Below, in pieces: positions 1 to 64,000 of a stretch of 64,000 bases of DNA. The position numbers and the translations under genes were made by a program. The stretch spans positions 1-64,000 of the forward strand of contig JAAOZP010000012.1 in assembly GCA_011605725.1 (NCBI GenBank), read 5' to 3'. The notes beneath the pieces were generated by a model. The model was not told the DNA's origin. It ran no database searches and saw only the letters and a program-made list of their open reading frames with translations. This DNA comes from Nitrososphaerota archaeon (GTDB lineage Archaea; Thermoproteota; EX4484-205; JAAOZP01). Position 1 is the first letter of the stretch; each line of letters starts with the position of its first letter.

Positions 1-314
1 CTCCCTGGCTAATCATTATTGCCGCCATGGCTTTAATCATAATAGTCCTACTGGCGATGCTTTTAAGAAGAAAACCCAGGAGAGAGACACTTCCCCCACC
101 TCCCCCTCCTCCACCGCCTGAAAACATTCAGGCTGAAACAGGAACATACGAGCCTAGGCTTGAAAGACACTGGAGGTTTAAAGTTAAAAGACTCCTGCTG
201 CCCGCCATCTCAGCCGTCTCCATAATATCAATAGTGATTGGAGCCCCCGAGCAATATGGAACTGTCCAGGCATTCGTGAATTTCCTCTGCTTATCCTGCA
301 TAGGCATCTGGTGA
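1..314 (+). CDS. C-terminal part of a membrane protein ending in a CxxC motif (partial)
   Basis: The reading frame is open from the first bases of the window, so the gene starts upstream and only its last ~104 residues are visible. It shows one hydrophobic segment followed by a basic stop-transfer RRKPRR, a run of nine prolines, then a second hydrophobic stretch and the ending FLCLSCIGIW with a CxxC pair. The stop overlaps closely with the next gene, whose GTG begins 4 bases later, so the two are probably co-transcribed and co-translated. The CxxC end and the iron-sulfur neighbour suggest a redox membrane partner, which is inference. I do not recognise a family. Confidence 0.6.
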   Translation, partial: PWLIIIAAMALIIIVLLAMLLRRKPRRETLPPPPPPPPPENIQAETGTYEPRLERHWRFKVKRLLLPAISAVSIISIVIGAPEQYGTVQAFVNFLCLSCIGIW

Positions 315-317
315 GAA

Positions 318-1091
318 GTGTCTTTGAACCTTACTCGTCCCAGAAGAGCAACCCAGCTCCTGGGATTCCTAGTTTTGAATCTAGGGTTAACATCCGCTTT
401 AAAGACCGGTATTGTATGTCCCGCGCTCTATTGTTACTCATGCCCTTTAGCATCTTTCGCATGCCCATTCGGGACTCTTCAGCATTTCATCGGGTTTGGG
501 GAGCTTCCCCTCTATGCTGGAGGAAGCCTCGGACTATACTCGGTATCGCTGGGAAGAACATACTGCGGCTGGTTCTGTCCATTCGGAGCAGTGCAGGACA
601 TTTTAGGAGGTTTTAGGAAAAAGAAGCTTAGGCTTAAAACCTTTCCCTGGGCCAAATTCACGGTTCTAGCCGTCGCGCTTGCAGCGGCTTACGCTACTGG
701 GGAAACAGTGTTCTGCAGGTATTGCCCGTCTGGAAGCTTGTTCGCCGCATTCCCCAACATCTTCCTTCTGAATCTGAACCCAATACCCCTTGGGGTTTGG
801 ATTCATCTAATAACCCTGACAACCGTTTTAATAGGCGTGTTAACCATAGGAAGAGTCTGGTGTAGATACTTCTGCCCGCTTGGAGCAGTTTTTGGAGCAT
901 TCAACAGGATCTCGGGTTTAACGATGAAGGTGGATTCGACGCTGTGCACAGGTTGTAGAAACTGTTTGAAAAACTGTCCCATGGGGATTGACGATGTAAA
1001 GGCAATCGGCTCCTCTACCGATTGTATTCGCTGCGGGAAGTGCGCTGAGGCTTGTCCTAGAAAAGCTATTCGATTCGCCGCGAACCTTTAA
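318..1091 (+). CDS. NapH/MauN-type polyferredoxin membrane protein
   Basis: A 257-residue membrane protein with four to five hydrophobic segments and the NapH-family cysteine motifs CGWFCPFG near residue 82 and CRYFCPLG near residue 182. These are followed by two classical 4Fe-4S binding motifs, CTGCRNCLKNCP and CIRCGKCAEACP, at about residues 210-250. Proteins of this type pass electrons between quinone or membrane donors and extracytoplasmic reductases, but the partner enzyme is not visible here. Starts at GTG 4 bases after the preceding membrane gene, with which it forms an operon. An extra cysteine cluster (CPALYCYSCPLASFACP) near residues 34-50 resembles the first motif of NosR/NapH-like proteins. 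Family call is firm, substrate unknown. Confidence 0.85.
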   Translation: MSLNLTRPRRATQLLGFLVLNLGLTSALKTGIVCPALYCYSCPLASFACPFGTLQHFIGFGELPLYAGGSLGLYSVSLGRTYCGWFCPFGAVQDILGGFRKKKLRLKTFPWAKFTVLAVALAAAYATGETVFCRYCPSGSLFAAFPNIFLLNLNPIPLGVWIHLITLTTVLIGVLTIGRVWCRYFCPLGAVFGAFNRISGLTMKVDSTLCTGCRNCLKNCPMGIDDVKAIGSSTDCIRCGKCAEACPRKAIRFAANL

Positions 1092-1194
1092 AAAACACGT
1101 CTAGACACTACTGGCAGCAGGCTGCAAAGTCCTGCGTCAGCACGCGCTATAAACAGCTTCGAGAATAATCCTGTTTAAAATCCTCAAGCCACTT

Positions 1195-2535
1195 TCAGAG
1201 CCCGGTTTCCCTCTTGTAGACTCTCTCGACGAACGAGTCCCTCACAGGCTTGTAAACCTTGTTGAAAAACTTCTGCTGGTCGAGCAGAACATCCTGCGGA
1301 AACTCCTCAAGATACTGTAAAGCCCTTCTCCAGGCTTCCTCATACGGAACCACCTCGTTTATCCTTCTAACTATTTGCTCATCATAATCCCTTGGAGTCT
1401 GTTCAGCATTACCTATCATTAACCACCCGTCTTCCGACAAGTAGGCAGTCTCATTCCCCAGTTGGAAAACGTTTCTCTCCTCAGCCTGCTTAGAAGGCTT
1501 AACAACATCCCTCCGGCCGGAAGGCTTCTTGGCTTCAACCCCTCTTTGCTTAGCCCAAGCGTAGAAGATTGCCCTGTTCAAGCCGAATGACTTGGATTTC
1601 TCGATGTCTCTCGTTAAAAGGAAGCATCGCGCAGCCTGCAGCAGCGCCATAACTTGGAACCTTCCAAGCCTGGGCGTTTCCTCTCCACGGCTCATGCTGC
1701 CCGAAGGCATGGGTGCCACTCTTTTAAAGTATCCTCCGACTGTAGATAAAGCTTTTTCCGCAAGCTCATCCGCCTCTCCTTCTTCAAAATCCATGTAAAC
1801 CGTCCTATGCTTGAAGCTCTCCGGGTTGACCCATGAAAGATCGAAGACGTCAATATCATCCGGTTTGAAGCAGACACACGAATAGTCCAGTTCCCTGTGG
1901 AGAGATAGTGGAAGAGTGAAAACCCTCTTAAGATCCATCTTATTCTCGATCTTTGCGCCTTCAGCTAAACCCGTAAGCTTCGGCTTAACCATCCTAGTGA
2001 CATACTCGACTATTGCGAAGGCAGCGTCCAGAGGATGATGCTTTTTAAAAAGCTCTCTGGAAAAAGCTTCTTCAGAAACATGCACGTGACACCCCCGGCC
2101 GCTCCATTTAAGATATACTGACTTCACAACCCTCTCCCTCTCAAGCTCCTCAACTATCAGCCTGCAAACAGCCAGTGTTTCACGCCACCTTTCAACATCA
2201 TTATCCACGTCCCAAGTCGGGGTGGAACGGTAAATGTTGGAAACATCCTCCAGGTCCTCGCTCACCGAGAGCCTAACGTATTTATTGGCTGAACCGTAGA
2301 AAGACCTAGGTTTAGCAAACCAGAATCCTCTCAGCAGCCTATTTACATCACTCGAATCCTTGAATCTAAGCGGCGACCCGTCTCTACCATACCTTATGAA
2401 AACCCTTCTCTCTAAGCCGCCTTCAACAGCTATCCACCTGTCTCTCCCATAGTTGAAGAGCTCTCCTGCAACCCTTGGGTGAGAGTAATACTCGAAAACC
2501 CAATCCAGGTCTCTCTGGCGACTTGGCTTCGCCAT
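1195..2535 (-). CDS. Archaeo-eukaryotic primase-superfamily protein (PriS-like) with long C-terminal extension
   Basis: 446 residues. The N-terminal ~215 residues carry the marks of the AEP fold: a DVD metal-binding triad in TWDVDND (residues 108-114), the SGRGCHVH nucleotide-binding motif (145-152), and a basic LKRVFTLPLSLHRE stretch (202-215) that resembles the 'RLPGSLH' motif of archaeal primase small subunits. Residues ~290-446 form a helical, charged extension not found in standard PriS, which is about 350 residues long. It could be the replicative primase small subunit of a divergent lineage or an accessory primase-polymerase used in repair or end joining. No large subunit or Ku/ligase gene is near. 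A TATA-like sequence just upstream (about 2555-2563 on the minus strand) predicts a leaderless transcript starting at this ATG. Confidence 0.75.
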   Translation of the reverse strand: MAKPSRQRDLDWVFEYYSHPRVAGELFNYGRDRWIAVEGGLERRVFIRYGRDGSPLRFKDSSDVNRLLRGFWFAKPRSFYGSANKYVRLSVSEDLEDVSNIYRSTPTWDVDNDVERWRETLAVCRLIVEELERERVVKSVYLKWSGRGCHVHVSEEAFSRELFKKHHPLDAAFAIVEYVTRMVKPKLTGLAEGAKIENKMDLKRVFTLPLSLHRELDYSCVCFKPDDIDVFDLSWVNPESFKHRTVYMDFEEGEADELAEKALSTVGGYFKRVAPMPSGSMSRGEETPRLGRFQVMALLQAARCFLLTRDIEKSKSFGLNRAIFYAWAKQRGVEAKKPSGRRDVVKPSKQAEERNVFQLGNETAYLSEDGWLMIGNAEQTPRDYDEQIVRRINEVVPYEEAWRRALQYLEEFPQDVLLDQQKFFNKVYKPVRDSFVERVYKRETGL

Positions 2536-2640
2536 GCTACGTTTTCCCCGCTGATTTAAAAATAAACTTTTCCAGCCTACTGGAGCAACCGGTGTTTATA
2601 AAAAGTTTAATAATAACTGCGCTGAAAAACCGTTGAAAAA

Positions 2641-3819
2641 TTGTCTGTTGAGCAAGAAGGTTTGGAAAAGAAGGAGGCGCCGGCTTCAACCCGTTTCTTA
2701 AGACAAATGCTGCTGATAATCATAAACCCGAGGGAAGCGTTTATCCAAGTTAAGGATTCACCCAGCTTTATCCCCATGCTGATTATCCCACCGATCCTAG
2801 TGGCATTAACTTTCACTCAATACTATGTTTTCTACAGGATGAAAATGAATATTCCGGCAGCATTCTACACGGAACAGATCGACTCCTTCATAAACAGCCT
2901 TATTCAGTTAAGGCTGATGCAATACATAGTTATAGTGTTGTTCAGCATACTTCTGATGCTGCTTATTTTCTGGAGCGGGAGGTTTTTAGGAGGATACGGA
3001 GACTTTAAGCAGGGTGTTTCCATAACAGGCTACGCGCATCTTCCGAATTTCCTTGGCCTCGTGATAATCATCCTGCTATTCCTGTTTATACCAGCGGTTC
3101 AGACAAGCGTCCTTACGCTTGTCGGCTACCCCATAAGGGGGCAGCCGAAGGATAACATAGTTATAGGCTTAAGAGACTACATAGGGGAAGATTCCAATTT
3201 GACTATGAGAATGATGAGTTACTACAGCGTTCCGTTGAACGCTACGATAAGCAGCGGCGGAGCTATAATTGGCGCCACTAGCATAGTTGAAGGAGAAATC
3301 AATATTACTTACGCTGTAACTACCTCGACAGGGATTAATAAGACTGTGAAAAAAATCTGGTTGAACGGAACAAGCCTAAACTATAACACTCCGTTAACAA
3401 TCAGAAAAATTTTCGACAGCGGAGAATATTGCGTGAAGAACTGTGTCAAGAGTTTCACCGTCGACCTAACCCTGTTTCTGAACAATACGTATGTCTCGCC
3501 GGTTCAAGAAAACATGAGCATACCGTACATCCTGGTTTTTAACGTTTACGAGGCGGGTGTGAAAACCAGAACCTACGAGGTTTCCTCAAGCTTCTACACT
3601 GAAGTGGCGCAATGTCCAGATCCAAAGCCTTTAGTCAACCTTATAAACGAGAAGATAAGCCCGATAGTTCAGGTTCTCATCATAGCTGTATCAATATGGC
3701 AGTTTCTCCTTTTAGCCGTAGCGCTCAGGATTATTCACGAATTCCAATGGGTTAAAGTTATACTTTTCGTAGGGGCTTATGCTGCAGCTAAGTATTTGCT
3801 TCTCGGCTTCACAATATGA
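2641..3819 (+). CDS. Yip1-domain membrane protein
   Basis: 392 residues starting at TTG. The N-terminus (NPREAFIQVKDSPSF followed by IIPPILVAL) is typical of archaeal and bacterial Yip1/YIP1-family integral membrane proteins; there are about five membrane segments. Between residues ~180 and ~330 lies a large extracytoplasmic insert rich in Asn-x-Ser/Thr sites and beta-like repeats, then two final membrane helices. A TATA box at about 2594-2602 serves it. Function in prokaryotes is unknown. It is divergent from the primase-like gene and stands alone. Confidence 0.7.
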   Translation: MSVEQEGLEKKEAPASTRFLRQMLLIIINPREAFIQVKDSPSFIPMLIIPPILVALTFTQYYVFYRMKMNIPAAFYTEQIDSFINSLIQLRLMQYIVIVLFSILLMLLIFWSGRFLGGYGDFKQGVSITGYAHLPNFLGLVIIILLFLFIPAVQTSVLTLVGYPIRGQPKDNIVIGLRDYIGEDSNLTMRMMSYYSVPLNATISSGGAIIGATSIVEGEINITYAVTTSTGINKTVKKIWLNGTSLNYNTPLTIRKIFDSGEYCVKNCVKSFTVDLTLFLNNTYVSPVQENMSIPYILVFNVYEAGVKTRTYEVSSSFYTEVAQCPDPKPLVNLINEKISPIVQVLIIAVSIWQFLLLAVALRIIHEFQWVKVILFVGAYAAAKYLLLGFTI

Positions 3820-3832
3820 CTCTTAAAAAGTT

Positions 3833-4957
3833 TCAAAGCATCATCTCTATGCATTTTACATATGCTTCTGAAACATCAACCCCAGTACAGTTCCTCGTGT
3901 TAATATAGAAGTCTGGACGGGAATTAACCTCTATGAAGAAGACTTCTGCATGATCCAAGACTTCTTCCAAAAAACTTGCAAGCTTAGAATATTCCGGGGT
4001 TCTAAACATTTCTTTAAACGCTTCATCCATTTTCCCCCGGGCCTCTAGAAACTTGTCCCGAGAAAGCTTAACGCTTCTTGAAAAACACTCCTTAAACCTT
4101 TTAACCCGCTCGTGAACAGGCGCAAGACTCCTACTGTATCCGACGACTTTTTCAACCGCTTCACGATCCACCTCAGGTATCGCGTCGACCCCGAGTACAC
4201 CTATTGTTTTCGAAACGGCTGCAGCAGCCCTAGCAGCCTCATTCTCAACCCTCCTGGGAATAGTCACGCCCACGGGCACAGCCCCTAAGGCAGTGTTAGT
4301 TGCAAAAACCTCCTTTGAAGATGGGACTCTCGCGAGAGAAGCTAGGCAAACATGGCTCACCCCGTTGTAGGAAGCCACGACTATCCTAAGGTCGAAAGCC
4401 TTATTCACGGCACTCTGAACCAGCAGGCCTGACGGACTGTCTAGGCTCCTAACCCATTTTCTAAGTATGTTTTCAAGCTGCTTCCTTTCCTCAACCAGCG
4501 TAACGTTCCTTCCCCGGCTGCCTCTCTCAGGCTTCACGACGAACGGGTAGTTGAACAAAAACTCTATCTCGTCAACCACCCTCCTGATGTCCTCAACCCT
4601 GTAAACCGGTTTCTCACCCTCTTTTTCAACAGCGAAAGGAACGTACGCGGTCTTAACGGTTTTAACCCTGTTTCTAATGAACCTGGCTATTGTGAACGTT
4701 TTATTGTTACACACGTTTTCAACCTCGAATGCATTAATCACTCTTCCACCGTTCTCCTCCAGCAGGAACGAGGCTCTTTCCCTTCTGGATTTAGACTGAC
4801 ACCTGTTTATAACCGGAGAATATTCTTCAACGCCTCCAAGCATGTTTACAGTCACCGGGAAATTTACCGTTTCAAGCAGCACTCCTTTTTCCTCAGCAGC
4901 CAGTTTTATACCTATTTCGTCACACGTCACAGCGTCATAAAATATTGCGGGCTTCAA
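3833..4957 (-). CDS. RimK/LysX-like ATP-grasp ligase
   Basis: 374 residues. ATP-grasp hallmarks are present in order: a pre-ATP-grasp domain; NKTFTIARFIRN near residue 84 (the N/DKxxT motif); the Lys-binding strand PFVVKPERGSRG (~137-148); the core strand FDLRIVVAS (~182-190); and the metal-binding FIEVNSRPDF near residue 345. These enzymes join an acid to an amine with ATP through an acyl-phosphate. Compared with LysX/RimK it has an extra helical insert of ~90 residues (about 245-335) between the core and the EVN metal motif. Its start codon overlaps the end of the rpe gene by 4 bases, so the two are translationally coupled. Substrate unknown. Confidence 0.75.
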   Translation of the reverse strand: MKPAIFYDAVTCDEIGIKLAAEEKGVLLETVNFPVTVNMLGGVEEYSPVINRCQSKSRRERASFLLEENGGRVINAFEVENVCNNKTFTIARFIRNRVKTVKTAYVPFAVEKEGEKPVYRVEDIRRVVDEIEFLFNYPFVVKPERGSRGRNVTLVEERKQLENILRKWVRSLDSPSGLLVQSAVNKAFDLRIVVASYNGVSHVCLASLARVPSSKEVFATNTALGAVPVGVTIPRRVENEAARAAAAVSKTIGVLGVDAIPEVDREAVEKVVGYSRSLAPVHERVKRFKECFSRSVKLSRDKFLEARGKMDEAFKEMFRTPEYSKLASFLEEVLDHAEVFFIEVNSRPDFYINTRNCTGVDVSEAYVKCIEMML

Positions 4958-5631
4958 GGCTTCCAGTAGACTCCTTCAACACTCCTCCTCAAATCCTTAA
5001 CTGCTTTCGCAACATTATTAGACCCGTATATCGCGGAGCCGGCTACAAGCATCGTCGCCCCTGCTTTAACGGCCAGTGGAGCAGTCTTAACGTTCACCCC
5101 GCCGTCGACAGCAACATCCACATTATCCAGGCCCCTTGAGAAAAGGCTTCTCCTCACAGCCGTGATCTTTGGAAGAGTTTCAAGCATGAATCTCTGAGCA
5201 CCGAAACCCGGGTTAACAGTCATGACTAGCACGATGTCCACGTCGTCAAGCAGCCTAGTGACTCTATTAACCTTCGTAGCAGGGTTTATCGAAACCCCCG
5301 GCTTAACCCCTAGCTTCCTTATCCTGTTTACAAGGCTTAAAGGACGGCTGGTAGACTCTACGTGAATAGTGACGATATCAACCCCAGCCTTAGCCATCTC
5401 CTCGACAAACCATTCCGGCTTATCAACCATAAGGTGGGCTTCCAAAGGCAGCTTCGTCTCCTTCCTTATGCATTTAACCACAGGCGGCCCTATGGTCATG
5501 TTCGGCACGAAATGCGCATCCATAACGTCGATGTGAAGAAGGTCGACTCCAGCCGACTCCACCCGCTTAATATCTTCAGCAAGCCTAGCGAAATCCGCGG
5601 ACAGTATTGAAGCGGCAATCTTAACTCTCAA
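4954..5631 (-). CDS. rpe: Ribulose-phosphate 3-epimerase
   Basis: 225 residues, normal length for the family. It interconverts ribulose-5-phosphate and xylulose-5-phosphate in a TIM barrel. Seen: ASILSADFARL at the N-terminus, HIDVMDAHFVPN (metal His/Asp), LEAHLMVDKP (His), TVNPGFGAQRF (phosphate loop), VAVDGGVN (catalytic Asp) and the final phosphate-binding VAGSAIYG. All expected catalytic residues are present. It overlaps the ATP-grasp gene by 4 bases, with rpe first in the operon. In an archaeon it would supply pentoses by the non-oxidative route. Confidence 0.93.
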   Translation of the reverse strand: MRVKIAASILSADFARLAEDIKRVESAGVDLLHIDVMDAHFVPNMTIGPPVVKCIRKETKLPLEAHLMVDKPEWFVEEMAKAGVDIVTIHVESTSRPLSLVNRIRKLGVKPGVSINPATKVNRVTRLLDDVDIVLVMTVNPGFGAQRFMLETLPKITAVRRSLFSRGLDNVDVAVDGGVNVKTAPLAVKAGATMLVAGSAIYGSNNVAKAVKDLRRSVEGVYWKP

Positions 5632-5849
5632 AAACCACCACCCGTCCCCTTTCTAAGCATTTTTCAAACCTCAACCCAGTACGGTACGTAGTGAAAAACA
5701 GGCTGACGCTTTATAAAGTTGTTGCGGAAAACGGAAACTTTTGAAAAGCTCTAAAAACGCTTAAAGCCTCAGGTTTATCTCGAAGCCATAGCGCGTTCTA
5801 AACAGGCGATTTAACCAGATGCTGAACAACATTCACGAGAAAAGGGATG

Positions 5850-5862
5850 CAAAACCTATATA
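5850..5862 (+). promoter_or_regulatory. TATA box of the P-type ATPase gene
   Basis: CTATATAAG lies about 30 bases upstream of the ATG at 5889, the spacing expected for an archaeal promoter with a very short leader. This is why the ATG at 5889 is preferred over the in-frame one at 5847, which lies upstream of the TATA box. Confidence 0.6.
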
Positions 5863-5888
5863 AGTTTTCTAGGGTTGAAGGTAGAAAG

Positions 5889-8665
5889 ATGAGGAACGTT
5901 TGGGAGCTTGCTCCGGAGAAAGTCTTCGAAGAGTTAAAGACTACTCCCCAGGGGCTCAGCAGCGAGGAGGCTGAACGCAGGCTCAGGGAGTATGGTTTAA
6001 ACGAGGCTTTAACCGGTAGGAGACTATCCTCCCTGCTTCTATTCCTCTCCCAGTTTAGAAGCCCTCTCGTCTACATACTGGTTTTCGCGACACTCGTAGC
6101 AGCGCTGGCGGGAGAGCTGACGGACGCCATTATAATCCTCGTCATCATAATCGTAAACTCTCTAATCGGCTTCATATTGGAGAGAAGATCAGGGAAAGCC
6201 CTTGAAAAACTAAGGAAATACGTCAGATACAGCGTGAAGGTTGTGAGGGACGGTAAGAAAATAGTGATAGATTCAACTCAGCTCGTACCTGGAGACCTCG
6301 TTGAGCTTACAGTGGGCGACATAGTTCCTGCAGACATAAGGCTAGTATCGTGTGAAAACCTTACTACAAACGAGTCGACGTTAACAGGCGAGTCGCTGCC
6401 TGTTGAAAAAACCTTCAACCCGATTAAGGCTAAACCAATCCCCCAGGAGCTTTCCAACTTCGTCTTCATGGGTACCAGCATTATCTCCGGCATGGCAACC
6501 GGGGTGTTGTCTCAACAGGAAAACAGACGTTCTTCGGAAGAGCTGTGAAATACATTGTTGAAGAAGAGGGTGAAACAGAGTTCTCCAAAAGCATTTCAAG
6601 ATTCAGCAGGTTTCTGGTGGAGATAGTCGCTGTGATGACGGCCTTCGTCTTCATAGCTAACGCGCTTCTCCAAAGGCCGTTGATAGACTCTCTGCTTTTC
6701 GCACTGGCTCTCGCAGTGGGAATAACTCCTGAAGCGCTTCCCTTCGTAATAACAGTAAGCCTTTCAATGGGTTCTCTAAAAATGGCTAGGAGGAAGGTCA
6801 TAGTCAAGAGGCTGGACTCTATTGAGGATATTGGCAATATGGATGTTCTATGCACTGATAAAACAGGTACTCTAACTGAGAACGTGATTACTGTTGAAAG
6901 CTTTTTCACCGCTGACAACAGGCCTTCTGAAACAGTTATCGAGCTTGCGGCAGCAGCGTGCGACGTCACTGTTCAAAGAGGGAAGGTGGTGGGTAACCCG
7001 ATAGATTCAGCAATCTACAACTATGTTCTTAAAAAGTTTGGACAAGCTAAGGTTGCAGCATATAAGCGTATACAGCTGATCCCGTTCGACTTTTCAAGAA
7101 GAAGGATGAGCGTAGTGGTTGAGAAGAACGGGGAATACCTTTTAGTTTGCAAGGGCGCACCGGAGTCGGTGATCTCAGTATGTAAAGACGTGCATGTTTC
7201 AGACTCCGTTGAGCCGATTTCAAACCTAGAGGAGAATCTGAAAGAAACATATTCGAGCTGGAGCAGGTCCGGCTACAGGGTTATAGGAGTAGGGGTAAAA
7301 GAGCTGTCTGAAGAAGAAGTTAAATCAAGTAGGAAGTTCTCCCCGGAGGATGAAAAGGATTTAACCTTCATGGGTTTCGTAACTTTTCTCGACCCGCCGA
7401 AGAAAGACGCTATTAAAGCGATGACCGCGTTCAGAAGACTAGGGATTAACCTTAAGATTGTAAGTGGCGACGACCCGAATGTTACGGCTGAAGTCTGCAG
7501 GTCAGTCGGCCTTCAAGTAGAGGGGGGAAGGGTGATTACTGGAAGCGAGCTTGAAGGAATGGATGGGGAAGAGTTGAAGAAGGTTGTTGAAAAACATAAT
7601 GTTTTCGCACGCGTCACGCCTGAGCAGAAGGTTGAGATAATCAAGGCGCTTAGAGAAAACGGTCATGTAGTTGGTTTTCTAGGGGACGGGGTGAACGATG
7701 CGCCAGCGCTAAGGATTTCGGACGTAGGTATATCTGTGGACACTGCTGTAGACGTGGCTAAGGATGCTGCCGACATCATCCTGCTTCAGAAAAGACTAGG
7801 CGTGATAACGAACGGCGTAATAGAGGGGAGGAGAATATTCGGCAACACTATAAAGTATGTTTTGAACACTTTAAGCGCTAACTTCGGAAACATGCTTACT
7901 GTAGCGTTCGCATCCGTTCTCCTCCCTTTCATACCGCTCCTGCCCACACAGGTTCTTCTCCTAAACCTTCTTTCAGACGCCCCTCTTCTAATGATATCAA
8001 CGGATAATGTTGACAAAGAGTATTTAAGGTCGCCGAGAAGATGGAGCATAAGGTTCCTTTCAGAAGCAATGATGTTCTTCGGACTGATAAGCACTATGTT
8101 CGACCTTCTAACAATGCAGGCTCTCCACATACTGCTGCAGTTCCACTATGACCCGAGCTCCGAAATCTTCCAGACGCTTTTCAGAACAGGATGGTTTCTC
8201 GAATCAGTGCTTTCGGAAATGTTCGTGACTTTCTCAATAAGGACCCACATGCCCTTCTACCGCTCTAAGCCGAGCGGATGGCTGGTTGGAACGACTGAAA
8301 TAGTCTTCCTAACAGTTATCTTCATAATCTACTCTCCTGTCGGCGAAGCCTTCCGATTCGCAGCACCCTCAGCCTACCTCCTAGCCATAATCGCGATAAT
8401 TCTAGTCTCCTACTTCATACTGCTGGAACTGGTTAAGAAGCCTTTCTTCAGGAGACACAGGTTTGGAGGACCCCCGCCAGAAGTGCTCTCCGAAGTTAAG
8501 AAGCTCAGGGGGAGAAGGGGGGCGATAATGAGGAGGCTCAGGAAGCTGCAACGGTTAAGGGAGTCCGGCGGGATTTCTGAGGAAGCATACCTAACGCTCA
8601 GCAGCGAGTTGGAAGAGGATTTAATGAAGGTGAATGAAAGACTGAAAGAATTGTTGAAAGACTAG
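5889..8665 (+). pseudogene. Mg2+/cation P-type ATPase (MgtA-like), split by a single-base frameshift
   Basis: All P-type ATPase motifs are present: TGES (near 6378), LTPE-type M4 as ITPEALP, the phosphorylation site DKTGT (near 6856), GDGVNDAP (near 7684), and flanking helices. VKRLDSIEDIGNMD and the IKYVLNTLSANFGN region resemble MgtA-type (P3B) Mg2+ transporters more than Ca2+ pumps. The frame breaks at about 6505-6510. Adding one G there gives GVVVSTGKQTFFGRA, which restores one ~926-residue protein; without it a stop falls at 6546-6548. The second half could restart at a GTG at 6545 overlapping that stop. The last ~45 residues form a SHOCT-like helical hairpin (RRLRKLQRLRESGGISEEAY). Either a real mutation or a sequencing error. 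Confidence 0.85.
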
Positions 8666-9777
8666 TTCAACACGCTTTTCTGAAAAACAGGCTCCGCAAG
8701 GTTGTCTAGACGGGATACTACTAGACCCATAAGCTCATCTAAGCCTTTACGCAGCTTCGCCGACACCACGCAGTAAGGCAGGTCGTGAATAAGAGGATAA
8801 GCCCTGTTAATCTTCAACTCCACCTCTTGACTGCCTGATGCAAGGTCACACTTATTGAAAACCATCAGTATCCTCTCATCCTTAACCTTGAGGCTTCTAA
8901 GAATATCCAGGCAAGTCTTAATCCTTAAAAGCAGCAAGTCTGAAGGATCGCTCACATCCACAGTAAGCATTACAAGGTCTGAAAGCCTTATGTCGTCAAG
9001 CGTTATGCTGAAGTAAGCGATCAGCCGTGGGTCAAGATCCATTACGAACCCTATAGTGTCAACCAGAAAAACCTCGCGCCCCCTATGGGGAAGCAGGTAG
9101 TACTTACTGGTCAGCGTGGTGAAAGGCCTTGGACTAACGGGTTTATCCAAGTTCGTGAGAGCGTTGAAAAGCGTTGTTTTACCCGCATTATAATACCCAG
9201 TTATGCAAACCGTAGGTATGCCTGTTTCCCTCCTTCTTTTAAGCTGTAAAAGTCTTTCAAGCCTCCTCTTCTCAATCTCCGCTTGAATCAGCGACTTTCT
9301 CTTCAAAAGGCTTGCAACAGTCTCGTGATAAGCATATTCTCCGAGGCTCCTTGGACCAGGATGCTCCCTACCAGTCTTAAACCTTATAGACGCCAGCAGC
9401 TTCTGGTAGGGTATTTCTTTCAAGAGCCTGGCAAGCCTTATCTGAAGCTTAGAAAGCCTGTCTGAAGACGAAATTTCGAAAATCTTAAGCGTCAAGTCAT
9501 ATCTGTCCAACACCTCTACGCCCAGGATTCTTTCAAGATTATACTTTTGCTTACTTGTCAACACGTTGTAGAAGATAACGGTTTCAACACTGTTTTCAGC
9601 AACCTGTTGCTTCACCTCCTCTAGCTTGCCTCTACCAAGCATGAAAGCAACATTCTCCTTAGGGTTCACCTGTATGGTTGAACCGGAGACACTGTATCCG
9701 GCTGCAATACTCAGCTCCCTAAGCTCGCCAAGCCTAATCCTGTATAGGTGGTGATCATGAGGATCAGTCTTAACCAT
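8662..9777 (-). CDS. hflX: HflX family ribosome-associated GTPase
   Basis: 371 residues from the ATG at 9777 (a TTG at 9810 would add 11). The N-terminal HflX domain contains LGRGKLEEV and DRYDLTLKIFE, then a coiled linker, and the G domain: G1 GYYNAGKTT, a switch Thr region RPFTTLTS, G3 VDTIGFV, G4 NKCD. HflX binds the large ribosomal subunit and splits stalled or heat-damaged ribosomes in bacteria; archaeal homologues are widespread. It converges on the P-type ATPase gene, the two stops overlapping by 4 bases. All GTPase motifs are intact. Confidence 0.9.
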   Translation of the reverse strand: MVKTDPHDHHLYRIRLGELRELSIAAGYSVSGSTIQVNPKENVAFMLGRGKLEEVKQQVAENSVETVIFYNVLTSKQKYNLERILGVEVLDRYDLTLKIFEISSSDRLSKLQIRLARLLKEIPYQKLLASIRFKTGREHPGPRSLGEYAYHETVASLLKRKSLIQAEIEKRRLERLLQLKRRRETGIPTVCITGYYNAGKTTLFNALTNLDKPVSPRPFTTLTSKYYLLPHRGREVFLVDTIGFVMDLDPRLIAYFSITLDDIRLSDLVMLTVDVSDPSDLLLLRIKTCLDILRSLKVKDERILMVFNKCDLASGSQEVELKINRAYPLIHDLPYCVVSAKLRKGLDELMGLVVSRLDNLAEPVFQKSVLN

Positions 9778-9896
9778 GCAGAGCCAGGCTCTCAAACCAC
9801 TGTTTTTCAAACAGTAAGCATCCCTTCTAATAAGCTTTGACGTTCCCTACAGGGACCAGGAGGCTCTTTTCAACAGCCGTAAACAGCGTGAGCCGC

Positions 9897-12077
9897 TCAG
9901 TATTCGATCAGCAACGCCTCGTAGAGCATGAGCCTCGGCAACACGAACCGTAAAAACCCTTTTTCAAAGGACCATTCTAGATTTTTTTCGAGAGTAAGAG
10001 CCTTAACTGTTCGAGGCTCCTCTTCAAACCTTATCTTGAAAGAAATATTCTCCACTGGAAAGACCCTTTTGAAAGGCCTTCTAAGAGCATACGTGAAGTT
10101 AACCAGGTGAAGCATACGGTAGTTCCTCCCCCTGAAAACAGTTATTTCAACAGTCTCAGGAGCATCTGTCTCAAAGTCGCACACATTCCCACCGGCCCAT
10201 TTGACAGAGTTTTCAATTATCTTAAGATAGTCTAGGAAACCGTTGTTCCAGTATTGCCCTGCAAAAGTACATGGGAAGTAAACAGCCCTGCCTCTTCCAA
10301 ACTCTGAAGCTACGATTGTTGGAAAACCCGTTTCACGAGTAAGATCCCCATACCTGGCTGGAGCAGGCTCCAACTGTAGGCAGACAGGCAATCCTTGAGA
10401 AACAGTGGTTTGAAGCACGAATTCAGGGCTTGGAAGTATTCTTAGGCCTTCAGGAGTGGTTTTAAACTGGGGTACTCCCGAAACCAGCTCATGATCCTTC
10501 TTAATAACCATGTAGTCCCATCTTAAAGGCCCCATAACCCTGTCACCCTTCGAGACTCCGAAGACCTCGGAGAGCGCCGGGGAATCCCTGCGGCAACCCG
10601 TCTCGTCAAATATGGAAGTCTTGTATGTTGCAACCAGCCCGCCTCCTGATTCGACGAAAAACCTTACTGCATCAGCCTGTCCACTACTCATGCAGGCCAC
10701 GTTAGGCAGAATAACCAGACTATACTTTTTCAAATCCTCACTGTTAACGTTTAAATCACTTATCAGGTCGAAAGGAACATGGAGGCGGAGCAGCGCCTCG
10801 TAGAAGCCCCTCGCCTCCTCAACAGTTTTCTTCTCGCTTTCAAACTTCCATGCAGCTATTCTCTGAGCCTCGAGAAAATCGCCTGCCTGAACCCCTATTG
10901 TAACAGGCTTCTCCATCTCAACCCTTGCCTGAGCCTCTTCAGACGCTGCTTGAGGAGGAACCTCGAAGAAGAAGTCGCCTGTCCTTCTCGACCAGACTAC
11001 CGCTACCCTAGCGTCAGACTCCGCCTCCTGGTAGTAATTCTCATACTTCCTCGCCGTTTCGAAGAATCTTTTACCCTCTTCAGTCGCCTCCCTAGCGAAA
11101 CCATGGTCTTCAAACATGTCGGCACCGTTCGCCAACCCTTGAACCTTGCCCAACAAGTATTCAACATCAGGTATCCTCTGCCTGAACCATGGTTGATGCG
11201 ACGCCGCTAGGAAAAGGCAGAAAGGCTTCTCCCTCTTGATCGAGTTGGCAAGCTTTGTCGTCCAGCCCTGGAACCAGATTGGAACACTGTTCGGCAAAGT
11301 ATAGTACTGGTAGCTCTCCATCCCTATTATGCTCTGACCCTCAAACGAGTCCTCAGCACTTAAAGCGAAGCTCCAGGAGGGCCATACTTGGCCACTGTTA
11401 TTACTGTAAAGAAGGGTTTCAAACCCTTTCTCCCTAAGCTTCCTCTGCCCGTCTTTCAGAAACCTTGCGATAGAATTATACCTGAAGATTACGAACCTCC
11501 TCCACGCTGGGTCTCTCCAGTCCTCTCTAGCCGGAATCGGAAAACCATGCTCCTGCTCAAACATGCTCCTGCAATGCTTACAATAGCATGCGCCAGGATA
11601 GTAAGCAGGCCCGTCTAGAAAGATCACGTCTACACCTCTCTCAGCAATCTCCAGAATCAGTTTAAACATTCTATCCCTGTACGGCGTGTTAACGCACATT
11701 GAGAAACCGTGTCCATACAACGTGTTGATCGGCTTCCCGTCTGATTTCACCTGAGCCCAATCCTTATGCTCAGAGTAAAACTCGTCACCATAATAGTGAA
11801 CGTTAAGATATGTTCTTGTTCGAAGACCTTTCCGGTGCGCAGCCTCAACCTGTTCCCGAAGCAGGTCCCTACCACCAGCTCCCTCCCATTTAGGCAGTAC
11901 TTCACTATCATAGAGCGCGAACTCCCTGTTAATATCCCCCTTGTAGGAGACTACTTCAAGAAGGTTGCAGTTTCTCCGAGAAGCCTCGTTCACAACCCTC
12001 TCAATATTCTCCCGGCTGAAGTCTCCGTAATCCCCCCAGGTAAGCCATATGAAGCGTTTCCTCCACCATTCACCCAT
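9897..12077 (-). CDS. Putative glycoside hydrolase (GHL6-like TIM barrel plus beta-galactosidase trimerisation-like domain)
   Basis: 726 residues, no signal peptide. The N-terminal ~350 residues are a TIM barrel with IFLDGPAYYPGACYCKHC near residue 150, the motif typical of hypothetical glycosyl hydrolase family GHL6/alpha-fucosidase-related enzymes, including a CxCxxC cluster. Residues ~360-600 resemble the flavodoxin-like trimerisation domain of GH42 beta-galactosidases (VILPNVACMS, FVESGGGLVATYKTS), and a C-terminal beta domain follows. The absence of a secretion signal suggests it acts on imported oligosaccharides. It stands in a minus-strand block beside an aldo/keto reductase. Exact sugar specificity cannot be read from the sequence. 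Confidence 0.7.
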   Translation of the reverse strand: MGEWWRKRFIWLTWGDYGDFSRENIERVVNEASRRNCNLLEVVSYKGDINREFALYDSEVLPKWEGAGGRDLLREQVEAAHRKGLRTRTYLNVHYYGDEFYSEHKDWAQVKSDGKPINTLYGHGFSMCVNTPYRDRMFKLILEIAERGVDVIFLDGPAYYPGACYCKHCRSMFEQEHGFPIPAREDWRDPAWRRFVIFRYNSIARFLKDGQRKLREKGFETLLYSNNSGQVWPSWSFALSAEDSFEGQSIIGMESYQYYTLPNSVPIWFQGWTTKLANSIKREKPFCLFLAASHQPWFRQRIPDVEYLLGKVQGLANGADMFEDHGFAREATEEGKRFFETARKYENYYQEAESDARVAVVWSRRTGDFFFEVPPQAASEEAQARVEMEKPVTIGVQAGDFLEAQRIAAWKFESEKKTVEEARGFYEALLRLHVPFDLISDLNVNSEDLKKYSLVILPNVACMSSGQADAVRFFVESGGGLVATYKTSIFDETGCRRDSPALSEVFGVSKGDRVMGPLRWDYMVIKKDHELVSGVPQFKTTPEGLRILPSPEFVLQTTVSQGLPVCLQLEPAPARYGDLTRETGFPTIVASEFGRGRAVYFPCTFAGQYWNNGFLDYLKIIENSVKWAGGNVCDFETDAPETVEITVFRGRNYRMLHLVNFTYALRRPFKRVFPVENISFKIRFEEEPRTVKALTLEKNLEWSFEKGFLRFVLPRLMLYEALLIEY

Positions 12078-12197
12078 AGGACAGTAGACGTAAGGATGGG
12101 AATAAAGCTTTCCGGTTGAAAAAACTTCGTCCTAGGCTTTCAACACAAGCCAGCGGAAACCCTACCTGTTTAACACATAGTTCTTCAACAGGCTTAA

Positions 12198-12998
12198 TCA
12201 CAGGCGGTTCAGAATCTCGGTGAAGTCCTCACCGCTCAGCCTCCACCCCATGCTTCCAACATTCTCCTCCACATGCTCTATCCTCGAAGCCTTCGGAATA
12301 GGCACAACAGGCTCGATGCAGATCAGCCAGTTTAAAGCAACCTGAATAGGAGTCTTACCGTATTTCTCCCCGATTCTCCTCAGCAGAGTGTTTCCGGAAA
12401 CAGCTCCCTTCTCTATAGGAGTATAAGCCATGTAAAGCATTCCCTCCCTCTGGGCATACGGGATCACGTCGACATAGTCCTTCCTGTAGACTGGGCTGAA
12501 CCTGTTTTGAACAGCAGCGATATCCGTTCTCCTTAAGCATGCTCTAGCCTCCTCAATGCTTTTAACGTTGAAATTGCTTAATCCAATATGCCTAACCATA
12601 CCCTTGTTGACAAGCTCCTCCATCGCCCGCATCGTCTCGCATATCGGGAAGCTTGAGGGCCAGTGGAGAAGGTAAAGATCTATGAATGTTCCAAGCCTAT
12701 CCATGCTTCTCCTAGCAGCCTTCAAAACACCCTCATAGCTCGCGTTAGTCGGCCAAACCTTAGTCACTATGAACAACTCGTCCCTGTCGAAGCCTTTTAT
12801 CGCCCTGCCGACAAGCTCCTCAGCCCTGCCGTTAGCATACATTTCAGCAGTGTCAATCATAGTTGCGCCGAGCTCAATCCCTCGTTTAAGCGCCGCTATT
12901 GAAGCATCATCCATAGACCGGTCTTCCCCCATTCTCCATGTTCCAAGCCCAAGGCTTGAAACGCTTCGCCCAAGCTTCTTGAAAAACTTAGTGTCCAT
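12198..12998 (-). CDS. Aldo/keto reductase
   Basis: 266 residues, normal for the family. Catalytic tetrad visible: Asp in MIDTAEMYANG with Tyr four residues later, Lys in FIVTKVW, His in LYLLHWPSS. The C-terminal NADPH-binding part IPKASRIEHVEEN is present. Such enzymes reduce aldehydes or keto-sugars with NAD(P)H in the cytoplasm. Located downstream of and in the same direction as the GHL6-like glycosidase, so a role in sugar metabolism is plausible but inferred. Confidence 0.88.
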   Translation of the reverse strand: MDTKFFKKLGRSVSSLGLGTWRMGEDRSMDDASIAALKRGIELGATMIDTAEMYANGRAEELVGRAIKGFDRDELFIVTKVWPTNASYEGVLKAARRSMDRLGTFIDLYLLHWPSSFPICETMRAMEELVNKGMVRHIGLSNFNVKSIEEARACLRRTDIAAVQNRFSPVYRKDYVDVIPYAQREGMLYMAYTPIEKGAVSGNTLLRRIGEKYGKTPIQVALNWLICIEPVVPIPKASRIEHVEENVGSMGWRLSGEDFTEILNRL

Positions 12999-13068
12999 GT
13001 TGATGAGAAGCCTTTTTCAAAATAAAAGTTTTACTCGAAAAACCCGAGCAGGAGCGGTGTTCGGAATA

Positions 13069-13080
13069 AGCATAAATACA
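13069..13080 (+). promoter_or_regulatory. TATA box of the superoxide dismutase gene
   Basis: CATAAATAC lies about 30 bases before the ATG at 13108, giving a predicted leader of only a few bases. Confidence 0.5.
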
Positions 13081-13107
13081 GGGCTACGTAGAAGTCTTTG
13101 ACGAAAA

Positions 13108-13704
13108 ATGTACCAGCCTAAGAATTTTGAACACCTGCTTGGGTTGAAAGGGTTCAGCGACCAGCTTCTGAAAAACCATTTCACACTCTACCAGGGCTAT
13201 GTTAACAATACTAATAGGCTTGCCGAAGCCCTATCCCTACTTTTGAAAGAAGGAAAGACGGGTACACCGGAGTATGCTGAGTTGAAACGCAGGTTCGGAT
13301 GGGAGTTCAACGGGATGAGGCTACACGAATATTATTTCGGAAACATGGTTAAGAACGGTGTGGAATTAGACAAGGATTCTCAGCTTTACAAAAGCATTAG
13401 TCAAGACTTCGGCTCGTACGAAGCATGGGAGAAGGATTTCAAGGGGACTGGCGCTATGCGTGGAATAGGATGGGTTATACTCTACTATGATCCTTACGGT
13501 GGAAGACTTTTCAACACTTGGGTTAACGAGCATGACGTGGGACACTTATCCGGTGCTACACCCCTTCTAATAATGGATGTTTTCGAACACGCGTACATGA
13601 CTGACTACGGCTTGAAACGTGCAGACTATATAGAGGCGTTCTTCAAGACAATAGACTGGAAAACTGTTGAAGAAAGATTTTTAAAAAGCCTAGCTTCAAA
13701 GTAA
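13108..13704 (+). CDS. Fe/Mn superoxide dismutase
   Basis: 198 residues. The four metal ligands are visible: His24 in LKNHFTLYQ, His in RLHEYYFGN, and Asp and His in MDVFEHAYMTDYG. The enzyme dismutates superoxide to oxygen and peroxide in the cytoplasm. GTGAMRGIGWVILYYD corresponds to the usual GSGW region, with Arg-Gly-Ile inserted relative to many family members. It implies the organism meets oxygen at least now and then. Single gene with its own promoter. Confidence 0.92.
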   Translation: MYQPKNFEHLLGLKGFSDQLLKNHFTLYQGYVNNTNRLAEALSLLLKEGKTGTPEYAELKRRFGWEFNGMRLHEYYFGNMVKNGVELDKDSQLYKSISQDFGSYEAWEKDFKGTGAMRGIGWVILYYDPYGGRLFNTWVNEHDVGHLSGATPLLIMDVFEHAYMTDYGLKRADYIEAFFKTIDWKTVEERFLKSLASK

Positions 13705-13849
13705 AAATCCGTGTTTTCCCAGCATTTTTTCTCAATAGGTTAAATGCTGTTTTTACGAGGCTTTTTAAGATGAGCATTACTGCTAGCATTGTCTGCAATA
13801 AAAAATAAAAAATATTTAAAACGGGTTTCTAAGCTGGTTTCACAATCTT

Positions 13850-14053
13850 CTAATACTTCCTATGCTTCTGGAAGCACTCCTTACAATAGACAGGCCTGCC
13901 CTCTGTGGGCTTGAAGGGAACTTCCGCTTCCTTCCCGCAGTCCGAGCAAGTTATCTTGTACATTTTCCTCGGCCTGTCCCCGTATCCTGAACTCAACTTC
14001 TTCACCTCCTCTAACTTCGGATGCTCGTTCCCGTTAGAAAACAAGCAATCCAC
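13850..14053 (-). CDS. Small CxxC-x17-CxxC zinc-ribbon protein
   Basis: 67 residues. Two CxxC pairs, CSDCGKEAEVPFKP and VYCKECF, are separated by 17 residues, the pattern of a widespread small family in archaea and candidate bacterial phyla. The first ~30 residues are poorly conserved and translation might begin at the internal Met at residue 31. Probably binds Zn; function unknown, nucleic acid binding is a guess. Confidence 0.75.
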   Translation of the reverse strand: MDCLFSNGNEHPKLEEVKKLSSGYGDRPRKMYKITCSDCGKEAEVPFKPTEGRPVYCKECFQKHRKY

Positions 14054-14190
14054 AACACGCCTGTAGACGCTTCCTTTTAAACATAGCTCTCACCAAGATC
14101 TGCTTGAAAAAAGGCGGGAAAGGCTTGAAAGCATCATTTTAAAGCTTTTAAAACTTAAATCTATAAACGATAAAATCATTTAGGTGGAAA

Positions 14191-14604
14191 ATGGTTTCCT
14201 GGGGTAGAGCATTTAAAGCAGCATTAGTCCTCATGGTGTTCATGATAGTCTGGGGTCTACTTGGAACAATAATATTGTTTTCCGGTGTCTTCACAGGCGT
14301 GTTTGGACAAATGTTCAACATCTCAACCGAACCTCCTTTCTTCACTGTCAACTGGACAGCCCTTGGGATAGGCGCCATATTAGTAATAATTGGGACTTTA
14401 ATAATTGTAGTGGGAACCTGGGCCTCAATATTCAAGGTTTTCACTGAGCTCATAGTGGAAGAGGTTAAGAAGACATTTCCTGCTGCCACTGCAGCCGCCC
14501 CGACGCCAACCAGCGGACCCGCATGCCCAAAGTGTGGAACTCCCTTAATGTACGTGCAGCAATATCAGAGATGGTACTGCCCAACCTGCAAGGAGTATCA
14601 GTAG
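14191..14604 (+). CDS. Two-helix membrane protein with C-terminal zinc ribbon
   Basis: 137 residues. Two long hydrophobic helices (about residues 8-34 and 53-80) are followed by an Ala/Pro/Thr linker and a zinc ribbon CPKCGTPLMYVQQYQRWYCPTC. The layout places the ribbon in the cytoplasm, tethered to the membrane. Ends in a Gln stop. No family recognised with certainty; such zinc-ribbon-tailed membrane proteins are common in archaea. An AGCGCGCT tract lies at about 14725 in the gap that follows. Confidence 0.65.
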   Translation: MVSWGRAFKAALVLMVFMIVWGLLGTIILFSGVFTGVFGQMFNISTEPPFFTVNWTALGIGAILVIIGTLIIVVGTWASIFKVFTELIVEEVKKTFPAATAAAPTPTSGPACPKCGTPLMYVQQYQRWYCPTCKEYQ

Positions 14605-14776
14605 TTAGCTTAATCCTTTTTCTAAAGCATTTTCATACCGAGAGAGCGTTAAAGCAGCACTATCCTAACTGTTTCCATGATTGTCTGTGTTGCAATTTGA
14701 AGCGCAATCTTAGAACGAAACTCCAGCGCGCTCTATGATTTCGTGCAGCAGTATTGGGGACGATTTTGCCTGAACT

Positions 14777-15262
14777 CTAATGAGTACTGGAGGGGTGGAA
14801 GCTTTTTTTCAAGCTTAACGCGAACAACTCTGCCTCTTTAACCTCCTTCTCACCTGGTTTACCCTTGTTGATCCCGCCGAACGGTTTAACCCATATGGGG
14901 TAAGTGTCCCAGCCTCTGCAGTTGAACTCACCCAGGATTCTGAAACCCTTGGCCAGGAGCCTGTGTCTCAGAGGCTTGTTGAAATCATGTATAAGCCTTA
15001 TCCTCCTTAACCCGCTTGTGGAGAAGATGAACGCTCCCTTACCGTTTTGGCTTGGAAGCCTGTGGACAAGGCTGAAAAGACTCGGGTGATGCTTTCCAAA
15101 GTAGATGCCGGAGCCGAACCCGATTAAATCATAGTTGCAGACATAGCTAGCATCCACCTCCGCAGGCTTAGACATGTCTGCTTCAAGCACGCTTGCGATA
15201 GCTTTAGCAATCTTCTCAGTATTACCATGATGTATAGAAACGTATATGATGAGGGTTTTCAT
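14777..15262 (-). CDS. Flavodoxin-like protein
   Basis: 161 residues from the ATG at 15262; the frame is open further upstream but the flavodoxin fold begins at MKTLIIYVSIHHGNTEKIA, the FMN phosphate loop. YDLIGFGSGIYFGKHH and FIFSTSGLRR are the second and third FMN loops. It belongs to the flavodoxin/protoporphyrinogen-oxidase-like group. Carries electrons with FMN in the cytoplasm. It partly overlaps the 3' flank of the downstream-read isomerase (15294 stop), so both are probably one transcript. Confidence 0.78.
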   Translation of the reverse strand: MKTLIIYVSIHHGNTEKIAKAIASVLEADMSKPAEVDASYVCNYDLIGFGSGIYFGKHHPSLFSLVHRLPSQNGKGAFIFSTSGLRRIRLIHDFNKPLRHRLLAKGFRILGEFNCRGWDTYPIWVKPFGGINKGKPGEKEVKEAELFALSLKKSFHPSSTH

Positions 15263-15293
15263 CACGCACTCTTCAGATTCTATGCTCACACTG

Positions 15294-16118
15294 TTAAGGT
15301 ATGAACTGCTCCAGGAACTTTTTAGCCAGCAGTAGGCCCTCCTTATACTCGTAGAACGGGTCCTCATGCTCAATGCTTAAAGCATAATCATACTTGTGTT
15401 TTTTAAGAACAGTTATGAAGTCAGCCCAGTCGAGCTCGCCGAAGCCTGGAAGCCTATGGGGACACCATCCCTCACTCCTTATCCCGTTCTCCGCAACCTT
15501 CTCCCAAAGTATTTGAGCATCCTTCATGTGAGTATGGTATATTCTGTCTCCAAACTCGTCAGCAGCCCTGACCGCGTCTATCATTTGACAAACCAGGTGG
15601 CTCGGGTCGAACTCCAGCCCCAGGTTTCTAGAAGGCACTGCTTCAAACATTCTTCTCCATATGTCTGGCCTGTAGGCAATGTTACCCGGACAGTTTTCAA
15701 TAGCTATTCTTATTCCCCTGTCCTCAGCAAGGTTTATTATTTCAGGCCAGTTTTTCCCAATCTCCCTAATATTGTCCTCCACGCTCCCCGGGTGGAGACC
15801 TATCCAGCCGGTTACAACAGGAACCTCAATCCTGTAGGCTGCTTCAATAAGCTCTTTGAAAAACTCTTTCGCTGTTTTCCTCTTCTCCTCAACAGGATCT
15901 ATCGGGTTCCCGTAGAAGCCTACTGCGGAGATTATTGTTTTAAAAGAGTTGAGAACATCCTTAACCATCCTAGGGTTTGAAACAACTTCTTTAACGTTGA
16001 AGAAGCTGTTTCCAGGTCCAGTAGCTATGGAGATGGATTTGAAACCCTTAGCCTCAGCCCATTGAAGAGTCTCCCTCAGACCACCCAGCTGCCCACTGGT
16101 TAAGAACCCTATGAACAT
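15294..16118 (-). CDS. Sugar phosphate isomerase/epimerase (xylose-isomerase-like TIM barrel)
   Basis: 274 residues. AP-endonuclease-2/xylose isomerase-like barrel: metal-binding Glu in IAIENCPG, LEFDPSHLVCQ (Asp and His), YHTHMKDA (His), and the last metal Glu in LSIEHEDP. These residues form the divalent-metal site used to move a carbonyl or epimerise a ketose or inosose. First gene of a minus-strand pair with the flavodoxin, and divergent from a paralogous isomerase at 16225. Substrate unknown; inositol-type sugars or D-psicose-type ketoses are common for the family. Confidence 0.85.
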   Translation of the reverse strand: MFIGFLTSGQLGGLRETLQWAEAKGFKSISIATGPGNSFFNVKEVVSNPRMVKDVLNSFKTIISAVGFYGNPIDPVEEKRKTAKEFFKELIEAAYRIEVPVVTGWIGLHPGSVEDNIREIGKNWPEIINLAEDRGIRIAIENCPGNIAYRPDIWRRMFEAVPSRNLGLEFDPSHLVCQMIDAVRAADEFGDRIYHTHMKDAQILWEKVAENGIRSEGWCPHRLPGFGELDWADFITVLKKHKYDYALSIEHEDPFYEYKEGLLLAKKFLEQFIP

Positions 16119-16224
16119 TTTTCCTCGAATAAAACAGTGTGACAGCAGCTTATAAGGCTTGTTTCAAAACATTTGCCGCCAGGCCTTTGGAAAAATTTTT
16201 AGCCCTTGCTGTAAACATACCGTC

Positions 16225-17061
16225 ATGCTTAAATGGAGAATCGGCACCTCCACCTACAGTTTCTGGCATTTCCTTCCCGAAAAGGTTCCGATAGAGTTCG
16301 TTATGGAGAAATCCCGGGAACTCGAGCTAGACGGGGTTGAAATACTCCATGTTCAAATGGAAAGCGAGAACAGCAACTACATAAACAGTTTGAAAAGCCT
16401 GGCTTTAAGCCTCGGCTTAGATATTTATTGTCTCGCTACGCATCAGAATTTCGTCAAGCCAAGCCGGGAGCAGAGGGAGAAAGAGGTTGAGCATACGAAG
16501 CGCTGCTTGGAAATAGCGTATAAGCTTGGCGCCCCAGCCATAAGGCTGAACTCCGGGCGTTGGGGAACAATAAAGAGCTTCGACGAGTTGATGGCGAACA
16601 GGGGGAGGGAGCCGTCGATCCCAGGCTATACTGATGACGATGCGTTCAAATGGGTGGTTGAATCCATAGAGGAATGTCTGCCTGTTGCAGAGAACCTTGG
16701 AGTAGTAATGGCGCTGGAGAACCATTGGGGCTTGACGGCTACGCCTGAGGGAGTTGTTAGAATAATTGAAGCCGTCAACTCGAAGTGGCTGAAGGCCCTT
16801 ATGGATACTGGGAACTTCATCGAGGACACGTATGATAGTCTTAGGAAAATAGCGCCCTACACGATTCTGGTTCACGTGAAAACCTACTACGGTGGCGGCG
16901 TATGGTATGAGCTGAACATAGATTACTCCAAAGTGTTCAACATACTTCGGGAGGCCGGGTACAAGGGTTATCTCTCAATAGAGTTTGAAGGAAAAGAGGA
17001 CGCTGCCTCCGGAGTCTATAAGACGAGGAAAATGCTGCTTGAGCATTTTGAAAAACAGTAG
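16225..17061 (+). CDS. Sugar phosphate isomerase/epimerase, second paralogue
   Basis: 278 residues from the ATG at 16225 (an ATG at 16159 is in frame but precedes a TATA-like AATTTTTAG at ~16193). Xylose-isomerase-like barrel with VMALENHWG, LKALMDTGNF, LVHVKTYY and LSIEFEGKED supplying the metal ligands. Divergent from the isomerase at 15294 and only distantly alike, so an old duplication or independent members. Function as for the family; the substrate cannot be told. Confidence 0.83.
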   Translation: MLKWRIGTSTYSFWHFLPEKVPIEFVMEKSRELELDGVEILHVQMESENSNYINSLKSLALSLGLDIYCLATHQNFVKPSREQREKEVEHTKRCLEIAYKLGAPAIRLNSGRWGTIKSFDELMANRGREPSIPGYTDDDAFKWVVESIEECLPVAENLGVVMALENHWGLTATPEGVVRIIEAVNSKWLKALMDTGNFIEDTYDSLRKIAPYTILVHVKTYYGGGVWYELNIDYSKVFNILREAGYKGYLSIEFEGKEDAASGVYKTRKMLLEHFEKQ

Positions 17062-17160
17062 TAAAACCATTTAAGAGGAGAGGCTTCCCTTAGAATCAGG
17101 CTGGCAGCATGCAGGGCGTGATAAAAAATATTTCTTCCAGTGGAATAAGGCTGTATCCAT

Positions 17161-17886
17161 ATGGTTAAGACGAAGAATGAGCTGCGTGAAGAAGTATGGA
17201 GGAAGATGGAGGAGCTTCACGTAGCCCGTTTCCCAGGAGCCTTCGGGAGAATCCCAAACTTTACGGGTGCTGAGAAAGCAGCCTTAAAGCTTACTAGGCT
17301 GGAAGAATGGAGGAGAAGCAGCGTGGTTAAGGTTAACCCCGACTCGCCTCAGGCGCCTGTCAGGCGTTTAGCGCTTCTGAATAACATGGTGGTGATAATG
17401 CCTACTCCAAGGCTAAGGGAGGGCTTCCTGCTTCTAGAGCCTGAAAAAATAGATAGACGCGACTACGGCTTCGCCTCAACGATTAAAGGCGCCTTTACCT
17501 TGGGCAGGAAGATCAAGCCGGCTGACCTGCCGAATGTGGATCTTGTGATTGTGGGAAGCGTGGCTGTTAACGAGCAGGGTGAGAGGATAGGTAAGGGTGA
17601 AGGATATTCTGAGATAGAGTGGGCTGTTGCCAGAGAGTTCGGCAAGGTTGAGGAAAACACTCCAATACTCACCACTATTCATGACGTTCAGCTTGTTAAA
17701 GAGTTCTTCGACATAGCGCCCTACGACTTGCCTTTAGACTGCGTTATAACACCGACCATGGTGCTTAAAGTTGAAAGAGTAAGGGAGAAGCCTAGAGGCT
17801 TATATTGGGATCTTATTCAGCCGGAGAAGATTAGGGAAATACCTATTCTTCAAGAAATGTTTAAAGAGCGCGTGAAAAACAGTTAA
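17161..17886 (+). CDS. 5-formyltetrahydrofolate cyclo-ligase family protein
   Basis: 241 residues. Family marks: ELREEVWRKMEE at the start, a central ALLNNMVVIMPTPRL, and the substrate/phosphate loop GSVAVNEQGERIGKGEGYSE, which is the archaeal counterpart of the G-x-G-KGxGYYD motif. The classical enzyme makes 5,10-methenyl-THF with ATP; the archaeal form, in organisms using methanopterin, may act on a related C1 carrier or on another carboxylate. Single plus-strand gene after the isomerase. Confidence 0.75.
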   Translation: MVKTKNELREEVWRKMEELHVARFPGAFGRIPNFTGAEKAALKLTRLEEWRRSSVVKVNPDSPQAPVRRLALLNNMVVIMPTPRLREGFLLLEPEKIDRRDYGFASTIKGAFTLGRKIKPADLPNVDLVIVGSVAVNEQGERIGKGEGYSEIEWAVAREFGKVEENTPILTTIHDVQLVKEFFDIAPYDLPLDCVITPTMVLKVERVREKPRGLYWDLIQPEKIREIPILQEMFKERVKNS

Positions 17887-17917
17887 ACAATTCGAAGTTA
17901 AATTAAGGCGGAAACCG

Positions 17918-18589
17918 TCAGAGTACCTTCATAGCCCACAGTATCCCGCCTAAAAGGTGTTTCCTAAACCATTCCTCGCCCCATATTTCTTGAAAATGGC
18001 CGAACGCCGTGTAGAAAACTCTGCCCCCGCCATACTCGTGGCACCAGGCTAAAGCATAATCATTATCCTCCCTAGTACCCTTGCTAAGGTCCACTGAGGA
18101 ATTATCCAAGCTTATCAACACATGCGTCCTGCTGCGGCTCCAATCCTTGAAAGTATATACTTCCTCCTTAACGTTAAACTTTTCCGGCAGATGCCTTGTG
18201 GAAGGATGATTCCTATCCTCGACTCTCACAGTAACCTCTTGAGTCCAAGGATGACCGTTGAAATATCCTCCAACCATCTCCCCGTAGGCTGGAAACTGGT
18301 AGAAAGTGTCAGCCGCGTTGTGAACACCTATAAAACCCTTCCCGTTTTTCACGAATTCTATCAGCATCCTCTTCTGCTCCTCATCCATAGGCAGCTCGCC
18401 TGTTGTGATGAAGAGTACTGCAGAGAAAACGTTTAGAAAATTCTCTTTGATGATCGAGCAATCATCAGTTGAGAAAACGTTAAACCCGTTTGAATCCCCA
18501 AGCTCCCTGAGGGTTTTAACAGCAACAGGAATATAGTCGTGTTTAAAGCCTGCTGAATGCGTTAACACCAGTAGCCTCCTAGACGGCAT
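17918..18589 (-). CDS. ThuA-like glutamine-amidotransferase-fold protein
   Basis: 223 residues from the ATG at 18589 (a TTG at 18610 is the other choice; a TATA-like sequence at 18608-18617 favours 18589). ThuA features: LVLTHSAGFKHD at the start, GKGFIGVHNAAD, and the end region CHEYGGGRVFYTAFGHF. These class I amidotransferase-like proteins occur with sugar oxidation genes (3-keto-glycoside metabolism, trehalose use). Fits the sugar-oriented content around it. Confidence 0.88.
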   Translation of the reverse strand: MPSRRLLVLTHSAGFKHDYIPVAVKTLRELGDSNGFNVFSTDDCSIIKENFLNVFSAVLFITTGELPMDEEQKRMLIEFVKNGKGFIGVHNAADTFYQFPAYGEMVGGYFNGHPWTQEVTVRVEDRNHPSTRHLPEKFNVKEEVYTFKDWSRSRTHVLISLDNSSVDLSKGTREDNDYALAWCHEYGGGRVFYTAFGHFQEIWGEEWFRKHLLGGILWAMKVL

Positions 18590-18682
18590 ACGTGTAAAAG
18601 CATCCTGCAAAATTTAAGCCTTACTATTCAACGCAGGCTTGAAGAGGCTTAAACTAATATATTTCTTTAAAGTGGAAGACCC

Positions 18683-18898
18683 ATGAATCCGGATAGCGCT
18701 GGATTATGGCTAATCCTCGCATTCCTCTCCGCTTTCTTCGCGGCATCAGTCACGATATTCGGTAAAATAGGCTTAAAGACTGTTGACCCCACTGTGGCTG
18801 CAGGGGTTAGGGCAGTAATAATGGCTGTAACCATGATCGGAATAATAATCATTCTTGGAAAAAGCTCGCAGATAGCGGAGTTAACGCGCGCGCTATAA
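18683..18898 (+). pseudogene. EamA/DMT transporter, truncated at a GCGCGCGC tract
   Basis: 71 residues with two hydrophobic helices. LILAFLSAFFAASVTIFGK and DPTVAAGVRAVIMAV are typical of the first half of the short ~140-residue EamA (drug/metabolite transporter) proteins. The expected helices 3 and 4 are missing: after GKSSQIAELTR the frame runs into ACGCGCGCGCT at 18884-18894 and a stop. The missing part is not downstream. This is the leftmost case in the window of a gene cut at such a tract. Confidence 0.7.
18884..18894. repeat. GC-alternating palindromic tract 1 (ACGCGCGCGCT)
   Basis: Sits exactly at the truncation point of the EamA transporter and is followed by AT-rich non-coding DNA. 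Confidence 0.8.
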
Positions 18899-19087
18899 AG
18901 TTTTGTCAATAATAAATAAAAATACAAGTAAGCAATACTTTCCACACCTCCAGGCTTTAGAGCAACGCTAGCACACGGTTAACACCCTGAGGAGATTAAA
19001 AGCCTCTCAAGGTTGGCTTTCAATACGTTTGCGAGAAAGACGGTTTAATGTTCTTCAGGAAGCGCAAGTAAGAACAGCCCATAATGC

Positions 19088-20716
19088 TCAAAACCAGCCG
19101 TAGAGACGCATTATGAACGGGGTGACGAAAGCCTCTATCACGCCTGCGACAATGAAGAAGGGCACTAGGCCCAGAATAATATAGATTGTTCTTCTTAAAG
19201 CATTCTGGAAACCAGGGTCTGAACACAGGCTCCCTGTCTTCAAAGCCTTGAGAAACTCCATCCCGAGCCTTAACCCGGCTGAGCCTGCGATTAGGAAGGC
19301 AGGGAGCTCCACCACGCCGTGTGGAAGGATAGCTGCTAGAAACATGGTCAGGTTCTGAACAATATCCTGAACAACCCCAAGGATGAACCCGTTGAAAACC
19401 AGTGTCACAAAAACCGGAGCTATAAACATGATTCCAGAGACGGCTGTAGCAAGGGAAACCTGCCAGTTGTGGAAAGATATGTCAACAGCTAGAAAGGGCA
19501 GGCTGTAGGCTGCTTCAACCAGCAAGCCCCCTCTTCCTGGGACATACCCCAAGGCATAGACTATCTGCCTGATGCCTGAGGATGACAATTGTTTACCGAG
19601 AATCACACCTAGCATGAAGACTAGTGTTGAAGAAAGGTGGAAAACCATGTTCCTAGGCTGGGAGAGGAAGCCAGCGAGCTCGCTTAAACCCTTCCCAACC
19701 TTTTCGAAGCCTGTTTTCAAAACATGTTTGAAAACATCGTTTAAAACAGGAGGGCCGAGTGGAAGCGGTGTGAACGATGGTTCAGACACTCCTTTCAAGA
19801 AAAGCATTGTTTTAAATATGTGGAAAACCGGAGTCATGATGAAGCTTAGAGTCAAAGTGGCGATGGAGGAAAACTGGACTCCAAGCAGGCCAGCCAGGAA
19901 CGCGACGGTTGAGACAAGCAGTGTCGACAAGGCTCTTAGAATACAGTACGCCAAGGTGTTAGCTGGAAGGCTTAAGCATGTTCTCACGCTTCTCCTAACT
20001 GAGCTGAAACCATACGCGCCGGATGCGGCTGCAGGGTAAGCGTAAACCGTTAAAACCGTGAGAACCATGGTTAAAATCAACGCGAACACTCCTAGGCCAA
20101 GCCAGAGGGAGAGCCTGTTGAGCAGAGCTAAGGGATCCGGGCTTGTGGAAACAAGGCTGAAAGCATCCAGAAGTATTGGAACAAGAGCAGCCAGCAGGGG
20201 GAGAAGCTTCAAGGTTTCAACCACCAGCACTGTCCAAGCCATTTTAAACCATTTAAGCCTCATTTCTTCGAAAACATCTCCTGTCGAAAGCCTGCCTTCG
20301 CGCAGAAGACGAAGGTAAGACCCGTATTCAGCTGAGTTCAGAAAGCCGCCGGAAATTATTGAAGCAGAGAGGAAAACAAACGTCGAAACAACTATGATCG
20401 TTAAGAGCGTCGGGAAAACAGGGGAGATAACGTAAACCAGTCTGGAGAACTCTCCTGTCCTTATAGACTCGGCTACAGCCATCAGGATGCCTGCGGAAGC
20501 CAGCTGCATAAGGCTAACCATTAATGCGGCGACGATTATAGACTGCTTCAAGACTTCAACAGCACTAGCCAGCATCACGGGGAGCGTTGAGGAAGGATTA
20601 AGCCTCCAAAGCCAGTAGGACACGTTGAACAGGCTTTCTAGAGAAGCCTGTTTAATTGGCAACGGGTAGGGTGGTGAAGGAAACTCTGAAGAGTATTCCG
20701 GCTGCGGCAGGCTCAC
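19088..20716 (-). CDS. Multi-helix membrane protein with C-terminal SpoIIM domain
   Basis: 542 residues with about ten hydrophobic segments. Residues ~350-540 match the stage II sporulation protein M family: a long helix pair, FNGFILGVV, and the diagnostic LPHGVVELPAFLIAGSAGLRLG. The N-terminal half (~residues 30-330) is a separate six-helix membrane region of the DUF-type found fused to or beside SpoIIM in archaea. In bacteria SpoIIM localises peptidoglycan remodelling during engulfment; in archaea the role is unknown. Stands alone between the truncated EamA gene and glnA. Confidence 0.78.
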   Translation of the reverse strand: MSLPQPEYSSEFPSPPYPLPIKQASLESLFNVSYWLWRLNPSSTLPVMLASAVEVLKQSIIVAALMVSLMQLASAGILMAVAESIRTGEFSRLVYVISPVFPTLLTIIVVSTFVFLSASIISGGFLNSAEYGSYLRLLREGRLSTGDVFEEMRLKWFKMAWTVLVVETLKLLPLLAALVPILLDAFSLVSTSPDPLALLNRLSLWLGLGVFALILTMVLTVLTVYAYPAAASGAYGFSSVRRSVRTCLSLPANTLAYCILRALSTLLVSTVAFLAGLLGVQFSSIATLTLSFIMTPVFHIFKTMLFLKGVSEPSFTPLPLGPPVLNDVFKHVLKTGFEKVGKGLSELAGFLSQPRNMVFHLSSTLVFMLGVILGKQLSSSGIRQIVYALGYVPGRGGLLVEAAYSLPFLAVDISFHNWQVSLATAVSGIMFIAPVFVTLVFNGFILGVVQDIVQNLTMFLAAILPHGVVELPAFLIAGSAGLRLGMEFLKALKTGSLCSDPGFQNALRRTIYIILGLVPFFIVAGVIEAFVTPFIMRLYGWF

Positions 20717-20853
20717 AGCACATGATTATTGAAAAAGTATTTATCCTTTATTCTTGCAGGGCTTATTCAGCGCGCCTGAAAACGGGTTCAGCATGCTAAA
20801 ACTGAACATGTTCTAACAGTTCTTTCTGTTTCCTACAGGCATGCGCACAACTG

Positions 20854-22320
20854 CTAGATGTCGAAGTAGAGGTAGAACTCGTAGGGATGTGTTCTCGCAG
20901 AGACTTGAACATGCTCGCTTAAACCGTTCTCAATGATCTTCTCCAAGAGCTCGTCTGAGAAAACTGGCTTCAGAAACTCCCTGTCGCTCTTTAAGCATTC
21001 AACAGCCTCCTTAAGGCTTCCCGGTAGCTCCTTTACTCCAAGCTGCCTCCTCCTCTCAGGAGTCAGGTGGTAAATGTTCTCGTCAACAGGGTCGCCGGGG
21101 TCAATCTTTCTCCTTACGCCGTCTAATCCCGCGCTCATTATTGCAGCGAAACACAGGTATGGGTTGCAGGAGGGGTCGGGGGTTCTGAATTCAACCCTCT
21201 TTCTGGCTGCGTTAGCAGCACCCTTCTCGTACACCGGGATCCTTATGTTTGCAGACCTGTTGCCCCTGCTCCACGCTATGAAGACTGGCGCCTCATAGCC
21301 TGGGACAAGCCTCCTGTAGGAGTTGGTCGTAGGGTTAGTTATGGCTGTTAAAGCCCTGCTGTGCTCGAGAAGCCCTCCTACGAAGTATCTTCCAAGCTGG
21401 CTCAGCTCAGCATACTCGTCGTCAGCATCGTAGAAAAGGTTAACGAGCTTCTCTTCCTCAAGCTTCGTCAAAGCCGGGTTTCCTCCCCATAGGCTCACGT
21501 GAACATGCATGCCGCTAGCGTTGTCTCCAAAAACTGGTTTAGGCATCATTGTCGCAACCATGCCCTGCTGGACAGCAACGTTTTTCACAACGTACTTCAG
21601 AGTCATCACGCTGTCAGCCATTTTAACAAGCCTATCCCTAACCATGTCTATCTCGCACTGCCCAGCTGTAGCAACCTCATGGTGATGAGCCTCGCAGACA
21701 ACCCCGAAATAATCCTCCATCAGCCTAACGACAGTGGAGCGGTACTCCATGAGAGTGTCGTGCGGGGGAGTGGGGAAATATCCTTCTTTAAACCTGATCG
21801 GATAGCCCTCGCCTGAGGACCAGGCTGCCTCCGGAGACTCTATAAAGTATGATTGACCCCTGTAAGGATTTAAAACATCCCACGTAACCCTTTTGAAGAC
21901 GAAGAACTCGACCTCGGGCCCCCAGTATGAGGAGAAACCGTGCTCCGACGCGTAGTCCTCAGCCCTCTGCGCGACAAACCTTGGATCCCTGGTAAACCTG
22001 CCGCCACCATAGCCCGCGTAAACATCGCAGAGAAACCTAGCAGTCTTATTCTCAGGGCTCATCCACGGGATTATGGCGAACGTAGAGGGGTCGGGCTTCA
22101 AAACAAAGTCTGAGTCGAATATTTCTGCGAAACCCCTTATGGAGGAGCCGTCGAGCTTAGGAACCCCTTGAGAAAACATGTTTAAGCTAAATCTCACGGC
22201 GGGAATAGTAATATGGTGCAAGCGTCCAGGAAGATCAGTAAACTGGAAGTCGATGAAACGTACTCCTTCATCAGCAATCCTCTTCACAAGGCTTTGGATG
22301 CGCTCACCCTCAGGCGGCAT
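20854..22320 (-). CDS. glnA: Glutamine synthetase, type I
   Basis: 488 residues from the ATG at 22320; a GTG at 22341 is in frame but touches the TATA box, so it is probably not used. GSI motifs in order: LDGSSIRGF, WGPEVEFFVF, HHEVATAGQCEID, NASGMHVHVS, ITNPTTNSYRRLVPGYEAP, NRSANIRIP and EFRTPDPSCNPYL. It makes glutamine from glutamate, ammonia and ATP as a cytoplasmic dodecamer. Single gene with its own promoter; no PII gene is nearby. Confidence 0.95.
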   Translation of the reverse strand: MPPEGERIQSLVKRIADEGVRFIDFQFTDLPGRLHHITIPAVRFSLNMFSQGVPKLDGSSIRGFAEIFDSDFVLKPDPSTFAIIPWMSPENKTARFLCDVYAGYGGGRFTRDPRFVAQRAEDYASEHGFSSYWGPEVEFFVFKRVTWDVLNPYRGQSYFIESPEAAWSSGEGYPIRFKEGYFPTPPHDTLMEYRSTVVRLMEDYFGVVCEAHHHEVATAGQCEIDMVRDRLVKMADSVMTLKYVVKNVAVQQGMVATMMPKPVFGDNASGMHVHVSLWGGNPALTKLEEEKLVNLFYDADDEYAELSQLGRYFVGGLLEHSRALTAITNPTTNSYRRLVPGYEAPVFIAWSRGNRSANIRIPVYEKGAANAARKRVEFRTPDPSCNPYLCFAAIMSAGLDGVRRKIDPGDPVDENIYHLTPERRRQLGVKELPGSLKEAVECLKSDREFLKPVFSDELLEKIIENGLSEHVQVSARTHPYEFYLYFDI

Positions 22321-22342
22321 AGCTTCAACTGTAAAGAGCACT

Positions 22343-22351
22343 ATATAAATC
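22343..22351 (-). promoter_or_regulatory. glnA: TATA box of glnA
   Basis: ATTTATATA on the minus strand centred about 27 bases upstream of the ATG at 22320, predicting a nearly leaderless message. It decides the start: the GTG at 22341 would lie upstream of the transcript. Confidence 0.6.
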
Positions 22352-22536
22352 TTATGTACAATTTTTCAGTAAACACAGCATATAATTGACAAAAATAACA
22401 ATAACCAGTTATAAACTAGACGCTCGTCCACTATGAGGACATGGGGGAGAGAGGAAGGATTCTGATCGGACACGTGGGATTAAGAGCCCGGGTTACAGGG
22501 AGGCACATGCTGAACAAGCCTGTTTCAACAGTTCTT

Positions 22537-22731
22537 TCACGAACTGCTTCGAACATTTCTTTTCGAAAAATCTTGAGAACGCTTAACCTTCTTCTCAGAA
22601 ATAACTAGGAAAACAGTGAAAAAGCATAGGTAGACGAGTGTCGAGTAAACATCGCTCCCACTAAGCAGACCGGGGAGAACCATGAGCAGCGCAAAACCCA
22701 GGATAAGCCAGAGGATCTCGATCAGTCTCAT
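22537..22731 (-). CDS. Small two-helix membrane protein
   Basis: 64 residues: two hydrophobic helices (MRLIEILWLILGFALLMVL and a second at residues ~28-45) followed by a basic tail KKVKRSQDFSKR. The shape is convincing for a small membrane protein but I recognise no family. It lies alone between glnA and the coiled-coil gene. Confidence 0.45.
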   Translation of the reverse strand: MRLIEILWLILGFALLMVLPGLLSGSDVYSTLVYLCFFTVFLVISEKKVKRSQDFSKRNVRSSS

Positions 22732-22949
22732 ACTTTAAAGCAGGCTTCGTCAAAAGCTTAAAACATTGCTTTAAGAAAAATGAAGCGTCTAGTCAATTTT
22801 TCAGCACCGCAGCAGGCTAAACTTAAAGACCTAAACCCATTTTTTCCAGGGATAGTCTGTGCGTTATGGAGAATCCGGCGTGTCTAAAAAAGACAAAAAT
22901 TCGAAAAAAGACAATGCTTTAGCGCGCTAGCTTAAAAGCCGAAACCAGG

Positions 22950-23780
22950 CTAATCCTTCTCCTCCCCACCCTTACCCGAGGACTCGCCAAGCATCTTCTC
23001 AAGCTCCCTCTTAGTCTCCTCCTGCAGCCTCTTAATATCCTCAAGCTTCTCCTTAACCTTCATCAGCCAGTCCTTACTTGCCTCAATACCCTTATGGGCG
23101 AAGAAAGCAATACCCTCATTCCTACTCTTGAAAATACCTGCTTCAACAAGCGCATCAATCAGATCCAAGTCTACACGGGGAAGCCTGACGGAAGAAACAA
23201 TCATCGACGCGCCGCTGAAAGCCTTCGAAAGAGACTCTTCAATAAGCTTACCAATATCGGGAAGCTTAACGTCAGTAAGCTTGGCGACAGCAAGCTTAGG
23301 AGCCTCTGAAACACCTAAGCCAAGGGCATAAACCTCCTTCTTAGCGGTCTTCTTCAACTCCCTAATCCTATCCCTAATCTCATCCTCAACATCCTCAACC
23401 ATATCTAGAAACTCCTCCAATTTATCCTCAGCCTCGTCAAACCTATCCTCGAAAAACCCGCGGAGATCGTTGAAAGCCTCCCTCAACTCATCCCGGCGAC
23501 CAGGCTCAGCCAAAGAAGCATCCCTCAACCTGTCTCTGAAAACCCTCAACTCCCTAACCAGCCTACCCCTAGTTTCAGCAAGCTCCCGCCTAGCCTCACT
23601 CCTCAAACCCTTAACCTCCTTCAAAAACTCCCAGAGCCCTGGAGTAGCCTCCTCCAAACCAGCTTTACGCTGAATCTCGGAAACCCTTGAAGAATGCGTT
23701 TCAACAAGATCTAGAAACCTTTTGATAGAGTCCTCAACCTCACGCCGCAACCGCTCAAACTCGGCTTCGAACCCAGACAT
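22950..23780 (-). CDS. Coiled-coil protein with C-terminal ribbon-helix-helix-like segment
   Basis: 276 residues; start taken at the ATG at 23780 because GGAGGTGG lies 9 bases before it. Residues ~1-150 are almost pure charged helix with heptads, rich in Arg, Glu, Leu and Asp. The C-terminal part, LIDALVEAGIFKSRNEGIAFF (residues ~212-235), resembles the helix-turn of ribbon-helix-helix antitoxin-type DNA-binding proteins, followed by another helix. May bundle or bind DNA as a dimer. Function unknown. The strong Shine-Dalgarno contrasts with the leaderless genes nearby. Confidence 0.6.
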   Translation of the reverse strand: MSGFEAEFERLRREVEDSIKRFLDLVETHSSRVSEIQRKAGLEEATPGLWEFLKEVKGLRSEARRELAETRGRLVRELRVFRDRLRDASLAEPGRRDELREAFNDLRGFFEDRFDEAEDKLEEFLDMVEDVEDEIRDRIRELKKTAKKEVYALGLGVSEAPKLAVAKLTDVKLPDIGKLIEESLSKAFSGASMIVSSVRLPRVDLDLIDALVEAGIFKSRNEGIAFFAHKGIEASKDWLMKVKEKLEDIKRLQEETKRELEKMLGESSGKGGEEKD

Positions 23781-24022
23781 TATACTCTCCACCTCCTTAT
23801 CAATTGTATCAATACGTTACACTTGACGGTATAATTTTAATTTTTCGGTCTATGAGAAACGCTTCTTCACCCAGTTTAAACATGGATTACCGCGTATCCG
23901 TAGGGTTTGTAGTACGGGTAGAGGGGTTCCATTCTTCCCTGCCTGTTCTTCACAGCATCCTAGTAGTATATGCTGCCCATGATTTTTCCTGGGGGTGTTC
24001 CTCATACTTTTTCCCTCTTCCT

Positions 24023-24032
24023 AGCGCGCGTT
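24023..24032. repeat. GC-alternating tract (AGCGCGCGTT)
   Basis: In the promoter region of the VapBC operon, about 14 bases before the operator-like inverted repeat. One step away from the consensus AGCGCGCGCT. Confidence 0.6.
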
Positions 24033-24045
24033 AGAAGAAAAGTTT

Positions 24046-24068
24046 ATTACTACCAAATAGGTAGTAAT
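24046..24068. promoter_or_regulatory. Perfect 9-bp inverted repeat, likely VapB operator
   Basis: ATTACTACC, a 5-base AT spacer, then GGTAGTAAT: a perfect dyad placed 16 bases before the VapB start codon. Position and symmetry fit autoregulation by the VapB-VapC complex, as known for VapBC operons; binding by this VapB is inferred. Confidence 0.65.
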
Positions 24069-24083
24069 TCAATGGTGGTCATC

Positions 24084-24314
24084 ATGGGTAGCTATATAAC
24101 GGTTTCCACGAAAGTTAAGAAAGAAGTCGTGGAGAAAGCTCGGAGACTAGGAGTGAACATCTCCGAGGTTTTAAGAAGGACCCTTGAGGAGGAGGTGAGG
24201 AGGAGGGAGCTGGAGCATTTGGGGAATAGGCTGAACGAGCTGGACAGCGTCCTTGAAAAAATCGATGTGAAGGAAATTGTGAGGCTGATAAGGGAGGACA
24301 GGGAGAGCAGGTGA
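24084..24314 (+). CDS. VapB-type antitoxin
   Basis: 76 residues from the ATG at 24084, which is preceded by GGTGG; the frame is open upstream without a plausible start. SYITVSTKVKKEVVEKARRLG is the AbrB/RHH-type dimerisation strand and helix of archaeal VapB, then NISEVLRRTLEEEVRRRE and a charged tail that would wrap the toxin. Neutralises and co-represses with VapC encoded 6 bases downstream. A perfect inverted repeat lies directly upstream. Confidence 0.82.
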   Translation: MGSYITVSTKVKKEVVEKARRLGVNISEVLRRTLEEEVRRRELEHLGNRLNELDSVLEKIDVKEIVRLIREDRESR

Positions 24315-24320
24315 ATATTC

Positions 24321-24719
24321 TTGCCATACTTGTTCGACTCCTCCTCCCTGGTCTACGCTGTGAGGCTTAAGAGGATAGGTGTCTTAGCCGGGGGCTGCAT
24401 CCAGGGGTTAACGGTATATGAGGTGTTAAACGCCCTGTGGAGAGAAACTTATGTTTTAAGAAAAATGAGTAGAAAAGAGGCGGAGAGCCTGCTGGACGTG
24501 TTCATTCGACTATTAAGTTATCTAAAGATGCTTGACCCAAGGGGTTTAGAAAGCGAGGTGTTTAAGATAGCTGTTGAAACTGGTTTAACTGTGTACGATG
24601 CATCGTATCTTGCCTTAGCACATAGGGAGAAGCTTACTCTGGTTACGGAAGATGTTAAGCTGAGAAATGTAGCAAGCAGGATGATACGGGCAGTGAGCTT
24701 GGATGAGTTAACAGCATAA
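24321..24719 (+). CDS. VapC-type PIN-domain toxin
   Basis: 132 residues from a TTG 6 bases after vapB. PIN nuclease acids are visible: Asp in PYLFDSSSLVYA, Glu in TVYEVLNALW, Asp in TVYDASYLALA and the last Asp in LVTEDVKLRNV. VapC toxins cleave tRNA or rRNA when freed from VapB. The pair is complete and looks functional, unlike the PIN remnant at 29620-29942. Confidence 0.85.
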   Translation: MPYLFDSSSLVYAVRLKRIGVLAGGCIQGLTVYEVLNALWRETYVLRKMSRKEAESLLDVFIRLLSYLKMLDPRGLESEVFKIAVETGLTVYDASYLALAHREKLTLVTEDVKLRNVASRMIRAVSLDELTA

Positions 24720-24744
24720 ACCCATGTTTTTAACTTCAATCATT

Positions 24745-24754
24745 AGCGCGCGCT
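24745..24754. repeat. GC-alternating palindrome AGCGCGCGCT
   Basis: Exact copy of the consensus, immediately upstream of a TATA-like TTTAAATA that serves the gene at 24790. Here it lies in a promoter and not between shards. Confidence 0.8.
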
Positions 24755-24789
24755 TTAAAAGTTTAAATACTGGTACGTAGCTATTGGTT

Positions 24790-25119
24790 ATGCCAAAATT
24801 TGTAGCTGTCCACAAATGGACAAGAGAGACGAATATCGCATGCATCAAAGAGCTAATAATAGGCTTTACAGCCATGCTTAAGGGAGAGGCTCCTAAAGAC
24901 ATAATACTGCACTACACTTGGTCAAGGTTAGACGATCCCTATGGAGTCTTCTGCTGCTGGGAGGCGCCGAGCAAAGAAGCTCTGGTTAAGCTGTTCGAAA
25001 AATACTTGCCTACACTGTTGAAATACACTGAGTTTGTGCCAGTTTTACAGATGTATCCGCCAACCGTAGAGTACGAACTTAGCTTATTGCAAGCGATACG
25101 CGACATGTCTTCGAAGTAG
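24790..25119 (+). CDS. Small conserved protein, possibly DUF3303/dimeric alpha-beta barrel type
   Basis: 109 residues from the ATG at 24790; TTTAAATA at ~24763 predicts a leaderless start here. The sequence opens MPKFVAVHKW and has KDIILHYTW, GVFCCWEAPSKEALVKLFEK and EFVPVLQMYPP, the beta-alpha-beta pattern of small ferredoxin-fold proteins that form dimeric barrels. The match to DUF3303-like proteins is tentative. Intact gene inside the scar-rich region. Confidence 0.55.
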   Translation: MPKFVAVHKWTRETNIACIKELIIGFTAMLKGEAPKDIILHYTWSRLDDPYGVFCCWEAPSKEALVKLFEKYLPTLLKYTEFVPVLQMYPPTVEYELSLLQAIRDMSSK

Positions 25120-25182
25120 GCTTCAGGCTTAAGACTAAGCCACCCTTTTTTTATATTGGACTTAAAAGTTCAGATGGAGCAT

Positions 25183-25191
25183 GCGCGCGCT
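25183..25191. repeat. GC-alternating tract GCGCGCGCT
   Basis: Left border of the first shard in the 25.2-kb shard zone. Confidence 0.75.
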
Positions 25192-25261
25192 TTTAATGAC
25201 TATCCTACTACTTCTGCGACTGGAGCAGCCCCGGAAACATCTACTACCTCGACTTAACATT

Positions 25262-25271
25262 AGCGCGCGCT
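25262..25271. repeat. GC-alternating palindrome AGCGCGCGCT
   Basis: Exact copy; separates the first shard from the methyltransferase motif I shard. Confidence 0.8.
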
Positions 25272-25379
25272 CGAAATTGCAAGGGAGAATAATTCTAGAC
25301 GTTGGATATGGAACGGGACGATGGACATTTTGTTTAGATTCTAAAGGTTACGTAGCTATTGAATCAATTTTACACTTAA

Positions 25380-25389
25380 AGCGCGCGCA
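25380..25389. repeat. GC-alternating tract AGCGCGCGCA
   Basis: Right border of the methyltransferase shard; one base off consensus. Confidence 0.75.
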
Positions 25390-25413
25390 CTAGGAACGTT
25401 AGATTTTGAGAGA

Positions 25414-25423
25414 ACGCGCGCGA
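25414..25423. repeat. GC-alternating tract ACGCGCGCGA
   Basis: Starts the next fragment, 24 bases after the preceding tract. Confidence 0.7.
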
Positions 25424-25583
25424 TGTGGCATGTATCAGCAGGAGGATCGTAGGGGCATAGTCTGTACTTTTTATAATTGTAGCCGCCCTAATGTTAAGGT
25501 TTTTAGCACACTGGAAGGCGTAGACTGGGAAAGGAAGATAAGGCTTAAATCCTCTTTACCTGTTTACTTCTCTAGTGGTATAC

Positions 25584-25880
25584 TTGAAGAAGGTCAGTCT
25601 TTATATAGATGAGGAATTGTGGATGAATTTCAAGGAGAACGTTTTAAGGAAGCACGGGACCCTGAGAAAGTTGAGCAGCGAGGTCGAGGAATCGCTTCGA
25701 CACTCGCTTGTCTGCGAAGAGCTGTTACTCGGGTCTTTTAAGAAAATTGGGATCAATAGTGATGTTTCAGTTACTTCTGAGAAGATAAAGCGAAACAGGC
25801 CTAGGCTTCGAGGACCACCTTCTGAAATACTCATCCGGGAAATGAGGCGCGTGCTGAAAGCAAGATTAAAGAATTGTTAG
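25584..25880 (+). CDS. Orphan VapB-like antitoxin
   Basis: 98 residues from a TTG at 25584 (a GTG at 25575 is also in frame). KKVSLYIDEELWMNFKENVLRKHG and SSEVEESLRHSL match the ribbon-helix-helix N-terminus of one archaeal VapB family; the C-terminal half (PRLRGPPSEILIREMRRVLKARLK) is basic. No PIN toxin follows: the 145 bases downstream hold no reading frame I can place. It is either an orphan antitoxin or the survivor of a broken pair. Confidence 0.65.
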   Translation: MKKVSLYIDEELWMNFKENVLRKHGTLRKLSSEVEESLRHSLVCEELLLGSFKKIGINSDVSVTSEKIKRNRPRLRGPPSEILIREMRRVLKARLKNC

Positions 25881-26025
25881 AAAAATAGCGCTGCTGAAAG
25901 TTTAGAACCCATAGGGAAACAATATACGACGGGTTACTAGACTTGGGATGAATTTTAAAAGAATATTCAGAAGCTTAATTCATAAAGTGCCCTTTTGGTC
26001 TACGCGTGCAGGATCCTGGATTGTC

Positions 26026-26457
26026 TTAACGACTTTCTTCTGGTTTATCTCGAAGCCGTAGCACGCGCTTTGATATCTCATAGTCTTGGATTTCTGATGC
26101 TGATTGCGATATTAGTCTACTATGTAACTCTTTACTTCTCATAATCACGGGTTTGCCCTCCATTAGTATTTTTAGTCTCAGCTTAGGATTTAGATCCTGC
26201 AGTTGTGCCAGATCCACCTGAAAACCCAGTTCTAATTCTATTTCAGCCCCTAACTCTAAGAATTCCTCAAGCGTCAATGAAGGCACAGAGTAAACAGCTA
26301 TATCTATGTCCCTGAAAGCATTTCTCCTTATAAAACTTCCAAAAACATATGCTAGCTTAATTTCACCCTTCTTTTCGAGGATTTCTTCAAGCTTCTGTAA
26401 TGCTTCTGCTTTACCTTCCTCGCTCAACCTGTAATACTTAACTTTATCGTAATTCAT
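26026..26457 (-). CDS. MNT-type nucleotidyltransferase, antitoxin of a HEPN-MNT pair
   Basis: 143 residues. The minimal nucleotidyltransferase motif is complete: YVFGSFIRRNAFRDIDIAVY (GSx10DxD) with a third acidic residue in VDLAQL. In HEPN-MNT systems the MNT protein AMPylates the HEPN toxin to silence it. The gene overlaps its HEPN partner by 14 bases. The extreme C-terminus (about 26047-26069) is encoded by a stretch that includes AGCACGCGCT and whose first ~20 bases recur nearly unchanged at 5771-5792 in non-coding DNA. Confidence 0.85.
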   Translation of the reverse strand: MNYDKVKYYRLSEEGKAEALQKLEEILEKKGEIKLAYVFGSFIRRNAFRDIDIAVYSVPSLTLEEFLELGAEIELELGFQVDLAQLQDLNPKLRLKILMEGKPVIMRSKELHSRLISQSASEIQDYEISKRVLRLRDKPEESR

Positions 26458-26857
26458 ACTCGCTCTCCACGGCCCTCAGAAAATCCTTAATCCGTTGAAA
26501 ATCCTTCTTAGCAGACTCGTAGATTCTACGATCATCTATCACCCAATATCTATGAATAAGCAGGTTTCTTAATCCTATGATTTTGATGATATCCTCAGCC
26601 TGAGTTGTAATCCCGGATTTCTCTAAATATCTGACGCAGTCTCTATAGGATTCCGGCTCATAATTGAGGCCTTCCATGGTAATATGTAAACAGGCACTAC
26701 CAATAGCTTCAATCAGAACTATTATCTGATACCTTAAAGAATATTTCTCATCATTCGTTAAATTTTCATAGGGCTTTGAAACTATCCTCTCTATCTCTTT
26801 AATGCATTCTCGCGCTTCATCAATTCTACTTCTTAAGTAGGCTTTATTAATGACCAA
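26444..26857 (-). CDS. HEPN-domain RNase toxin (HepT-like)
   Basis: 137 residues, all helical. The HEPN catalytic signature Rx4-6H appears as LRNLLIHRYW near residue 97, including the Tyr that MNT partners AMPylate (RxxxxHxY-type motif). Cleaves RNA when not neutralised by the MNT protein encoded directly downstream with a 14-base overlap. Complete, probably active pair. Confidence 0.85.
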   Translation of the reverse strand: MVINKAYLRSRIDEARECIKEIERIVSKPYENLTNDEKYSLRYQIIVLIEAIGSACLHITMEGLNYEPESYRDCVRYLEKSGITTQAEDIIKIIGLRNLLIHRYWVIDDRRIYESAKKDFQRIKDFLRAVESEYELR

Positions 26858-27143
26858 GACTCCACTCCATTAAGTGCAGCCAACTCGTATATAACTCTTA
26901 TAACGCGCGCTTTCAAAGCCTGCTTTCGAATTAACCTTGACTAAAGCCAAGATAAAGGATAAAAACCATTGCGCGCTTACGCGCGCGGAAGATAACGACT
27001 TCGGCTATGAGCGTCCTCAGACATTTCATAACGGTTTCAATTTAGAGAATTTCGGCCGTAGCGCGCTGGATTCTCACAAATCATGAATCGACTGGAGATT
27101 TGAAGCAATTACTTACATGCTCTTAGATCCTGGAGTATCTGAT
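26858..27143. other. Intergenic stretch with several GCGCGC tracts
   Basis: No gene seen. Contains ACGCGCGCT (26903-26911), GCGCGC at 26971-26976 and 26981-26986, and AGCGCGCT at ~27060. The pieces between them are 20-80 bases long and not recognisable. Confidence 0.5.
26903..26911. repeat. GC-alternating tract ACGCGCGCT
   Basis: Upstream of the HEPN gene; one dinucleotide shorter than the consensus. Confidence 0.6.
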
Positions 27144-27908
27144 TTATCTCATGTAGGAAGCTATGAGCGTTATCCCCCTCTTCTTTGCTTCCTGCTCTGC
27201 CGAAGGGTGTACGTAGTAACCAAACATCAGCTTATACACGTTATTGGGAACAGTTCTCTTCACCTTTTCGGCTAATTCATCGAAGCCTTCCACATCGCTC
27301 GAATATATTCTGGATCTAGTTTCTCCCAGAATGATTATCTTCGCGCCTCCTCTGTTGCCCTCTCCGTACAGGTTAATCTCCAATTCCTCATTGTTGACCT
27401 TAATGAACTTTCTAGTTAAATTCTCCAATTCTATGCCCTCATGCCTGTAGAGCCATCCAGGTACAACAACCCTAGCTATGTCTTCGAGCCCGAATCCGAT
27501 TGTGTCCGATAGCCTGCCGACATGCCTGGAGAGTTCCTGTAGGGCTCCTTCAGTCCTCGCTTGGGCCTCAGCAAGCTTCTCAACAGCGTGCTCTAAACTA
27601 TCATGCCTCTCAGCAAGCTTCTGAACAGCACGATCTAAACTATCATGTCTTTCAGCAAGCTTCTGAACAACACGCTCAAGGCCATCATGCCTCTCAGCGA
27701 GCTTCTGAATAGCGCGCTCCAGGCTACCATGTCTCTCAGCAAGCTTCTGTATGGCCTCAGTAAGTCTAGCCTGCCCCTCTTCAAGTCTAGCCTGTCCGCT
27801 CCTAAGATCCTCAATGCCGAGTAAACCCACCACGGCATAGCGGAACTCCTCATCCTCCTTCAGCAATGTGAGCATCTTACGCTTGAAGTCGGCTGTAGTC
27901 CTAGCCAT
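27144..27908 (-). CDS. DUF3782-like coiled-coil protein with degenerate PD-(D/E)XK nuclease domain
   Basis: 254 residues. Residues ~50-120 are about five 14-residue repeats (KLAERHDSLERAIQ-like), encoded by 42-base near-identical DNA repeats at roughly 27560-27770, giving a long coiled coil. Residues ~150-254 match the restriction-fold domain of DUF3782 proteins, but the catalytic positions look changed: LEINLYG in place of EVDLY, and ILGETRSRI where GEVKSR is usual. This suggests loss of nuclease activity. These proteins are numerous in thermophilic archaea and of unknown role. Confidence 0.75.
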   Translation of the reverse strand: MARTTADFKRKMLTLLKEDEEFRYAVVGLLGIEDLRSGQARLEEGQARLTEAIQKLAERHGSLERAIQKLAERHDGLERVVQKLAERHDSLDRAVQKLAERHDSLEHAVEKLAEAQARTEGALQELSRHVGRLSDTIGFGLEDIARVVVPGWLYRHEGIELENLTRKFIKVNNEELEINLYGEGNRGGAKIIILGETRSRIYSSDVEGFDELAEKVKRTVPNNVYKLMFGYYVHPSAEQEAKKRGITLIASYMR

Positions 27909-28265
27909 TATACTACCAGTTAATTCCGGTTGGAATGCGGCTTATTAAATTTACGGATTACTGGAAACGCGGCTTAAGACATTCAACTGCGTTCGCGGTA
28001 CGCACTCAAGCGAAAGAATCTCTAGTGTCTCTCATCGAGAACTACTTTGCCGATATAGATTGGAATATACGTGCGCTGCTGTGTGATACAACTCTCGCAA
28101 TATTTCTGAATAAAAGATTTTCTACATTTCCACCATTTGACATGGGTGCTTAAAAATGCTTGATTAGAATCATATTTAGATGGAGGTTGTCCAACAAGCA
28201 TGGAAAAACCTTATTTTCAGCCTTCACCCATATTTTCCAGCTATGGTTAGGCTTGTTCCAACCCT

Positions 28266-28275
28266 AGCGCGCGCT
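28266..28275. repeat. GC-alternating palindrome AGCGCGCGCT
   Basis: Exact copy; left end of the mosaic reading frame. Confidence 0.8.
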
Positions 28276-28326
28276 TCGTAACAGTTGAGCATCCCTTTGA
28301 ACCACGGTTTTTCTTCCATTGACAGT

Positions 28327-28335
28327 ACGCGCGCT
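28327..28335. repeat. GC-alternating tract ACGCGCGCT
   Basis: Joins the unknown shard to the pyrimidine-dimer glycosylase shard. Confidence 0.75.
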
Positions 28336-28408
28336 TAAGAGATGGTTGAACTCGTATTTGATTTGTCCTCTGGTTACTGGTATTCTAGGCATGTTTGTGT
28401 TGAACGCT

Positions 28409-28418
28409 AGCACGCGCT
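28409..28418. repeat. GC-alternating tract AGCACGCGCT
   Basis: Joins the glycosylase shard to the archaeal ATPase N-terminal shard, cutting the ATPase just before its Walker A motif. Confidence 0.75.
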
Positions 28419-28548
28419 GGGCTTCCCCACTTTTAAAGAGCTTGTCTAAAGTTGAAAGCTCTTCTCTTCGATCCACAAATCTTACAATCATGATTGTAAG
28501 AATCATGAATCTACAATATACAAACGTTGCTAAAGACTTGCTGCAGCA

Positions 28549-28593
28549 CGAAAAAACACATGATTCCGATCCGGTTTCTTAACCTTTAAAAAA
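28549..28593. repeat. 45-base repeat, copy A
   Basis: Near-identical to 31441-31486 (core CATATGATTCCGAT, then GGTTTCTTA and CCTTTAAAAA). On the minus strand it looks like a promoter and start codon (TTTTTAAAGG then ATG). Ends close to a GCGCGCT tract, as does copy B. Confidence 0.7.
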
Positions 28594-28604
28594 ATGTCAT
28601 GATC

Positions 28605-28612
28605 CGCGCGCT
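28605..28612. repeat. GC-alternating tract CGCGCGCT
   Basis: Between repeat copy A and the 3' end of the NosD-like pseudogene. Confidence 0.6.
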
Positions 28613-28622
28613 TTCTTTCTGC

Positions 28623-29663
28623 TTACTTAAAATCCTCTTTAAACATGCAGGCGGAAAGTATTTCACCCGTAGCAGAGTCTGCGAAGATGTCTACGGCAAG
28701 GGCCATTATACGCTCCTCTCCAGGGTTAAGCAAGAGTATTGCCCTTACGCCTCCTACAGGCTTCCCCCCTGTCTTTCACTTCATCTATATCAATATTGTT
28801 TCTAAAGTCTGTGCCCTCGAGAAATATGTCTCCTATTCTAATGAACACCTTCTTAACCCTATTATCAACCCCTATCGGAATCCTGCCCTCAAACTTTTCC
28901 ATAGCTTTTGCCTTCGACACCGGGATTTCGTCTTCTAAAAACTTTCTTACTATGTTTCCGGGAATTTTGTTTTCACTCGATTTATCCATGAGAACGTCAT
29001 TATTCGACACATCATTTTCCTCGATAACGTTTTTCGAAGACTGGCGGAAGCAGACACCGGAATACCGATTATCTATTATCCTGTTTCTAGAAACAGTGTT
29101 GTTTAAAGATTTAAAAAAGTAAAGACCATGGCCGTTTTTAACACCGCTGTTTTCAGAAACCACATTATCTGAAGAATAATATAGGTCAACGCCATCGGCC
29201 GTATAGGCAATATGGTTCTTGAAAATCCAATTATTATTACTTTTCCACAGATAGATGCCACAGTAATTATTCTCGCTAATCTCGTTATCAGAAACAACAA
29301 TGTTTGAAGAATTGCTAATAAAACACCGAAGTCGAAATTTTTTATCTTCAGATCCCTAATCGTAACGTTCCTAACCTCTCGCAGGCGGAGTCCGAATCCT
29401 GCGTCCCCAGCCTTCTGATCCCCCTTACCCAGTAACGAATATCCGTTTCCATCTATCACCACATCGCTTTCTTGAATAGTGATCTTGCCGTGAATATCCT
29501 CAGTAAAAGTATAGGTGTTTCCAATTCTTTTCACGGGTATTGTTGACTCAAGTAAATCTCTAATCTTACCACCTTTAACATAAAACGTCGTTTTTTCATC
29601 CCGCCCAGCCTTCTCAAATAAGAGAAGGGCGGAGGAAGGCTTAGAGGAGAAGATAACTCCCAC
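28623..29663 (-). pseudogene. NosD-like parallel beta-helix protein with two frameshifts
   Basis: Pieces in three frames join into one protein: IHGKITIQESDVVIDGNG then VTIRDLKIKNFDFG; after a one-base shift near 29316-29322, NSSNIVVSDNE and many ~22-residue right-handed beta-helix repeats (NDVSNN, GLYFFKSLNNTVSRN). After a second shift in the six-C run near 28764, GGVRAILLLNPGEERIMALAVDIF runs to a stop at 28623. NosD repeats bind or cut carbohydrates. No signal peptide is seen: the N-terminus seems lost at ~29620, where an opposite-strand PIN fragment begins. Confidence 0.7.
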
Positions 29664-29942
29664 GATCTGCTTAGCCGAGGTCTATGCGAAAACCATCAAG
29701 GTGGAAAGCGAAAAGCTTGCTGAAAAACAAAGGAGGTTCATCAAGGAAAGAAGCATCATCCTTCACTGGATGAAGCGATCGCTATTGAATCCGCTAGGCT
29801 AGATGTGGTTATGAAGAAGAAGGCTAAGGGCTGGAGGCTAGCTGACTCAATAGTCTATTCAACAGGATTAGTTAAGAAGGCTAGGATAGTGACTGGTGAT
29901 GAACACTTCAAAAACCTGGAAAACGCGCTTTTTATCGGATGA
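29620..29942 (+). pseudogene. VapC PIN-toxin remnant, N-terminus missing and frameshifted
   Basis: Too broken for a simple reading frame. In frame 1 from ~29620: RAEEGLEEKITPTICLAEVYAK, which is the 'TPTIxLAEVY' strand of archaeal PIN proteins. After a one-base shift at about 29769: DEAIAIESARLDVVMKKK, GWRLADSIVYSTG and ARIVTGDEHFKNLENALFIG with a stop at 29940-29942. These are the second and third catalytic regions of VapC. The first ~35 residues with the first Asp are absent, and no antitoxin gene precedes it. Dead copy. Confidence 0.75.
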
Positions 29943-30187
29943 ACATTGCTAAACAGAAGTAGCGCGCGCTATTATTTATACACTCGACATGGAGCGTTTC
30001 GGCAAAATAAACTGGATAAAGGCGGTTAACCCTATTCCGGAGGATAAAATAAGGGAGCTACGCGTCTTCTTAAAGGGAAGCGTATAAACAATACCGGCGT
30101 CTAGGCTACGCTTTCACGGCTAGGCTGGTAACGCAGGAGGAGATGGGTGTTGTAGCCGGGGTTAGCCTCCTGCACAGCGTGCGCTAG
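29943..30187 (+). other. Short fragment after an exact AGCGCGCGCT
   Basis: Begins with the palindrome at 29961-29970 followed by a TATA-like TATTATTTATA and a 32-codon frame at 29989-30087 (MERFGKINWIKAVNPIPEDK, then a charged helix). The rest to 30187 is GC-richer with no frame I can place and ends near GCGTGCGCT at ~30176. It may be the start of a broken gene whose promoter is still visible. Confidence 0.4.
29961..29970. repeat. GC-alternating palindrome AGCGCGCGCT
   Basis: Exact copy, between the VapC remnant and a 32-codon gene start. Confidence 0.8.
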
Positions 30188-30622
30188 CTATTTCGATTTT
30201 TCCCATTCTTCTATTGGGCCTTCAGTAACGTAGAAGATCGGATGCTGCTGGATTATCTTCATTCTCCTTAGCCTAATGTATAGCTCTTCATCTCTTTCTG
30301 AAAGCTTCTTTAAAAGATGGTTGAACTCGTGTTTGATTTGTCCTCTGGTTACTGGTATTCTAGGTATGCTTGTGTCGAACGTTCTTATTTTTGCAAGGTC
30401 AAATTCGTAACTTCTCCTTTCCCCCTCCAAGTATATGTGGTAGAGATAGGTGCCTACGTATAGAATTGGGTCCGCAGTTCTTCTGAACCTGATTAGTTGC
30501 GGGTGATTCACGTATCTTTCCGTCTTCCCCTCTAAGACTTTTTGAGCTAGAAGCGCTTCCCTCCAGACAGCTACAAGCCCTTTGGCGTCGAGGTACTTTG
30601 GATGGATTGACCAAAGACGCAT
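30188..30622 (-). CDS. Pyrimidine-dimer DNA glycosylase-like protein (endonuclease V/Pyr_excise family)
   Basis: 144 residues. MRLWSIHPKYLDAKGLVAVWREALLAQKVL followed by NHPQLIRFR matches the family of T4 DenV-like pyrimidine-dimer glycosylases and their small archaeal/bacterial relatives; the N-terminal Met-Arg and Glu region needed for the Schiff-base chemistry are hard to place exactly. It would excise UV dimers or related lesions. Intact, while a ~75-base copy of its PRIPVTRGQIK region is embedded as a shard at 28336-28408 (about 90 percent alike by eye). Confidence 0.75.
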   Translation of the reverse strand: MRLWSIHPKYLDAKGLVAVWREALLAQKVLEGKTERYVNHPQLIRFRRTADPILYVGTYLYHIYLEGERRSYEFDLAKIRTFDTSIPRIPVTRGQIKHEFNHLLKKLSERDEELYIRLRRMKIIQQHPIFYVTEGPIEEWEKSK

Positions 30623-30686
30623 TTTACTGAACTTTTTCTAATAAGTATTTATTTAACTTTTCTGACTCCTTCTATTTGTTCAATTA

Positions 30687-30696
30687 AGCGCGCGCT
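30687..30696. repeat. GC-alternating palindrome AGCGCGCGCT
   Basis: Exact copy; left border of a ~56-base shard (30697-30752) that carries the archaeal ATPase N-terminus (IVRFVDQR on the minus strand), a second copy of the shard at 28431-28500. Confidence 0.8.
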
Positions 30697-30752
30697 GCTG
30701 TCTAAAGTTGAAACCTCGTCCTTTGATCCACAAATCTCACAATCAGCGCACT

Positions 30753-30762
30753 AGCGCGCGCT
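30753..30762. repeat. GC-alternating palindrome AGCGCGCGCT
   Basis: Exact copy; right border of the ATPase shard and left border of the MFS remnant. Confidence 0.8.
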
Positions 30763-31428
30763 TCACAAGCCTGTTCAGCGATGCAAGCCATGAGATGGCC
30801 ACCTCTATTCTAGAACAGTTCTTAACAACAGAATTGCATGGTTCAGCTGAAGTATTGGGCTTAATAGAGGGCTTGGCAGACTTCTCCTCAAGCTTCGTTA
30901 AGACGTATTCGGGCTGGCTCAGCGATAAATTGGGCAGGAGAAAACCTCTTGCAACACTAGGTTACACGCTTACAGGAATAGCGCGCGGCGCTTGCCGGCA
31001 GCGTAAGCGCATTCCTTTACATGCTGCTTAACGTTGGAGCAGCAGTTTTCGCCTATGTATTCGGCGCGTTAGGCGACCGATTTAGCAAAAGAAACCTGTT
31101 AGCACTAGGATACATAGTTTTCAGCATATACTGCATAGGCTCCATTCTAGCACCATCAAACATCTGGATTTACGCCTTCCTTTTCCTCTTAGCAGGTGTA
31201 GAAACAGGCGCCATAGACGCGACTGAAAGATCATACGCTGCTGAGCTGCTTCAGGAAAATAGAAGGGGAACAGGCTTCGGGTTGCTCAGCACGATCAACG
31301 GAATAGGAGACTTCACGTCAAGCGTCACCGCAGGAATATTATGGGTGTCGATCTCCACTAGCGCAGCTTTCGCATTTGGAGCAGTACTTGCAGTGGCAGC
31401 AACAGCAATCTTAATGATTCGCAAGTAA
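30763..31428 (+). pseudogene. MFS transporter with its middle deleted at a GCGCGCG tract
   Basis: The first piece (30763-30980) reads FTSLFSDASHEMATSILEQF, LGLIEGLADFSSSFVKTYSG and the MFS loop LSDKLGRRKPLATLGY, i.e. helices 1-3. At 30980-30989 comes AGCGCGCGGC and the frame changes. The second piece reads VSAFLYMLLNVGAAVFAYVFG, the second-half loop GALGDRFSKRN, then helices 9-12 to a normal stop. Helices ~4-7 (roughly 150-170 residues) are missing, and the extreme N-terminus is cut at the tract 30753-30762. Both pieces are from the same kind of transporter, in the same direction and order, so this is a deletion within one gene. Confidence 0.75.
30980..30989. repeat. GC-alternating tract AGCGCGCGGC at an internal deletion
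   Basis: Lies exactly at the junction between the two parts of the MFS transporter. Confidence 0.75.
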
Positions 31429-31433
31429 GCTTA

Positions 31434-31498
31434 AGCGTGCGCGAAAAACATATGATTCCGATTTGGTTTCTTAGCCTTTAAAAAGATATAGCGCGCAC
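31434..31498. repeat. 45-base repeat copy B, bounded by AGCGTGCGCG and AGCGCGCAC
   Basis: Copy B occupies 31441-31486 and matches 28549-28593 except for a few bases. GC-alternating tracts flank it on both sides (31434-31443 and 31490-31498), so a ~50-base unit is again boxed between two tracts. Confidence 0.7.
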
Positions 31499-31539
31499 AC
31501 ACACTATGTTTTTAAAGAACAATGTTAAGCAACTATCTC

Positions 31540-32646
31540 TTACTCTTCCGAGTCGGTGGCGAACATCTCCGGAAACTCTTCTCTTAAGAACTGCATCTTC
31601 TCTAGAGGAATCTTAGGCAGCCTCTTCATCCTCTTATCAACCACGATGACTAAAGTCTCCTTATCTAAGTCCTCTTCCTTCAGGATTCCTTTCTCATTCA
31701 GCACTATTCGTCCCTTCCTATCAGGCTTTCCGAGGAGCTCGACGCCCCTCTCCGTCTTAATCGCCAATCTCAACCTATAGCCGTCAAGGTTATACACCTT
31801 AAAGCCATCCCAGAGACAAAGCTTCACACTCTTCTCTCCTCTCTTGTCCCGCTCGAGGTTTCCGCTCTCCAACGGGTACTTCCGAAGGAGCGGTACTCCC
31901 TCGTAGAGCCCTGGGCGCCTGATCCCACTATGCCACCCCCCATAGACCCTGTAGCGAGTAGGGTAGTCCTCAGGGCAAACTATCGTGCTCTCGTAGCATT
32001 CCCTCCTCTCATCGTTCGGCAGCCACTCCTCCCATCTCCTCTTCAGCTCGCTTAGTATCTCCACTCTCCTCAGCGTATTCTCTATTATCTCGTCATCGCT
32101 CATGCCTGCGACGCTGAACTTCATGCGGCAGTTTAGAAAGGTTTCGCTCACCCTAACTTCAGACATATCCACGTTGTATTTTCTCAAGACCTCGTTCGAG
32201 ATCTTGGAGTAGACGCAGAGGTCCTTAACTACAGCCGGCACAAAGCGTGCCAGCTTCATGACGTCTTTTCTTCTCTCAAGGAGCTGCGGGTGGAGAATGC
32301 TTGGGACCCACACAGCATAGTACATCTTCCCCATGAATTCCAAGTTCACGCCTCCCCGAGCAGCAACTTCAATGATGTTCTCTTTACTGTTGAAGTAGAG
32401 ATAGTCGATGAATGGGGGATACGGGTCTATCCAGTCGTCAGGCCATTTTATGCTTCCCTTCCACTCGAAGTAGATGCGCTCTAAGTTTCCTCCACCGATC
32501 ATGGTACCTAGCTCCCTGCCGTCCGACGTCTTCACCGGATAATCATCATACCTTCTCCAAGACGTTCCTTCCAGCCTGAACTTGCAGCTGCATCTTTCCT
32601 TCAACGCTTCAACCAGCTTTTGAAACACGTTCTCGCTCATCATCAT
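31540..32646 (-). CDS. Unrecognised 368-residue protein, second gene of an operon with a nuclease-fold protein
   Basis: I do not recognise this family. It is a mixed alpha-beta, charged, soluble protein without signal or membrane segments. Notable stretches: IYFEWKGSIKWPDDW, PPFIDYLYFNSKENI, YRVYGGWHSG and CLWDGFKVYN. Nine Cys residues include CSCKF near the start. Its start overlaps the end of the upstream gene by 4 bases (ATGA), so the two act together. A ~55-base piece of a paralogue (PFIDYLCFNSKENIV) survives as a shard at 35518-35575, so another copy once existed nearby. Confidence 0.6.
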   Translation of the reverse strand: MMMSENVFQKLVEALKERCSCKFRLEGTSWRRYDDYPVKTSDGRELGTMIGGGNLERIYFEWKGSIKWPDDWIDPYPPFIDYLYFNSKENIIEVAARGGVNLEFMGKMYYAVWVPSILHPQLLERRKDVMKLARFVPAVVKDLCVYSKISNEVLRKYNVDMSEVRVSETFLNCRMKFSVAGMSDDEIIENTLRRVEILSELKRRWEEWLPNDERRECYESTIVCPEDYPTRYRVYGGWHSGIRRPGLYEGVPLLRKYPLESGNLERDKRGEKSVKLCLWDGFKVYNLDGYRLRLAIKTERGVELLGKPDRKGRIVLNEKGILKEEDLDKETLVIVVDKRMKRLPKIPLEKMQFLREEFPEMFATDSEE

Positions 32647-34076
32647 CCACCTTTAAACTTCTCTAAGATCTTCTCGACACTATGCTTCTTCCATGCGAAT
32701 TCAATTTTCTCCATAGTAATTTTTATCGCAAGCACATAAATGTTTTCCGGTAATTCGTAGTTGTGGTCCTCTCTAGCATTTTTTATGCGGTTCCAAAGTT
32801 CTTCCTTCAATTCATCGCTATCCAGATGCTTAGTCAGGCTTTCCTCCGGGCTGGTTATCAGCTTAACCTCCAGGGCGGCAATAATCCTTTCTTCAGGATT
32901 CTCAGGATCCATGACGCGCACGTCCAATGGCTCCCTCGCATTGTTGCCAACTTCGTCGATGAACAGGTTCTTGCCCTCCAATACTTCAACCTCTTCGCCT
33001 ATTCCGAAAACCCTCTTGTTCTCCTTCACGAACTCGGCGGCTATCATGTGGCCGGCGACGCCCTCATCATATTTCGGGTTAATCCCGCTGAGGCTCCGTA
33101 TTACTCCGACAGCATCCCCGTATTCTTGAAGGTTCCGGGTTGGCACCCATCTCGCGGCTCCGCTTACCGTATCGGTCTCTTTCGCGAAAGAGTACTTGTC
33201 GCCTATGATGCTTCCCAGGGTTTCTTTGAAGACGGTGCTGTCCCGCGATATCCTGTAGCTGGAGAACCCCCCGGTGCTCGGGTCGTACTTCACGTAGGCT
33301 GCGCCCTGGGGCTCATCCTCCCCGAAGAATATTTTGAAAACCCTGTAGCCGTTTTCATCAGAAGGCGGGGGCATGCTGTAGACGTAGCGCCACCCCTCCC
33401 TACCGGACCCGTACCCTATTCTTGAGGACCATTCTCCCTGATCGTTCACCGTGGAAACTACGGCTAACGACTCCGCGTGCTCTCCTTCGCTGAAGAATGG
33501 GAATACTATTTCCACGCCCCCCATGCCGCCTGCAATACCGTGCGAGTATTTAGATTCCCCGGTTAAAGTCACGCCGTAAAGGTTGAGAAAGTATTTTCCA
33601 CCGCTGTAGGATAGTTGCCCCGGCCCGTTGTACAGGCTTAGAAGAAAAGCCTCGTCGACCCTTCTAACCAGCCTTATCACGTATGTCCCCTCCCCATCAG
33701 AGGGGAAGCATATTGCCGACGTGGACGAGTAGAGCCCCCTCACCCTGTGGTGCTCGACACTCGGCTCGCCGAGCCTCCAGTACGCGATCTCGTAAAACCC
33801 TTCGCCGATGCTTCGAATATAATCAGCATCAGGGTTCTGAACAGTATACTTTATTTCTCCGCCTTCGCCGATTCCAGTTTTTATAATCAGGTTTATGTCG
33901 CTCCAGCCTGGGTAAACCTCGACGAAGCGTTCGGCCTCAAGCACGGTGAAGCTTCCCTCCCTCGCAGGCGCAAGCCGGTGCACAGTGTATTCTCCGACTT
34001 GCTTAGCCGCCAGCTCCGCAGCAATCCTGACCTCCCGGCCGTCGAGACGCGTAACCACTGTGAACCATGCTCCCAC
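32643..34076 (-). CDS. Unrecognised protein with C-terminal PD-(D/E)XK-type nuclease domain, 5' end cut at a GC tract
   Basis: 477 residues from a GTG at 34076; the frame is open back to the tract at 34122-34130 (PFIHAEVYQALGEPK), so the true start may be lost. The N-terminal ~330 residues are beta-rich and unknown. Residues ~350-477 show a restriction-fold order: Glu in MIAAEFVKEN, Asp in PLDVRVMDP, ExK in IIAALEVKLI, then helices. This resembles resolvase/Mrr-like nucleases. Overlaps the next gene by 4 bases. Might be part of a defence or DNA-processing pair; this is inference. Confidence 0.6.
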   Translation of the reverse strand: MGAWFTVVTRLDGREVRIAAELAAKQVGEYTVHRLAPAREGSFTVLEAERFVEVYPGWSDINLIIKTGIGEGGEIKYTVQNPDADYIRSIGEGFYEIAYWRLGEPSVEHHRVRGLYSSTSAICFPSDGEGTYVIRLVRRVDEAFLLSLYNGPGQLSYSGGKYFLNLYGVTLTGESKYSHGIAGGMGGVEIVFPFFSEGEHAESLAVVSTVNDQGEWSSRIGYGSGREGWRYVYSMPPPSDENGYRVFKIFFGEDEPQGAAYVKYDPSTGGFSSYRISRDSTVFKETLGSIIGDKYSFAKETDTVSGAARWVPTRNLQEYGDAVGVIRSLSGINPKYDEGVAGHMIAAEFVKENKRVFGIGEEVEVLEGKNLFIDEVGNNAREPLDVRVMDPENPEERIIAALEVKLITSPEESLTKHLDSDELKEELWNRIKNAREDHNYELPENIYVLAIKITMEKIEFAWKKHSVEKILEKFKGG

Positions 34077-34077
34077 C

Positions 34078-35039
34078 TTAGGCTCCCCCAGAGCCTGGTA
34101 AACCTCCGCGTGGATAAACGGGCGCGCGCTTATCCTTCTTTAACGAATCGATTTGCCTAAGCATCTCCTCGACATCATGCTTGAGGGCAGTGTAGTTTTC
34201 AAAGAGCTCCCTGTAGGCTGTCCTTAAAGAGTGGTTTAGCCTGATGCTCGTTCCAATTCTTCCGAAACCCTTGGCGACTACGAAGACGTTGAGCAGGCCC
34301 TCGCCACCGGTCCTCACGACGAGGCTTTCTCCAACCCTAGTAACGTTCTCCTCAACGGAAGAACCATCCGGCTTAACGAGCCTGGCGCCAAACCCAGCCA
34401 GCTCACCGGGATACGTGAAGGTTAAGACGGTCTCGTCCACACCCGCCTCAATAGATGCGAGCCTGAGCTCAGGAGGCGTTGGAACAGGCTCGCCTACGAC
34501 TCTAATCATGAAGTCCCCCGGCCTCTTGCTCGTGGCGTTCAGGGAAGCATGGATCGTATGCTCGCCGACGTTCACGATGAAGCTGTTGTTTGAAAAAGGA
34601 GGATCGTCGTCGATACTAATCCAGAGCTGAGTGCCGTCGAGGGTAAACATTGAAACAACGACGACGTAGAAGTCCCCGGTTACCACGACGTTTGGAAGAC
34701 TGATGGTGTACCAGTCTAGCGTAGCGTTCTTGAAGACACTGCTGGGGAGGAATGCTGACCAGTAGACAGTGTTTAAACCAGCATCCCAGATTTGAACGTA
34801 GAAGACTTGAGCGCCCCTGAGGACGCATGTGGCGTGAAGCCTTACCGCCGTTATCCTCCAGCTCGCGGAGGGAGGGGAGACCTCACCATCGCAGCATAAG
34901 GGTAGAAGTCGCTCCAGCCGTAGTCAGCGTTACCATCATCATGGGCAAGCTCGAAAGAAGAGGCGTAAACACTTGGAGCAGTGTTGAGAAACAGCGTTGA
35001 GAAGGCTAACAACAGGAGCGCGAAACCAAGCTTCTTCAA
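34078..35039 (-). pseudogene. Secreted protein with N-terminal signal, one frameshift, 3' end cut at a GC tract
   Basis: Starts at TTG 35039, just after a TATA box (AATATAAAAATATT at ~35062). Signal peptide KKLGFALLLLAFSTLFLN with a VYASS cleavage site, then ELAHDDGNADYGWSDFYPYAAMVR. At ~34880 one T is missing (restoring it gives VRFSPPSASWR) and the frame continues WRITAVRLHATCVLRGAQVFY, then beta-sandwich domains. The C-terminal coiled segment (LKHDVEEMLRQIDSLKKDK) stops at GCGCGCGCT (34122-34130), after which another gene's frame begins. Probably an archaeal cell-surface protein, now broken. Confidence 0.7.
34122..34130. repeat. GC-alternating tract GCGCGCGCT at a gene-gene junction
   Basis: Joins the coiled end of the secreted protein to the start-less frame of the nuclease-fold protein. 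Confidence 0.75.
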
Positions 35040-35215
35040 GCTTCTTCTATAAGAATGGGAAGAAATATAAAAATATTGCGTCTCAAAACGACACACCATG
35101 CTTCTAAACGCATACAGCAACGTTCCAAAAACAACATCCTCAAACCCTTTTATGCACCCATGTTCATAATAACAGGATTGCCAGCTGGGGAAAAACTTTT
35201 TATTTCAGAAACCTG

Positions 35216-35473
35216 TTGAAATACTTCACGTTGCTGCAGCGGTGCCACGTGTGTGGAAGAACAGATGAGACCTGTAAGCCATGTCCCTACTGCAACTGGT
35301 GGTTCTGCGGACAGCATTTGGACCCTGAGCAGCATGACTGCACGGGTTTAAAAATCATGGGAAAACCGGTTGATGCTTCAAAGCCTGAAAAACAGGAGAC
35401 ACTCGTGCCGCGCGCGCTATGGATTCTAACAGACTTGGCAACCGGTTCAGCGTTGAAGAAAACACGTCAATAG
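35216..35473 (+). pseudogene. AN1-type zinc-finger protein, truncated at a GC tract
   Basis: TTG start at 35216. CHVCGRTDETCKPCPYCNWWFC followed by GQHLDPEQHDC gives the Cys/His pattern of the AN1 zinc finger. Archaeal AN1 proteins often continue into a membrane or other domain; here, after KPEKQETLVPRA, the frame meets CGCGCGCGCT (35409-35418) and then unrelated sequence to a stop. Likely the N-terminal domain only. Confidence 0.65.
35409..35418. repeat. GC-alternating tract CGCGCGCGCT
   Basis: At the cut end of the AN1 zinc-finger gene; rightmost exact GCGCGCGC in the window. Confidence 0.8.
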
Positions 35474-35793
35474 ACAAGTGGTTTTTAAAGGTGTACAGCG
35501 TCGCATCCATCGATAAGGATTTTAACGATGTTCTCTTTACTGTTGAAGCAGAGATAGTCGATGAATGGGTAGCCTTGGAAAATCGAGGCTTACACTTCAC
35601 TCGTGATAAAGCACATAGATCGCTAGAAGGATATAGTTAGCATTTTATATTTTACCATGACGGAATTATCGATAAAAAGTTTTATTCAGAAATATAACGG
35701 GATGATGGAAGAGCGTATGCTAAGCTTATTGATTCATAATAAAACAGGGCCTCGAAGTGTGCGCTATTTTTCATTATTTATTTCACTATATAT
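35474..35793. other. Shards after the AN1 remnant
   Basis: No intact gene. 35518-35575 on the minus strand encodes PFIDYLCFNSKENIV, a piece of a paralogue of the 31540-32646 protein. A plus-strand start at 35657 (MTELSIKSFIQKYNG, about 33 codons) runs into a degenerate tract AGTGTGCGCT at ~35756. Both look like remains. Confidence 0.5.
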
Positions 35794-36441
35794 CTATTTC
35801 TTGCCCACCCAAGCCTTGCAGATGTCGACTCCAACCACCGCATCCTTCCCATAGCCGTCGGCGCCAATCCTCTTAGCATAGTCCTCAGTTATCGGAGCCC
35901 CGCCAATAATCACTTTAACCTTGTCCCGCAAACCAGCCTTCTTAAGCTCGTTAATCACATTCTCCATCTCAACCATCGTGACAGTCAGAAGCGCCGACAA
36001 GCCCACGATATCAGGCTTATGATTCCTAACAGCATCCACAATAGCCTCAGCCGGAACATCATTACCAAGGTCAATGACCTCGAAGCCAGCAGCCTCCATC
36101 ATCATCCCGAAAATGTTCTTCCCAATATCGTGGAGGTCGCCCTTGACCGTTGCTATTACTGCTTTTCCTATTTTTTTGATTTCTGTGCCTTTCATGTATG
36201 GCTGTAGCATTTGCGATATTTCTTTTCCTATTTCTCCTGCGACTATCAATTCCGACAAAAAGTATTCTGATGCTTCGAATTTTCTCCCGACTTCCTCCAT
36301 TGCTGCGCTTATCCCTTTAGAGATAATCTCGTTGGGCGGTATTCCTTTTGCAACAGCTTCCTGTGCTAGGCGTTTGGAGCCGTCGAAATCTAGGTTGACT
36401 ATCGCGTTCTTCAGCTGTGTAAGTAGATTTTCCTCAGACAT
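35794..36441 (-). CDS. Corrinoid (B12-binding) methyltransferase-type protein
   Basis: 215 residues, the size of MtaC/MtbC-like cognate corrinoid proteins. N-terminal helical cap, then the Rossmann-like B12 domain with VKGDLHDIGKNIF, the DxHxxG motif whose His coordinates cobalt, VIDLGNDVP, and a VGLSALLTVTM strand. These proteins carry methyl groups from methylamines, methanol or methoxyaromatics to a second methyltransferase. No substrate methyltransferase or MtrH-like gene is in the window, so its partner is unknown. Confidence 0.9.
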   Translation of the reverse strand: MSEENLLTQLKNAIVNLDFDGSKRLAQEAVAKGIPPNEIISKGISAAMEEVGRKFEASEYFLSELIVAGEIGKEISQMLQPYMKGTEIKKIGKAVIATVKGDLHDIGKNIFGMMMEAAGFEVIDLGNDVPAEAIVDAVRNHKPDIVGLSALLTVTMVEMENVINELKKAGLRDKVKVIIGGAPITEDYAKRIGADGYGKDAVVGVDICKAWVGKK

Positions 36442-36566
36442 GTTTCTTCAAGGCTGGCATATGTTTCTTCTTGATAAATCTTTCGTTTACGGGGATGGTT
36501 TTTCTTACTGAGGTGTCTTAATCATGGCGGTGTAGTGTGTGTTAGAAAAATGTAAGGTTTTTATAC

Positions 36567-37772
36567 TTGCTGGAGAAGTTAGCGGAGAGGTGTGCGGCCT
36601 TGGAGAAGCTCAATATTTCTTTAATCGGCTGCGGAGGTATGATGGGGGCGCATGTTAACGGGTTTAGGCAGTTGTATTCCAGGGGGTTGAGGGTTTTCGA
36701 GGTTAAGGCTGTTTGCGACGTTAAGGAGGCTCTTGCGAGGGAGAAGGCTGGGCTGGTTGCGGAGTTTCAGAGTTCTGAGCCTAGGGTTTATACTGACGTT
36801 GAGGAGATGCTTAGGAGTGAGAGTCTGGATGCTGTCGATATTGCTCTACCGCATAATGTTCATCATACTGTGGCAGCTATGTGTCTTGACGAGGGGCTGG
36901 ATGTTATTATTGAGAAGCCTCTGGGGATTACGATGAGGGCTGCAAGGATCATTATGGATAAGGCTAGGAAGAATAGTAGGGTTCTGGCTGTTGCTGAGAA
37001 CTATAGGCGGAGCCCGGAGAATAGGGCTGTTCGCTGGGTTGTGGAGCAGGGTTTGATTGGTGAGCCGAGGATGATAGTCTGGTGTTCCGCGGGCTGGAGT
37101 CCCGGTGCCTGGGGCTGGAGGGAGGACAAGTATGCTGCTGGTGGAAGCTGGGTTTTCGACGGTGGCGTGCATCTGGCTGACTTGGATAGGTATCATTTAA
37201 GGAGGGAGGCGGTGGAGGTCTATGCTGTTCAGAAGACGTTTGACCCGTTTAGGGATGGGACTAGGGTGACTGTTGACGATATGACGATGGCTATTATTGT
37301 TTACGAGGGGGATGTTTATGCGCAGTGGCTGTGGACTAGGGCGGCTCCCGGGAGGGGTCTTGGCTTAAGGATGATTTATGGTTCGAAGGGCTCTGTTGGC
37401 CATGAGGGTCTTTTCAGCGGGCACGCTGCTTACGATGGTCTTTTCATTCAGAAGGAGAATTCTGTAGAGATTGTGGGTATGGGTGTGCTTGTAAGCAGGA
37501 TGTTTGAAGGCCTTAAGCCTGAGGAAAAGTCTAGGATGTTTCCGATGGGGATTACTGACACTGTTGCAACGGAGCTTTACGATTTTTACGATTCTGTTGC
37601 GAACCGGCGTGCACCCGAGGTTGACGGTCTTGAGGCCTATAGGGATATGGCTATACCCCTCGGCTTCTACGAGTCGGCGCTTCTCAGAAAACCGGTTAGC
37701 GTCAGGGACGTGGAGGAGCTTAGGGTTGAAGAATACCAGAAAGAGATAAACGAGAAGCTTGGAATATCCTAG
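36567..37772 (+). CDS. Gfo/Idh/MocA-type sugar oxidoreductase
   Basis: 401 residues from TTG at 36567; an internal TTG near 36600 is also possible since the fold begins at NISLIGCGGMMGAHVNG, the NAD(P)-binding loop. The family EKP motif is present (VIIEKPLGI, near residue 117), as are DGGVHLADLDRYH (metal/substrate His) and a C-terminal beta-sheet domain. Oxidises or reduces a sugar hydroxyl with NAD(P). First gene of a five-gene plus-strand operon. Confidence 0.87.
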   Translation: MLEKLAERCAALEKLNISLIGCGGMMGAHVNGFRQLYSRGLRVFEVKAVCDVKEALAREKAGLVAEFQSSEPRVYTDVEEMLRSESLDAVDIALPHNVHHTVAAMCLDEGLDVIIEKPLGITMRAARIIMDKARKNSRVLAVAENYRRSPENRAVRWVVEQGLIGEPRMIVWCSAGWSPGAWGWREDKYAAGGSWVFDGGVHLADLDRYHLRREAVEVYAVQKTFDPFRDGTRVTVDDMTMAIIVYEGDVYAQWLWTRAAPGRGLGLRMIYGSKGSVGHEGLFSGHAAYDGLFIQKENSVEIVGMGVLVSRMFEGLKPEEKSRMFPMGITDTVATELYDFYDSVANRRAPEVDGLEAYRDMAIPLGFYESALLRKPVSVRDVEELRVEEYQKEINEKLGIS

Positions 37773-37876
37773 ACATTTTCGACTGTGCCCAGCATGGTGG
37801 AGTTGACTTGCATGCGAAACGCTAAGACTAGAAAATGTTTAATACAGTCTGCTGTCTGTCTCTCGTGACGGTCACG

Positions 37877-38803
37877 ATGCAGGCTCAGAACCCTTTAAGA
37901 AAATACTGCCTGATCCCGGCGACCTTGACTCCTATGAAAGAGGATTTCGAGGTTGACTATGAGCAGCTTGAGGATTACGTAAGGTGGCTGGTGAAACACG
38001 ATATTGGAGGGGTTGCCGTCAATGTCGACACCGGCGAGGGTCCTCATCTTTATCCTGAGGAACGCGTAAACATCCTGAAAGTCTTCTCAGAGATCGTACC
38101 GGGAGGAATACCTGTGATTGCTGGGCTACATGCCCGGAACACTATGGAGGCAGTTAGACTCGGTCTGGAGGCTAAGGAGGCGGGTGCTGACGGGCTGCTT
38201 GTTTTCCCGCATCCAGCCTTCGCGGGTGAGCCGAATGAAAGCGTAATATGCAACTATCACTCGGAAATATCTGGGAAAGTTGACTTACCAATTATCATAT
38301 TTCAACTGCAGCCAGCACTGGGCGGCGTAGACTTTACGCCTGAAACACTGTTAAGGCTTGCCAGCATTAAGAATGTTATAGCGATTAAGGAGGCTTCTTT
38401 CGATGCTAGGAAATTCGTCAACGTTGTTCACGTTTTGAAGAAAGCAAGCAGGAAGATAATGATCCTCACAGGGAATGACAACTTCATATACGAGTCTCTA
38501 GTGCTTGGTGCGGAAGGCGGGTTGCTGGGCTTCGGAACGATAGCTGTAGAACAGCAGGTTGAAATGTTCAACTTAATCGCTAAAGGCAGGCTGACCGAAG
38601 CTAGGGAAATATGGGAGGAGCTGATACCTTTAGAGGAAGCCATTTTCGCTCAGCCAGTTAGGGACTACAGGGCACGTCTAAAAGAGGCGCTCGTAATGAT
38701 GGGAGTATTGAAAACATCGTATGTTAGGCCACCCTTGCAACCGGTGTCGGAGAAGGAGAGAGAAGCCATAAAACAGGCTTTGAGAAGCCTGAGGCTAGTA
38801 TAG
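37877..38803 (+). CDS. DapA/NanA-family aldolase-lyase with Tyr-to-Phe change
   Basis: 308 residues from the ATG at 37877 (frame open to 37835). TIM-barrel lyase of the dihydrodipicolinate synthase/N-acetylneuraminate lyase family: AVNVDTGEGPHLYPEER (the substrate carboxylate loop) and the Schiff-base Lys in VIAIKEASF. The usual catalytic Tyr of the YNxP motif is replaced: PIIIFQLQPALGG. This occurs in some family members with altered chemistry. 4 bases before the next gene. A keto-sugar-acid aldolase is likely; substrate unknown. Confidence 0.85.
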   Translation: MQAQNPLRKYCLIPATLTPMKEDFEVDYEQLEDYVRWLVKHDIGGVAVNVDTGEGPHLYPEERVNILKVFSEIVPGGIPVIAGLHARNTMEAVRLGLEAKEAGADGLLVFPHPAFAGEPNESVICNYHSEISGKVDLPIIIFQLQPALGGVDFTPETLLRLASIKNVIAIKEASFDARKFVNVVHVLKKASRKIMILTGNDNFIYESLVLGAEGGLLGFGTIAVEQQVEMFNLIAKGRLTEAREIWEELIPLEEAIFAQPVRDYRARLKEALVMMGVLKTSYVRPPLQPVSEKEREAIKQALRSLRLV

Positions 38804-38807
38804 TGAA

Positions 38808-39995
38808 ATGGCTGGAATAGACCTGTCCGTCAACATATCCGGGGTTGATTTTAAGAATCCGCTGATCGTGGCCTCCGGGCCTCCTACGCTTTCCGCAGAA
38901 CATGTTTTAAAATGTATACGAGCCGGAGCCGCGGGAGCCGTTACTAAAACTATAACTTATGATGTGACGCAGCAGGTTCAGCCTAAGCCGAGGATGCTCG
39001 TAGTTAATCCTGAGGATGCTCTGAGGAACAGGTTCTACTCTTTATACTCTATAGACTTGATGTCGGAGTATAGGCCTGAGCTCTGGCTTAGACAAATCAG
39101 CGAAGCCAAGAAAGAGGCGAAGGCTCATGGAGGCGTGATAATAGCCAGCATTGCCGGCAGAACGTTTGAGGAATGGGAGAAGCTTGCTAAGCTTGTTGAG
39201 GAGGCTGGCGTAGACATGGTTGAGCTTAACCTTTCATGCCCACATTTAGAGAAGAATGTGTTAATGGGAAGAGCCGTATCCTCCAGCCCTGAGAAAGTTT
39301 CAGAAATATTGAAGACGATTAAAAAAGCCACTTCACTACCAGTAATAGGGAAGCTGACACCGCACGGCGCAAACCCTGTTGAACTAGCAAGGATAATGGT
39401 TTCCTCCGGAGTAAACGCTCTTGTTTCAACAGCCAGGTTTCAAGGCTTAATCGTAGACTTGGAAACTATGCGGCCAGTCTCATGGGGAGGCTTCGGAGGA
39501 TACGGGGGGCCTTGGCAAATACCCATTAGCGTCAGCTGGACTGCGCACATAGCCATGGAGAGACTGGGCGTGCCATTGATAGGATCCGGAGGGGTTTCAA
39601 AATGGGAGGACGCTGTACAGCTTATTCTCGCAGGCGCGTCAGCAATTCAGGTGTGCACGGCAATAATGATAAACGGGTTAAAGATTATTCCGGAAATACT
39701 GAGAGGTATTGAAGAATGGATGGTCAGCAAAGGCTTTCAAAACATTGCTGATTTCTCCGGGACTATTATAGACAGGATTGTACCCTTGGAGAAGCTTGAA
39801 AGAAGAAAAAGATTCAGGCTGTATATTGACGCTGAAAAATGCGTGAAGTGCGGAGTCTGCATTAGGGTTTGTCCTTATGGTGCTTTAAAAGCAGTAAACA
39901 CTGCGAGTATTCCGGAACCGGAGCAGGAGGAGTGCGACAACTGCGGCCTATGCCTATCCATATGTCCAAGGAGAGCAATCAGCTTCAAAGAGTGA
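38808..39995 (+). CDS. PreA-like dihydroorotate/dihydropyrimidine dehydrogenase with C-terminal ferredoxin
   Basis: 395 residues. FMN barrel: PLIVASGPPT at the start, VELNLSCPH (catalytic-site strand), VIGKLTPHG (Lys), PLIGSGGVSKWEDA (phosphate loop). Residues ~335-395 bind two 4Fe-4S clusters: CVKCGVCIRVCP and CDNCGLCLSICP. PreA of dihydropyrimidine dehydrogenase has this layout. In this operon it may act as a ferredoxin-linked oxidoreductase for a sugar-derived substrate, not in pyrimidine use; no PreT partner is present. Confidence 0.85.
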   Translation: MAGIDLSVNISGVDFKNPLIVASGPPTLSAEHVLKCIRAGAAGAVTKTITYDVTQQVQPKPRMLVVNPEDALRNRFYSLYSIDLMSEYRPELWLRQISEAKKEAKAHGGVIIASIAGRTFEEWEKLAKLVEEAGVDMVELNLSCPHLEKNVLMGRAVSSSPEKVSEILKTIKKATSLPVIGKLTPHGANPVELARIMVSSGVNALVSTARFQGLIVDLETMRPVSWGGFGGYGGPWQIPISVSWTAHIAMERLGVPLIGSGGVSKWEDAVQLILAGASAIQVCTAIMINGLKIIPEILRGIEEWMVSKGFQNIADFSGTIIDRIVPLEKLERRKRFRLYIDAEKCVKCGVCIRVCPYGALKAVNTASIPEPEQEECDNCGLCLSICPRRAISFKE

Positions 39996-40001
39996 GCTGG
40001 A

Positions 40002-41084
40002 ATGAACGATTCTTCTGGAAGCGAACGATGGGTTCATCCGTTTTGCCACCCGCTTGAAACAAGCAGGAACGGCCCATTCTCCGCCCTAGACGACGGCACC
40101 TTGATGACTATAGATGATGAAGGGTTAAAGACGAGTAGGGACGACGGGAGAACCTGGTCTCCACCTTTATCCACTATCCCGGGAATAAGGAGTGATGAGC
40201 CGGGTTCACACTATATCTTGCAGACGAAGAATAAGATTCTCGTAACCGTCTACCTAGATTTCACGACTTACAGGTTTAGTTGGAACGAGGAGGAGAGTGA
40301 ACCAGGTGACGATTGCCGGCTGGAACTTTGGGCAGCCCGCAGCCTCGACGGCGGCAAGACCTGGGTTGACAGGCAGAGGCTTTTAGAAGGCTATAATGCT
40401 AATTTCTTCGGATTCATCCAGACTAGGAGTGGGAGGATTGTTGCAACTGTTGAACACTTATGTAGGAACCCGGGTCGCTTCGTAGCCTGCTCCCTGTTTT
40501 CAGACGACGATGGGAAAACTTGGAGGAGGAGCAACTTTATCGACCTTGGTGGGCGCGGCCACCATGACGGGGCGATGGAGCCGACCGTAGCGGAGTTGAG
40601 CGACGGACGCTTACTCATGCTTATAAGGACAACTCTTGACTGTTTCTGGCAGGCTTTCTCAGAGGACGGGGGAGAGTACTGGCGGGTCGTTAAGCCCAGC
40701 CAGATAGACGCCAGTAATTCCCCCGGATACCTGTTGAGGTTAAAGAGTAACCGTCTAGTCCTAGTATGGAACCGTTTAAACCCTGAGGGAAGAGTATGGG
40801 AGAAGGCTAAGCCAGGACCGGCTTCAGAAAGACCCGTGTCTTGGCACAGGGAGGAGCTTTCAATAGCTTTCTCTGAGGATGATGGTGAGAACTGGACTAA
40901 GCCGATTGTTATTGCAAGACAGAAAGGTGGACAGTTAAGCTATCCGTATTTGTTTGAGCGTCGCCCCGGTGAGCTCTGGATTACTGCAGGCTTTGCCTTT
41001 AAAAAAGGATGGCGGGAGCCACTGCCGTTGAGGCTTAAGCTGTTTGAAGAGGATTTTTTAAAGAACGTTTTGAAACAGGCTTAG
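40002..41084 (+). CDS. Sialidase-like beta-propeller (BNR/Asp-box) protein, no signal peptide
   Basis: 360 residues beginning 6 bases after the PreA-like gene. Several Asp-boxes are visible: TSRDDGRTWSPP, RSLDGGKTWVD, FSDDDGKTWRR, FSEDDGENWTK. The Arg triad cannot be assigned by eye. The family includes exo-alpha-sialidases and other glycoside-cleaving or sugar-binding propellers. The lack of a signal peptide argues for an intracellular substrate. Fourth gene of the operon. Confidence 0.8.
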   Translation: MNDSSGSERWVHPFCHPLETSRNGPFSALDDGTLMTIDDEGLKTSRDDGRTWSPPLSTIPGIRSDEPGSHYILQTKNKILVTVYLDFTTYRFSWNEEESEPGDDCRLELWAARSLDGGKTWVDRQRLLEGYNANFFGFIQTRSGRIVATVEHLCRNPGRFVACSLFSDDDGKTWRRSNFIDLGGRGHHDGAMEPTVAELSDGRLLMLIRTTLDCFWQAFSEDGGEYWRVVKPSQIDASNSPGYLLRLKSNRLVLVWNRLNPEGRVWEKAKPGPASERPVSWHREELSIAFSEDDGENWTKPIVIARQKGGQLSYPYLFERRPGELWITAGFAFKKGWREPLPLRLKLFEEDFLKNVLKQA

Positions 41085-41167
41085 GGCAAGCCTATTGTCT
41101 AACAGCTTGCCGCATTCAAGTAGAAAAAGTTAATAGAAGCGGAAACCATGAATCCATACGATGAGGA

Positions 41168-42655
41168 ATGAAGAGCACTAGAATAGGTTTAACAATGCTT
41201 CTCGACGAGAGGAAGCATGTTTATCCGAATTATTACGAGAAATGTTACAGGGCTGTTGAAAACTGGGCAAGGTTCATCAGAGATTCGATAAAGTTTTCAG
41301 ATGGCGGTTCGCCGGAGACAGTTGTTTCATCGGAACTCATAAACTCGATAAACACTGCAAGGAGGGTTGGAGAGGAGTTTATAAGCAAGGGAGTTAGGCA
41401 AGTAATCCTTGTTTACAACGTCTGGAATTTCCCATACCTAGTCTGGCCTTTCGTTAACACTCTGGGGAAGGATAAGCCGATACTTAACCTTTCGAACAAC
41501 GAGGGCAAGTATCCAGGCAACGTCGGCCTACTTGCTACGGATGGTGCTTTGAGGCAGGCTGGCTTCAGGACGCATAGGATTATCGGCGATCCTGAAGACC
41601 CGGTGGTGAAGGAGAAGGTGAAGAAATGGGTTATGGCGGCAATAGCTGCGACAAACATTAGGAACGAGGTTTATGGCATGTACGGTGGACATTCTATGGG
41701 AATGGAGACGGGCTATTTCCACCTCGTCCCCATACAGAGGTATTTCGGAACCACTGTAAGCCAGGTTGACCAGCTGCTCCTGGTTGAGAGAATGAAGGAG
41801 ATAGATGATCAGGAGGTTGAAAAAGGCTTGAAATGGATTGAAGAGACAATAGGCGAAATAAAGTATGACGGAAAAATGCTTACGAGAGAAACACTTGGAA
41901 AGCAGATAAGAATGTACCTTGCGGTCAGAAGGATAAACGAGGAGATGGGTTTCGACTTCTGCGGGATTAAGGGTCAGAGAGAGCTTTCCGAACACGTGGT
42001 AATACCCGATGTCGCCGAAATGTTGCTTAACGATCCGTATGACTGGAACGGCCCTAAGGAGCCGACTGTCTGCGCCACCGAAGCCGATTCTTTCGCCGCA
42101 TTAACAATGCAGATACTGAAGTATGTAAGTGGCGGGCTGCCTGTTCTCTTTATGGATGTTCGACTCTACCATCCTGATTTAAACGTGTGGGACTTCTGCA
42201 ACTCCGGTAATCATGCAAGCTGGTATGCTTCAAGAAGCTTCAACCCCAAGGATAATCTGAGAAAGGTTACGCTTCACCCTGCGTTAGAACTCTACTTTAA
42301 AGCAGGAGGAGCATCCGTCTCATTCGACGCCGGCCCAGGAGAACTAACTTTCGCCAGACTAGGCTTGTTCAACGACAAGATTTACATGATAATAGTTAAG
42401 GGTGAAAGCATGGAGCTCGATGAGGAGACAAGGCGGAGGATAAACGCGGAAACTGATCCCACGTGGCCTCACGTACATGCTAGGTTGAAATGCTCGTATG
42501 AAGAGTTTACAGAAATGTTTCCAGCTAACCATATTCACGCCGTCGCTGGAGATCGTGTTCAAGAATTGAAATACTTCTGTGAAATAACTGGCGTGACACC
42601 AATAGTCTTAGGAGGGGAAGAGTATTCGAAGCCTATTTGGGACCTTCTCAAGTAA
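41168..42655 (+). CDS. L-fucose/L-arabinose isomerase-like protein
   Basis: 495 residues. Two N-terminal Rossmann-like regions (QVILVYNVWNFPYLVWP; GMYGGHSMGMETGY) and the FucI-type active-site region VCATEADSFAALTMQILK with acidic metal ligands, then DFCNSGNHASWYA and a C-terminal beta domain. The family converts aldoses to ketoses with Mn2+ (L-fucose to L-fuculose, L-arabinose to ribulose). Last gene of the operon. With a GH29 fucosidase and FGGY kinase in the same window, an L-fucose-like route is plausible. Confidence 0.8.
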   Translation: MKSTRIGLTMLLDERKHVYPNYYEKCYRAVENWARFIRDSIKFSDGGSPETVVSSELINSINTARRVGEEFISKGVRQVILVYNVWNFPYLVWPFVNTLGKDKPILNLSNNEGKYPGNVGLLATDGALRQAGFRTHRIIGDPEDPVVKEKVKKWVMAAIAATNIRNEVYGMYGGHSMGMETGYFHLVPIQRYFGTTVSQVDQLLLVERMKEIDDQEVEKGLKWIEETIGEIKYDGKMLTRETLGKQIRMYLAVRRINEEMGFDFCGIKGQRELSEHVVIPDVAEMLLNDPYDWNGPKEPTVCATEADSFAALTMQILKYVSGGLPVLFMDVRLYHPDLNVWDFCNSGNHASWYASRSFNPKDNLRKVTLHPALELYFKAGGASVSFDAGPGELTFARLGLFNDKIYMIIVKGESMELDEETRRRINAETDPTWPHVHARLKCSYEEFTEMFPANHIHAVAGDRVQELKYFCEITGVTPIVLGGEEYSKPIWDLLK

Positions 42656-42694
42656 TGAAAACACTGGATCAGTTCTTTCTGCATTTGATTTATA

Positions 42695-43204
42695 CTATTT
42701 CTTTTCCAGTTTTCTATAGACCGTTAAGCCTAATAATCCAAAGTAGTATATTATTCCAAACATCCCCATCCAAATGCATATAGTATAGATGTGGAGCGCG
42801 AGCGATGGTTTGTAGAAGGGGTTTGTCATTATCGGATAAAACGGTTTTATGTCTTCGTAAAGCGGAGTATCCATTAGAAGGTGAAGACTTGTTCCTAAAG
42901 CACCTGCGGCAAGGAAGGACCTTAGGTTCAAGTTGTTTGCTTCTAATAAGAATATTTTGTAGAGCCGGCGTAGTAACCTTTCAAGAAGATGCATAACATA
43001 GCCGAAGGCTAAACCCGTTGGTATAGCTAACGGAAAGGTATGTAAGTATCCGTGCAACGGATAATTTAAACCGAAAACTAGAACTAAAAAGGGCTCCACA
43101 TCGATGATGACGTTTGCCAAAATAAACGTTGGAGCATGAAGATATTTTCTAAGCGGCAAACCAAGCCCGAAGCCAGGACCCAAATGAAAGGGGGTAAAGG
43201 GCAC
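42695..43204 (-). CDS. Membrane-bound metal-dependent hydrolase-like protein (DUF4184/YdjM-like)
   Basis: 169 residues, about four hydrophobic helices. MPFTPFHLGPGFGLGLPL at the N-terminus with the conserved His, then NVIIDVEPF and LHGYLHTF, are characteristic of this predicted hydrolase group, which has conserved His/Asp in membrane helices. TSLHLLMDTPLY supplies another His/Asp pair. Biochemical function of the family is not established. Confidence 0.75.
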   Translation of the reverse strand: MPFTPFHLGPGFGLGLPLRKYLHAPTFILANVIIDVEPFLVLVFGLNYPLHGYLHTFPLAIPTGLAFGYVMHLLERLLRRLYKIFLLEANNLNLRSFLAAGALGTSLHLLMDTPLYEDIKPFYPIMTNPFYKPSLALHIYTICIWMGMFGIIYYFGLLGLTVYRKLEKK

Positions 43205-43381
43205 AACTTAACCATTATGATATTGGTTATAAAGTTTTATTGATCCGCATGCTTAAAGGTCTTCGAATATTTCTGCAGAAGAATTTACTAGTGTTCTTCA
43301 GGGAGTACTGGTGATGCTGAAACCAGTTTATTCGTAAAATAAACCACTATCTTTATAAACAGGCTGTAGTCTTTGAAAAGC

Positions 43382-44428
43382 ATGCAGGCTGATTACGACC
43401 CTTTAAAAATATTTTTAGAAAAGTATGAAAAAGACAGAAGGATCTTCTCCTTCGAAGCTAAAGATCTTTCAGAGTGGAAGTCTTGGCGCCTAGGTTTCAG
43501 AAGGAAGCTTACCGAGCTTATCGGACTTGATTTCTTCGAAAGCGCAGAGATCTCGCCTGAAACAGTGGATAAGAAGCACTATCCCGGCTACATTAGGGAA
43601 AAAGTGATTCTGAAAAGCGACCCCTATACCTTAATACCGGTATACGTGCTGGTTCCGGAAAAGTGTGAAAACACCCTGCCCGCCGTACTGGCTATGCATG
43701 GACATGGTTACGGAAAGGATGACCTAGTAGGCATTTGGGAGGATGGGACTGACCGTGTAAACCCCGTATCGAGAGGCTACCAGAAGGATTTCGCGTTGGA
43801 ACTCGTTAAACGAGGCCTAATCGTGATAGTCCCGGAGCAAAGCGGTTTTGGAGAACGCAGAACCAAGGAGGACATTGCAAAGGGTAGTGAGCAGAGCTCG
43901 TGTAAAATGCTTTCCCTATGGGCTTTGATGATGGGAACTACAACCATGGGTCGGAGAGTATGGGATGCTATCAGGGTGTTAGACTATGTTCTCACCAGGA
44001 AGGATGTTGATCATTCAAGAATAGGCATGATGGGAATATCTGGAGGCGGGACTACAACGCTTTTCACATCAGCTTTGGACGACAGGATTAGGGTCGTCGT
44101 GATAAGCGGCTACCTGAACACTTTCAGGAGCAGCATACTGGCAGTTGACCATTGCATAGACAACTATGTACCTAGTATACTCAGATACTGCGAGATGTAC
44201 GATGTGGCTGCTCTAATCGCGCCGAGGCCACTTTTGGTTGAAAGCGGCTCTAAAGACCCTATTTTCCCAATAGAAGCCACGAGATATGCTTGTGAGAAAG
44301 TACGTAGGGCCTATGCCTTGCTGAAAGCCGAGGATCGGTTTGACACGGACTTCTTCGAGGGAAGGCATGAGATAAGTGGAAGGAAATCATACGAATTCAT
44401 GGCTAAATGGCTGAAAGAAATTAACTAA
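43382..44428 (+). CDS. Alpha/beta hydrolase, acetyl-xylan-esterase/dienelactone-hydrolase type
   Basis: 348 residues from the ATG at 43382 (a TTG at 43373 is also open). LAMHGHGYGKDDLVG is the oxyanion strand; nucleophile Ser in IGMMGISGGGTTT; acid Asp in VESGSKDPIF; His in FFEGRHEIS. All three triad members are present. These cytoplasmic esterases remove acetyl or other acyl groups from sugars. Follows the sugar operon in the same direction with its own gap. Confidence 0.82.
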   Translation: MQADYDPLKIFLEKYEKDRRIFSFEAKDLSEWKSWRLGFRRKLTELIGLDFFESAEISPETVDKKHYPGYIREKVILKSDPYTLIPVYVLVPEKCENTLPAVLAMHGHGYGKDDLVGIWEDGTDRVNPVSRGYQKDFALELVKRGLIVIVPEQSGFGERRTKEDIAKGSEQSSCKMLSLWALMMGTTTMGRRVWDAIRVLDYVLTRKDVDHSRIGMMGISGGGTTTLFTSALDDRIRVVVISGYLNTFRSSILAVDHCIDNYVPSILRYCEMYDVAALIAPRPLLVESGSKDPIFPIEATRYACEKVRRAYALLKAEDRFDTDFFEGRHEISGRKSYEFMAKWLKEIN

Positions 44429-44492
44429 TATTCCTAGAAACAGAAAGTTACCGCTTTTGGATAAAAATACATTTTTATCAACTAAAAATTAA

Positions 44493-44529
44493 AAAATACT
44501 TATCTGAAAAATTTCTAATAGAGGTGGAA
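44493..44529 (+). promoter_or_regulatory. Promoter and Shine-Dalgarno site of the RiPP locus
   Basis: AAAAAATACTTA at ~44493 is a TATA-like element in a very AT-rich stretch; GAGGTGG at 44521-44527 is a strong Shine-Dalgarno 10 bases before the precursor ATG. The strong ribosome site contrasts with the leaderless genes elsewhere and suits a highly expressed small peptide. Confidence 0.55.
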
Positions 44530-44537
44530 AATAAAAG

Positions 44538-44660
44538 ATGAAGGTAATTATTCTCGAAAAAGGAAGCAAGGCATGGTATAGGTATACGGCTTGTAACACT
44601 GTAGGATGCGGCCAGAACTGCACCCCTGTCGGATGCGGGAGCTTTATCTCTCCCTATTGA
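44538..44660 (+). CDS. Cys-rich RiPP precursor peptide (candidate)
   Basis: 40 residues, too short for usual gene callers. Leader-like MKVIILEKGSKAWYRYTA is followed by a core with four Cys at positions 19, 24, 28 and 33 (C-x4-C-x3-C-x4-C) made of two similar units, CNTVGCGQ and NCTPVGCGS, then FISPY. It has a strong Shine-Dalgarno and sits 23 bases before a radical SAM maturase and ABC transporter genes. Cys-rich peptides in this setting are usually sactipeptides or ranthipeptides with thioether links from Cys to neighbouring residues. No homologue comes to mind. The coding call rests on context, ribosome site and the ordered Cys pattern. Confidence 0.75.
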   Translation: MKVIILEKGSKAWYRYTACNTVGCGQNCTPVGCGSFISPY

Positions 44661-44720
44661 GACTTTAATTCAGAAAAGAGATAATGTCCTCTATTGAGAC
44701 TATCGGTCAAGAAAGGAGAT
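44653..44720 (+). repeat. Imperfect direct repeat of ~30 bases around the maturase start
   Basis: CTATTGAGACT...AGAAAAGAGAT at 44653-44682 is repeated as CTATTGAGACT...AGAAAGGAGAT at 44691-44720. The first copy covers the precursor stop and the Shine-Dalgarno of the maturase, the second codes for its first residues. Looks like a local tandem duplication. Confidence 0.5.
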
Positions 44721-45586
44721 TAAGATTATCTGGATATTGCCTCATCATTCCCTACGATAAAGAAACTTACATACTTTTTCATACATTGAAAGGCGGGATT
44801 GCACTTATTGATGTAGAAGCCAAAAATTTTTTGGAATCCCACAGTAAATCAGGCTTTGCTGCTAGTGAAATCAAAGAATCGCAAGTAAGAGAAGCGGTTC
44901 TCAATTTACTGGAATCAGGGTTTCTTATAGATGAAGAAGTCGATGAATCTGCATTATATAGGTATTTTTTAAACAGGAATCGCTTTGATCATTTTCATGC
45001 AGCCTTCTTGATTTTGACTACCTATGCTTGTAATTTAGCCTGTAAGTACTGTTATCAAGGCTTACAAAAAAGAACCGACATCATGACGCTACATATAGCA
45101 GAAACAGTTAGTAAGTGGATATGCAAGTTGTTAGACTTTAGGAATTCCCGGTCAATCGGTATAATTTTTTATGGAGGTGAACCGTTGTTAAATATAGCAG
45201 CATTAAAATCCGTTAGTAATAATTTATTAAGCTGGAGTAGGCGTACAGGCCGTGAATTATTTACAGGACTTATAACAAATGGAGTATTGCTAACAAGACA
45301 ACTTGCAAATGAATTAGTAGATTCATATGGCTTAAGGCAAGTTCATGTTACGTTTGACGGTAACAAACTTTATCATGATTTAAGGAGATGTTTCCCAAAT
45401 GGAAGCGGCACTTTTGACATCATCTTATCCAACTTACTAAGCTACGTAGATTCCGTGGCTACTATAACTGTGAGAGTAAACTTAGATAAGCATAATGTTG
45501 GAACAGTACCTAAACTATTGGATGTCTTTCAGAGTTACGGTCTTGAAAAGAGCGAGATACGCCTTAGATATAATGGGTTTAAATGA
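44684..45586 (+). CDS. Radical SAM peptide maturase, C-terminal SPASM part lost by fusion
   Basis: 300 residues. Residues 1-90 form an N-terminal peptide-recognition-type domain (GYCLIIPYDKETYILFHTLKG) seen in SPASM maturases. The cluster motif is CNLACKYC (Cys116, 120, 123), with IGIIFYGGEPLLN (GGEP motif) and TVRVNLDKHN later in the barrel. Related enzymes are ~430-480 residues long and end in a Cys-rich SPASM domain; this one loses homology at about residue 289 (GLEKSEI), where its DNA runs into the 3' half of an ABC ATPase gene. It would install thioether or other radical-made links on the precursor upstream. Activity of the truncated form is doubtful. Confidence 0.8.
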   Translation: MSSIETIGQERRLRLSGYCLIIPYDKETYILFHTLKGGIALIDVEAKNFLESHSKSGFAASEIKESQVREAVLNLLESGFLIDEEVDESALYRYFLNRNRFDHFHAAFLILTTYACNLACKYCYQGLQKRTDIMTLHIAETVSKWICKLLDFRNSRSIGIIFYGGEPLLNIAALKSVSNNLLSWSRRTGRELFTGLITNGVLLTRQLANELVDSYGLRQVHVTFDGNKLYHDLRRCFPNGSGTFDIILSNLLSYVDSVATITVRVNLDKHNVGTVPKLLDVFQSYGLEKSEIRLRYNGFK

Positions 45587-46170
45587 ATTCGAAACTAGTT
45601 ATCCTTCGACACTGTCTTCAGGATATAGACAAAGAACAGCTTTAGCCAGAGGGCTAGCTGTAGACTCCCCAATCTTCTTAGATGAGCCTACGATGAACCT
45701 TGACCCAATTTCAGCAGAGGGTTTCAGAGAGTTCGTGAAGAGCACACTTAGTTTAAGGTTGAGACGCACCATAGTGTGGACGACGCATGTTTTAAGTGAA
45801 GCTGAAAAGCTTGGAGATAGAATTGGAATAATGAAAAAAGGGAAATTTATCATTTGCGATTCTCTGAGAAACTTGATAAAAGGTGCGAATCTGAACACGT
45901 TCAAATTAACGATCTCTGGTATAAATGTGGACGCGTTAGAACAGAAGATCTCTCAATTTAAGAAAAGCTTCGATAAGGGCATTACGGTTCGTCTGCTAAG
46001 CTATGATAACGGAATTACTGAGATAAAAGTGATAGGAGCAGTGGAACACGAGCAAGTAGAAAAAAAACATAAGCTCATGCCTGGACGGCTCTCAAAGGAT
46101 TTTAGAAATCAATGAAGTGAAGCCCTCGTTAGAAGAAGCATTCGTTTTTTATGCTGGTGAATTTCAATGA
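45540..46170 (+). pseudogene. ABC transporter ATPase, N-terminal half missing, one frameshift
   Basis: The recognisable part starts near 45548 (RYALDIMGLNEFETSYPS). It has the signature motif as LSSGYRQR, Walker B as IFLDEPTMNLDP and the His switch as WTTHVLSE; Walker A and the Q-loop (about 130 residues) are absent. In an A8 run near 46060 the frame slips; with 7 A it continues VEKNISSCLDG, INEVKPSLEEAFVFYAGEFQ to a stop at 46168-46170 that overlaps the permease ATG (ATGA). The gene is fused to the maturase with no intergenic space, so a deletion removed the end of one and the start of the other. Confidence 0.8.
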
Positions 46171-47081
46171 GCGAACAATATTATCGTAAGTTGTTACGAA
46201 AACCGAGGCTAAGTATAAGGGATTACATTCCAGTATTCTCCGTTTTCGTAAAGCGCTCAGCAAAACAAATAAGTTTCTATAAGACGAGTTTTGTTTTCAA
46301 TATTGTTGGAGTAATTACGGGCGTGCTTTCTTACTATTTCGTGAAATTGACACTGAATCCTTCTGAAATCATAAGCAATTTGGCGCCGTATGGAGGGGAC
46401 TTTATGGCATTTCTTATAGTTGGCATCGCCTTCCAACAATATATAGATCTTGCGCTACACGGGTATTATGAAGGCCTTGCAAGTGCATATTGGGGCTCGA
46501 CCTTAGAACAGTACCTTGTTTCACCGTTGAATCCATTGGTTTTTTCTATAGCACAAGTAATTTGGAGTTTCATCATCAGGAGTCTAAACTTTTTGTTATA
46601 CCTCATAATTGGCATTGCATTGTTTAAAGTGAAGATATTTCCCCTTAGTATTATACCTGTAATTTTGATATTTTGCATTTCAACCATTGCTGTATCTGGA
46701 CTCGGCCTTCTGTCGGCAAGCACTTTTATGCTAATGAACGCAAAGGGTTGGGAGGACCCGATTAGGTGGGCAATCACTACGTTAGAGGGATTAGTCATAG
46801 GAACCTATTATACCCCGGAAATACTTCCGATTCCTTTACAAGTCCTCGGTCTTCTGCTCCCGCAAACTTACGCGTTAGATGCATTAAGACGTTTGCTCAT
46901 AGTGGGTGCTACTTCTGAGAAAGTATTACTTGCACACTCCTTCATCCCAGTAGATCCAATTATAGGTGATATTCTTATCCTACTTGCGATTTCTATTATT
47001 TATGTTCCCCTCGGATACTACGTATTTAACAGAGGAATAAGGTACGCCCAGAAAATTGGTAATTTAACAAGACGGGTCTAG
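46167..47081 (+). CDS. ABC-2 type transporter permease of the RiPP locus
   Basis: 304 residues, six hydrophobic segments, beginning at an ATGA overlap with the ATPase. PYGGDFMAFLIVGIAFQQYID and SALGLLSASTFML-type loops (here SGLGLLSASTFMLMNAKG) are characteristic of ABC-2 permeases, with the usual C-terminal GYYVFNRGIRYAQKIG. Likely exports the mature peptide or gives immunity. Intact, although its ATPase is not. Its last ~80 codons are duplicated at 48886-49115. Confidence 0.85.
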   Translation: MSEQYYRKLLRKPRLSIRDYIPVFSVFVKRSAKQISFYKTSFVFNIVGVITGVLSYYFVKLTLNPSEIISNLAPYGGDFMAFLIVGIAFQQYIDLALHGYYEGLASAYWGSTLEQYLVSPLNPLVFSIAQVIWSFIIRSLNFLLYLIIGIALFKVKIFPLSIIPVILIFCISTIAVSGLGLLSASTFMLMNAKGWEDPIRWAITTLEGLVIGTYYTPEILPIPLQVLGLLLPQTYALDALRRLLIVGATSEKVLLAHSFIPVDPIIGDILILLAISIIYVPLGYYVFNRGIRYAQKIGNLTRRV

Positions 47082-47396
47082 GACTTTGATTTATCCGATT
47101 TAGCGCACGCTATGACCCAGTTAAATTTTTTAGATTCTATAAAGGAGGTGGAGAAGTTAACACAGTTCAAAATCTTCATCCAACGTTAAGGACCTTTCTC
47201 ATCCATTGATTGAACGAAATTTATGAGCCAATCCCTAATAGCGCGTGCTTCTATTTGAGACACTGAAAATGAAATATAAGGAAACCAATTTATGTAGTAT
47301 TAGTCATAAGTAAAGGTACGATTATATGTTTCTCTAAAAGAGGACAAAGATAACCGATTAGGCAAGCCAAGTACCCATCTAAGCTAGGATGAATTT
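47082..47396. other. Intergenic, with two degenerate GC-palindromes
   Basis: No gene seen in 315 bases. AGCGCACGCT at 47102-47111 lies 20 bases after the permease stop, and AGCGCGTGCT at 47240-47249 further on; both are one change from AGCGCGCGCT. A GGAGGTGGAG stretch near 47146 is followed by no convincing frame. Confidence 0.5.
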
Positions 47397-48716
47397 TTAC
47401 TCTAACAACCACTTCCATAGCGGTAAGCATTTTACTATTTTATTGTCAACCCTAATCTCATCCTCATAATCCCATGTTATTATCAACAGATCTTTACACC
47501 TTAGCTCTTCACCCGCCTTTATCAAACTTTTGATTTCCCTTTTTTCAATCTCATCCTTGCCAGAAGCATAAGTAACTTGAATCAATTTTTTAACGTTCAT
47601 GCCTTCTTTTAAAACAAAATCGACTTCTCTCTGTTGGTAATCTTTCCAATAATAAACTTCTAGCTCTCTGGACCATAGGCTTCTCCTTCTTAGCAGCTCA
47701 ATCGCAACAACATTTTCCATAATTTTGCCTAAATTTTCGATGAATCTAAAACCCATTAGAGTAAAGAAAGAAATATCGGTCAAATAGTTTTTCTTTGGAG
47801 ACCTTTCTTGTTCCTTAACGCTAAAGGAAAATCTATCGATGAAATTTGTCATTCTTGCAATCTGAAAATATTTGGTAAATCTTTCAGTAGTCTTCAGGGG
47901 TGTTTCTATCTCTCTACTTATACCTCTGATGCTTATTAAGGAAGATGGGTTTGAAATCAAGAATCTTCCTACTGCTCTCAAGTATTCGTCCGCTCTAATC
48001 CTGAATCTCTTTTCTATGTCTTTTATAACTATCGTTTCCCAATAATTTTCAACTATCCTTCTTCTTTTTTCCTCGTTTTTTTCTAAAACGATTTCGGGAA
48101 ATCCTCCAAACTTTAAGTATGATGTCATCCACTCCTTAAATAAAGCTGGTTTTAAAATAATATCTCCTTTGGAGAATTCAATTCCATTAAACAAAAGAAA
48201 TTCCTCAAAGGACAGTGGAAAAATTTCAAAACTTATACATCTTCCAGCCAAAATGCTTTCAAATTCTTCAGCCATTAGCCTTGCACTACTTCCGGAGACG
48301 ATAATTCTTGCCTCGTTTTTTTCATGTAGACTTCTAACGAATTTTTCCCAAAAACTAACTTCTTGAATTTCATCTAGGATTATCAGCGGCTTTCCTCTGA
48401 AATTAATGAATTCCCTATAAGCTTCATAAATTTTGATCAAAAAGTCTTTGTCTAATTTTGCGGGGAATTTCATTTCCTCAAAATTTACATATAGGACTCC
48501 CTCGGCACTTTTAGCTTCGCTAACTTCTTTAGCAACCTGTCTCAAGATGTAAGATTTTCCGCTCCTTCTTATGCCAAAAACCGATATTATTTTGTTTACC
48601 CCATTTAAGTATGAGGTTATTTTTTGAATATACGTCCCTCTTTTCGTACCTATTTCTGCCCCCTCTCCCCAAAAGTTCCAGCCTGAAAGTACCTCCATGA
48701 TTTGCCCTTTCTTCAT
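47397..48716 (-). CDS. AAA ATPase with DUF4143 domain
   Basis: 439 residues. AAA_14-type ATPase: Walker A GIRRSGKSYI, Walker B PLIILDEIQE, sensor IIVSGSSARLM and the Arg-finger-like LAGRCISFEIFPLSF that is highly typical. C-terminal DUF4143 with YYWKDYQQREVDFVLK, a restriction-fold-like D/E...K motif. Very common, mobile-acting family in thermophilic archaea, function unknown. Lower GC and more Lys/Ile than neighbouring genes, and inserted between the permease and a permease remnant. Confidence 0.88.
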   Translation of the reverse strand: MKKGQIMEVLSGWNFWGEGAEIGTKRGTYIQKITSYLNGVNKIISVFGIRRSGKSYILRQVAKEVSEAKSAEGVLYVNFEEMKFPAKLDKDFLIKIYEAYREFINFRGKPLIILDEIQEVSFWEKFVRSLHEKNEARIIVSGSSARLMAEEFESILAGRCISFEIFPLSFEEFLLFNGIEFSKGDIILKPALFKEWMTSYLKFGGFPEIVLEKNEEKRRRIVENYWETIVIKDIEKRFRIRADEYLRAVGRFLISNPSSLISIRGISREIETPLKTTERFTKYFQIARMTNFIDRFSFSVKEQERSPKKNYLTDISFFTLMGFRFIENLGKIMENVVAIELLRRRSLWSRELEVYYWKDYQQREVDFVLKEGMNVKKLIQVTYASGKDEIEKREIKSLIKAGEELRCKDLLIITWDYEDEIRVDNKIVKCLPLWKWLLE

Positions 48717-48807
48717 CTTTTCTTAACTATGTGGCACAATATTTAAACTTTTTGTGTCACATAAAGGCTTAAAAGGTACGCTCCTTAACAAAAAAAGGTT
48801 AATGTAT

Positions 48808-48817
48808 AGCGTGTGCT
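48808..48817. repeat. Degenerate GC-palindrome AGCGTGTGCT
   Basis: Two changes from AGCGCGCGCT, about 70 bases before the permease remnant. Confidence 0.4.
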
Positions 48818-48885
48818 TGGCATACCTCAGCAAAGGAAAAGCATGAAGCCGGCTTCAGCCGTGGGAGTGTCAAAAGTCCTCGGTC

Positions 48886-49115
48886 TCCTGCTCCCGCAAG
48901 CTTACGCGTTAGATGCATCGAGGCGTTTGCTCATAGCGGGCTCCACTTCCCAGAAGGTATTACCTATGCGATCCCTTATTCCAGTAGACCCAATTATAGG
49001 TGATGTCGTTGTCCTACTCGCGATTTCCGTCGTTTATGTTCCCCTCGGGTACTATGCATTTCGCAGTGGAATAAGGTATGCGCAAAGAATTGGCAATTTA
49101 ACAAGATGGGTTTAG
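48886..49115 (+). pseudogene. C-terminal remnant of a second ABC-2 permease
   Basis: About 76 codons (VLGLLLPQAYALDASRRLLI to the stop) that match the last part of the permease at 46167-47081 at roughly 85 percent by eye in both DNA and protein. The frame is open back to a start at 48813 but the upstream residues are not permease-like. It shows that a second, related transporter, perhaps a second RiPP cassette, existed here and has been reduced to its tail. Confidence 0.75.
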
Positions 49116-49319
49116 AATTCTGATTTGTTCACTTAACAAATAATACAAAATCGTATGTCAGTCTTGGTGCGTGTCTAATTTATTAGAAGTGCATCTTAGT
49201 TCTACCAGCCTTTTTCTGTAAAGGCTCCAGCTCCTGATGTGTTATTTTGACAATATGCGCTTGACACCACCTATCCATAAGAGTTAAATAGTTACACATT
49301 TCCAACTAACGCGAAACAG

Positions 49320-50114
49320 ATGAAAGTATGGATAATGACGGATCTTGAGGGGGTTGCAGGGGTCTTCAGCTTCGAAGAACATGCAAGCCCTAAGGGTAGG
49401 TGGTACGATCTTTCTAGGAAACTCTTGACTCAAGAGGTGAATGCTGCTATTGAGGGCGCGCTGGAACAGGGGGCTAAGGAAGTGCTCGTCGTCGACGGTC
49501 ACGGATATGGCGCGGTAAACATAGAGGAGCTTAATCCTGAGGCTAAGCTTCTCTCGGGTAGGCCACTCCTAATTCCATGGGGTTTGGAGAAAGGGTTTGA
49601 AGCAGCCTTTATGATAGGGCAGCATGCCATGGCGGGTGTGGAGAAGGCGCACCTGAGCCATACTGAGAGCCATACTGCTATTCAAAACGTTTGGATAAAC
49701 GGGGTTAAAGCCGGAGAGATAGCGATAGTTGCTGCAGTAGCAGGGTATTTCGACGTACCACTGGTTTTAGTCACAGGCGATAAGGCTGCATGTCTCGAGG
49801 CGGAGTCTCTAATACCTGGGTTGGAAACCGTGGGTGTAAAAGAAGGGTTAAGCCACGGGGCGGCAGTAAGTGTGACGCCGACTAAGGCTAGGATAATGAT
49901 TAAAAACGGTGCTAAGAATGCTCTTGCAAAAGCGAGCAGCATACTTCCCTATAGAGTGAAAAAGCCGGTTGAGCTCGTAGTCGAGTTTACTGAGGAGAGC
50001 AAGAGTTCTGCTGAAGTACTGTCTAGAAGACCAGGTGTGAAAAGAATCGATACTAGAACAATAAAAATCGAGGAGAATGATCTGCTTGAAGCCCTTAGAA
50101 GATGGTGGATGTAA
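49320..50114 (+). CDS. M55 family D-aminopeptidase (DppA-like)
   Basis: 264 residues. Zinc ligands of the DppA fold: Asp8 and Glu10 in IMTDLEGVAG, His61 in VVDGHGYG, His in MIGQHAMAG and Glu in HTESHTAIQN. DppA forms a decamer that removes N-terminal D-amino acids from small peptides such as D-Ala-D-Ala, i.e. peptides that come from bacterial walls. TATA-like GTTAAATAG lies ~35 bases upstream. Cytoplasmic. Confidence 0.9.
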   Translation: MKVWIMTDLEGVAGVFSFEEHASPKGRWYDLSRKLLTQEVNAAIEGALEQGAKEVLVVDGHGYGAVNIEELNPEAKLLSGRPLLIPWGLEKGFEAAFMIGQHAMAGVEKAHLSHTESHTAIQNVWINGVKAGEIAIVAAVAGYFDVPLVLVTGDKAACLEAESLIPGLETVGVKEGLSHGAAVSVTPTKARIMIKNGAKNALAKASSILPYRVKKPVELVVEFTEESKSSAEVLSRRPGVKRIDTRTIKIEENDLLEALRRWWM

Positions 50115-50150
50115 CCGTGTTATGAAACATTGTTACATAAATTTTTCAGG

Positions 50151-50798
50151 TTAACAGTATTTGTGCACCATCGTTAGAAAAGGGTTTGTTTTCTTCTCCC
50201 TCGCGACCGTTGAAGATGGACCATGACCAGGATATATCTTAGTCTCATCGGGGAGAACCATGAGTCTTCCACGGATGGAGTCCATGAGTTTCTCGAATGA
50301 GCCGCCAGGTAGGTCGGTCCTTCCAACTGAGCCTGCGAAAAGAGTATCCCCCGTGAAGACGGCAAGCTGGCCAAGTAGTGATATGCTTCCCATAGTGTGG
50401 CCTGGTGTATGAATGACCTTGAGACTAGTCTTCCCGAAAACTATCATGCTTCCATCGGTTAAAGTCGCATCCGGCGTAATGGGTTTAACTTGAACGCCGA
50501 ATACCGTCTCAACCACCCGTGTGTCCATCAGCATAGAAGCATCATCCTTATGAATTAAAACTAACGCGCCCACTTCCGTCTTTAACCATTCGTTTCCGGA
50601 AGTATGATCCGGATGCCAGTGCGTATTGACAATATACTTGATTTTTGCACTATGTTTCTCCGCTTCATTTATAACGGCTTCAGCCTCCTTCTCGTCGGCA
50701 AACCCAGGGTCTATTACAATCGCTTCCCTCATTTCTGGGCAAATTAGAAGATAACAGTTTGTCTGCAACCTTCCGACTACAATCCTCCTGATAATCAT
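50151..50798 (-). CDS. Metallo-beta-lactamase-fold hydrolase (glyoxalase II-like)
   Basis: 215 residues. Zinc motif THWHPDHTSGN (HxHxDH), HTPGHTMGS, FTGDTLFAGSVGRTD and the final YPGHGP His. Small single-domain thioester-type hydrolase, common in archaea. Converges with the M55 gene. Substrate uncertain; glyoxalase II-like hydroxyacyl-thioester cleavage is the usual guess. Confidence 0.88.
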   Translation of the reverse strand: MIIRRIVVGRLQTNCYLLICPEMREAIVIDPGFADEKEAEAVINEAEKHSAKIKYIVNTHWHPDHTSGNEWLKTEVGALVLIHKDDASMLMDTRVVETVFGVQVKPITPDATLTDGSMIVFGKTSLKVIHTPGHTMGSISLLGQLAVFTGDTLFAGSVGRTDLPGGSFEKLMDSIRGRLMVLPDETKIYPGHGPSSTVAREKKTNPFLTMVHKYC

Positions 50799-50911
50799 CT
50801 CGAAATATAGAGAACACTTTGTTTAAAAACATTGTGAATAAGATTCGAAGGAGAAGGGGAGCCTAAAAGAGTATTTTAAGCAGGATCTTGTAAGCGAGCA
50901 ATTCCAGACTC

Positions 50912-51874
50912 TTAACAAAAGTTTTTAACTTCTTTTTTCCCGCCTGTCTTCATGAAACGCTTTATTTCTGAGAAATCCTCCGGAACGCTCATCGGACCCA
51001 TTCTAGTCACTTTAAGAGCACCAGCAGCATTAGCAAATTCAAGAAGCTCTCTCAACCTCCAATTCTTCAAGTAGCCGTATACAGCTGCTGCGTCGAAAAC
51101 GTCTCCAGCACCCGTTGGGTCAACCTCCGGGACAATAAAAGCAGGCTCGAAAACAGTCTCCTGCCTACTTAAACCTATTGAGCCTTTTTCACCAATTTTC
51201 ACTATTAAAAGTTTAACCCCATGCTTGAATATTTCTTCAGAAGCTTCCTCTAGACTTCTCTTTCCAGTTAGGTCGAACAGTTCAGCCTTAGAAGGCATCA
51301 CTATCTCTGCAACCTTCAAAACTTTTTCAGATATTTTACTAATCATGCGAGGCTCTATCAGCTCAGCTCTAAGGTTAGGGTCGTAAGTAACCATCATGCC
51401 AGCCCTACTAGCTATTTCAACAGCACGGTAGCAGGATTCCCTTACCTCCTCCCCAATGGAGAGTGTGGACCCCATGATGTGCAGAACCCTAAACATTTTA
51501 ACAAAATCCTCATCCACATCCTCCGGCTTTATTCTAGCGGCCGCGGAACGCTTCAGATTGAACACAAATCTTCTACTGCCGTCGGAAAAGTATGTTACGA
51601 AGGCTATTCCAGTAGTGTATTCTTCATCGGTATACACGTGTGTAATGTCGACATTATCGGCGGCCAGCCTTTTCTTTAAAAGGCTTCCGAAATCATCGTC
51701 ACCAACAGCACCAATTATGGCTGATTTCAAGCCGAGCCTAGAAGCAGCATCCACGAAGATCGCTGGCGCACCACTTGGAAATGGCCCGGCATACTCTCCA
51801 GTTTCGTAATGGGGAGTATCCCTCCCCTTCCTTATGAACTCAACAAGCATCTCGCCGATTGTTAGGACATCCAT
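50912..51874 (-). CDS. PfkB-family sugar kinase (2-keto-3-deoxygluconate/fructokinase-like)
   Basis: 320 residues from the ATG at 51874 (the frame is open 31 codons further). MDVLTIGEMLVEFIRKG opens the fold; GAPAIFVDAASRLG and the end signature DPTGAGDVFDAA (anion hole and catalytic Asp) are complete. Phosphorylates a sugar at a primary hydroxyl with ATP. The EYAGPFPSGAPA loop resembles 2-keto-3-deoxygluconate kinases. Divergent from the fucosidase gene. Confidence 0.88.
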   Translation of the reverse strand: MDVLTIGEMLVEFIRKGRDTPHYETGEYAGPFPSGAPAIFVDAASRLGLKSAIIGAVGDDDFGSLLKKRLAADNVDITHVYTDEEYTTGIAFVTYFSDGSRRFVFNLKRSAAARIKPEDVDEDFVKMFRVLHIMGSTLSIGEEVRESCYRAVEIASRAGMMVTYDPNLRAELIEPRMISKISEKVLKVAEIVMPSKAELFDLTGKRSLEEASEEIFKHGVKLLIVKIGEKGSIGLSRQETVFEPAFIVPEVDPTGAGDVFDAAAVYGYLKNWRLRELLEFANAAGALKVTRMGPMSVPEDFSEIKRFMKTGGKKEVKNFC

Positions 51875-52004
51875 TTCAGAAATTTTGCTTAACGAGAACC
51901 TATAATATTTTTCTCGAGGGTACGAGTATGAGGAAAACCGGGTTTGACTCGAAAAACCAGTTGGCAAAGGCTTAAATGTCAGTATTCAGGTAGCAGTTTC
52001 AAAA

Positions 52005-53222
52005 ATGTCCAGCCCAATTAATGGTGAGAAGAGTACGGTTGAGAAGCGAATTTCATGGTGGCTTGAAGCAAGATTCGGCATGTTCATCCATTGGGGGCTC
52101 TACGCGATTCCAGCACGTGGAGAATGGGTCATGTATTGCGAGCGAATACCTAAGGACGAGTATGCCCTTCTAGCTCAAAAGTTCAACCCTAAAAAGTTTG
52201 ACGCGGACAAATGGGTTGCGCTCGCTAAACAGGCGGGGGCCAAATACATGGTTTTAACCACGAGGCACCACGACGGCTTCTGCCTATGGGACAGCAGTGT
52301 CTCCGACTTCACATCTGTCAAGACAGCCGCTAAAAGGGATTTTGTCGCAGAGTATGTGGAGGCATGTCGGAAAGCAGGTATGCGCATCGGCTTCTACTAC
52401 TCATTGCTAGACTGGCGTTGGCCAGCTTATTGGGATGGGCCTGAGAAGAACCCGGAGGGTTGGAAAGAGTTCCGGAACTATGTTCACGCCCAAGTCAGAG
52501 AGCTCATGACCAACTATGGGAAAATAGATATACTGTGGTACGACGGCGCTTGGCCTCATAGCCCAGAAGCATGGGGGTCTGAACAGCTTAATGCGATGGT
52601 TCGCAGCCTCCAACCGGAAATCATAATAAACAACAGGTCTGGATTACCGGAGGATTTCGACACTCCTGAACAACGCATAGAAAGATCCCTTAGGCCTTGG
52701 GAAGCATGCATGACTATAGATGATCTCTGGTGGGGCTATCATCCTGGCGACCCAAATCTGAAATCTCCAATGCAGCTTGTGAGAAGTCTGGTTAAATGCG
52801 TCTCGGGAAACGGGAATTTTCTGCTGAACGTTGGACCTAAAGCAGACGGCACCATTCCACCAGAGCAAGCAGCCAGAATGAGAGCTATTGGAAGATGGTT
52901 GCGGCGAAACGGCGAGTCAATATATGGCGCTGGGGCCGCTCCATTCCAACAGCCTCATTTGGGTCAAGTCACTATGAAAGGCAGTAAAGTGTATGTGCAC
53001 GTTATGTTCTGGCCTGGAAGAGAAATGTGCGTAGCCGGGATTAAAAACAGGGTTTTAAAAACATACATGTTGGCAAGTGGGAAAAAACTCCTTTTCGAGC
53101 AAAAGGAAGACCGTCTTTTCATACGTGGACTACCCTTACGCGCACCAGACCCTATAGACACCGTTGTCGTCTTAGAAATAGAAGGAGAGCCTGAGGTCGC
53201 CCCGCCATCATTCTGGAAGTGA
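52005..53222 (+). CDS. GH29 alpha-L-fucosidase
   Basis: 405 residues, no signal peptide. GH29 barrel: RFGMFIHWGLYAIPA, AKYMVLTTRHHDGFCLWDS, RIGFYYSLLDWR, and the nucleophile Asp in IDILWYDGAW; then a C-terminal beta domain. Normal length for the catalytic plus beta module. Releases L-fucose from glycans; an intracellular form implies uptake of fucosylated oligosaccharides. Complements the fucose-isomerase-like gene at 41168. Confidence 0.9.
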   Translation: MSSPINGEKSTVEKRISWWLEARFGMFIHWGLYAIPARGEWVMYCERIPKDEYALLAQKFNPKKFDADKWVALAKQAGAKYMVLTTRHHDGFCLWDSSVSDFTSVKTAAKRDFVAEYVEACRKAGMRIGFYYSLLDWRWPAYWDGPEKNPEGWKEFRNYVHAQVRELMTNYGKIDILWYDGAWPHSPEAWGSEQLNAMVRSLQPEIIINNRSGLPEDFDTPEQRIERSLRPWEACMTIDDLWWGYHPGDPNLKSPMQLVRSLVKCVSGNGNFLLNVGPKADGTIPPEQAARMRAIGRWLRRNGESIYGAGAAPFQQPHLGQVTMKGSKVYVHVMFWPGREMCVAGIKNRVLKTYMLASGKKLLFEQKEDRLFIRGLPLRAPDPIDTVVVLEIEGEPEVAPPSFWK

Positions 53223-53239
53223 AGAGAAACACTTATGAT

Positions 53240-53992
53240 TCAGAAAACTATTCCAAGCCTTTTCCTCTCACCAACGACGTGTTCAGCCACATCCATCACT
53301 GGGGCAACCCATATCTCGTCACGACGTTCATACAGGAATCTTAAAAACCCCGATAGGTCTTCATAAGCAACGGGTAGATGACCCTCATCAATACCGTGAA
53401 AAGTGAATATTGCCCACCTGCCCTCGTGAACAGTCTTAACGGTTAAGCCTATCATTTCTTCGCATCTCATCCGGTCAGCCGGCCATGACCATAGCTCATG
53501 CAGGTCGCAGGCAAGCGGTGAATTAGAATAACCCCTCTCTCCGTAAGCCCTAGCTGCTAGGAAGATTTCAGCTACAATCGGCACGTAGCTCCTCTTGTTC
53601 AAGCCCCTGCCGACGCTTGTTTGATAACAAGGGTAAGCGAAAGTTCGGCTACCGTTAGGTATTAGGCTTCTTATTCTTTCATGAGCCTTAACAATGTCTA
53701 GGCGAATATCCTCTAGAGTCATGTTCTCCAATCCTCTGCAGCCAGGATCACCTGGAAAATTGCATGAACAGGGATGCGTAACACTGTGGTTACCTATTTC
53801 ATGGCCACGGTCAGCAACATCCCTCCATGCTTTCAAAGCATTCTCATAACCGTCTCCAGGATTTATGTAGAATGTTGCCTTAAAACCGAATCGCTCGAGC
53901 AGGGGTACGCCCAAACGCAATTGCGAAGGCAAACCGTCGTCGAAAGTCAGTGAGACAGCTCCTTTAAACCTGCTCGGCCAATTAAACCTCAT
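53240..53992 (-). CDS. Polysaccharide deacetylase (CE4, NodB-like)
   Basis: 250 residues. NodB motifs: SLTFDDGLPS (catalytic Asp and metal Asp), GHEIGNHSVTHPC (two metal His), RTFAYPCYQTS. A cluster CSCNFPGDPGC in between is unusual and could hold a disulfide or metal. No signal peptide visible. Removes acetyl groups from GlcNAc-type sugars. Ends 18 bases from the fucosidase gene, converging. Confidence 0.85.
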   Translation of the reverse strand: MRFNWPSRFKGAVSLTFDDGLPSQLRLGVPLLERFGFKATFYINPGDGYENALKAWRDVADRGHEIGNHSVTHPCSCNFPGDPGCRGLENMTLEDIRLDIVKAHERIRSLIPNGSRTFAYPCYQTSVGRGLNKRSYVPIVAEIFLAARAYGERGYSNSPLACDLHELWSWPADRMRCEEMIGLTVKTVHEGRWAIFTFHGIDEGHLPVAYEDLSGFLRFLYERRDEIWVAPVMDVAEHVVGERKRLGIVF

Positions 53993-54295
53993 AACACGGC
54001 ATTTTCAAGCAATGCTTTAAAAACTTAACCAGGACCTTTTTCAAACGATTTTTACAACGCCTTGCTACTCGTTGAAAGGAAGATTCTGGAAACGTGCAAG
54101 TCTCCCCCTTAAATCTTTTTCCAAGCATAACTGAAACCATTACGAGGCGCAGGGGAGGCTGACATTTAAGCCCAGTAGAAAAATGTTTTTGAAGCGTTTT
54201 TAATAGTCTCAGGACACCGGCTTGTCAAGGGCATTTGGAAACACGCTTTTTCAACAAAATTTATAACAAGGTTTTTCCCACCTACTCTCAGAAGT

Positions 54296-57200
54296 ATGAA
54301 ATACTGGAGAAACAGTAGAACGATTTTTACTATTCTAGTATTAGCATTAACCCTCCTAACGCTGCCTCTCGAAACCAGTCTTACGAATTGGCATAATATA
54401 GATGGGAAAAAGGCGTTCTCCCAAAGAAGCATGGTAATCGGTGCCGTAGCCTCACCAGTGGTCTCAATGCGCGTAAAAGTTCTGAACGCTTTAACTGGTG
54501 AAGCAATTCCAAACGCTACTTTAATAATTCTGGATTTAAAGAATCCTAGAAGGCCGGAAATAGGTCAAAGCATTTTCTTCACCAACGCGGATGGAGAGTA
54601 TGATGTTCCAGAGGAAATTGTAAAACCTGGAAGAACCTACTGGGTTTACGCTTACAAGGGGGATCTTAAGGAGAAGAGGATGGATTTCGTACCGGTTAAA
54701 AAAGAGGTTCGAGTCGGGGAAACCGGCAGTATTGAAGTGACTCTTTCACTGGTTCCAGGCGCACTAGTAGAATTGGAGAGCGTTCCATATATTGTTCAAG
54801 CATCAAGCCTTCAAGAGGGCAACATGATAATAAGAGTCATAGTGAAACAGAAGGGTTTCAATTTCTCGCTAATCACTGACTACGGGGACGCGATAGACGT
54901 TTTCTACCTGGGGCTGGACAGGAAAATGATCCCGGTTCCGTCTGGAACACCTTTCGAGCTTGAGGTCAGCGTCTCGCTTGTATTGCGGGAACGTGAACGA
55001 GTATCGGAAATTTTCTACATTATGAACGGGACGCAACCCTTCATCATGCCGCAGAGAGGTTACGCAACTGTTAAAATTTCAGAGTACAGTCTAAGAAGGG
55101 GTTTGGAATATGTGAAATCAGCTCTAGTAGGAGTTTCTTCAAAGGTTGACGAGGCGCAGGAAATCGGCTTCACGGTTTTCGAGGAGAGGCGTGTACTGGG
55201 GCATGCAAACCAGAAACTAGTGGAGGCCAGCACTCTACTGTCAAACGCGAAAACAGATGAAGACTTCGAAAAAACCTGGTTTACACTCCGGGAAATACTT
55301 GGAGAAATAAATTTCGTAGCCACGATGATAGAAAGCAAGTATCTGGTTGGAAAGACTAATGCGGTTTACCTCTCCGCAGTAATCGTGATATTCAGCACTG
55401 TTCTCGCATTCTTCTTCTTTGAGAAAACCATGTTAAAAATTGTTTCATTAGCCGTCATCTACGTAGTGTTATTGGGAGCAATGTATTTTATAAACCCAGG
55501 TACTCACGTTGTAATCGATGAAAACCTTCCCCTCTTCTCTTGGACGGCAGCAGTATCCTTCATCATAACCTCCACAATTGTCTTCGGCATTCCACGCATC
55601 TGGAAGGAGAGAAATATTGAGGGAGAGGTTCAATGGAGAAGCGCCATTTCAGTAATATTCTCAATGAGTAAGCGTCAGATAAAACGCAAAAAAATACGTG
55701 GCTTCTTCACAATATTTTCAATATGCATGCTTATTTTAGCGTTCACCGCTCTAACCACCTTTGGAACAGCCTTCGGAATAATTTCTAGAAGGTTGGAGGG
55801 AACTCCGTCTTCAGACGGTTTCCTCATAAAGCGCATGGTTAACGGCTCGTCGCTGATCTTCTCCCCCTTGGGGGCAGGGGATGCTCAAGTCCTCATGAAG
55901 ATAGTGCCCGCGATTGATGTGGCTCCAAGGATGAAAAGCGTTCCGCGGTATGAGCCGGTTGCTAGACTCATAAACCCGGCCACTGGCAACAGTCATCCTA
56001 TTTACGGTGTGCTCGCCATATCGCCAGGAAACGAAGCCCTCTACACAATGCTCGACGAGATGGTTGAGGGTAGTTATTTAAGCGATGAGGCGTATGGTGA
56101 AGCAATCGTAGGATTTGGAACACTAAACAGACTAGGTTTAAAAGTAGGCAGCAATGTCACGCTAGAAATACCGGGTACTACGATAACGGAAACCATGGTA
56201 ATCAAGGGCTTTATCAGGGACGAAGAGTATGAGAGGCTAACGGATGTTGACGGCAGCCCTCTCGGCCCCGCACGTCTCCTTCAAGACGGTTCGGCGAGAA
56301 GATGCAACAGTTCAGAGATAATAGTGATTAACCTTGAGACTGCGAAGAGAATTCAGGAGAAGATCAACAGTCTTTATGGTGCGAACGCCCCTCAGCTCGT
56401 CGTTCCCTCCGAGATACTTTTCAGGCTGAGAGACTCGGAAGACGTGGGGGCAATTGTCAGAAGCATTATTTTCTTCTTTAACTACGATGTCTTTGTCTCA
56501 TCTAAAGGCGTAGCGAACTACTACTATATTGGTTCGTATATAGAGTTCGGCGGGGCTGCGGAGCTGCTGATTCCACTAGTGATGGTTGTATTAAGCATAG
56601 GCATGGTTATGGTCAACAGTGTCTACGAGCGTGAGAGAGAAATAAAGACTCTTTCAACACTCGGGTTAAACCCGACCCACATAGGATTAATGTTTGTTGC
56701 TGAAGCAATAATAATGGGAATGGTTGGAGGAAGCATAGGATACTTGACCGGGTTAGGCTTTTATAGAACCATGGTTTTCATAGGACAGAACCTTTTAGAA
56801 AACCTCATGGTCAGAGAGAAACTGGAGTGGTGGTGGAGCGCACTGGGATTTGTTTTCGCAATAGCCGTCTCAGTATTCTCGGCTGCAAGACCTGCAGCCC
56901 TAGCTATCCGCACTTACACACCGTCGATGGTGAAGAAGGTCAGGAGAACGGAGGAACAACGGAAGGAGCGGAAGGAGAAAATATTCAGGGTTTTCCAGGC
57001 GAGAAGCGTCAGTATGCCTGTGAAAATACTGGTTAACGAGAAAGAGTTCTTCACAGGCTTCCTGATTGACCACTTAAACCAGTTGAGGACGGGTTATAAG
57101 GAGAGAATCGAAAACGTTGAGGATGTTCCGGAAGAAGCGGATTCTAAAGGCATGCTTACGAAAACCGTAAGATTCAACTATTATGTGGGACCGGTTGGGA

Positions 57201-57391
57201 CCAAGAACGGGACGAAGAATAGCCTGGTTTTAACCAAGACCCCAGCTGAGGAATACTACAGGGTTACACTTGTTACAGAGCCAACATCGCCAGGGATTCC
57301 GGAGAGCACAATAGATAGAACGGTTGAATACGTCCATTGGATTCTAATGCTATGGGTTAAGGAAAAGAAGAGAATAATGGGTTCGGCTTAA
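54296..57391 (+). CDS. Very large FtsX/MacB-like permease with extracytoplasmic regulatory-like domain
   Basis: 1031 residues. Signal or anchor helix at residues ~10-27; a carboxypeptidase-regulatory-like beta domain at ~55-150 (LNALTGEAIPNATLIILD, TNADGEYDVPEE); helical region; three membrane helices at ~355-435; then an FtsX unit with a helix at ~470, a large MacB-like outer domain (~500-760), and three helices at ~765-890 with VYEREREIKTLSTLGLNPTHI, the typical FtsX loop. A charged cytoplasmic tail follows. No ATPase gene is adjacent. A TATA box lies ~30 bases before the ATG. Confidence 0.8.
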   Translation: MKYWRNSRTIFTILVLALTLLTLPLETSLTNWHNIDGKKAFSQRSMVIGAVASPVVSMRVKVLNALTGEAIPNATLIILDLKNPRRPEIGQSIFFTNADGEYDVPEEIVKPGRTYWVYAYKGDLKEKRMDFVPVKKEVRVGETGSIEVTLSLVPGALVELESVPYIVQASSLQEGNMIIRVIVKQKGFNFSLITDYGDAIDVFYLGLDRKMIPVPSGTPFELEVSVSLVLRERERVSEIFYIMNGTQPFIMPQRGYATVKISEYSLRRGLEYVKSALVGVSSKVDEAQEIGFTVFEERRVLGHANQKLVEASTLLSNAKTDEDFEKTWFTLREILGEINFVATMIESKYLVGKTNAVYLSAVIVIFSTVLAFFFFEKTMLKIVSLAVIYVVLLGAMYFINPGTHVVIDENLPLFSWTAAVSFIITSTIVFGIPRIWKERNIEGEVQWRSAISVIFSMSKRQIKRKKIRGFFTIFSICMLILAFTALTTFGTAFGIISRRLEGTPSSDGFLIKRMVNGSSLIFSPLGAGDAQVLMKIVPAIDVAPRMKSVPRYEPVARLINPATGNSHPIYGVLAISPGNEALYTMLDEMVEGSYLSDEAYGEAIVGFGTLNRLGLKVGSNVTLEIPGTTITETMVIKGFIRDEEYERLTDVDGSPLGPARLLQDGSARRCNSSEIIVINLETAKRIQEKINSLYGANAPQLVVPSEILFRLRDSEDVGAIVRSIIFFFNYDVFVSSKGVANYYYIGSYIEFGGAAELLIPLVMVVLSIGMVMVNSVYEREREIKTLSTLGLNPTHIGLMFVAEAIIMGMVGGSIGYLTGLGFYRTMVFIGQNLLENLMVREKLEWWWSALGFVFAIAVSVFSAARPAALAIRTYTPSMVKKVRRTEEQRKERKEKIFRVFQARSVSMPVKILVNEKEFFTGFLIDHLNQLRTGYKERIENVEDVPEEADSKGMLTKTVRFNYYVGPVGTKNGTKNSLVLTKTPAEEYYRVTLVTEPTSPGIPESTIDRTVEYVHWILMLWVKEKKRIMGSA

Positions 57392-57507
57392 CACAAACAG
57401 CATAAAGTCGATTTTTAAAACCGCTATGTCAAAATCCTCGAAAGGTAGCTGAAGGCTTCATGAATCATCATAGTCGTTAACCATAAGCTTCAAAACGTGG
57501 GTAAAGA

Positions 57508-57517
57508 AAGTATAAAT
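57508..57517 (+). promoter_or_regulatory. TATA box of the FGGY kinase gene
   Basis: GTATAAATTT about 28 bases before the GTG at 57541, consistent with a leaderless message. The spacer holds AAGCTT twice (around 57522 and 57536), a possible short palindromic operator. Confidence 0.5.
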
Positions 57518-57540
57518 TTAAGCTTAGCACGGAAAAGCTT

Positions 57541-59064
57541 GTGAGCAAAGCTCCATACATCGTTGGAGTTGACCTTGGCACCTCATCCTGTAAGACTGTC
57601 GTTTTCACTCTGGACGGCAGGAGGGTTGCTTCCGCTTCCAGAGAATACCCGATTATTCAGCCTGAGCCAAGGTGGGCGGAGCAGAACCCTCTAGAATGGT
57701 GGAGAGCAGCTGTCGAAACCATATTGGAAAGCCTTAAGAAAGGAGGTATAAAAAGTGAAGAGATAGTTGGCCTGGCTGTTGACTCTCAGAGAGAAGTTGT
57801 AGTGCCGATTGGGGACGATGAGGAAGTACTGTACAATGGCATAATATGGCTCGACGGAAGGACTGGTCCCCAGACGGAAAGGATGAGGAGAATTCTTGAC
57901 CAACAGGAAGTTCTTCGTGTAACAGGCGTGGGGATAAACCCTGTTTTCTCAGCATCCAAGATTCTATGGCTTAAGGAAAACCATCCCAGCGTCTTTTCTA
58001 AGACTAAAGTCTTCCTCTCAGCGAAGGATTTCATAATCTACAAGCTAACCGGGGAGAAAGTCATTGATTACTCCATGGCCTCCAGAACAATGCTTTTCGA
58101 CATTAGGAGGAAAAAATGGTCAGACGAAATATGCTCAGTCCTCGGCATACCTTTAGATAAGCTCCCCATCCCTTTGGAATCCAGCATTGTCGTTGGAGAA
58201 GTATCTTCTAAGGCTTCAGATGAAACATCTCTCCCGCGAGGCCTACCGGTTGTGAATGGTGGAGGAGACAGACCTTGTGAATGTCTTGGTGCAGGAACTA
58301 TTCGAGAAAGGGATGTAAACGTAGGTACTGGGACTGGGTCTGCCTTCGAAGCACCCTTAAGCGAGCCACGTCCTGATTTGAAGGGGAGGATTAACTGTTG
58401 CTGTCACGTGATGCCTGATATGTGGGAGTATGAGGCGGCAATCTCAACGACAGGTGGCGCTCTACGCTGGTTTAAGGATGTTTTCGGAGAGAAGGAGAGG
58501 GCTGAGGCTGAGAGAACCGGTAGGGACCCGTATGATCTGCTGCTTAAAACTGCTTCTGAAACAAGCCCCGGTGCAGACGGCTTAATGTTCTACCCCTATT
58601 TAGCAGGTGCTTTCCCGCCGAGGGTTGACGGTAGAGCTCGCGGCGTATTCTTCGGCATCAGCCTCTTCCACTCAAAAGGGCATTTCGTTAGAGCCATGTT
58701 AGAGGGAGTTGCCTACCATTACATCTTTATGCTCAAGCTTCTAGAGGAGCTCGGCCTTCATATAGTTGAGATAAGCATGGTCGGTGGAGAGACGAGGAGC
58801 GATTTCTGGAACCAGCTTAAGGCAGACGTAACCGGTAGGAGAATAAGGATTCCTGAGGTTGAGGATGCGGCTGCTATGGGAGCAGCCCTGCTTGCAGGAA
58901 TCGGCACAGGTCAGTATGGGAGTGTGAAAAAGGCTGTTGAATCAGCAGTGAAAACAAGAAAAATATACGTACCTAATGCTGAGAATCATTACACCTATTT
59001 AAAGCTGTACAAGAAGTACGAAGCGATATACGCTTACATCTCAAAAGGGTTTGAATTCTACTGA
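57541..59064 (+). CDS. FGGY carbohydrate kinase (xylulokinase/fuculokinase-like)
   Basis: 507 residues from GTG. VGVDLGTSSCKTVVF (phosphate loop), AEQNPLEWW, GIIWLDGRT (substrate pocket), NVGTGTGSAFEAP, and the C-terminal motif MVGGETRSDFWNQLKADVTG with AAAMGAALLAG. Phosphorylates a ketose or polyol with ATP. Xylulokinase-like by overall look; L-fuculose or ribulose are alternatives, and L-fuculose would fit the fucosidase and isomerase in this window. Confidence 0.88.
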   Translation: MSKAPYIVGVDLGTSSCKTVVFTLDGRRVASASREYPIIQPEPRWAEQNPLEWWRAAVETILESLKKGGIKSEEIVGLAVDSQREVVVPIGDDEEVLYNGIIWLDGRTGPQTERMRRILDQQEVLRVTGVGINPVFSASKILWLKENHPSVFSKTKVFLSAKDFIIYKLTGEKVIDYSMASRTMLFDIRRKKWSDEICSVLGIPLDKLPIPLESSIVVGEVSSKASDETSLPRGLPVVNGGGDRPCECLGAGTIRERDVNVGTGTGSAFEAPLSEPRPDLKGRINCCCHVMPDMWEYEAAISTTGGALRWFKDVFGEKERAEAERTGRDPYDLLLKTASETSPGADGLMFYPYLAGAFPPRVDGRARGVFFGISLFHSKGHFVRAMLEGVAYHYIFMLKLLEELGLHIVEISMVGGETRSDFWNQLKADVTGRRIRIPEVEDAAAMGAALLAGIGTGQYGSVKKAVESAVKTRKIYVPNAENHYTYLKLYKKYEAIYAYISKGFEFY

Positions 59065-59087
59065 TAACGAGCTTCTATAAAGATACT

Positions 59088-60275
59088 CTATGATGATTGA
59101 AAATAGTTTGCGAGATCAACCCAAGCTCCTGAAGAATCTAGACAGACATCGGCAAAAACAAGGATTCCTGAAGCTCCTCCCCTCATCGCCCCCTTTACTG
59201 ACTCGACCCACTCCCAGCCAGGCATGTTTCCAGTTCTTGATAACGATCCGCCGACGCAAGGCACGACCAGAATTTCACCATTATTCTTCTCAACCTGCTC
59301 AACTATCATCCTAGTAGTGTCCTCAACCCATTTAACAGGCATTTCGTGATCCCTATGATAAAGCATGGGGCAAACAACGTCGACAAGACCCTGTCTCACC
59401 CACTCGCCCCAGTCGACACCCATGGTCTGCCTGTTCCAATTCAAATCGTAAGAAACGTCAGCTGATAGAGTTATCTCCGGGTTAATCTGTTTGACAGCAT
59501 CCCTGATTTCCCTCAAGAAACCCGTTACGATCTGCACCCTCCAACTTATCCACTCGCTCCTCAAGCTTCCCCCGGCCAGCACGTCTTCAGGCCAGTTCTG
59601 TACCTTTCTGCCGATAAATGATTCAAAAGACTTTTTCGCGCTCTCGCTGAAGTCAGCCTCAATGCCCGGTGGGAAACCGAAATCATCCTCTATGTTTATA
59701 CCGTCAACACCATACTCCTGCACTAGTTCGATAATGTAGGACTTTATATAGTTCCTAGCGCCCTCGCTAGCCGGAGACAAGTAGTACCAGCCGTATGGGT
59801 TAAACGGGCCGTGTGAAAGCTGGTCCTCACCCTTCTCGTTAACTATTCCCCAGTCAGGATGTTGAAGAAGCACCGACCTGCTTGTTCTGAAGCCCAGAAC
59901 CCACGCCCAGACCCTCAGGCCGTTCCTATGGCTTTCTTCAACAACTATTTTCAAAGGATCTTCATCGCTTTCAAAATTATTAAGGTAATCCATGTCAACC
60001 GGAACGATTTTACTCCTGTAGTCAGCCAACCCTCCAGCATGGATTACAAAGGGAAGCACAATATTGAACCCGCTATTCTTGATTTTGCTTATGTAGAATG
60101 TGAGGTTTCTCGCAACAGACCTGTTGGGAAACTCGTACATGTATAGGAATACTCCTCTCACCTCCGGTTTAGGAGGCTCTTCAACCCTCATCATCCTGTT
60201 TAAGAAGAAATATGAAGCAGTCATCAGAAGCACTGTCAGAATTGGAAAAACAAGCATTATGCTTCTCTTAAACAT
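59088..60275 (-). CDS. GHL10-type glycosidase, membrane-anchored
   Basis: 395 residues. N-terminal signal anchor (IMLVFPILTVLLMTASYFF), then a GHL10 TIM barrel: EVRGVFLYMYEF, GFNIVLPFVIHAGG, NGLRVWAWVLGFR, HPDWGIV, VDGINIEDDFGFP (acidic active-site pair) and VCPMLYHR. GHL10 proteins related to E. coli DigH act on denuded peptidoglycan glycan. Exported and placed beside an amidase and a second GHL10-like gene. Confidence 0.82.
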   Translation of the reverse strand: MFKRSIMLVFPILTVLLMTASYFFLNRMMRVEEPPKPEVRGVFLYMYEFPNRSVARNLTFYISKIKNSGFNIVLPFVIHAGGLADYRSKIVPVDMDYLNNFESDEDPLKIVVEESHRNGLRVWAWVLGFRTSRSVLLQHPDWGIVNEKGEDQLSHGPFNPYGWYYLSPASEGARNYIKSYIIELVQEYGVDGINIEDDFGFPPGIEADFSESAKKSFESFIGRKVQNWPEDVLAGGSLRSEWISWRVQIVTGFLREIRDAVKQINPEITLSADVSYDLNWNRQTMGVDWGEWVRQGLVDVVCPMLYHRDHEMPVKWVEDTTRMIVEQVEKNNGEILVVPCVGGSLSRTGNMPGWEWVESVKGAMRGGASGILVFADVCLDSSGAWVDLANYFQSS

Positions 60276-60436
60276 GCAATCTTAAGGGAGGAGACGTTTA
60301 AAAGCTTAATCGATAAATCAACGTGGAAAAGAAAAACCCATATAGCCTGATGATAACGACTGCGGCCAACCCTGTGAAACGCATGCCGATTCTCTAGAAG
60401 AATGAATCTAAATCCTTAGTGTAAGCTTCCGTTGAA

Positions 60437-61105
60437 CTAGCCGGTGGACTGCTCCTCGTAATATTGTTTCACAAGCTCCATAAAGTGCTTCCAATCCCAG
60501 TTCACTCCAGGGTCATAGTGATGACTCTTGCCGCCGCCGACGCTGGGGTCAGAAGGATCTGGAACCTGGTTGTGACCTATTACCCCACTTCCCTGAGTAG
60601 GGTCTGCGGGGGCAAGGCCCTCAGGGTGTTGAAGCGAAACATTATACTTCTTAAGCAAGTAGGCCACCAGCTTAGCGGAAGCCTTATACTCCTCCTCCGT
60701 AAAAATCTTCCGGTCAGCGTAGCCAGCGTGCTCGATACCAATAGAATGCTCGTTGTAAGCCCAGTTGCCAGCGTGCCAAGCAATATCCTTCTCCTTAACC
60801 ATCTGGTAAACCATGCCATCGTAACCAACAATGTAATGCGAAGAAGCCTTAGCCCGAGGATCTTTAAACCAGTTTAATGCAGCCTGCGCATCACCCTCTA
60901 CAACATGAATAATGATCCACCTCACTTTCAACCCGTTAGCCTCCCTATTGCTCTCGGAAAAATTGGACTGGAGAGCTGGCTCCCAGGCGGCTTCAGGATA
61001 ATCTGTAGCCTCAGGTTTCGAGCCCAGCTTGAAAAGGAAAACAACCATGAGAAGTGGAAGAACTAGCGTAAGCAAGAGGAGGGGACGGTTCCTCATTTGA
61101 AGCAA
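60437..61105 (-). CDS. N-acetylmuramoyl-L-alanine amidase (Amidase_2), membrane-anchored
   Basis: 222 residues. N-terminal hydrophobic anchor (LLLLTLVLPLLMVVFLF), then the T7-lysozyme/AmpD fold: zinc His in RWIIIHVVEG, SSHYIVGYDGMVYQMV, AWHAGNWAYNEHSIGIEHAG, and the second zinc His region SHHYDPGVNWDW. The family cuts the bond between MurNAc and the stem peptide of bacterial peptidoglycan, which archaea do not make. It therefore acts on bacteria or their debris, or on an unknown wall polymer. Lies between two GHL10-like genes. Confidence 0.85.
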   Translation of the reverse strand: MLQMRNRPLLLLTLVLPLLMVVFLFKLGSKPEATDYPEAAWEPALQSNFSESNREANGLKVRWIIIHVVEGDAQAALNWFKDPRAKASSHYIVGYDGMVYQMVKEKDIAWHAGNWAYNEHSIGIEHAGYADRKIFTEEEYKASAKLVAYLLKKYNVSLQHPEGLAPADPTQGSGVIGHNQVPDPSDPSVGGGKSHHYDPGVNWDWKHFMELVKQYYEEQSTG

Positions 61106-61186
61106 GATTCTTCACGCCGTATTTAAGAATTCCGTTTTAAAGCGCAATTTTAAATAGTAGTGTCTTCATGTGCTTTTCGAGGAAAA

Positions 61187-62365
61187 GTGCTAAGGATCAG
61201 TGTTTTCACACTCTTACTGATGCTCTTGACCTCAGCAATAAGGACTACGCTAAGTGCCTCAGGCTCCTCTGGAAAAAAGAGTTTCTACGTAGGAGTCTGG
61301 CTAGGAATGTATAGCGACTACTGGCCTAGTGAGAAAACAGAATGGTTGAGAAAGGTTGACGAAGCCTTCAAGTCCTTCAGGGAAGCCGGGATCGACGCCA
61401 TCTATTTTCTAGTTAAAGACCCTTGGGGATATGTTTACTACGAATCCAAGTATGCTCCATTGTCTGAGAAATACAGCTGGGATCTTTTAAGAGAGGTTGT
61501 GGCGAAGGCTAGGGAACATGGTCTCCAAGTATACCCGTATGTAAACGCGTTGGCAGAGGGGGAGACTCAGCCGAACTTCTACCTGAAGGAACATCCTGAC
61601 CTAGCGGTTTCATCTGCAAACGGTGAGAACGGTTGGGTTGACCCATCTAGCGGAGAATACGTTAATAGACTGATATCTATCGTTGAAGAAATCGTTTCAA
61701 ACTATGATGTAGACGGGTTGCAGTTGGACAGGATAAGGATGCCGGGGCCAGTAATAAGGGCGAAAGCCAGTGAAAAACTCTACACGGAGACAACTGGGCT
61801 CACCCCAGCTAACGATGAGAAAAAGTGGCAGGAGTTCGTGAGAGTATTTGAAAAAGTTAAATCAATAGATATGAGCCTGAGGCTTTCCGCCGCGGTTTTC
61901 CCATCCCCTTCGAACGCGGCTTTAAACCAGCTTCAAGACTGGAAGAAATGGGTTGAAGAAGGATGGGTTGACTACGTATGCACGATGGCTTACGCACAGG
62001 GGTTTTACACATTCAAGGCTTATGTAGATGAGGAGAAGGAGGCTTGCGAGCCTGGAAAACTATATGTGGGAATAGGCGCGTGGCAATTGTCCGCGTCTGA
62101 ATTGAAAAAACAGATAAAGTACGTTGTAGTCGACTCAGGACTACCTGGAGTACTATTGTTTAACGGGGATTCTCTACTCAGCAATACGGAGCTTTTAAAC
62201 GCCGTAAAGGAGGCGAAGGAGGGAAAGTTTGGGGAAGACTCATCCTCCTTCCCGTTTATGCTTAGCGCCTCCTCAGCCACCATACTGCTCTGCACAACGC
62301 TATTCTTGCTCCACCTACATGGAAAAAAGCGGAGGAAAAACGTTTCTTTAAAGAAAGCTTATTAG
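61187..62365 (+). CDS. Second GHL10-like glycosidase, secreted with C-terminal membrane anchor
   Basis: 392 residues from the GTG at 61187; the GTG at 61160 lies too close to the TATA box (TTTTAAATA at ~61148). Signal peptide ISVFTLLLMLLTSAIRTTL, barrel with GIDAIYFLVKDPWGYVYY, HGLQVYPYVNALAEG, VDGLQLDRIRMPG (active-site acids), and VDYVCTMAYAQGF. Near the C-terminus a hydrophobic helix (LSASSATILLCTTLFLLH) and a basic tail KKRRKNVSLKK anchor it outside the cell. Divergent from the amidase. Confidence 0.8.
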   Translation: MLRISVFTLLLMLLTSAIRTTLSASGSSGKKSFYVGVWLGMYSDYWPSEKTEWLRKVDEAFKSFREAGIDAIYFLVKDPWGYVYYESKYAPLSEKYSWDLLREVVAKAREHGLQVYPYVNALAEGETQPNFYLKEHPDLAVSSANGENGWVDPSSGEYVNRLISIVEEIVSNYDVDGLQLDRIRMPGPVIRAKASEKLYTETTGLTPANDEKKWQEFVRVFEKVKSIDMSLRLSAAVFPSPSNAALNQLQDWKKWVEEGWVDYVCTMAYAQGFYTFKAYVDEEKEACEPGKLYVGIGAWQLSASELKKQIKYVVVDSGLPGVLLFNGDSLLSNTELLNAVKEAKEGKFGEDSSSFPFMLSASSATILLCTTLFLLHLHGKKRRKNVSLKKAY

Positions 62366-62495
62366 ACAAGTATGTTTTCAAATGCTCAGGATAAAGGTGA
62401 ACCCTAAGCTTCAAGAAGCTGATGACTATACTATATTATGATGATCATGGTTGGCGCGCGTTACAGTTTCCCCCGAGAAAAAGCCTTAGAAAGGC

Positions 62496-63830
62496 TTAGC
62501 CACTTACCTTCACGCTTCTTATCCTAATCTTTGGCGCGATCCTCCCCGCCTCGTTCATCGTCCTCCTGCCAACAGCATCTATGGATTGAAGCATTTCGAA
62601 GACTGTGCTTCCAACCATGGCGTTTTTAACAGGATGCTTCACCTCACCATTTTCAACGAGGAACCCATGGTCTATAAGGCTCGAAATATTTGTCGATCCG
62701 CCGACTGGACCCAGAGAACTGTCGTAAACAAATATTCCTCGTTTAACGTCTTTAAAAAGCTCTTCATCCAAATACTCTCCCGGAGCTATCTGAAGATTAG
62801 TTAAGCTTGGCACAGGCTTCTCGGCTAAACTGGGTCTAGAAGCATGACCATTGTTCTCAATTTTTAAAGCATTAGCAGTGTAGGAATCAGTAACGTAGTT
62901 AACCAGTAATCCTTTCTCAATAATCCTTACCTTGCTGCAGGGACATCCCTCGTCGTCGAAAGGCGAAGAAGCCCATCCGGAAGGATAGAGAGGATCGTCA
63001 ATGATACTCAGTTTTTCGCTTGCAACCCTTGACCCCAGTTTTCCAGAGTAATAAGAGGATTTTTGCAGAACGTAAAACGCGTTCGCACCATAGCCAACGA
63101 TACGCTCCAGTGTTCCAAGCGTTGTCCTCTCGTCGAGAATCAGAGCATACCTGCCGTTCTCAACCTTTTTACCGCCAACACTTTTAACAGCCTTCCTTGC
63201 AGCATTGTCCCCCACCTCTTCAAACCTCAGCTCCCTGATGGACCTTGTTAGGAAATAATCGTACCCGGTTCCAATCTCCCCATTCTCTCCCTTCTTAAGA
63301 GCCTCAATACTGAAGGAGAGCCTTGAGGACTTATGAGTTCTCTCCACCCCTAGAGTGTTAACTATGAAGTCTTCAGCCACGCCTAGGCCAGCTCGTCCTG
63401 AGGCGTCAAGAGTTTCATCAACATTCTTCAAGGCGCGCACCCCGTCTAAAACTTTCGACACAAGCTCCTCTGAAGACAGCGTAGCTATCGCGTCGTCATA
63501 CAACCCCCTAACCTCCACCGGCTTCCCTTCTCCAGGAAGAGAGACGAAAGCCTCATCCGGCGGGGTTCCTCTAGCTAAAGATATTGCCCTCTTCACAGCC
63601 TTTTCAACACTGTCTTCATCCAGCTGCGTAGAAGTGGAAATCCCTATCGATTTACCAATGTAAACCCTTACTCCGAAGGAGGAGGAGTAGCCTTCTTCAA
63701 CACTCTTAACGGAACACCTCTCCACAGTCAGGCTGAGAGACCTTCCTGCTGAAGCAACTATTTCAGCCTGGCTGGCGCCAAGCTTCTCAGCCAGCCTAAC
63801 TCCCTTGACGCACAAGTCAAGCGCACCCAT
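62496..63830 (-). CDS. PmbA/TldE-family modulator of a metalloprotease
   Basis: 444 residues. PmbA/TldE domain: SLTVERCSVKSVEEGYSSSFGVRV, RAGLGVAEDFIVNTLGV, a C-terminal GLLVNYVTDSYTANAL and IAPGEYLDEELFKDVKRGI. It lacks the HExxxH zinc motif of TldD, so it is the non-catalytic partner. TldD/TldE complexes cut small unfolded peptides, including RiPP precursors such as microcin B17. A TldD gene is not in the window. Faces the partial gene at 63964. Confidence 0.85.
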   Translation of the reverse strand: MGALDLCVKGVRLAEKLGASQAEIVASAGRSLSLTVERCSVKSVEEGYSSSFGVRVYIGKSIGISTSTQLDEDSVEKAVKRAISLARGTPPDEAFVSLPGEGKPVEVRGLYDDAIATLSSEELVSKVLDGVRALKNVDETLDASGRAGLGVAEDFIVNTLGVERTHKSSRLSFSIEALKKGENGEIGTGYDYFLTRSIRELRFEEVGDNAARKAVKSVGGKKVENGRYALILDERTTLGTLERIVGYGANAFYVLQKSSYYSGKLGSRVASEKLSIIDDPLYPSGWASSPFDDEGCPCSKVRIIEKGLLVNYVTDSYTANALKIENNGHASRPSLAEKPVPSLTNLQIAPGEYLDEELFKDVKRGIFVYDSSLGPVGGSTNISSLIDHGFLVENGEVKHPVKNAMVGSTVFEMLQSIDAVGRRTMNEAGRIAPKIRIRSVKVSG

Positions 63831-63963
63831 CTATCTCCTACCTCCAACAACTACGTCCTTAACTGCGAGATGTAACTCTTTAGAGCTCGGGCTCATTAGA
63901 TTCCTGCGAGAAGCTATGTTTAAAAACTTTATGTGGTAAGAATGGAGGGGTTTAATCATCAGC

Positions 63964-64000
63964 ATGGTTGAGGAGAGAAGGAAAAAGAGCGGGTTCAAGT
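63964..64000 (+). CDS. Start of a further gene (partial)
   Basis: ATG followed by VEERRKKSGFK to the window edge, with TATA-like GTTTAAAAAC ~45 bases upstream. Basic start, too short to identify. Confidence 0.4.
   Translation, partial: MVEERRKKSGFK

Follow-up and report, generated by a model that had tools for sequence, protein, structure and literature searches.

How did a transporter gene come to be split around a few alternating G and C bases? In the window, by which we mean the whole 64,000-nt stretch of DNA that was analyzed, an MFS gene lies in two parts, one matching the Pfam model MFS_1 (PF07690) with an E value of 6.6e-16 (C-terminal part) and the other with 1.2e-7 (N-terminal part), slightly short of the curated cutoff. 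The initial annotation, made from the sequence alone, took these to be halves of one transporter type in the correct order and strand. The comparison with relatives bears this out: both parts match MFS_1, and both align, in order and on the same strand, to the same two archaeal genes. The first, L168 from a Bathyarchaeota MAG, is an intact 435-codon orthologue (MFS_1 E value of 1.7e-42; amino acid identity of 87.5% to the N-terminal part and 74.5% to the C-terminal part); the second, L117 from genome G280, is nearly intact, carries its own frameshift, and shares 93% and 79% of amino acids with the two parts. The nearest named relatives of the broken gene are found in archaea (Nitrososphaeria, Bathyarchaeota). 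The suggested search for an intact orthologue thus succeeded with L168 and nearly so with G280, but no intact copy was found in the searched genomes of the same genus. Among these, G004 has the N-terminal part of the gene (L103, G004:C46:60985-61197), whose homology ends 10 bp before the window junction without a GC tract; the C-terminal part was not found in G004.

At the DNA level, positions 30762-30980 correspond to 809-1027 of L117 and positions 30992-31436 to 1505-1949. Relative to G280, the left piece terminates in ...CTTACAGGAATA and the right piece opens with TTGCCGGCAGC; the full-length alignment puts 477 bp (G280) or 480 bp (L168) between them, where the window has 11 bp of G and C. 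The loss amounts to 159-160 codons (amino acids 75-234 of L168), in agreement with the 150-170 residues first estimated, and runs from within TM3 through TM7 by our reading of a hydropathy scan, in line with the proposed loss of helices 4-7. The two reading frames differ and meet within AGCGCGCGGCGC (30980-30991), so that the frame change does fall inside the tract; the halves do not come from different families, and no frame reads through the locus. The intact copies span the gap and have a GC tract at neither breakpoint, which upholds, for this locus, the central claim that a tract can stand in for DNA lost from within a gene. A plain in-place microhomology deletion was rejected because the breakpoints in the intact copies share no GCGC.

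Homology to G280 and L168 starts at 30762, directly after another tract (30754-30761); thus, the 219-bp piece is bounded by tracts at both sides, and the gene is also truncated at its 5' end, which makes it a remnant rather than a gene with a single internal deletion. The loss had been placed exactly at the tract, and for the internal junction this is correct to the base, but the junction is not the sole cut, and the early picture missed both the 5' cut and the junctions that join captured fragments. Unlike its intact orthologue, the window copy has no full-length open frame with 12 helices: with the start absent, the internal codons lost, and the frame changed, it cannot encode a working 12-helix transporter.

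Several other fragments share an island at 24-31 kb with the MFS remnant (Table 1). In the window, GCGCGC occurs 39 times versus 8.2 expected. The segment 30699-30745 repeats 28443-28490 at 90% identity, and 31444-31487 has its own counterpart at 28552-28595; the order of the two is kept, and tracts adjoin these copies too. Outside the island, the membrane-protein gene cut at 18885-18893 continues in sister species (ORF read in G004), a one-sided case. One gene of the island, 30188-30622 on the minus strand, belongs to the Pyr_excise family (pyrimidine dimer glycosylase) and has at least two broken copies beside tracts (28335-28408; L101 415-626).

Table 1. Tracts, fragments, and gene parts in the window
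Feature	Position	Strand	Remarks
Tract CGCGCGCGC	18885..18893	.	Cuts small membrane-protein gene (EamA-like by eye)
Tract-rich island	24024..30987	.	Of 19 alternating GC tracts of at least 7 nt in the window, 15 lie here
Two tracts (25183-25190, 25263-25270) around a 72-bp piece	25183..25270	.	25196-25255 matches G000:C6:552-609 (93%)
Three-piece mosaic bounded by tracts 28328-28334 and 28605-28611	28328..28611	.	Pieces recur at 30310-30381, 30699-30745, 31444-31487
Tract GCGCGCGC (within AAGCGCGCGCTG)	30688..30695	.	Left edge of 58-bp fragment
Short captured or left-over fragment	30696..30753	.	Related to 28443-28490; minus strand resembles start of ATPase-type ORF by eye
Tract GCGCGCGC in CTAGCGCGCGCTTC	30754..30761	.	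MFS homology begins on next base
N-terminal MFS fragment	30762..30980	+	219 bp; end-to-end match to G280, 85% DNA identity; first codons absent
Filler GCGCGCGGCGC	30981..30991	.	Stands for 477-480 bp of intact gene
C-terminal MFS fragment	30992..31436	+	TM8 to stop; stop codon 31426-31428; frame differs from N-terminal part
GTGCGCG, probable worn junction	31437..31443	.	Inferred; MFS homology stops, next repeated fragment starts
Repeated fragment	31444..31490	.	Recurs at 28552-28595 (89%)
Tract GCGCGCACACACAC	31491..31504	.	End of fragment 31444..31490

The MFS case is part of a genome-wide pattern. We compared the genome of the window (G000; 2.23 Mb in 20 contigs) with relatives using about 1.3 Mb of stretches from eight genomes of the genus; part of this sequence was chosen because it resembles tract-rich DNA, and the break counts below therefore apply to the sampled stretches and not to the whole genome. 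At five clear sites, the MFS gene and four others in G000 or its sister G004, both flanks align to an intact relative in which the filler is absent, and DNA has been lost; a sixth candidate (G000:C16, L017:2669) is loose. At G004:C12:141945-141954, GCGCGCGCTA stands in place of 688 bp that in G005 include most of a DUF6512 gene. At G000:C20:34046-34056, AGGCGCGCGCG replaces 232 bp that are present in G003, G004, G005, and G006 and that in G005, the one genome where the intact ORF was read, lie inside a 518-codon M20 peptidase ORF. The tract GCGCGCGCGCTA at G000:C14:11776-11787 takes the place of 1226 bp (G005) or 1271 bp (G004); the result is a fusion of a 12TM_1 membrane protein with the interior of a DUF6785 protein. 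Near 141718 of G004:C12, 27 bp including a tract replace 40 bp. The replacement of deleted DNA by a tract recurs independently of the MFS gene at G004:C12:141945, G000:C20:34046, and G000:C14:11776.

Other tracts bound fragments copied from elsewhere. At G000:C16:244-406 lie 163 bp from the interior of the gene that is intact at window positions 24784-25119 (99% identity), with a tract at each end, and the intact source lacks a tract at the positions that match the fragment ends. The next piece on C16 (212 bp) derives from a homologue of the Pyr_excise gene 30188-30622 and also has tracts at both ends. Smaller examples are window positions 25196-25255 and G000:C4:194878-194950.

Once a tract reaches 7-8 nt, it marks a joint, either the site of a DNA loss or the seam between fragments. 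Among 122 tracts of at least 8 nt, 39 have an alignable flank, and 37 of these sit at a homology break while two continue; most tracts, for lack of an alignable partner, do not show where they came from. At 600 random control sites, we counted 58 breaks and 236 continuous alignments (58/294; Fisher p ~8e-21 versus tracts), and five-nt GCGCG runs (n=579) behaved like random sites, with 63 breaks and 232 continuations (Fisher p ~7e-20 versus tracts). In a first scan, a homology ended no more than 12 bp from 20 of 111 tracts (one counted twice), where 1.8, or 5.9 with local shift of the tracts, were expected, and no tract of at least 7 nt lay inside an alignment (9.6 expected). The possibility that tracts are promoters, terminators, or other regulatory motifs was dropped because they lie at homology breaks and inside broken genes.

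Absent from the source, the GC filler that replaces deleted DNA favors one length and one cap. Across 606 kb of G000, clean (GC)n runs number 11506, 305, 32, 45, 12, and 1 at lengths of 2, 4, 6, 8, 10, and 12 nt, respectively, with a second peak at 8 nt. In the same 606 kb, GCGCGCGC occurs 105 times versus 2-3 expected under order-1 to order-3 Markov models; other dinucleotide runs, such as (CA)4 and (TA)4, are found 1-24 times, and the CG phase of the same runs 40 times. Read towards the run on either strand, the preceding base is A in 91% of cases and the next base outward is T in 53%, while positions beyond are at background; sister genomes show the same cap pattern. At several joints, the cap (A or TA) is also extra sequence. 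The filler also contains phase slips, as in GCGCGCGGCGC at the MFS joint and GCGCGCGCGGCGC on C6, and GCGCGCACACACAC is present as well. The word AGCGCGCGCT and its reversed control occur 88 and 2 times in G000, 32 and 1 in G004, 18 and 3 in G003, 6 and 1 in G006, and 3 and 1 in G005, and three other genomes of the genus have no copies of AGCGCGCGCT. Across 398 genomes of the phylum, the count is mostly 0-2, and an equal absolute count is seen only in G205, with 29 control hits there too. Two genomes of the same phylum (family f5) have an excess over the control, G395 (9 versus 0 in a 0.9-Mb genome) and G300 (10 versus 1), so the filler habit may have arisen more than once. Our literature searches for the motif or for an archaeal GC filler returned nothing direct and, as far as they show, a uniform self-complementary filler is undescribed.

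As a kind, the tracts belong with end-joining scars. Their probable origin is an end-joining route that works without Ku and adds a self-complementary A(GC)n tail to broken 3' ends. After a break, with some DNA lost or a stray piece picked up, the exposed 3' ends would each receive a short A(GC)n tail, mostly (GC)4. Such a tail is its own reverse complement, so any two tailed ends could anneal. Two tailed ends would pair over about 8 G-C pairs, and fill-in and ligation would leave (T)AGCGCGCGCT(A) at the joint. The joints are mostly pure G-C palindromes, which would be compatible with annealing over 2-4 or more G-C pairs, a step that leaves no direct trace in sequence. A bolder version is possible but tentative: every broken end may be given the same tail, which would make all ends mutually sticky, about 8 G-C pairs may be what holds at growth temperature, and the genome would keep a readable record of its breaks.

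We infer that tailing and annealing produce the filler, rather than the joining-in of a ready-made oligonucleotide, although a captured oligonucleotide would leave much the same trace as a de novo tail. End joining with a captured oligonucleotide, or with filler copied from a template (RNA or a preferred hairpin), is an unlikely alternative to template-free tailing, yet the best-placed one: a stereotyped TA(GC)4TA is easier to obtain from a template than by free addition, but the length variation, the phase slips, and a GCGCGC-ACACACAC tract suggest loose, repetitive synthesis. Slightly less likely still is a tiny palindromic mobile element, comparable to the GC clusters of yeast mitochondria, that inserts as a ready-made TAGCGCGCGCTA unit in nonessential DNA, with deletions around it following later. 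The 8-nt length peak, the fixed caps, and the palindromy would fit such an element, as would the scarcity of tracts in long ORFs (24 of 90, though long ORFs cover 84%), which is expected if insertions survive only in dispensable DNA. However, in every two-sided comparison the relative has extra DNA (40-1271 bp in the clear cases), plain insertions without target loss number zero, and insertion alone cannot make tract-bounded fragments copied from elsewhere. We regard as improbable that the tracts are preexisting recombination sites, with deletion or shuffling between two of them by a site-specific recombinase or by slippage or homology between GC repeats. Their palindromic core and dense clustering in rearranged islands would suit this explanation, but it is contradicted at four sites (the MFS gene, G004:C12:141945, G000:C20, and G000:C14), where the undeleted relatives have a GC tract at neither breakpoint, and neither a length range of 7-12 nt nor errors like the one in GCGCGCGGCGC fit it well. 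An assembly or library artefact is very improbable: the genomes are multi-contig drafts and the joints were read at the assembly level, but the same motif and caps recur in excess in several separate genomes of a single genus and are missing from others, tracts avoid long ORFs, and G003 and G005 have one tract in common, with a substitution, at a diverged locus.

Scars of tailed end joining can be set beside three known phenomena. In eukaryotic NHEJ N-additions and polymerase-theta end joining, non-templated bases replace lost DNA at joints, and their sequence varies. The tracts resemble such filler in standing in place of lost DNA, whereas here the sequence is mostly A(GC)4T, neither G000 nor 20 relatives yielded a match to Ku (PF02735; the control search was positive in Bacillus subtilis), and the PolX palm (PF14792) was not found in G000 by a search whose control was weakly sensitive. 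Mitochondrial GC clusters are longer mobile elements that insert, whereas the present tract marks DNA loss or joining and has no conserved sequence beyond the TA caps. The likeness to the GC clusters and palindromic repeats of yeast and fungal mitochondrial genomes (e.g., PMC4478555) lies in short GC-rich palindromes across dispensable DNA. The closest parallel in archaea is Prim-Pol-promoted microhomology-mediated end joining (pp-MMEJ) of Saccharolobus islandicus, which is likewise Ku-free and involves 3' terminal transfer, annealing over a few G-C pairs, and deletions and insertions at the joint (PMC12019639). It differs in that its reported indels are mostly 1-2 bp (PMC12019639), in contrast to an alternating palindromic filler of preferred length, and it is known from induced breaks and damage, whereas the present tracts are genome-wide scars.

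The enzyme is the least certain part of the tailing proposal. The most plausible known candidate may be the replicative primase PriSL, because the Saccharolobus enzyme carries out terminal transfer without a template, anneals ends that have 2-4 G-C pairs in common, and supports joining in the absence of Ku (PMC12019639). Its insertions, mostly 1-2 bp, were reported only after A or C (PMC12019639). It is not reported to make alternating GC tails. A universal primase activity alone does not explain a range from 88 to 0 copies within one genus. The window contains an ORF at 1195-2535 (minus strand, 446 aa) with archaeo-eukaryotic primase-like motifs by eye (WDVDND, SGRGCHVHV, FTLPLSLHR). We do not count it as evidence, since it has no Pfam match, a subthreshold NCBIfam PriS match (E=0.029), a low-confidence AlphaFold model (pLDDT 38), and an orthologue (~77%) in the tract-poor G005.

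For archaea that lack Ku, the way in which broken DNA is joined is still debated on the basis of a few cultured species. With a stereotyped filler, it would be possible for breaks and joins to be mapped directly in genome sequences, and the lineages that use this route would become visible. The finding also points to a defined, assayable activity, namely self-complementary GC tailing, and the scar pattern explains the build-up of gene fragments in islands of such genomes.

Besides fragments, the island holds two toxin-antitoxin-like pairs, a PIN-domain gene with a small upstream ORF (23970-24719) and a HepT-like/Polbeta nucleotidyltransferase pair (26026-26857). Rfam gave no match in the window. 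The ORF at 27144-27908 (minus strand) encodes a coiled coil and contains an internal direct repeat of ~84 bp at 27567-27749.
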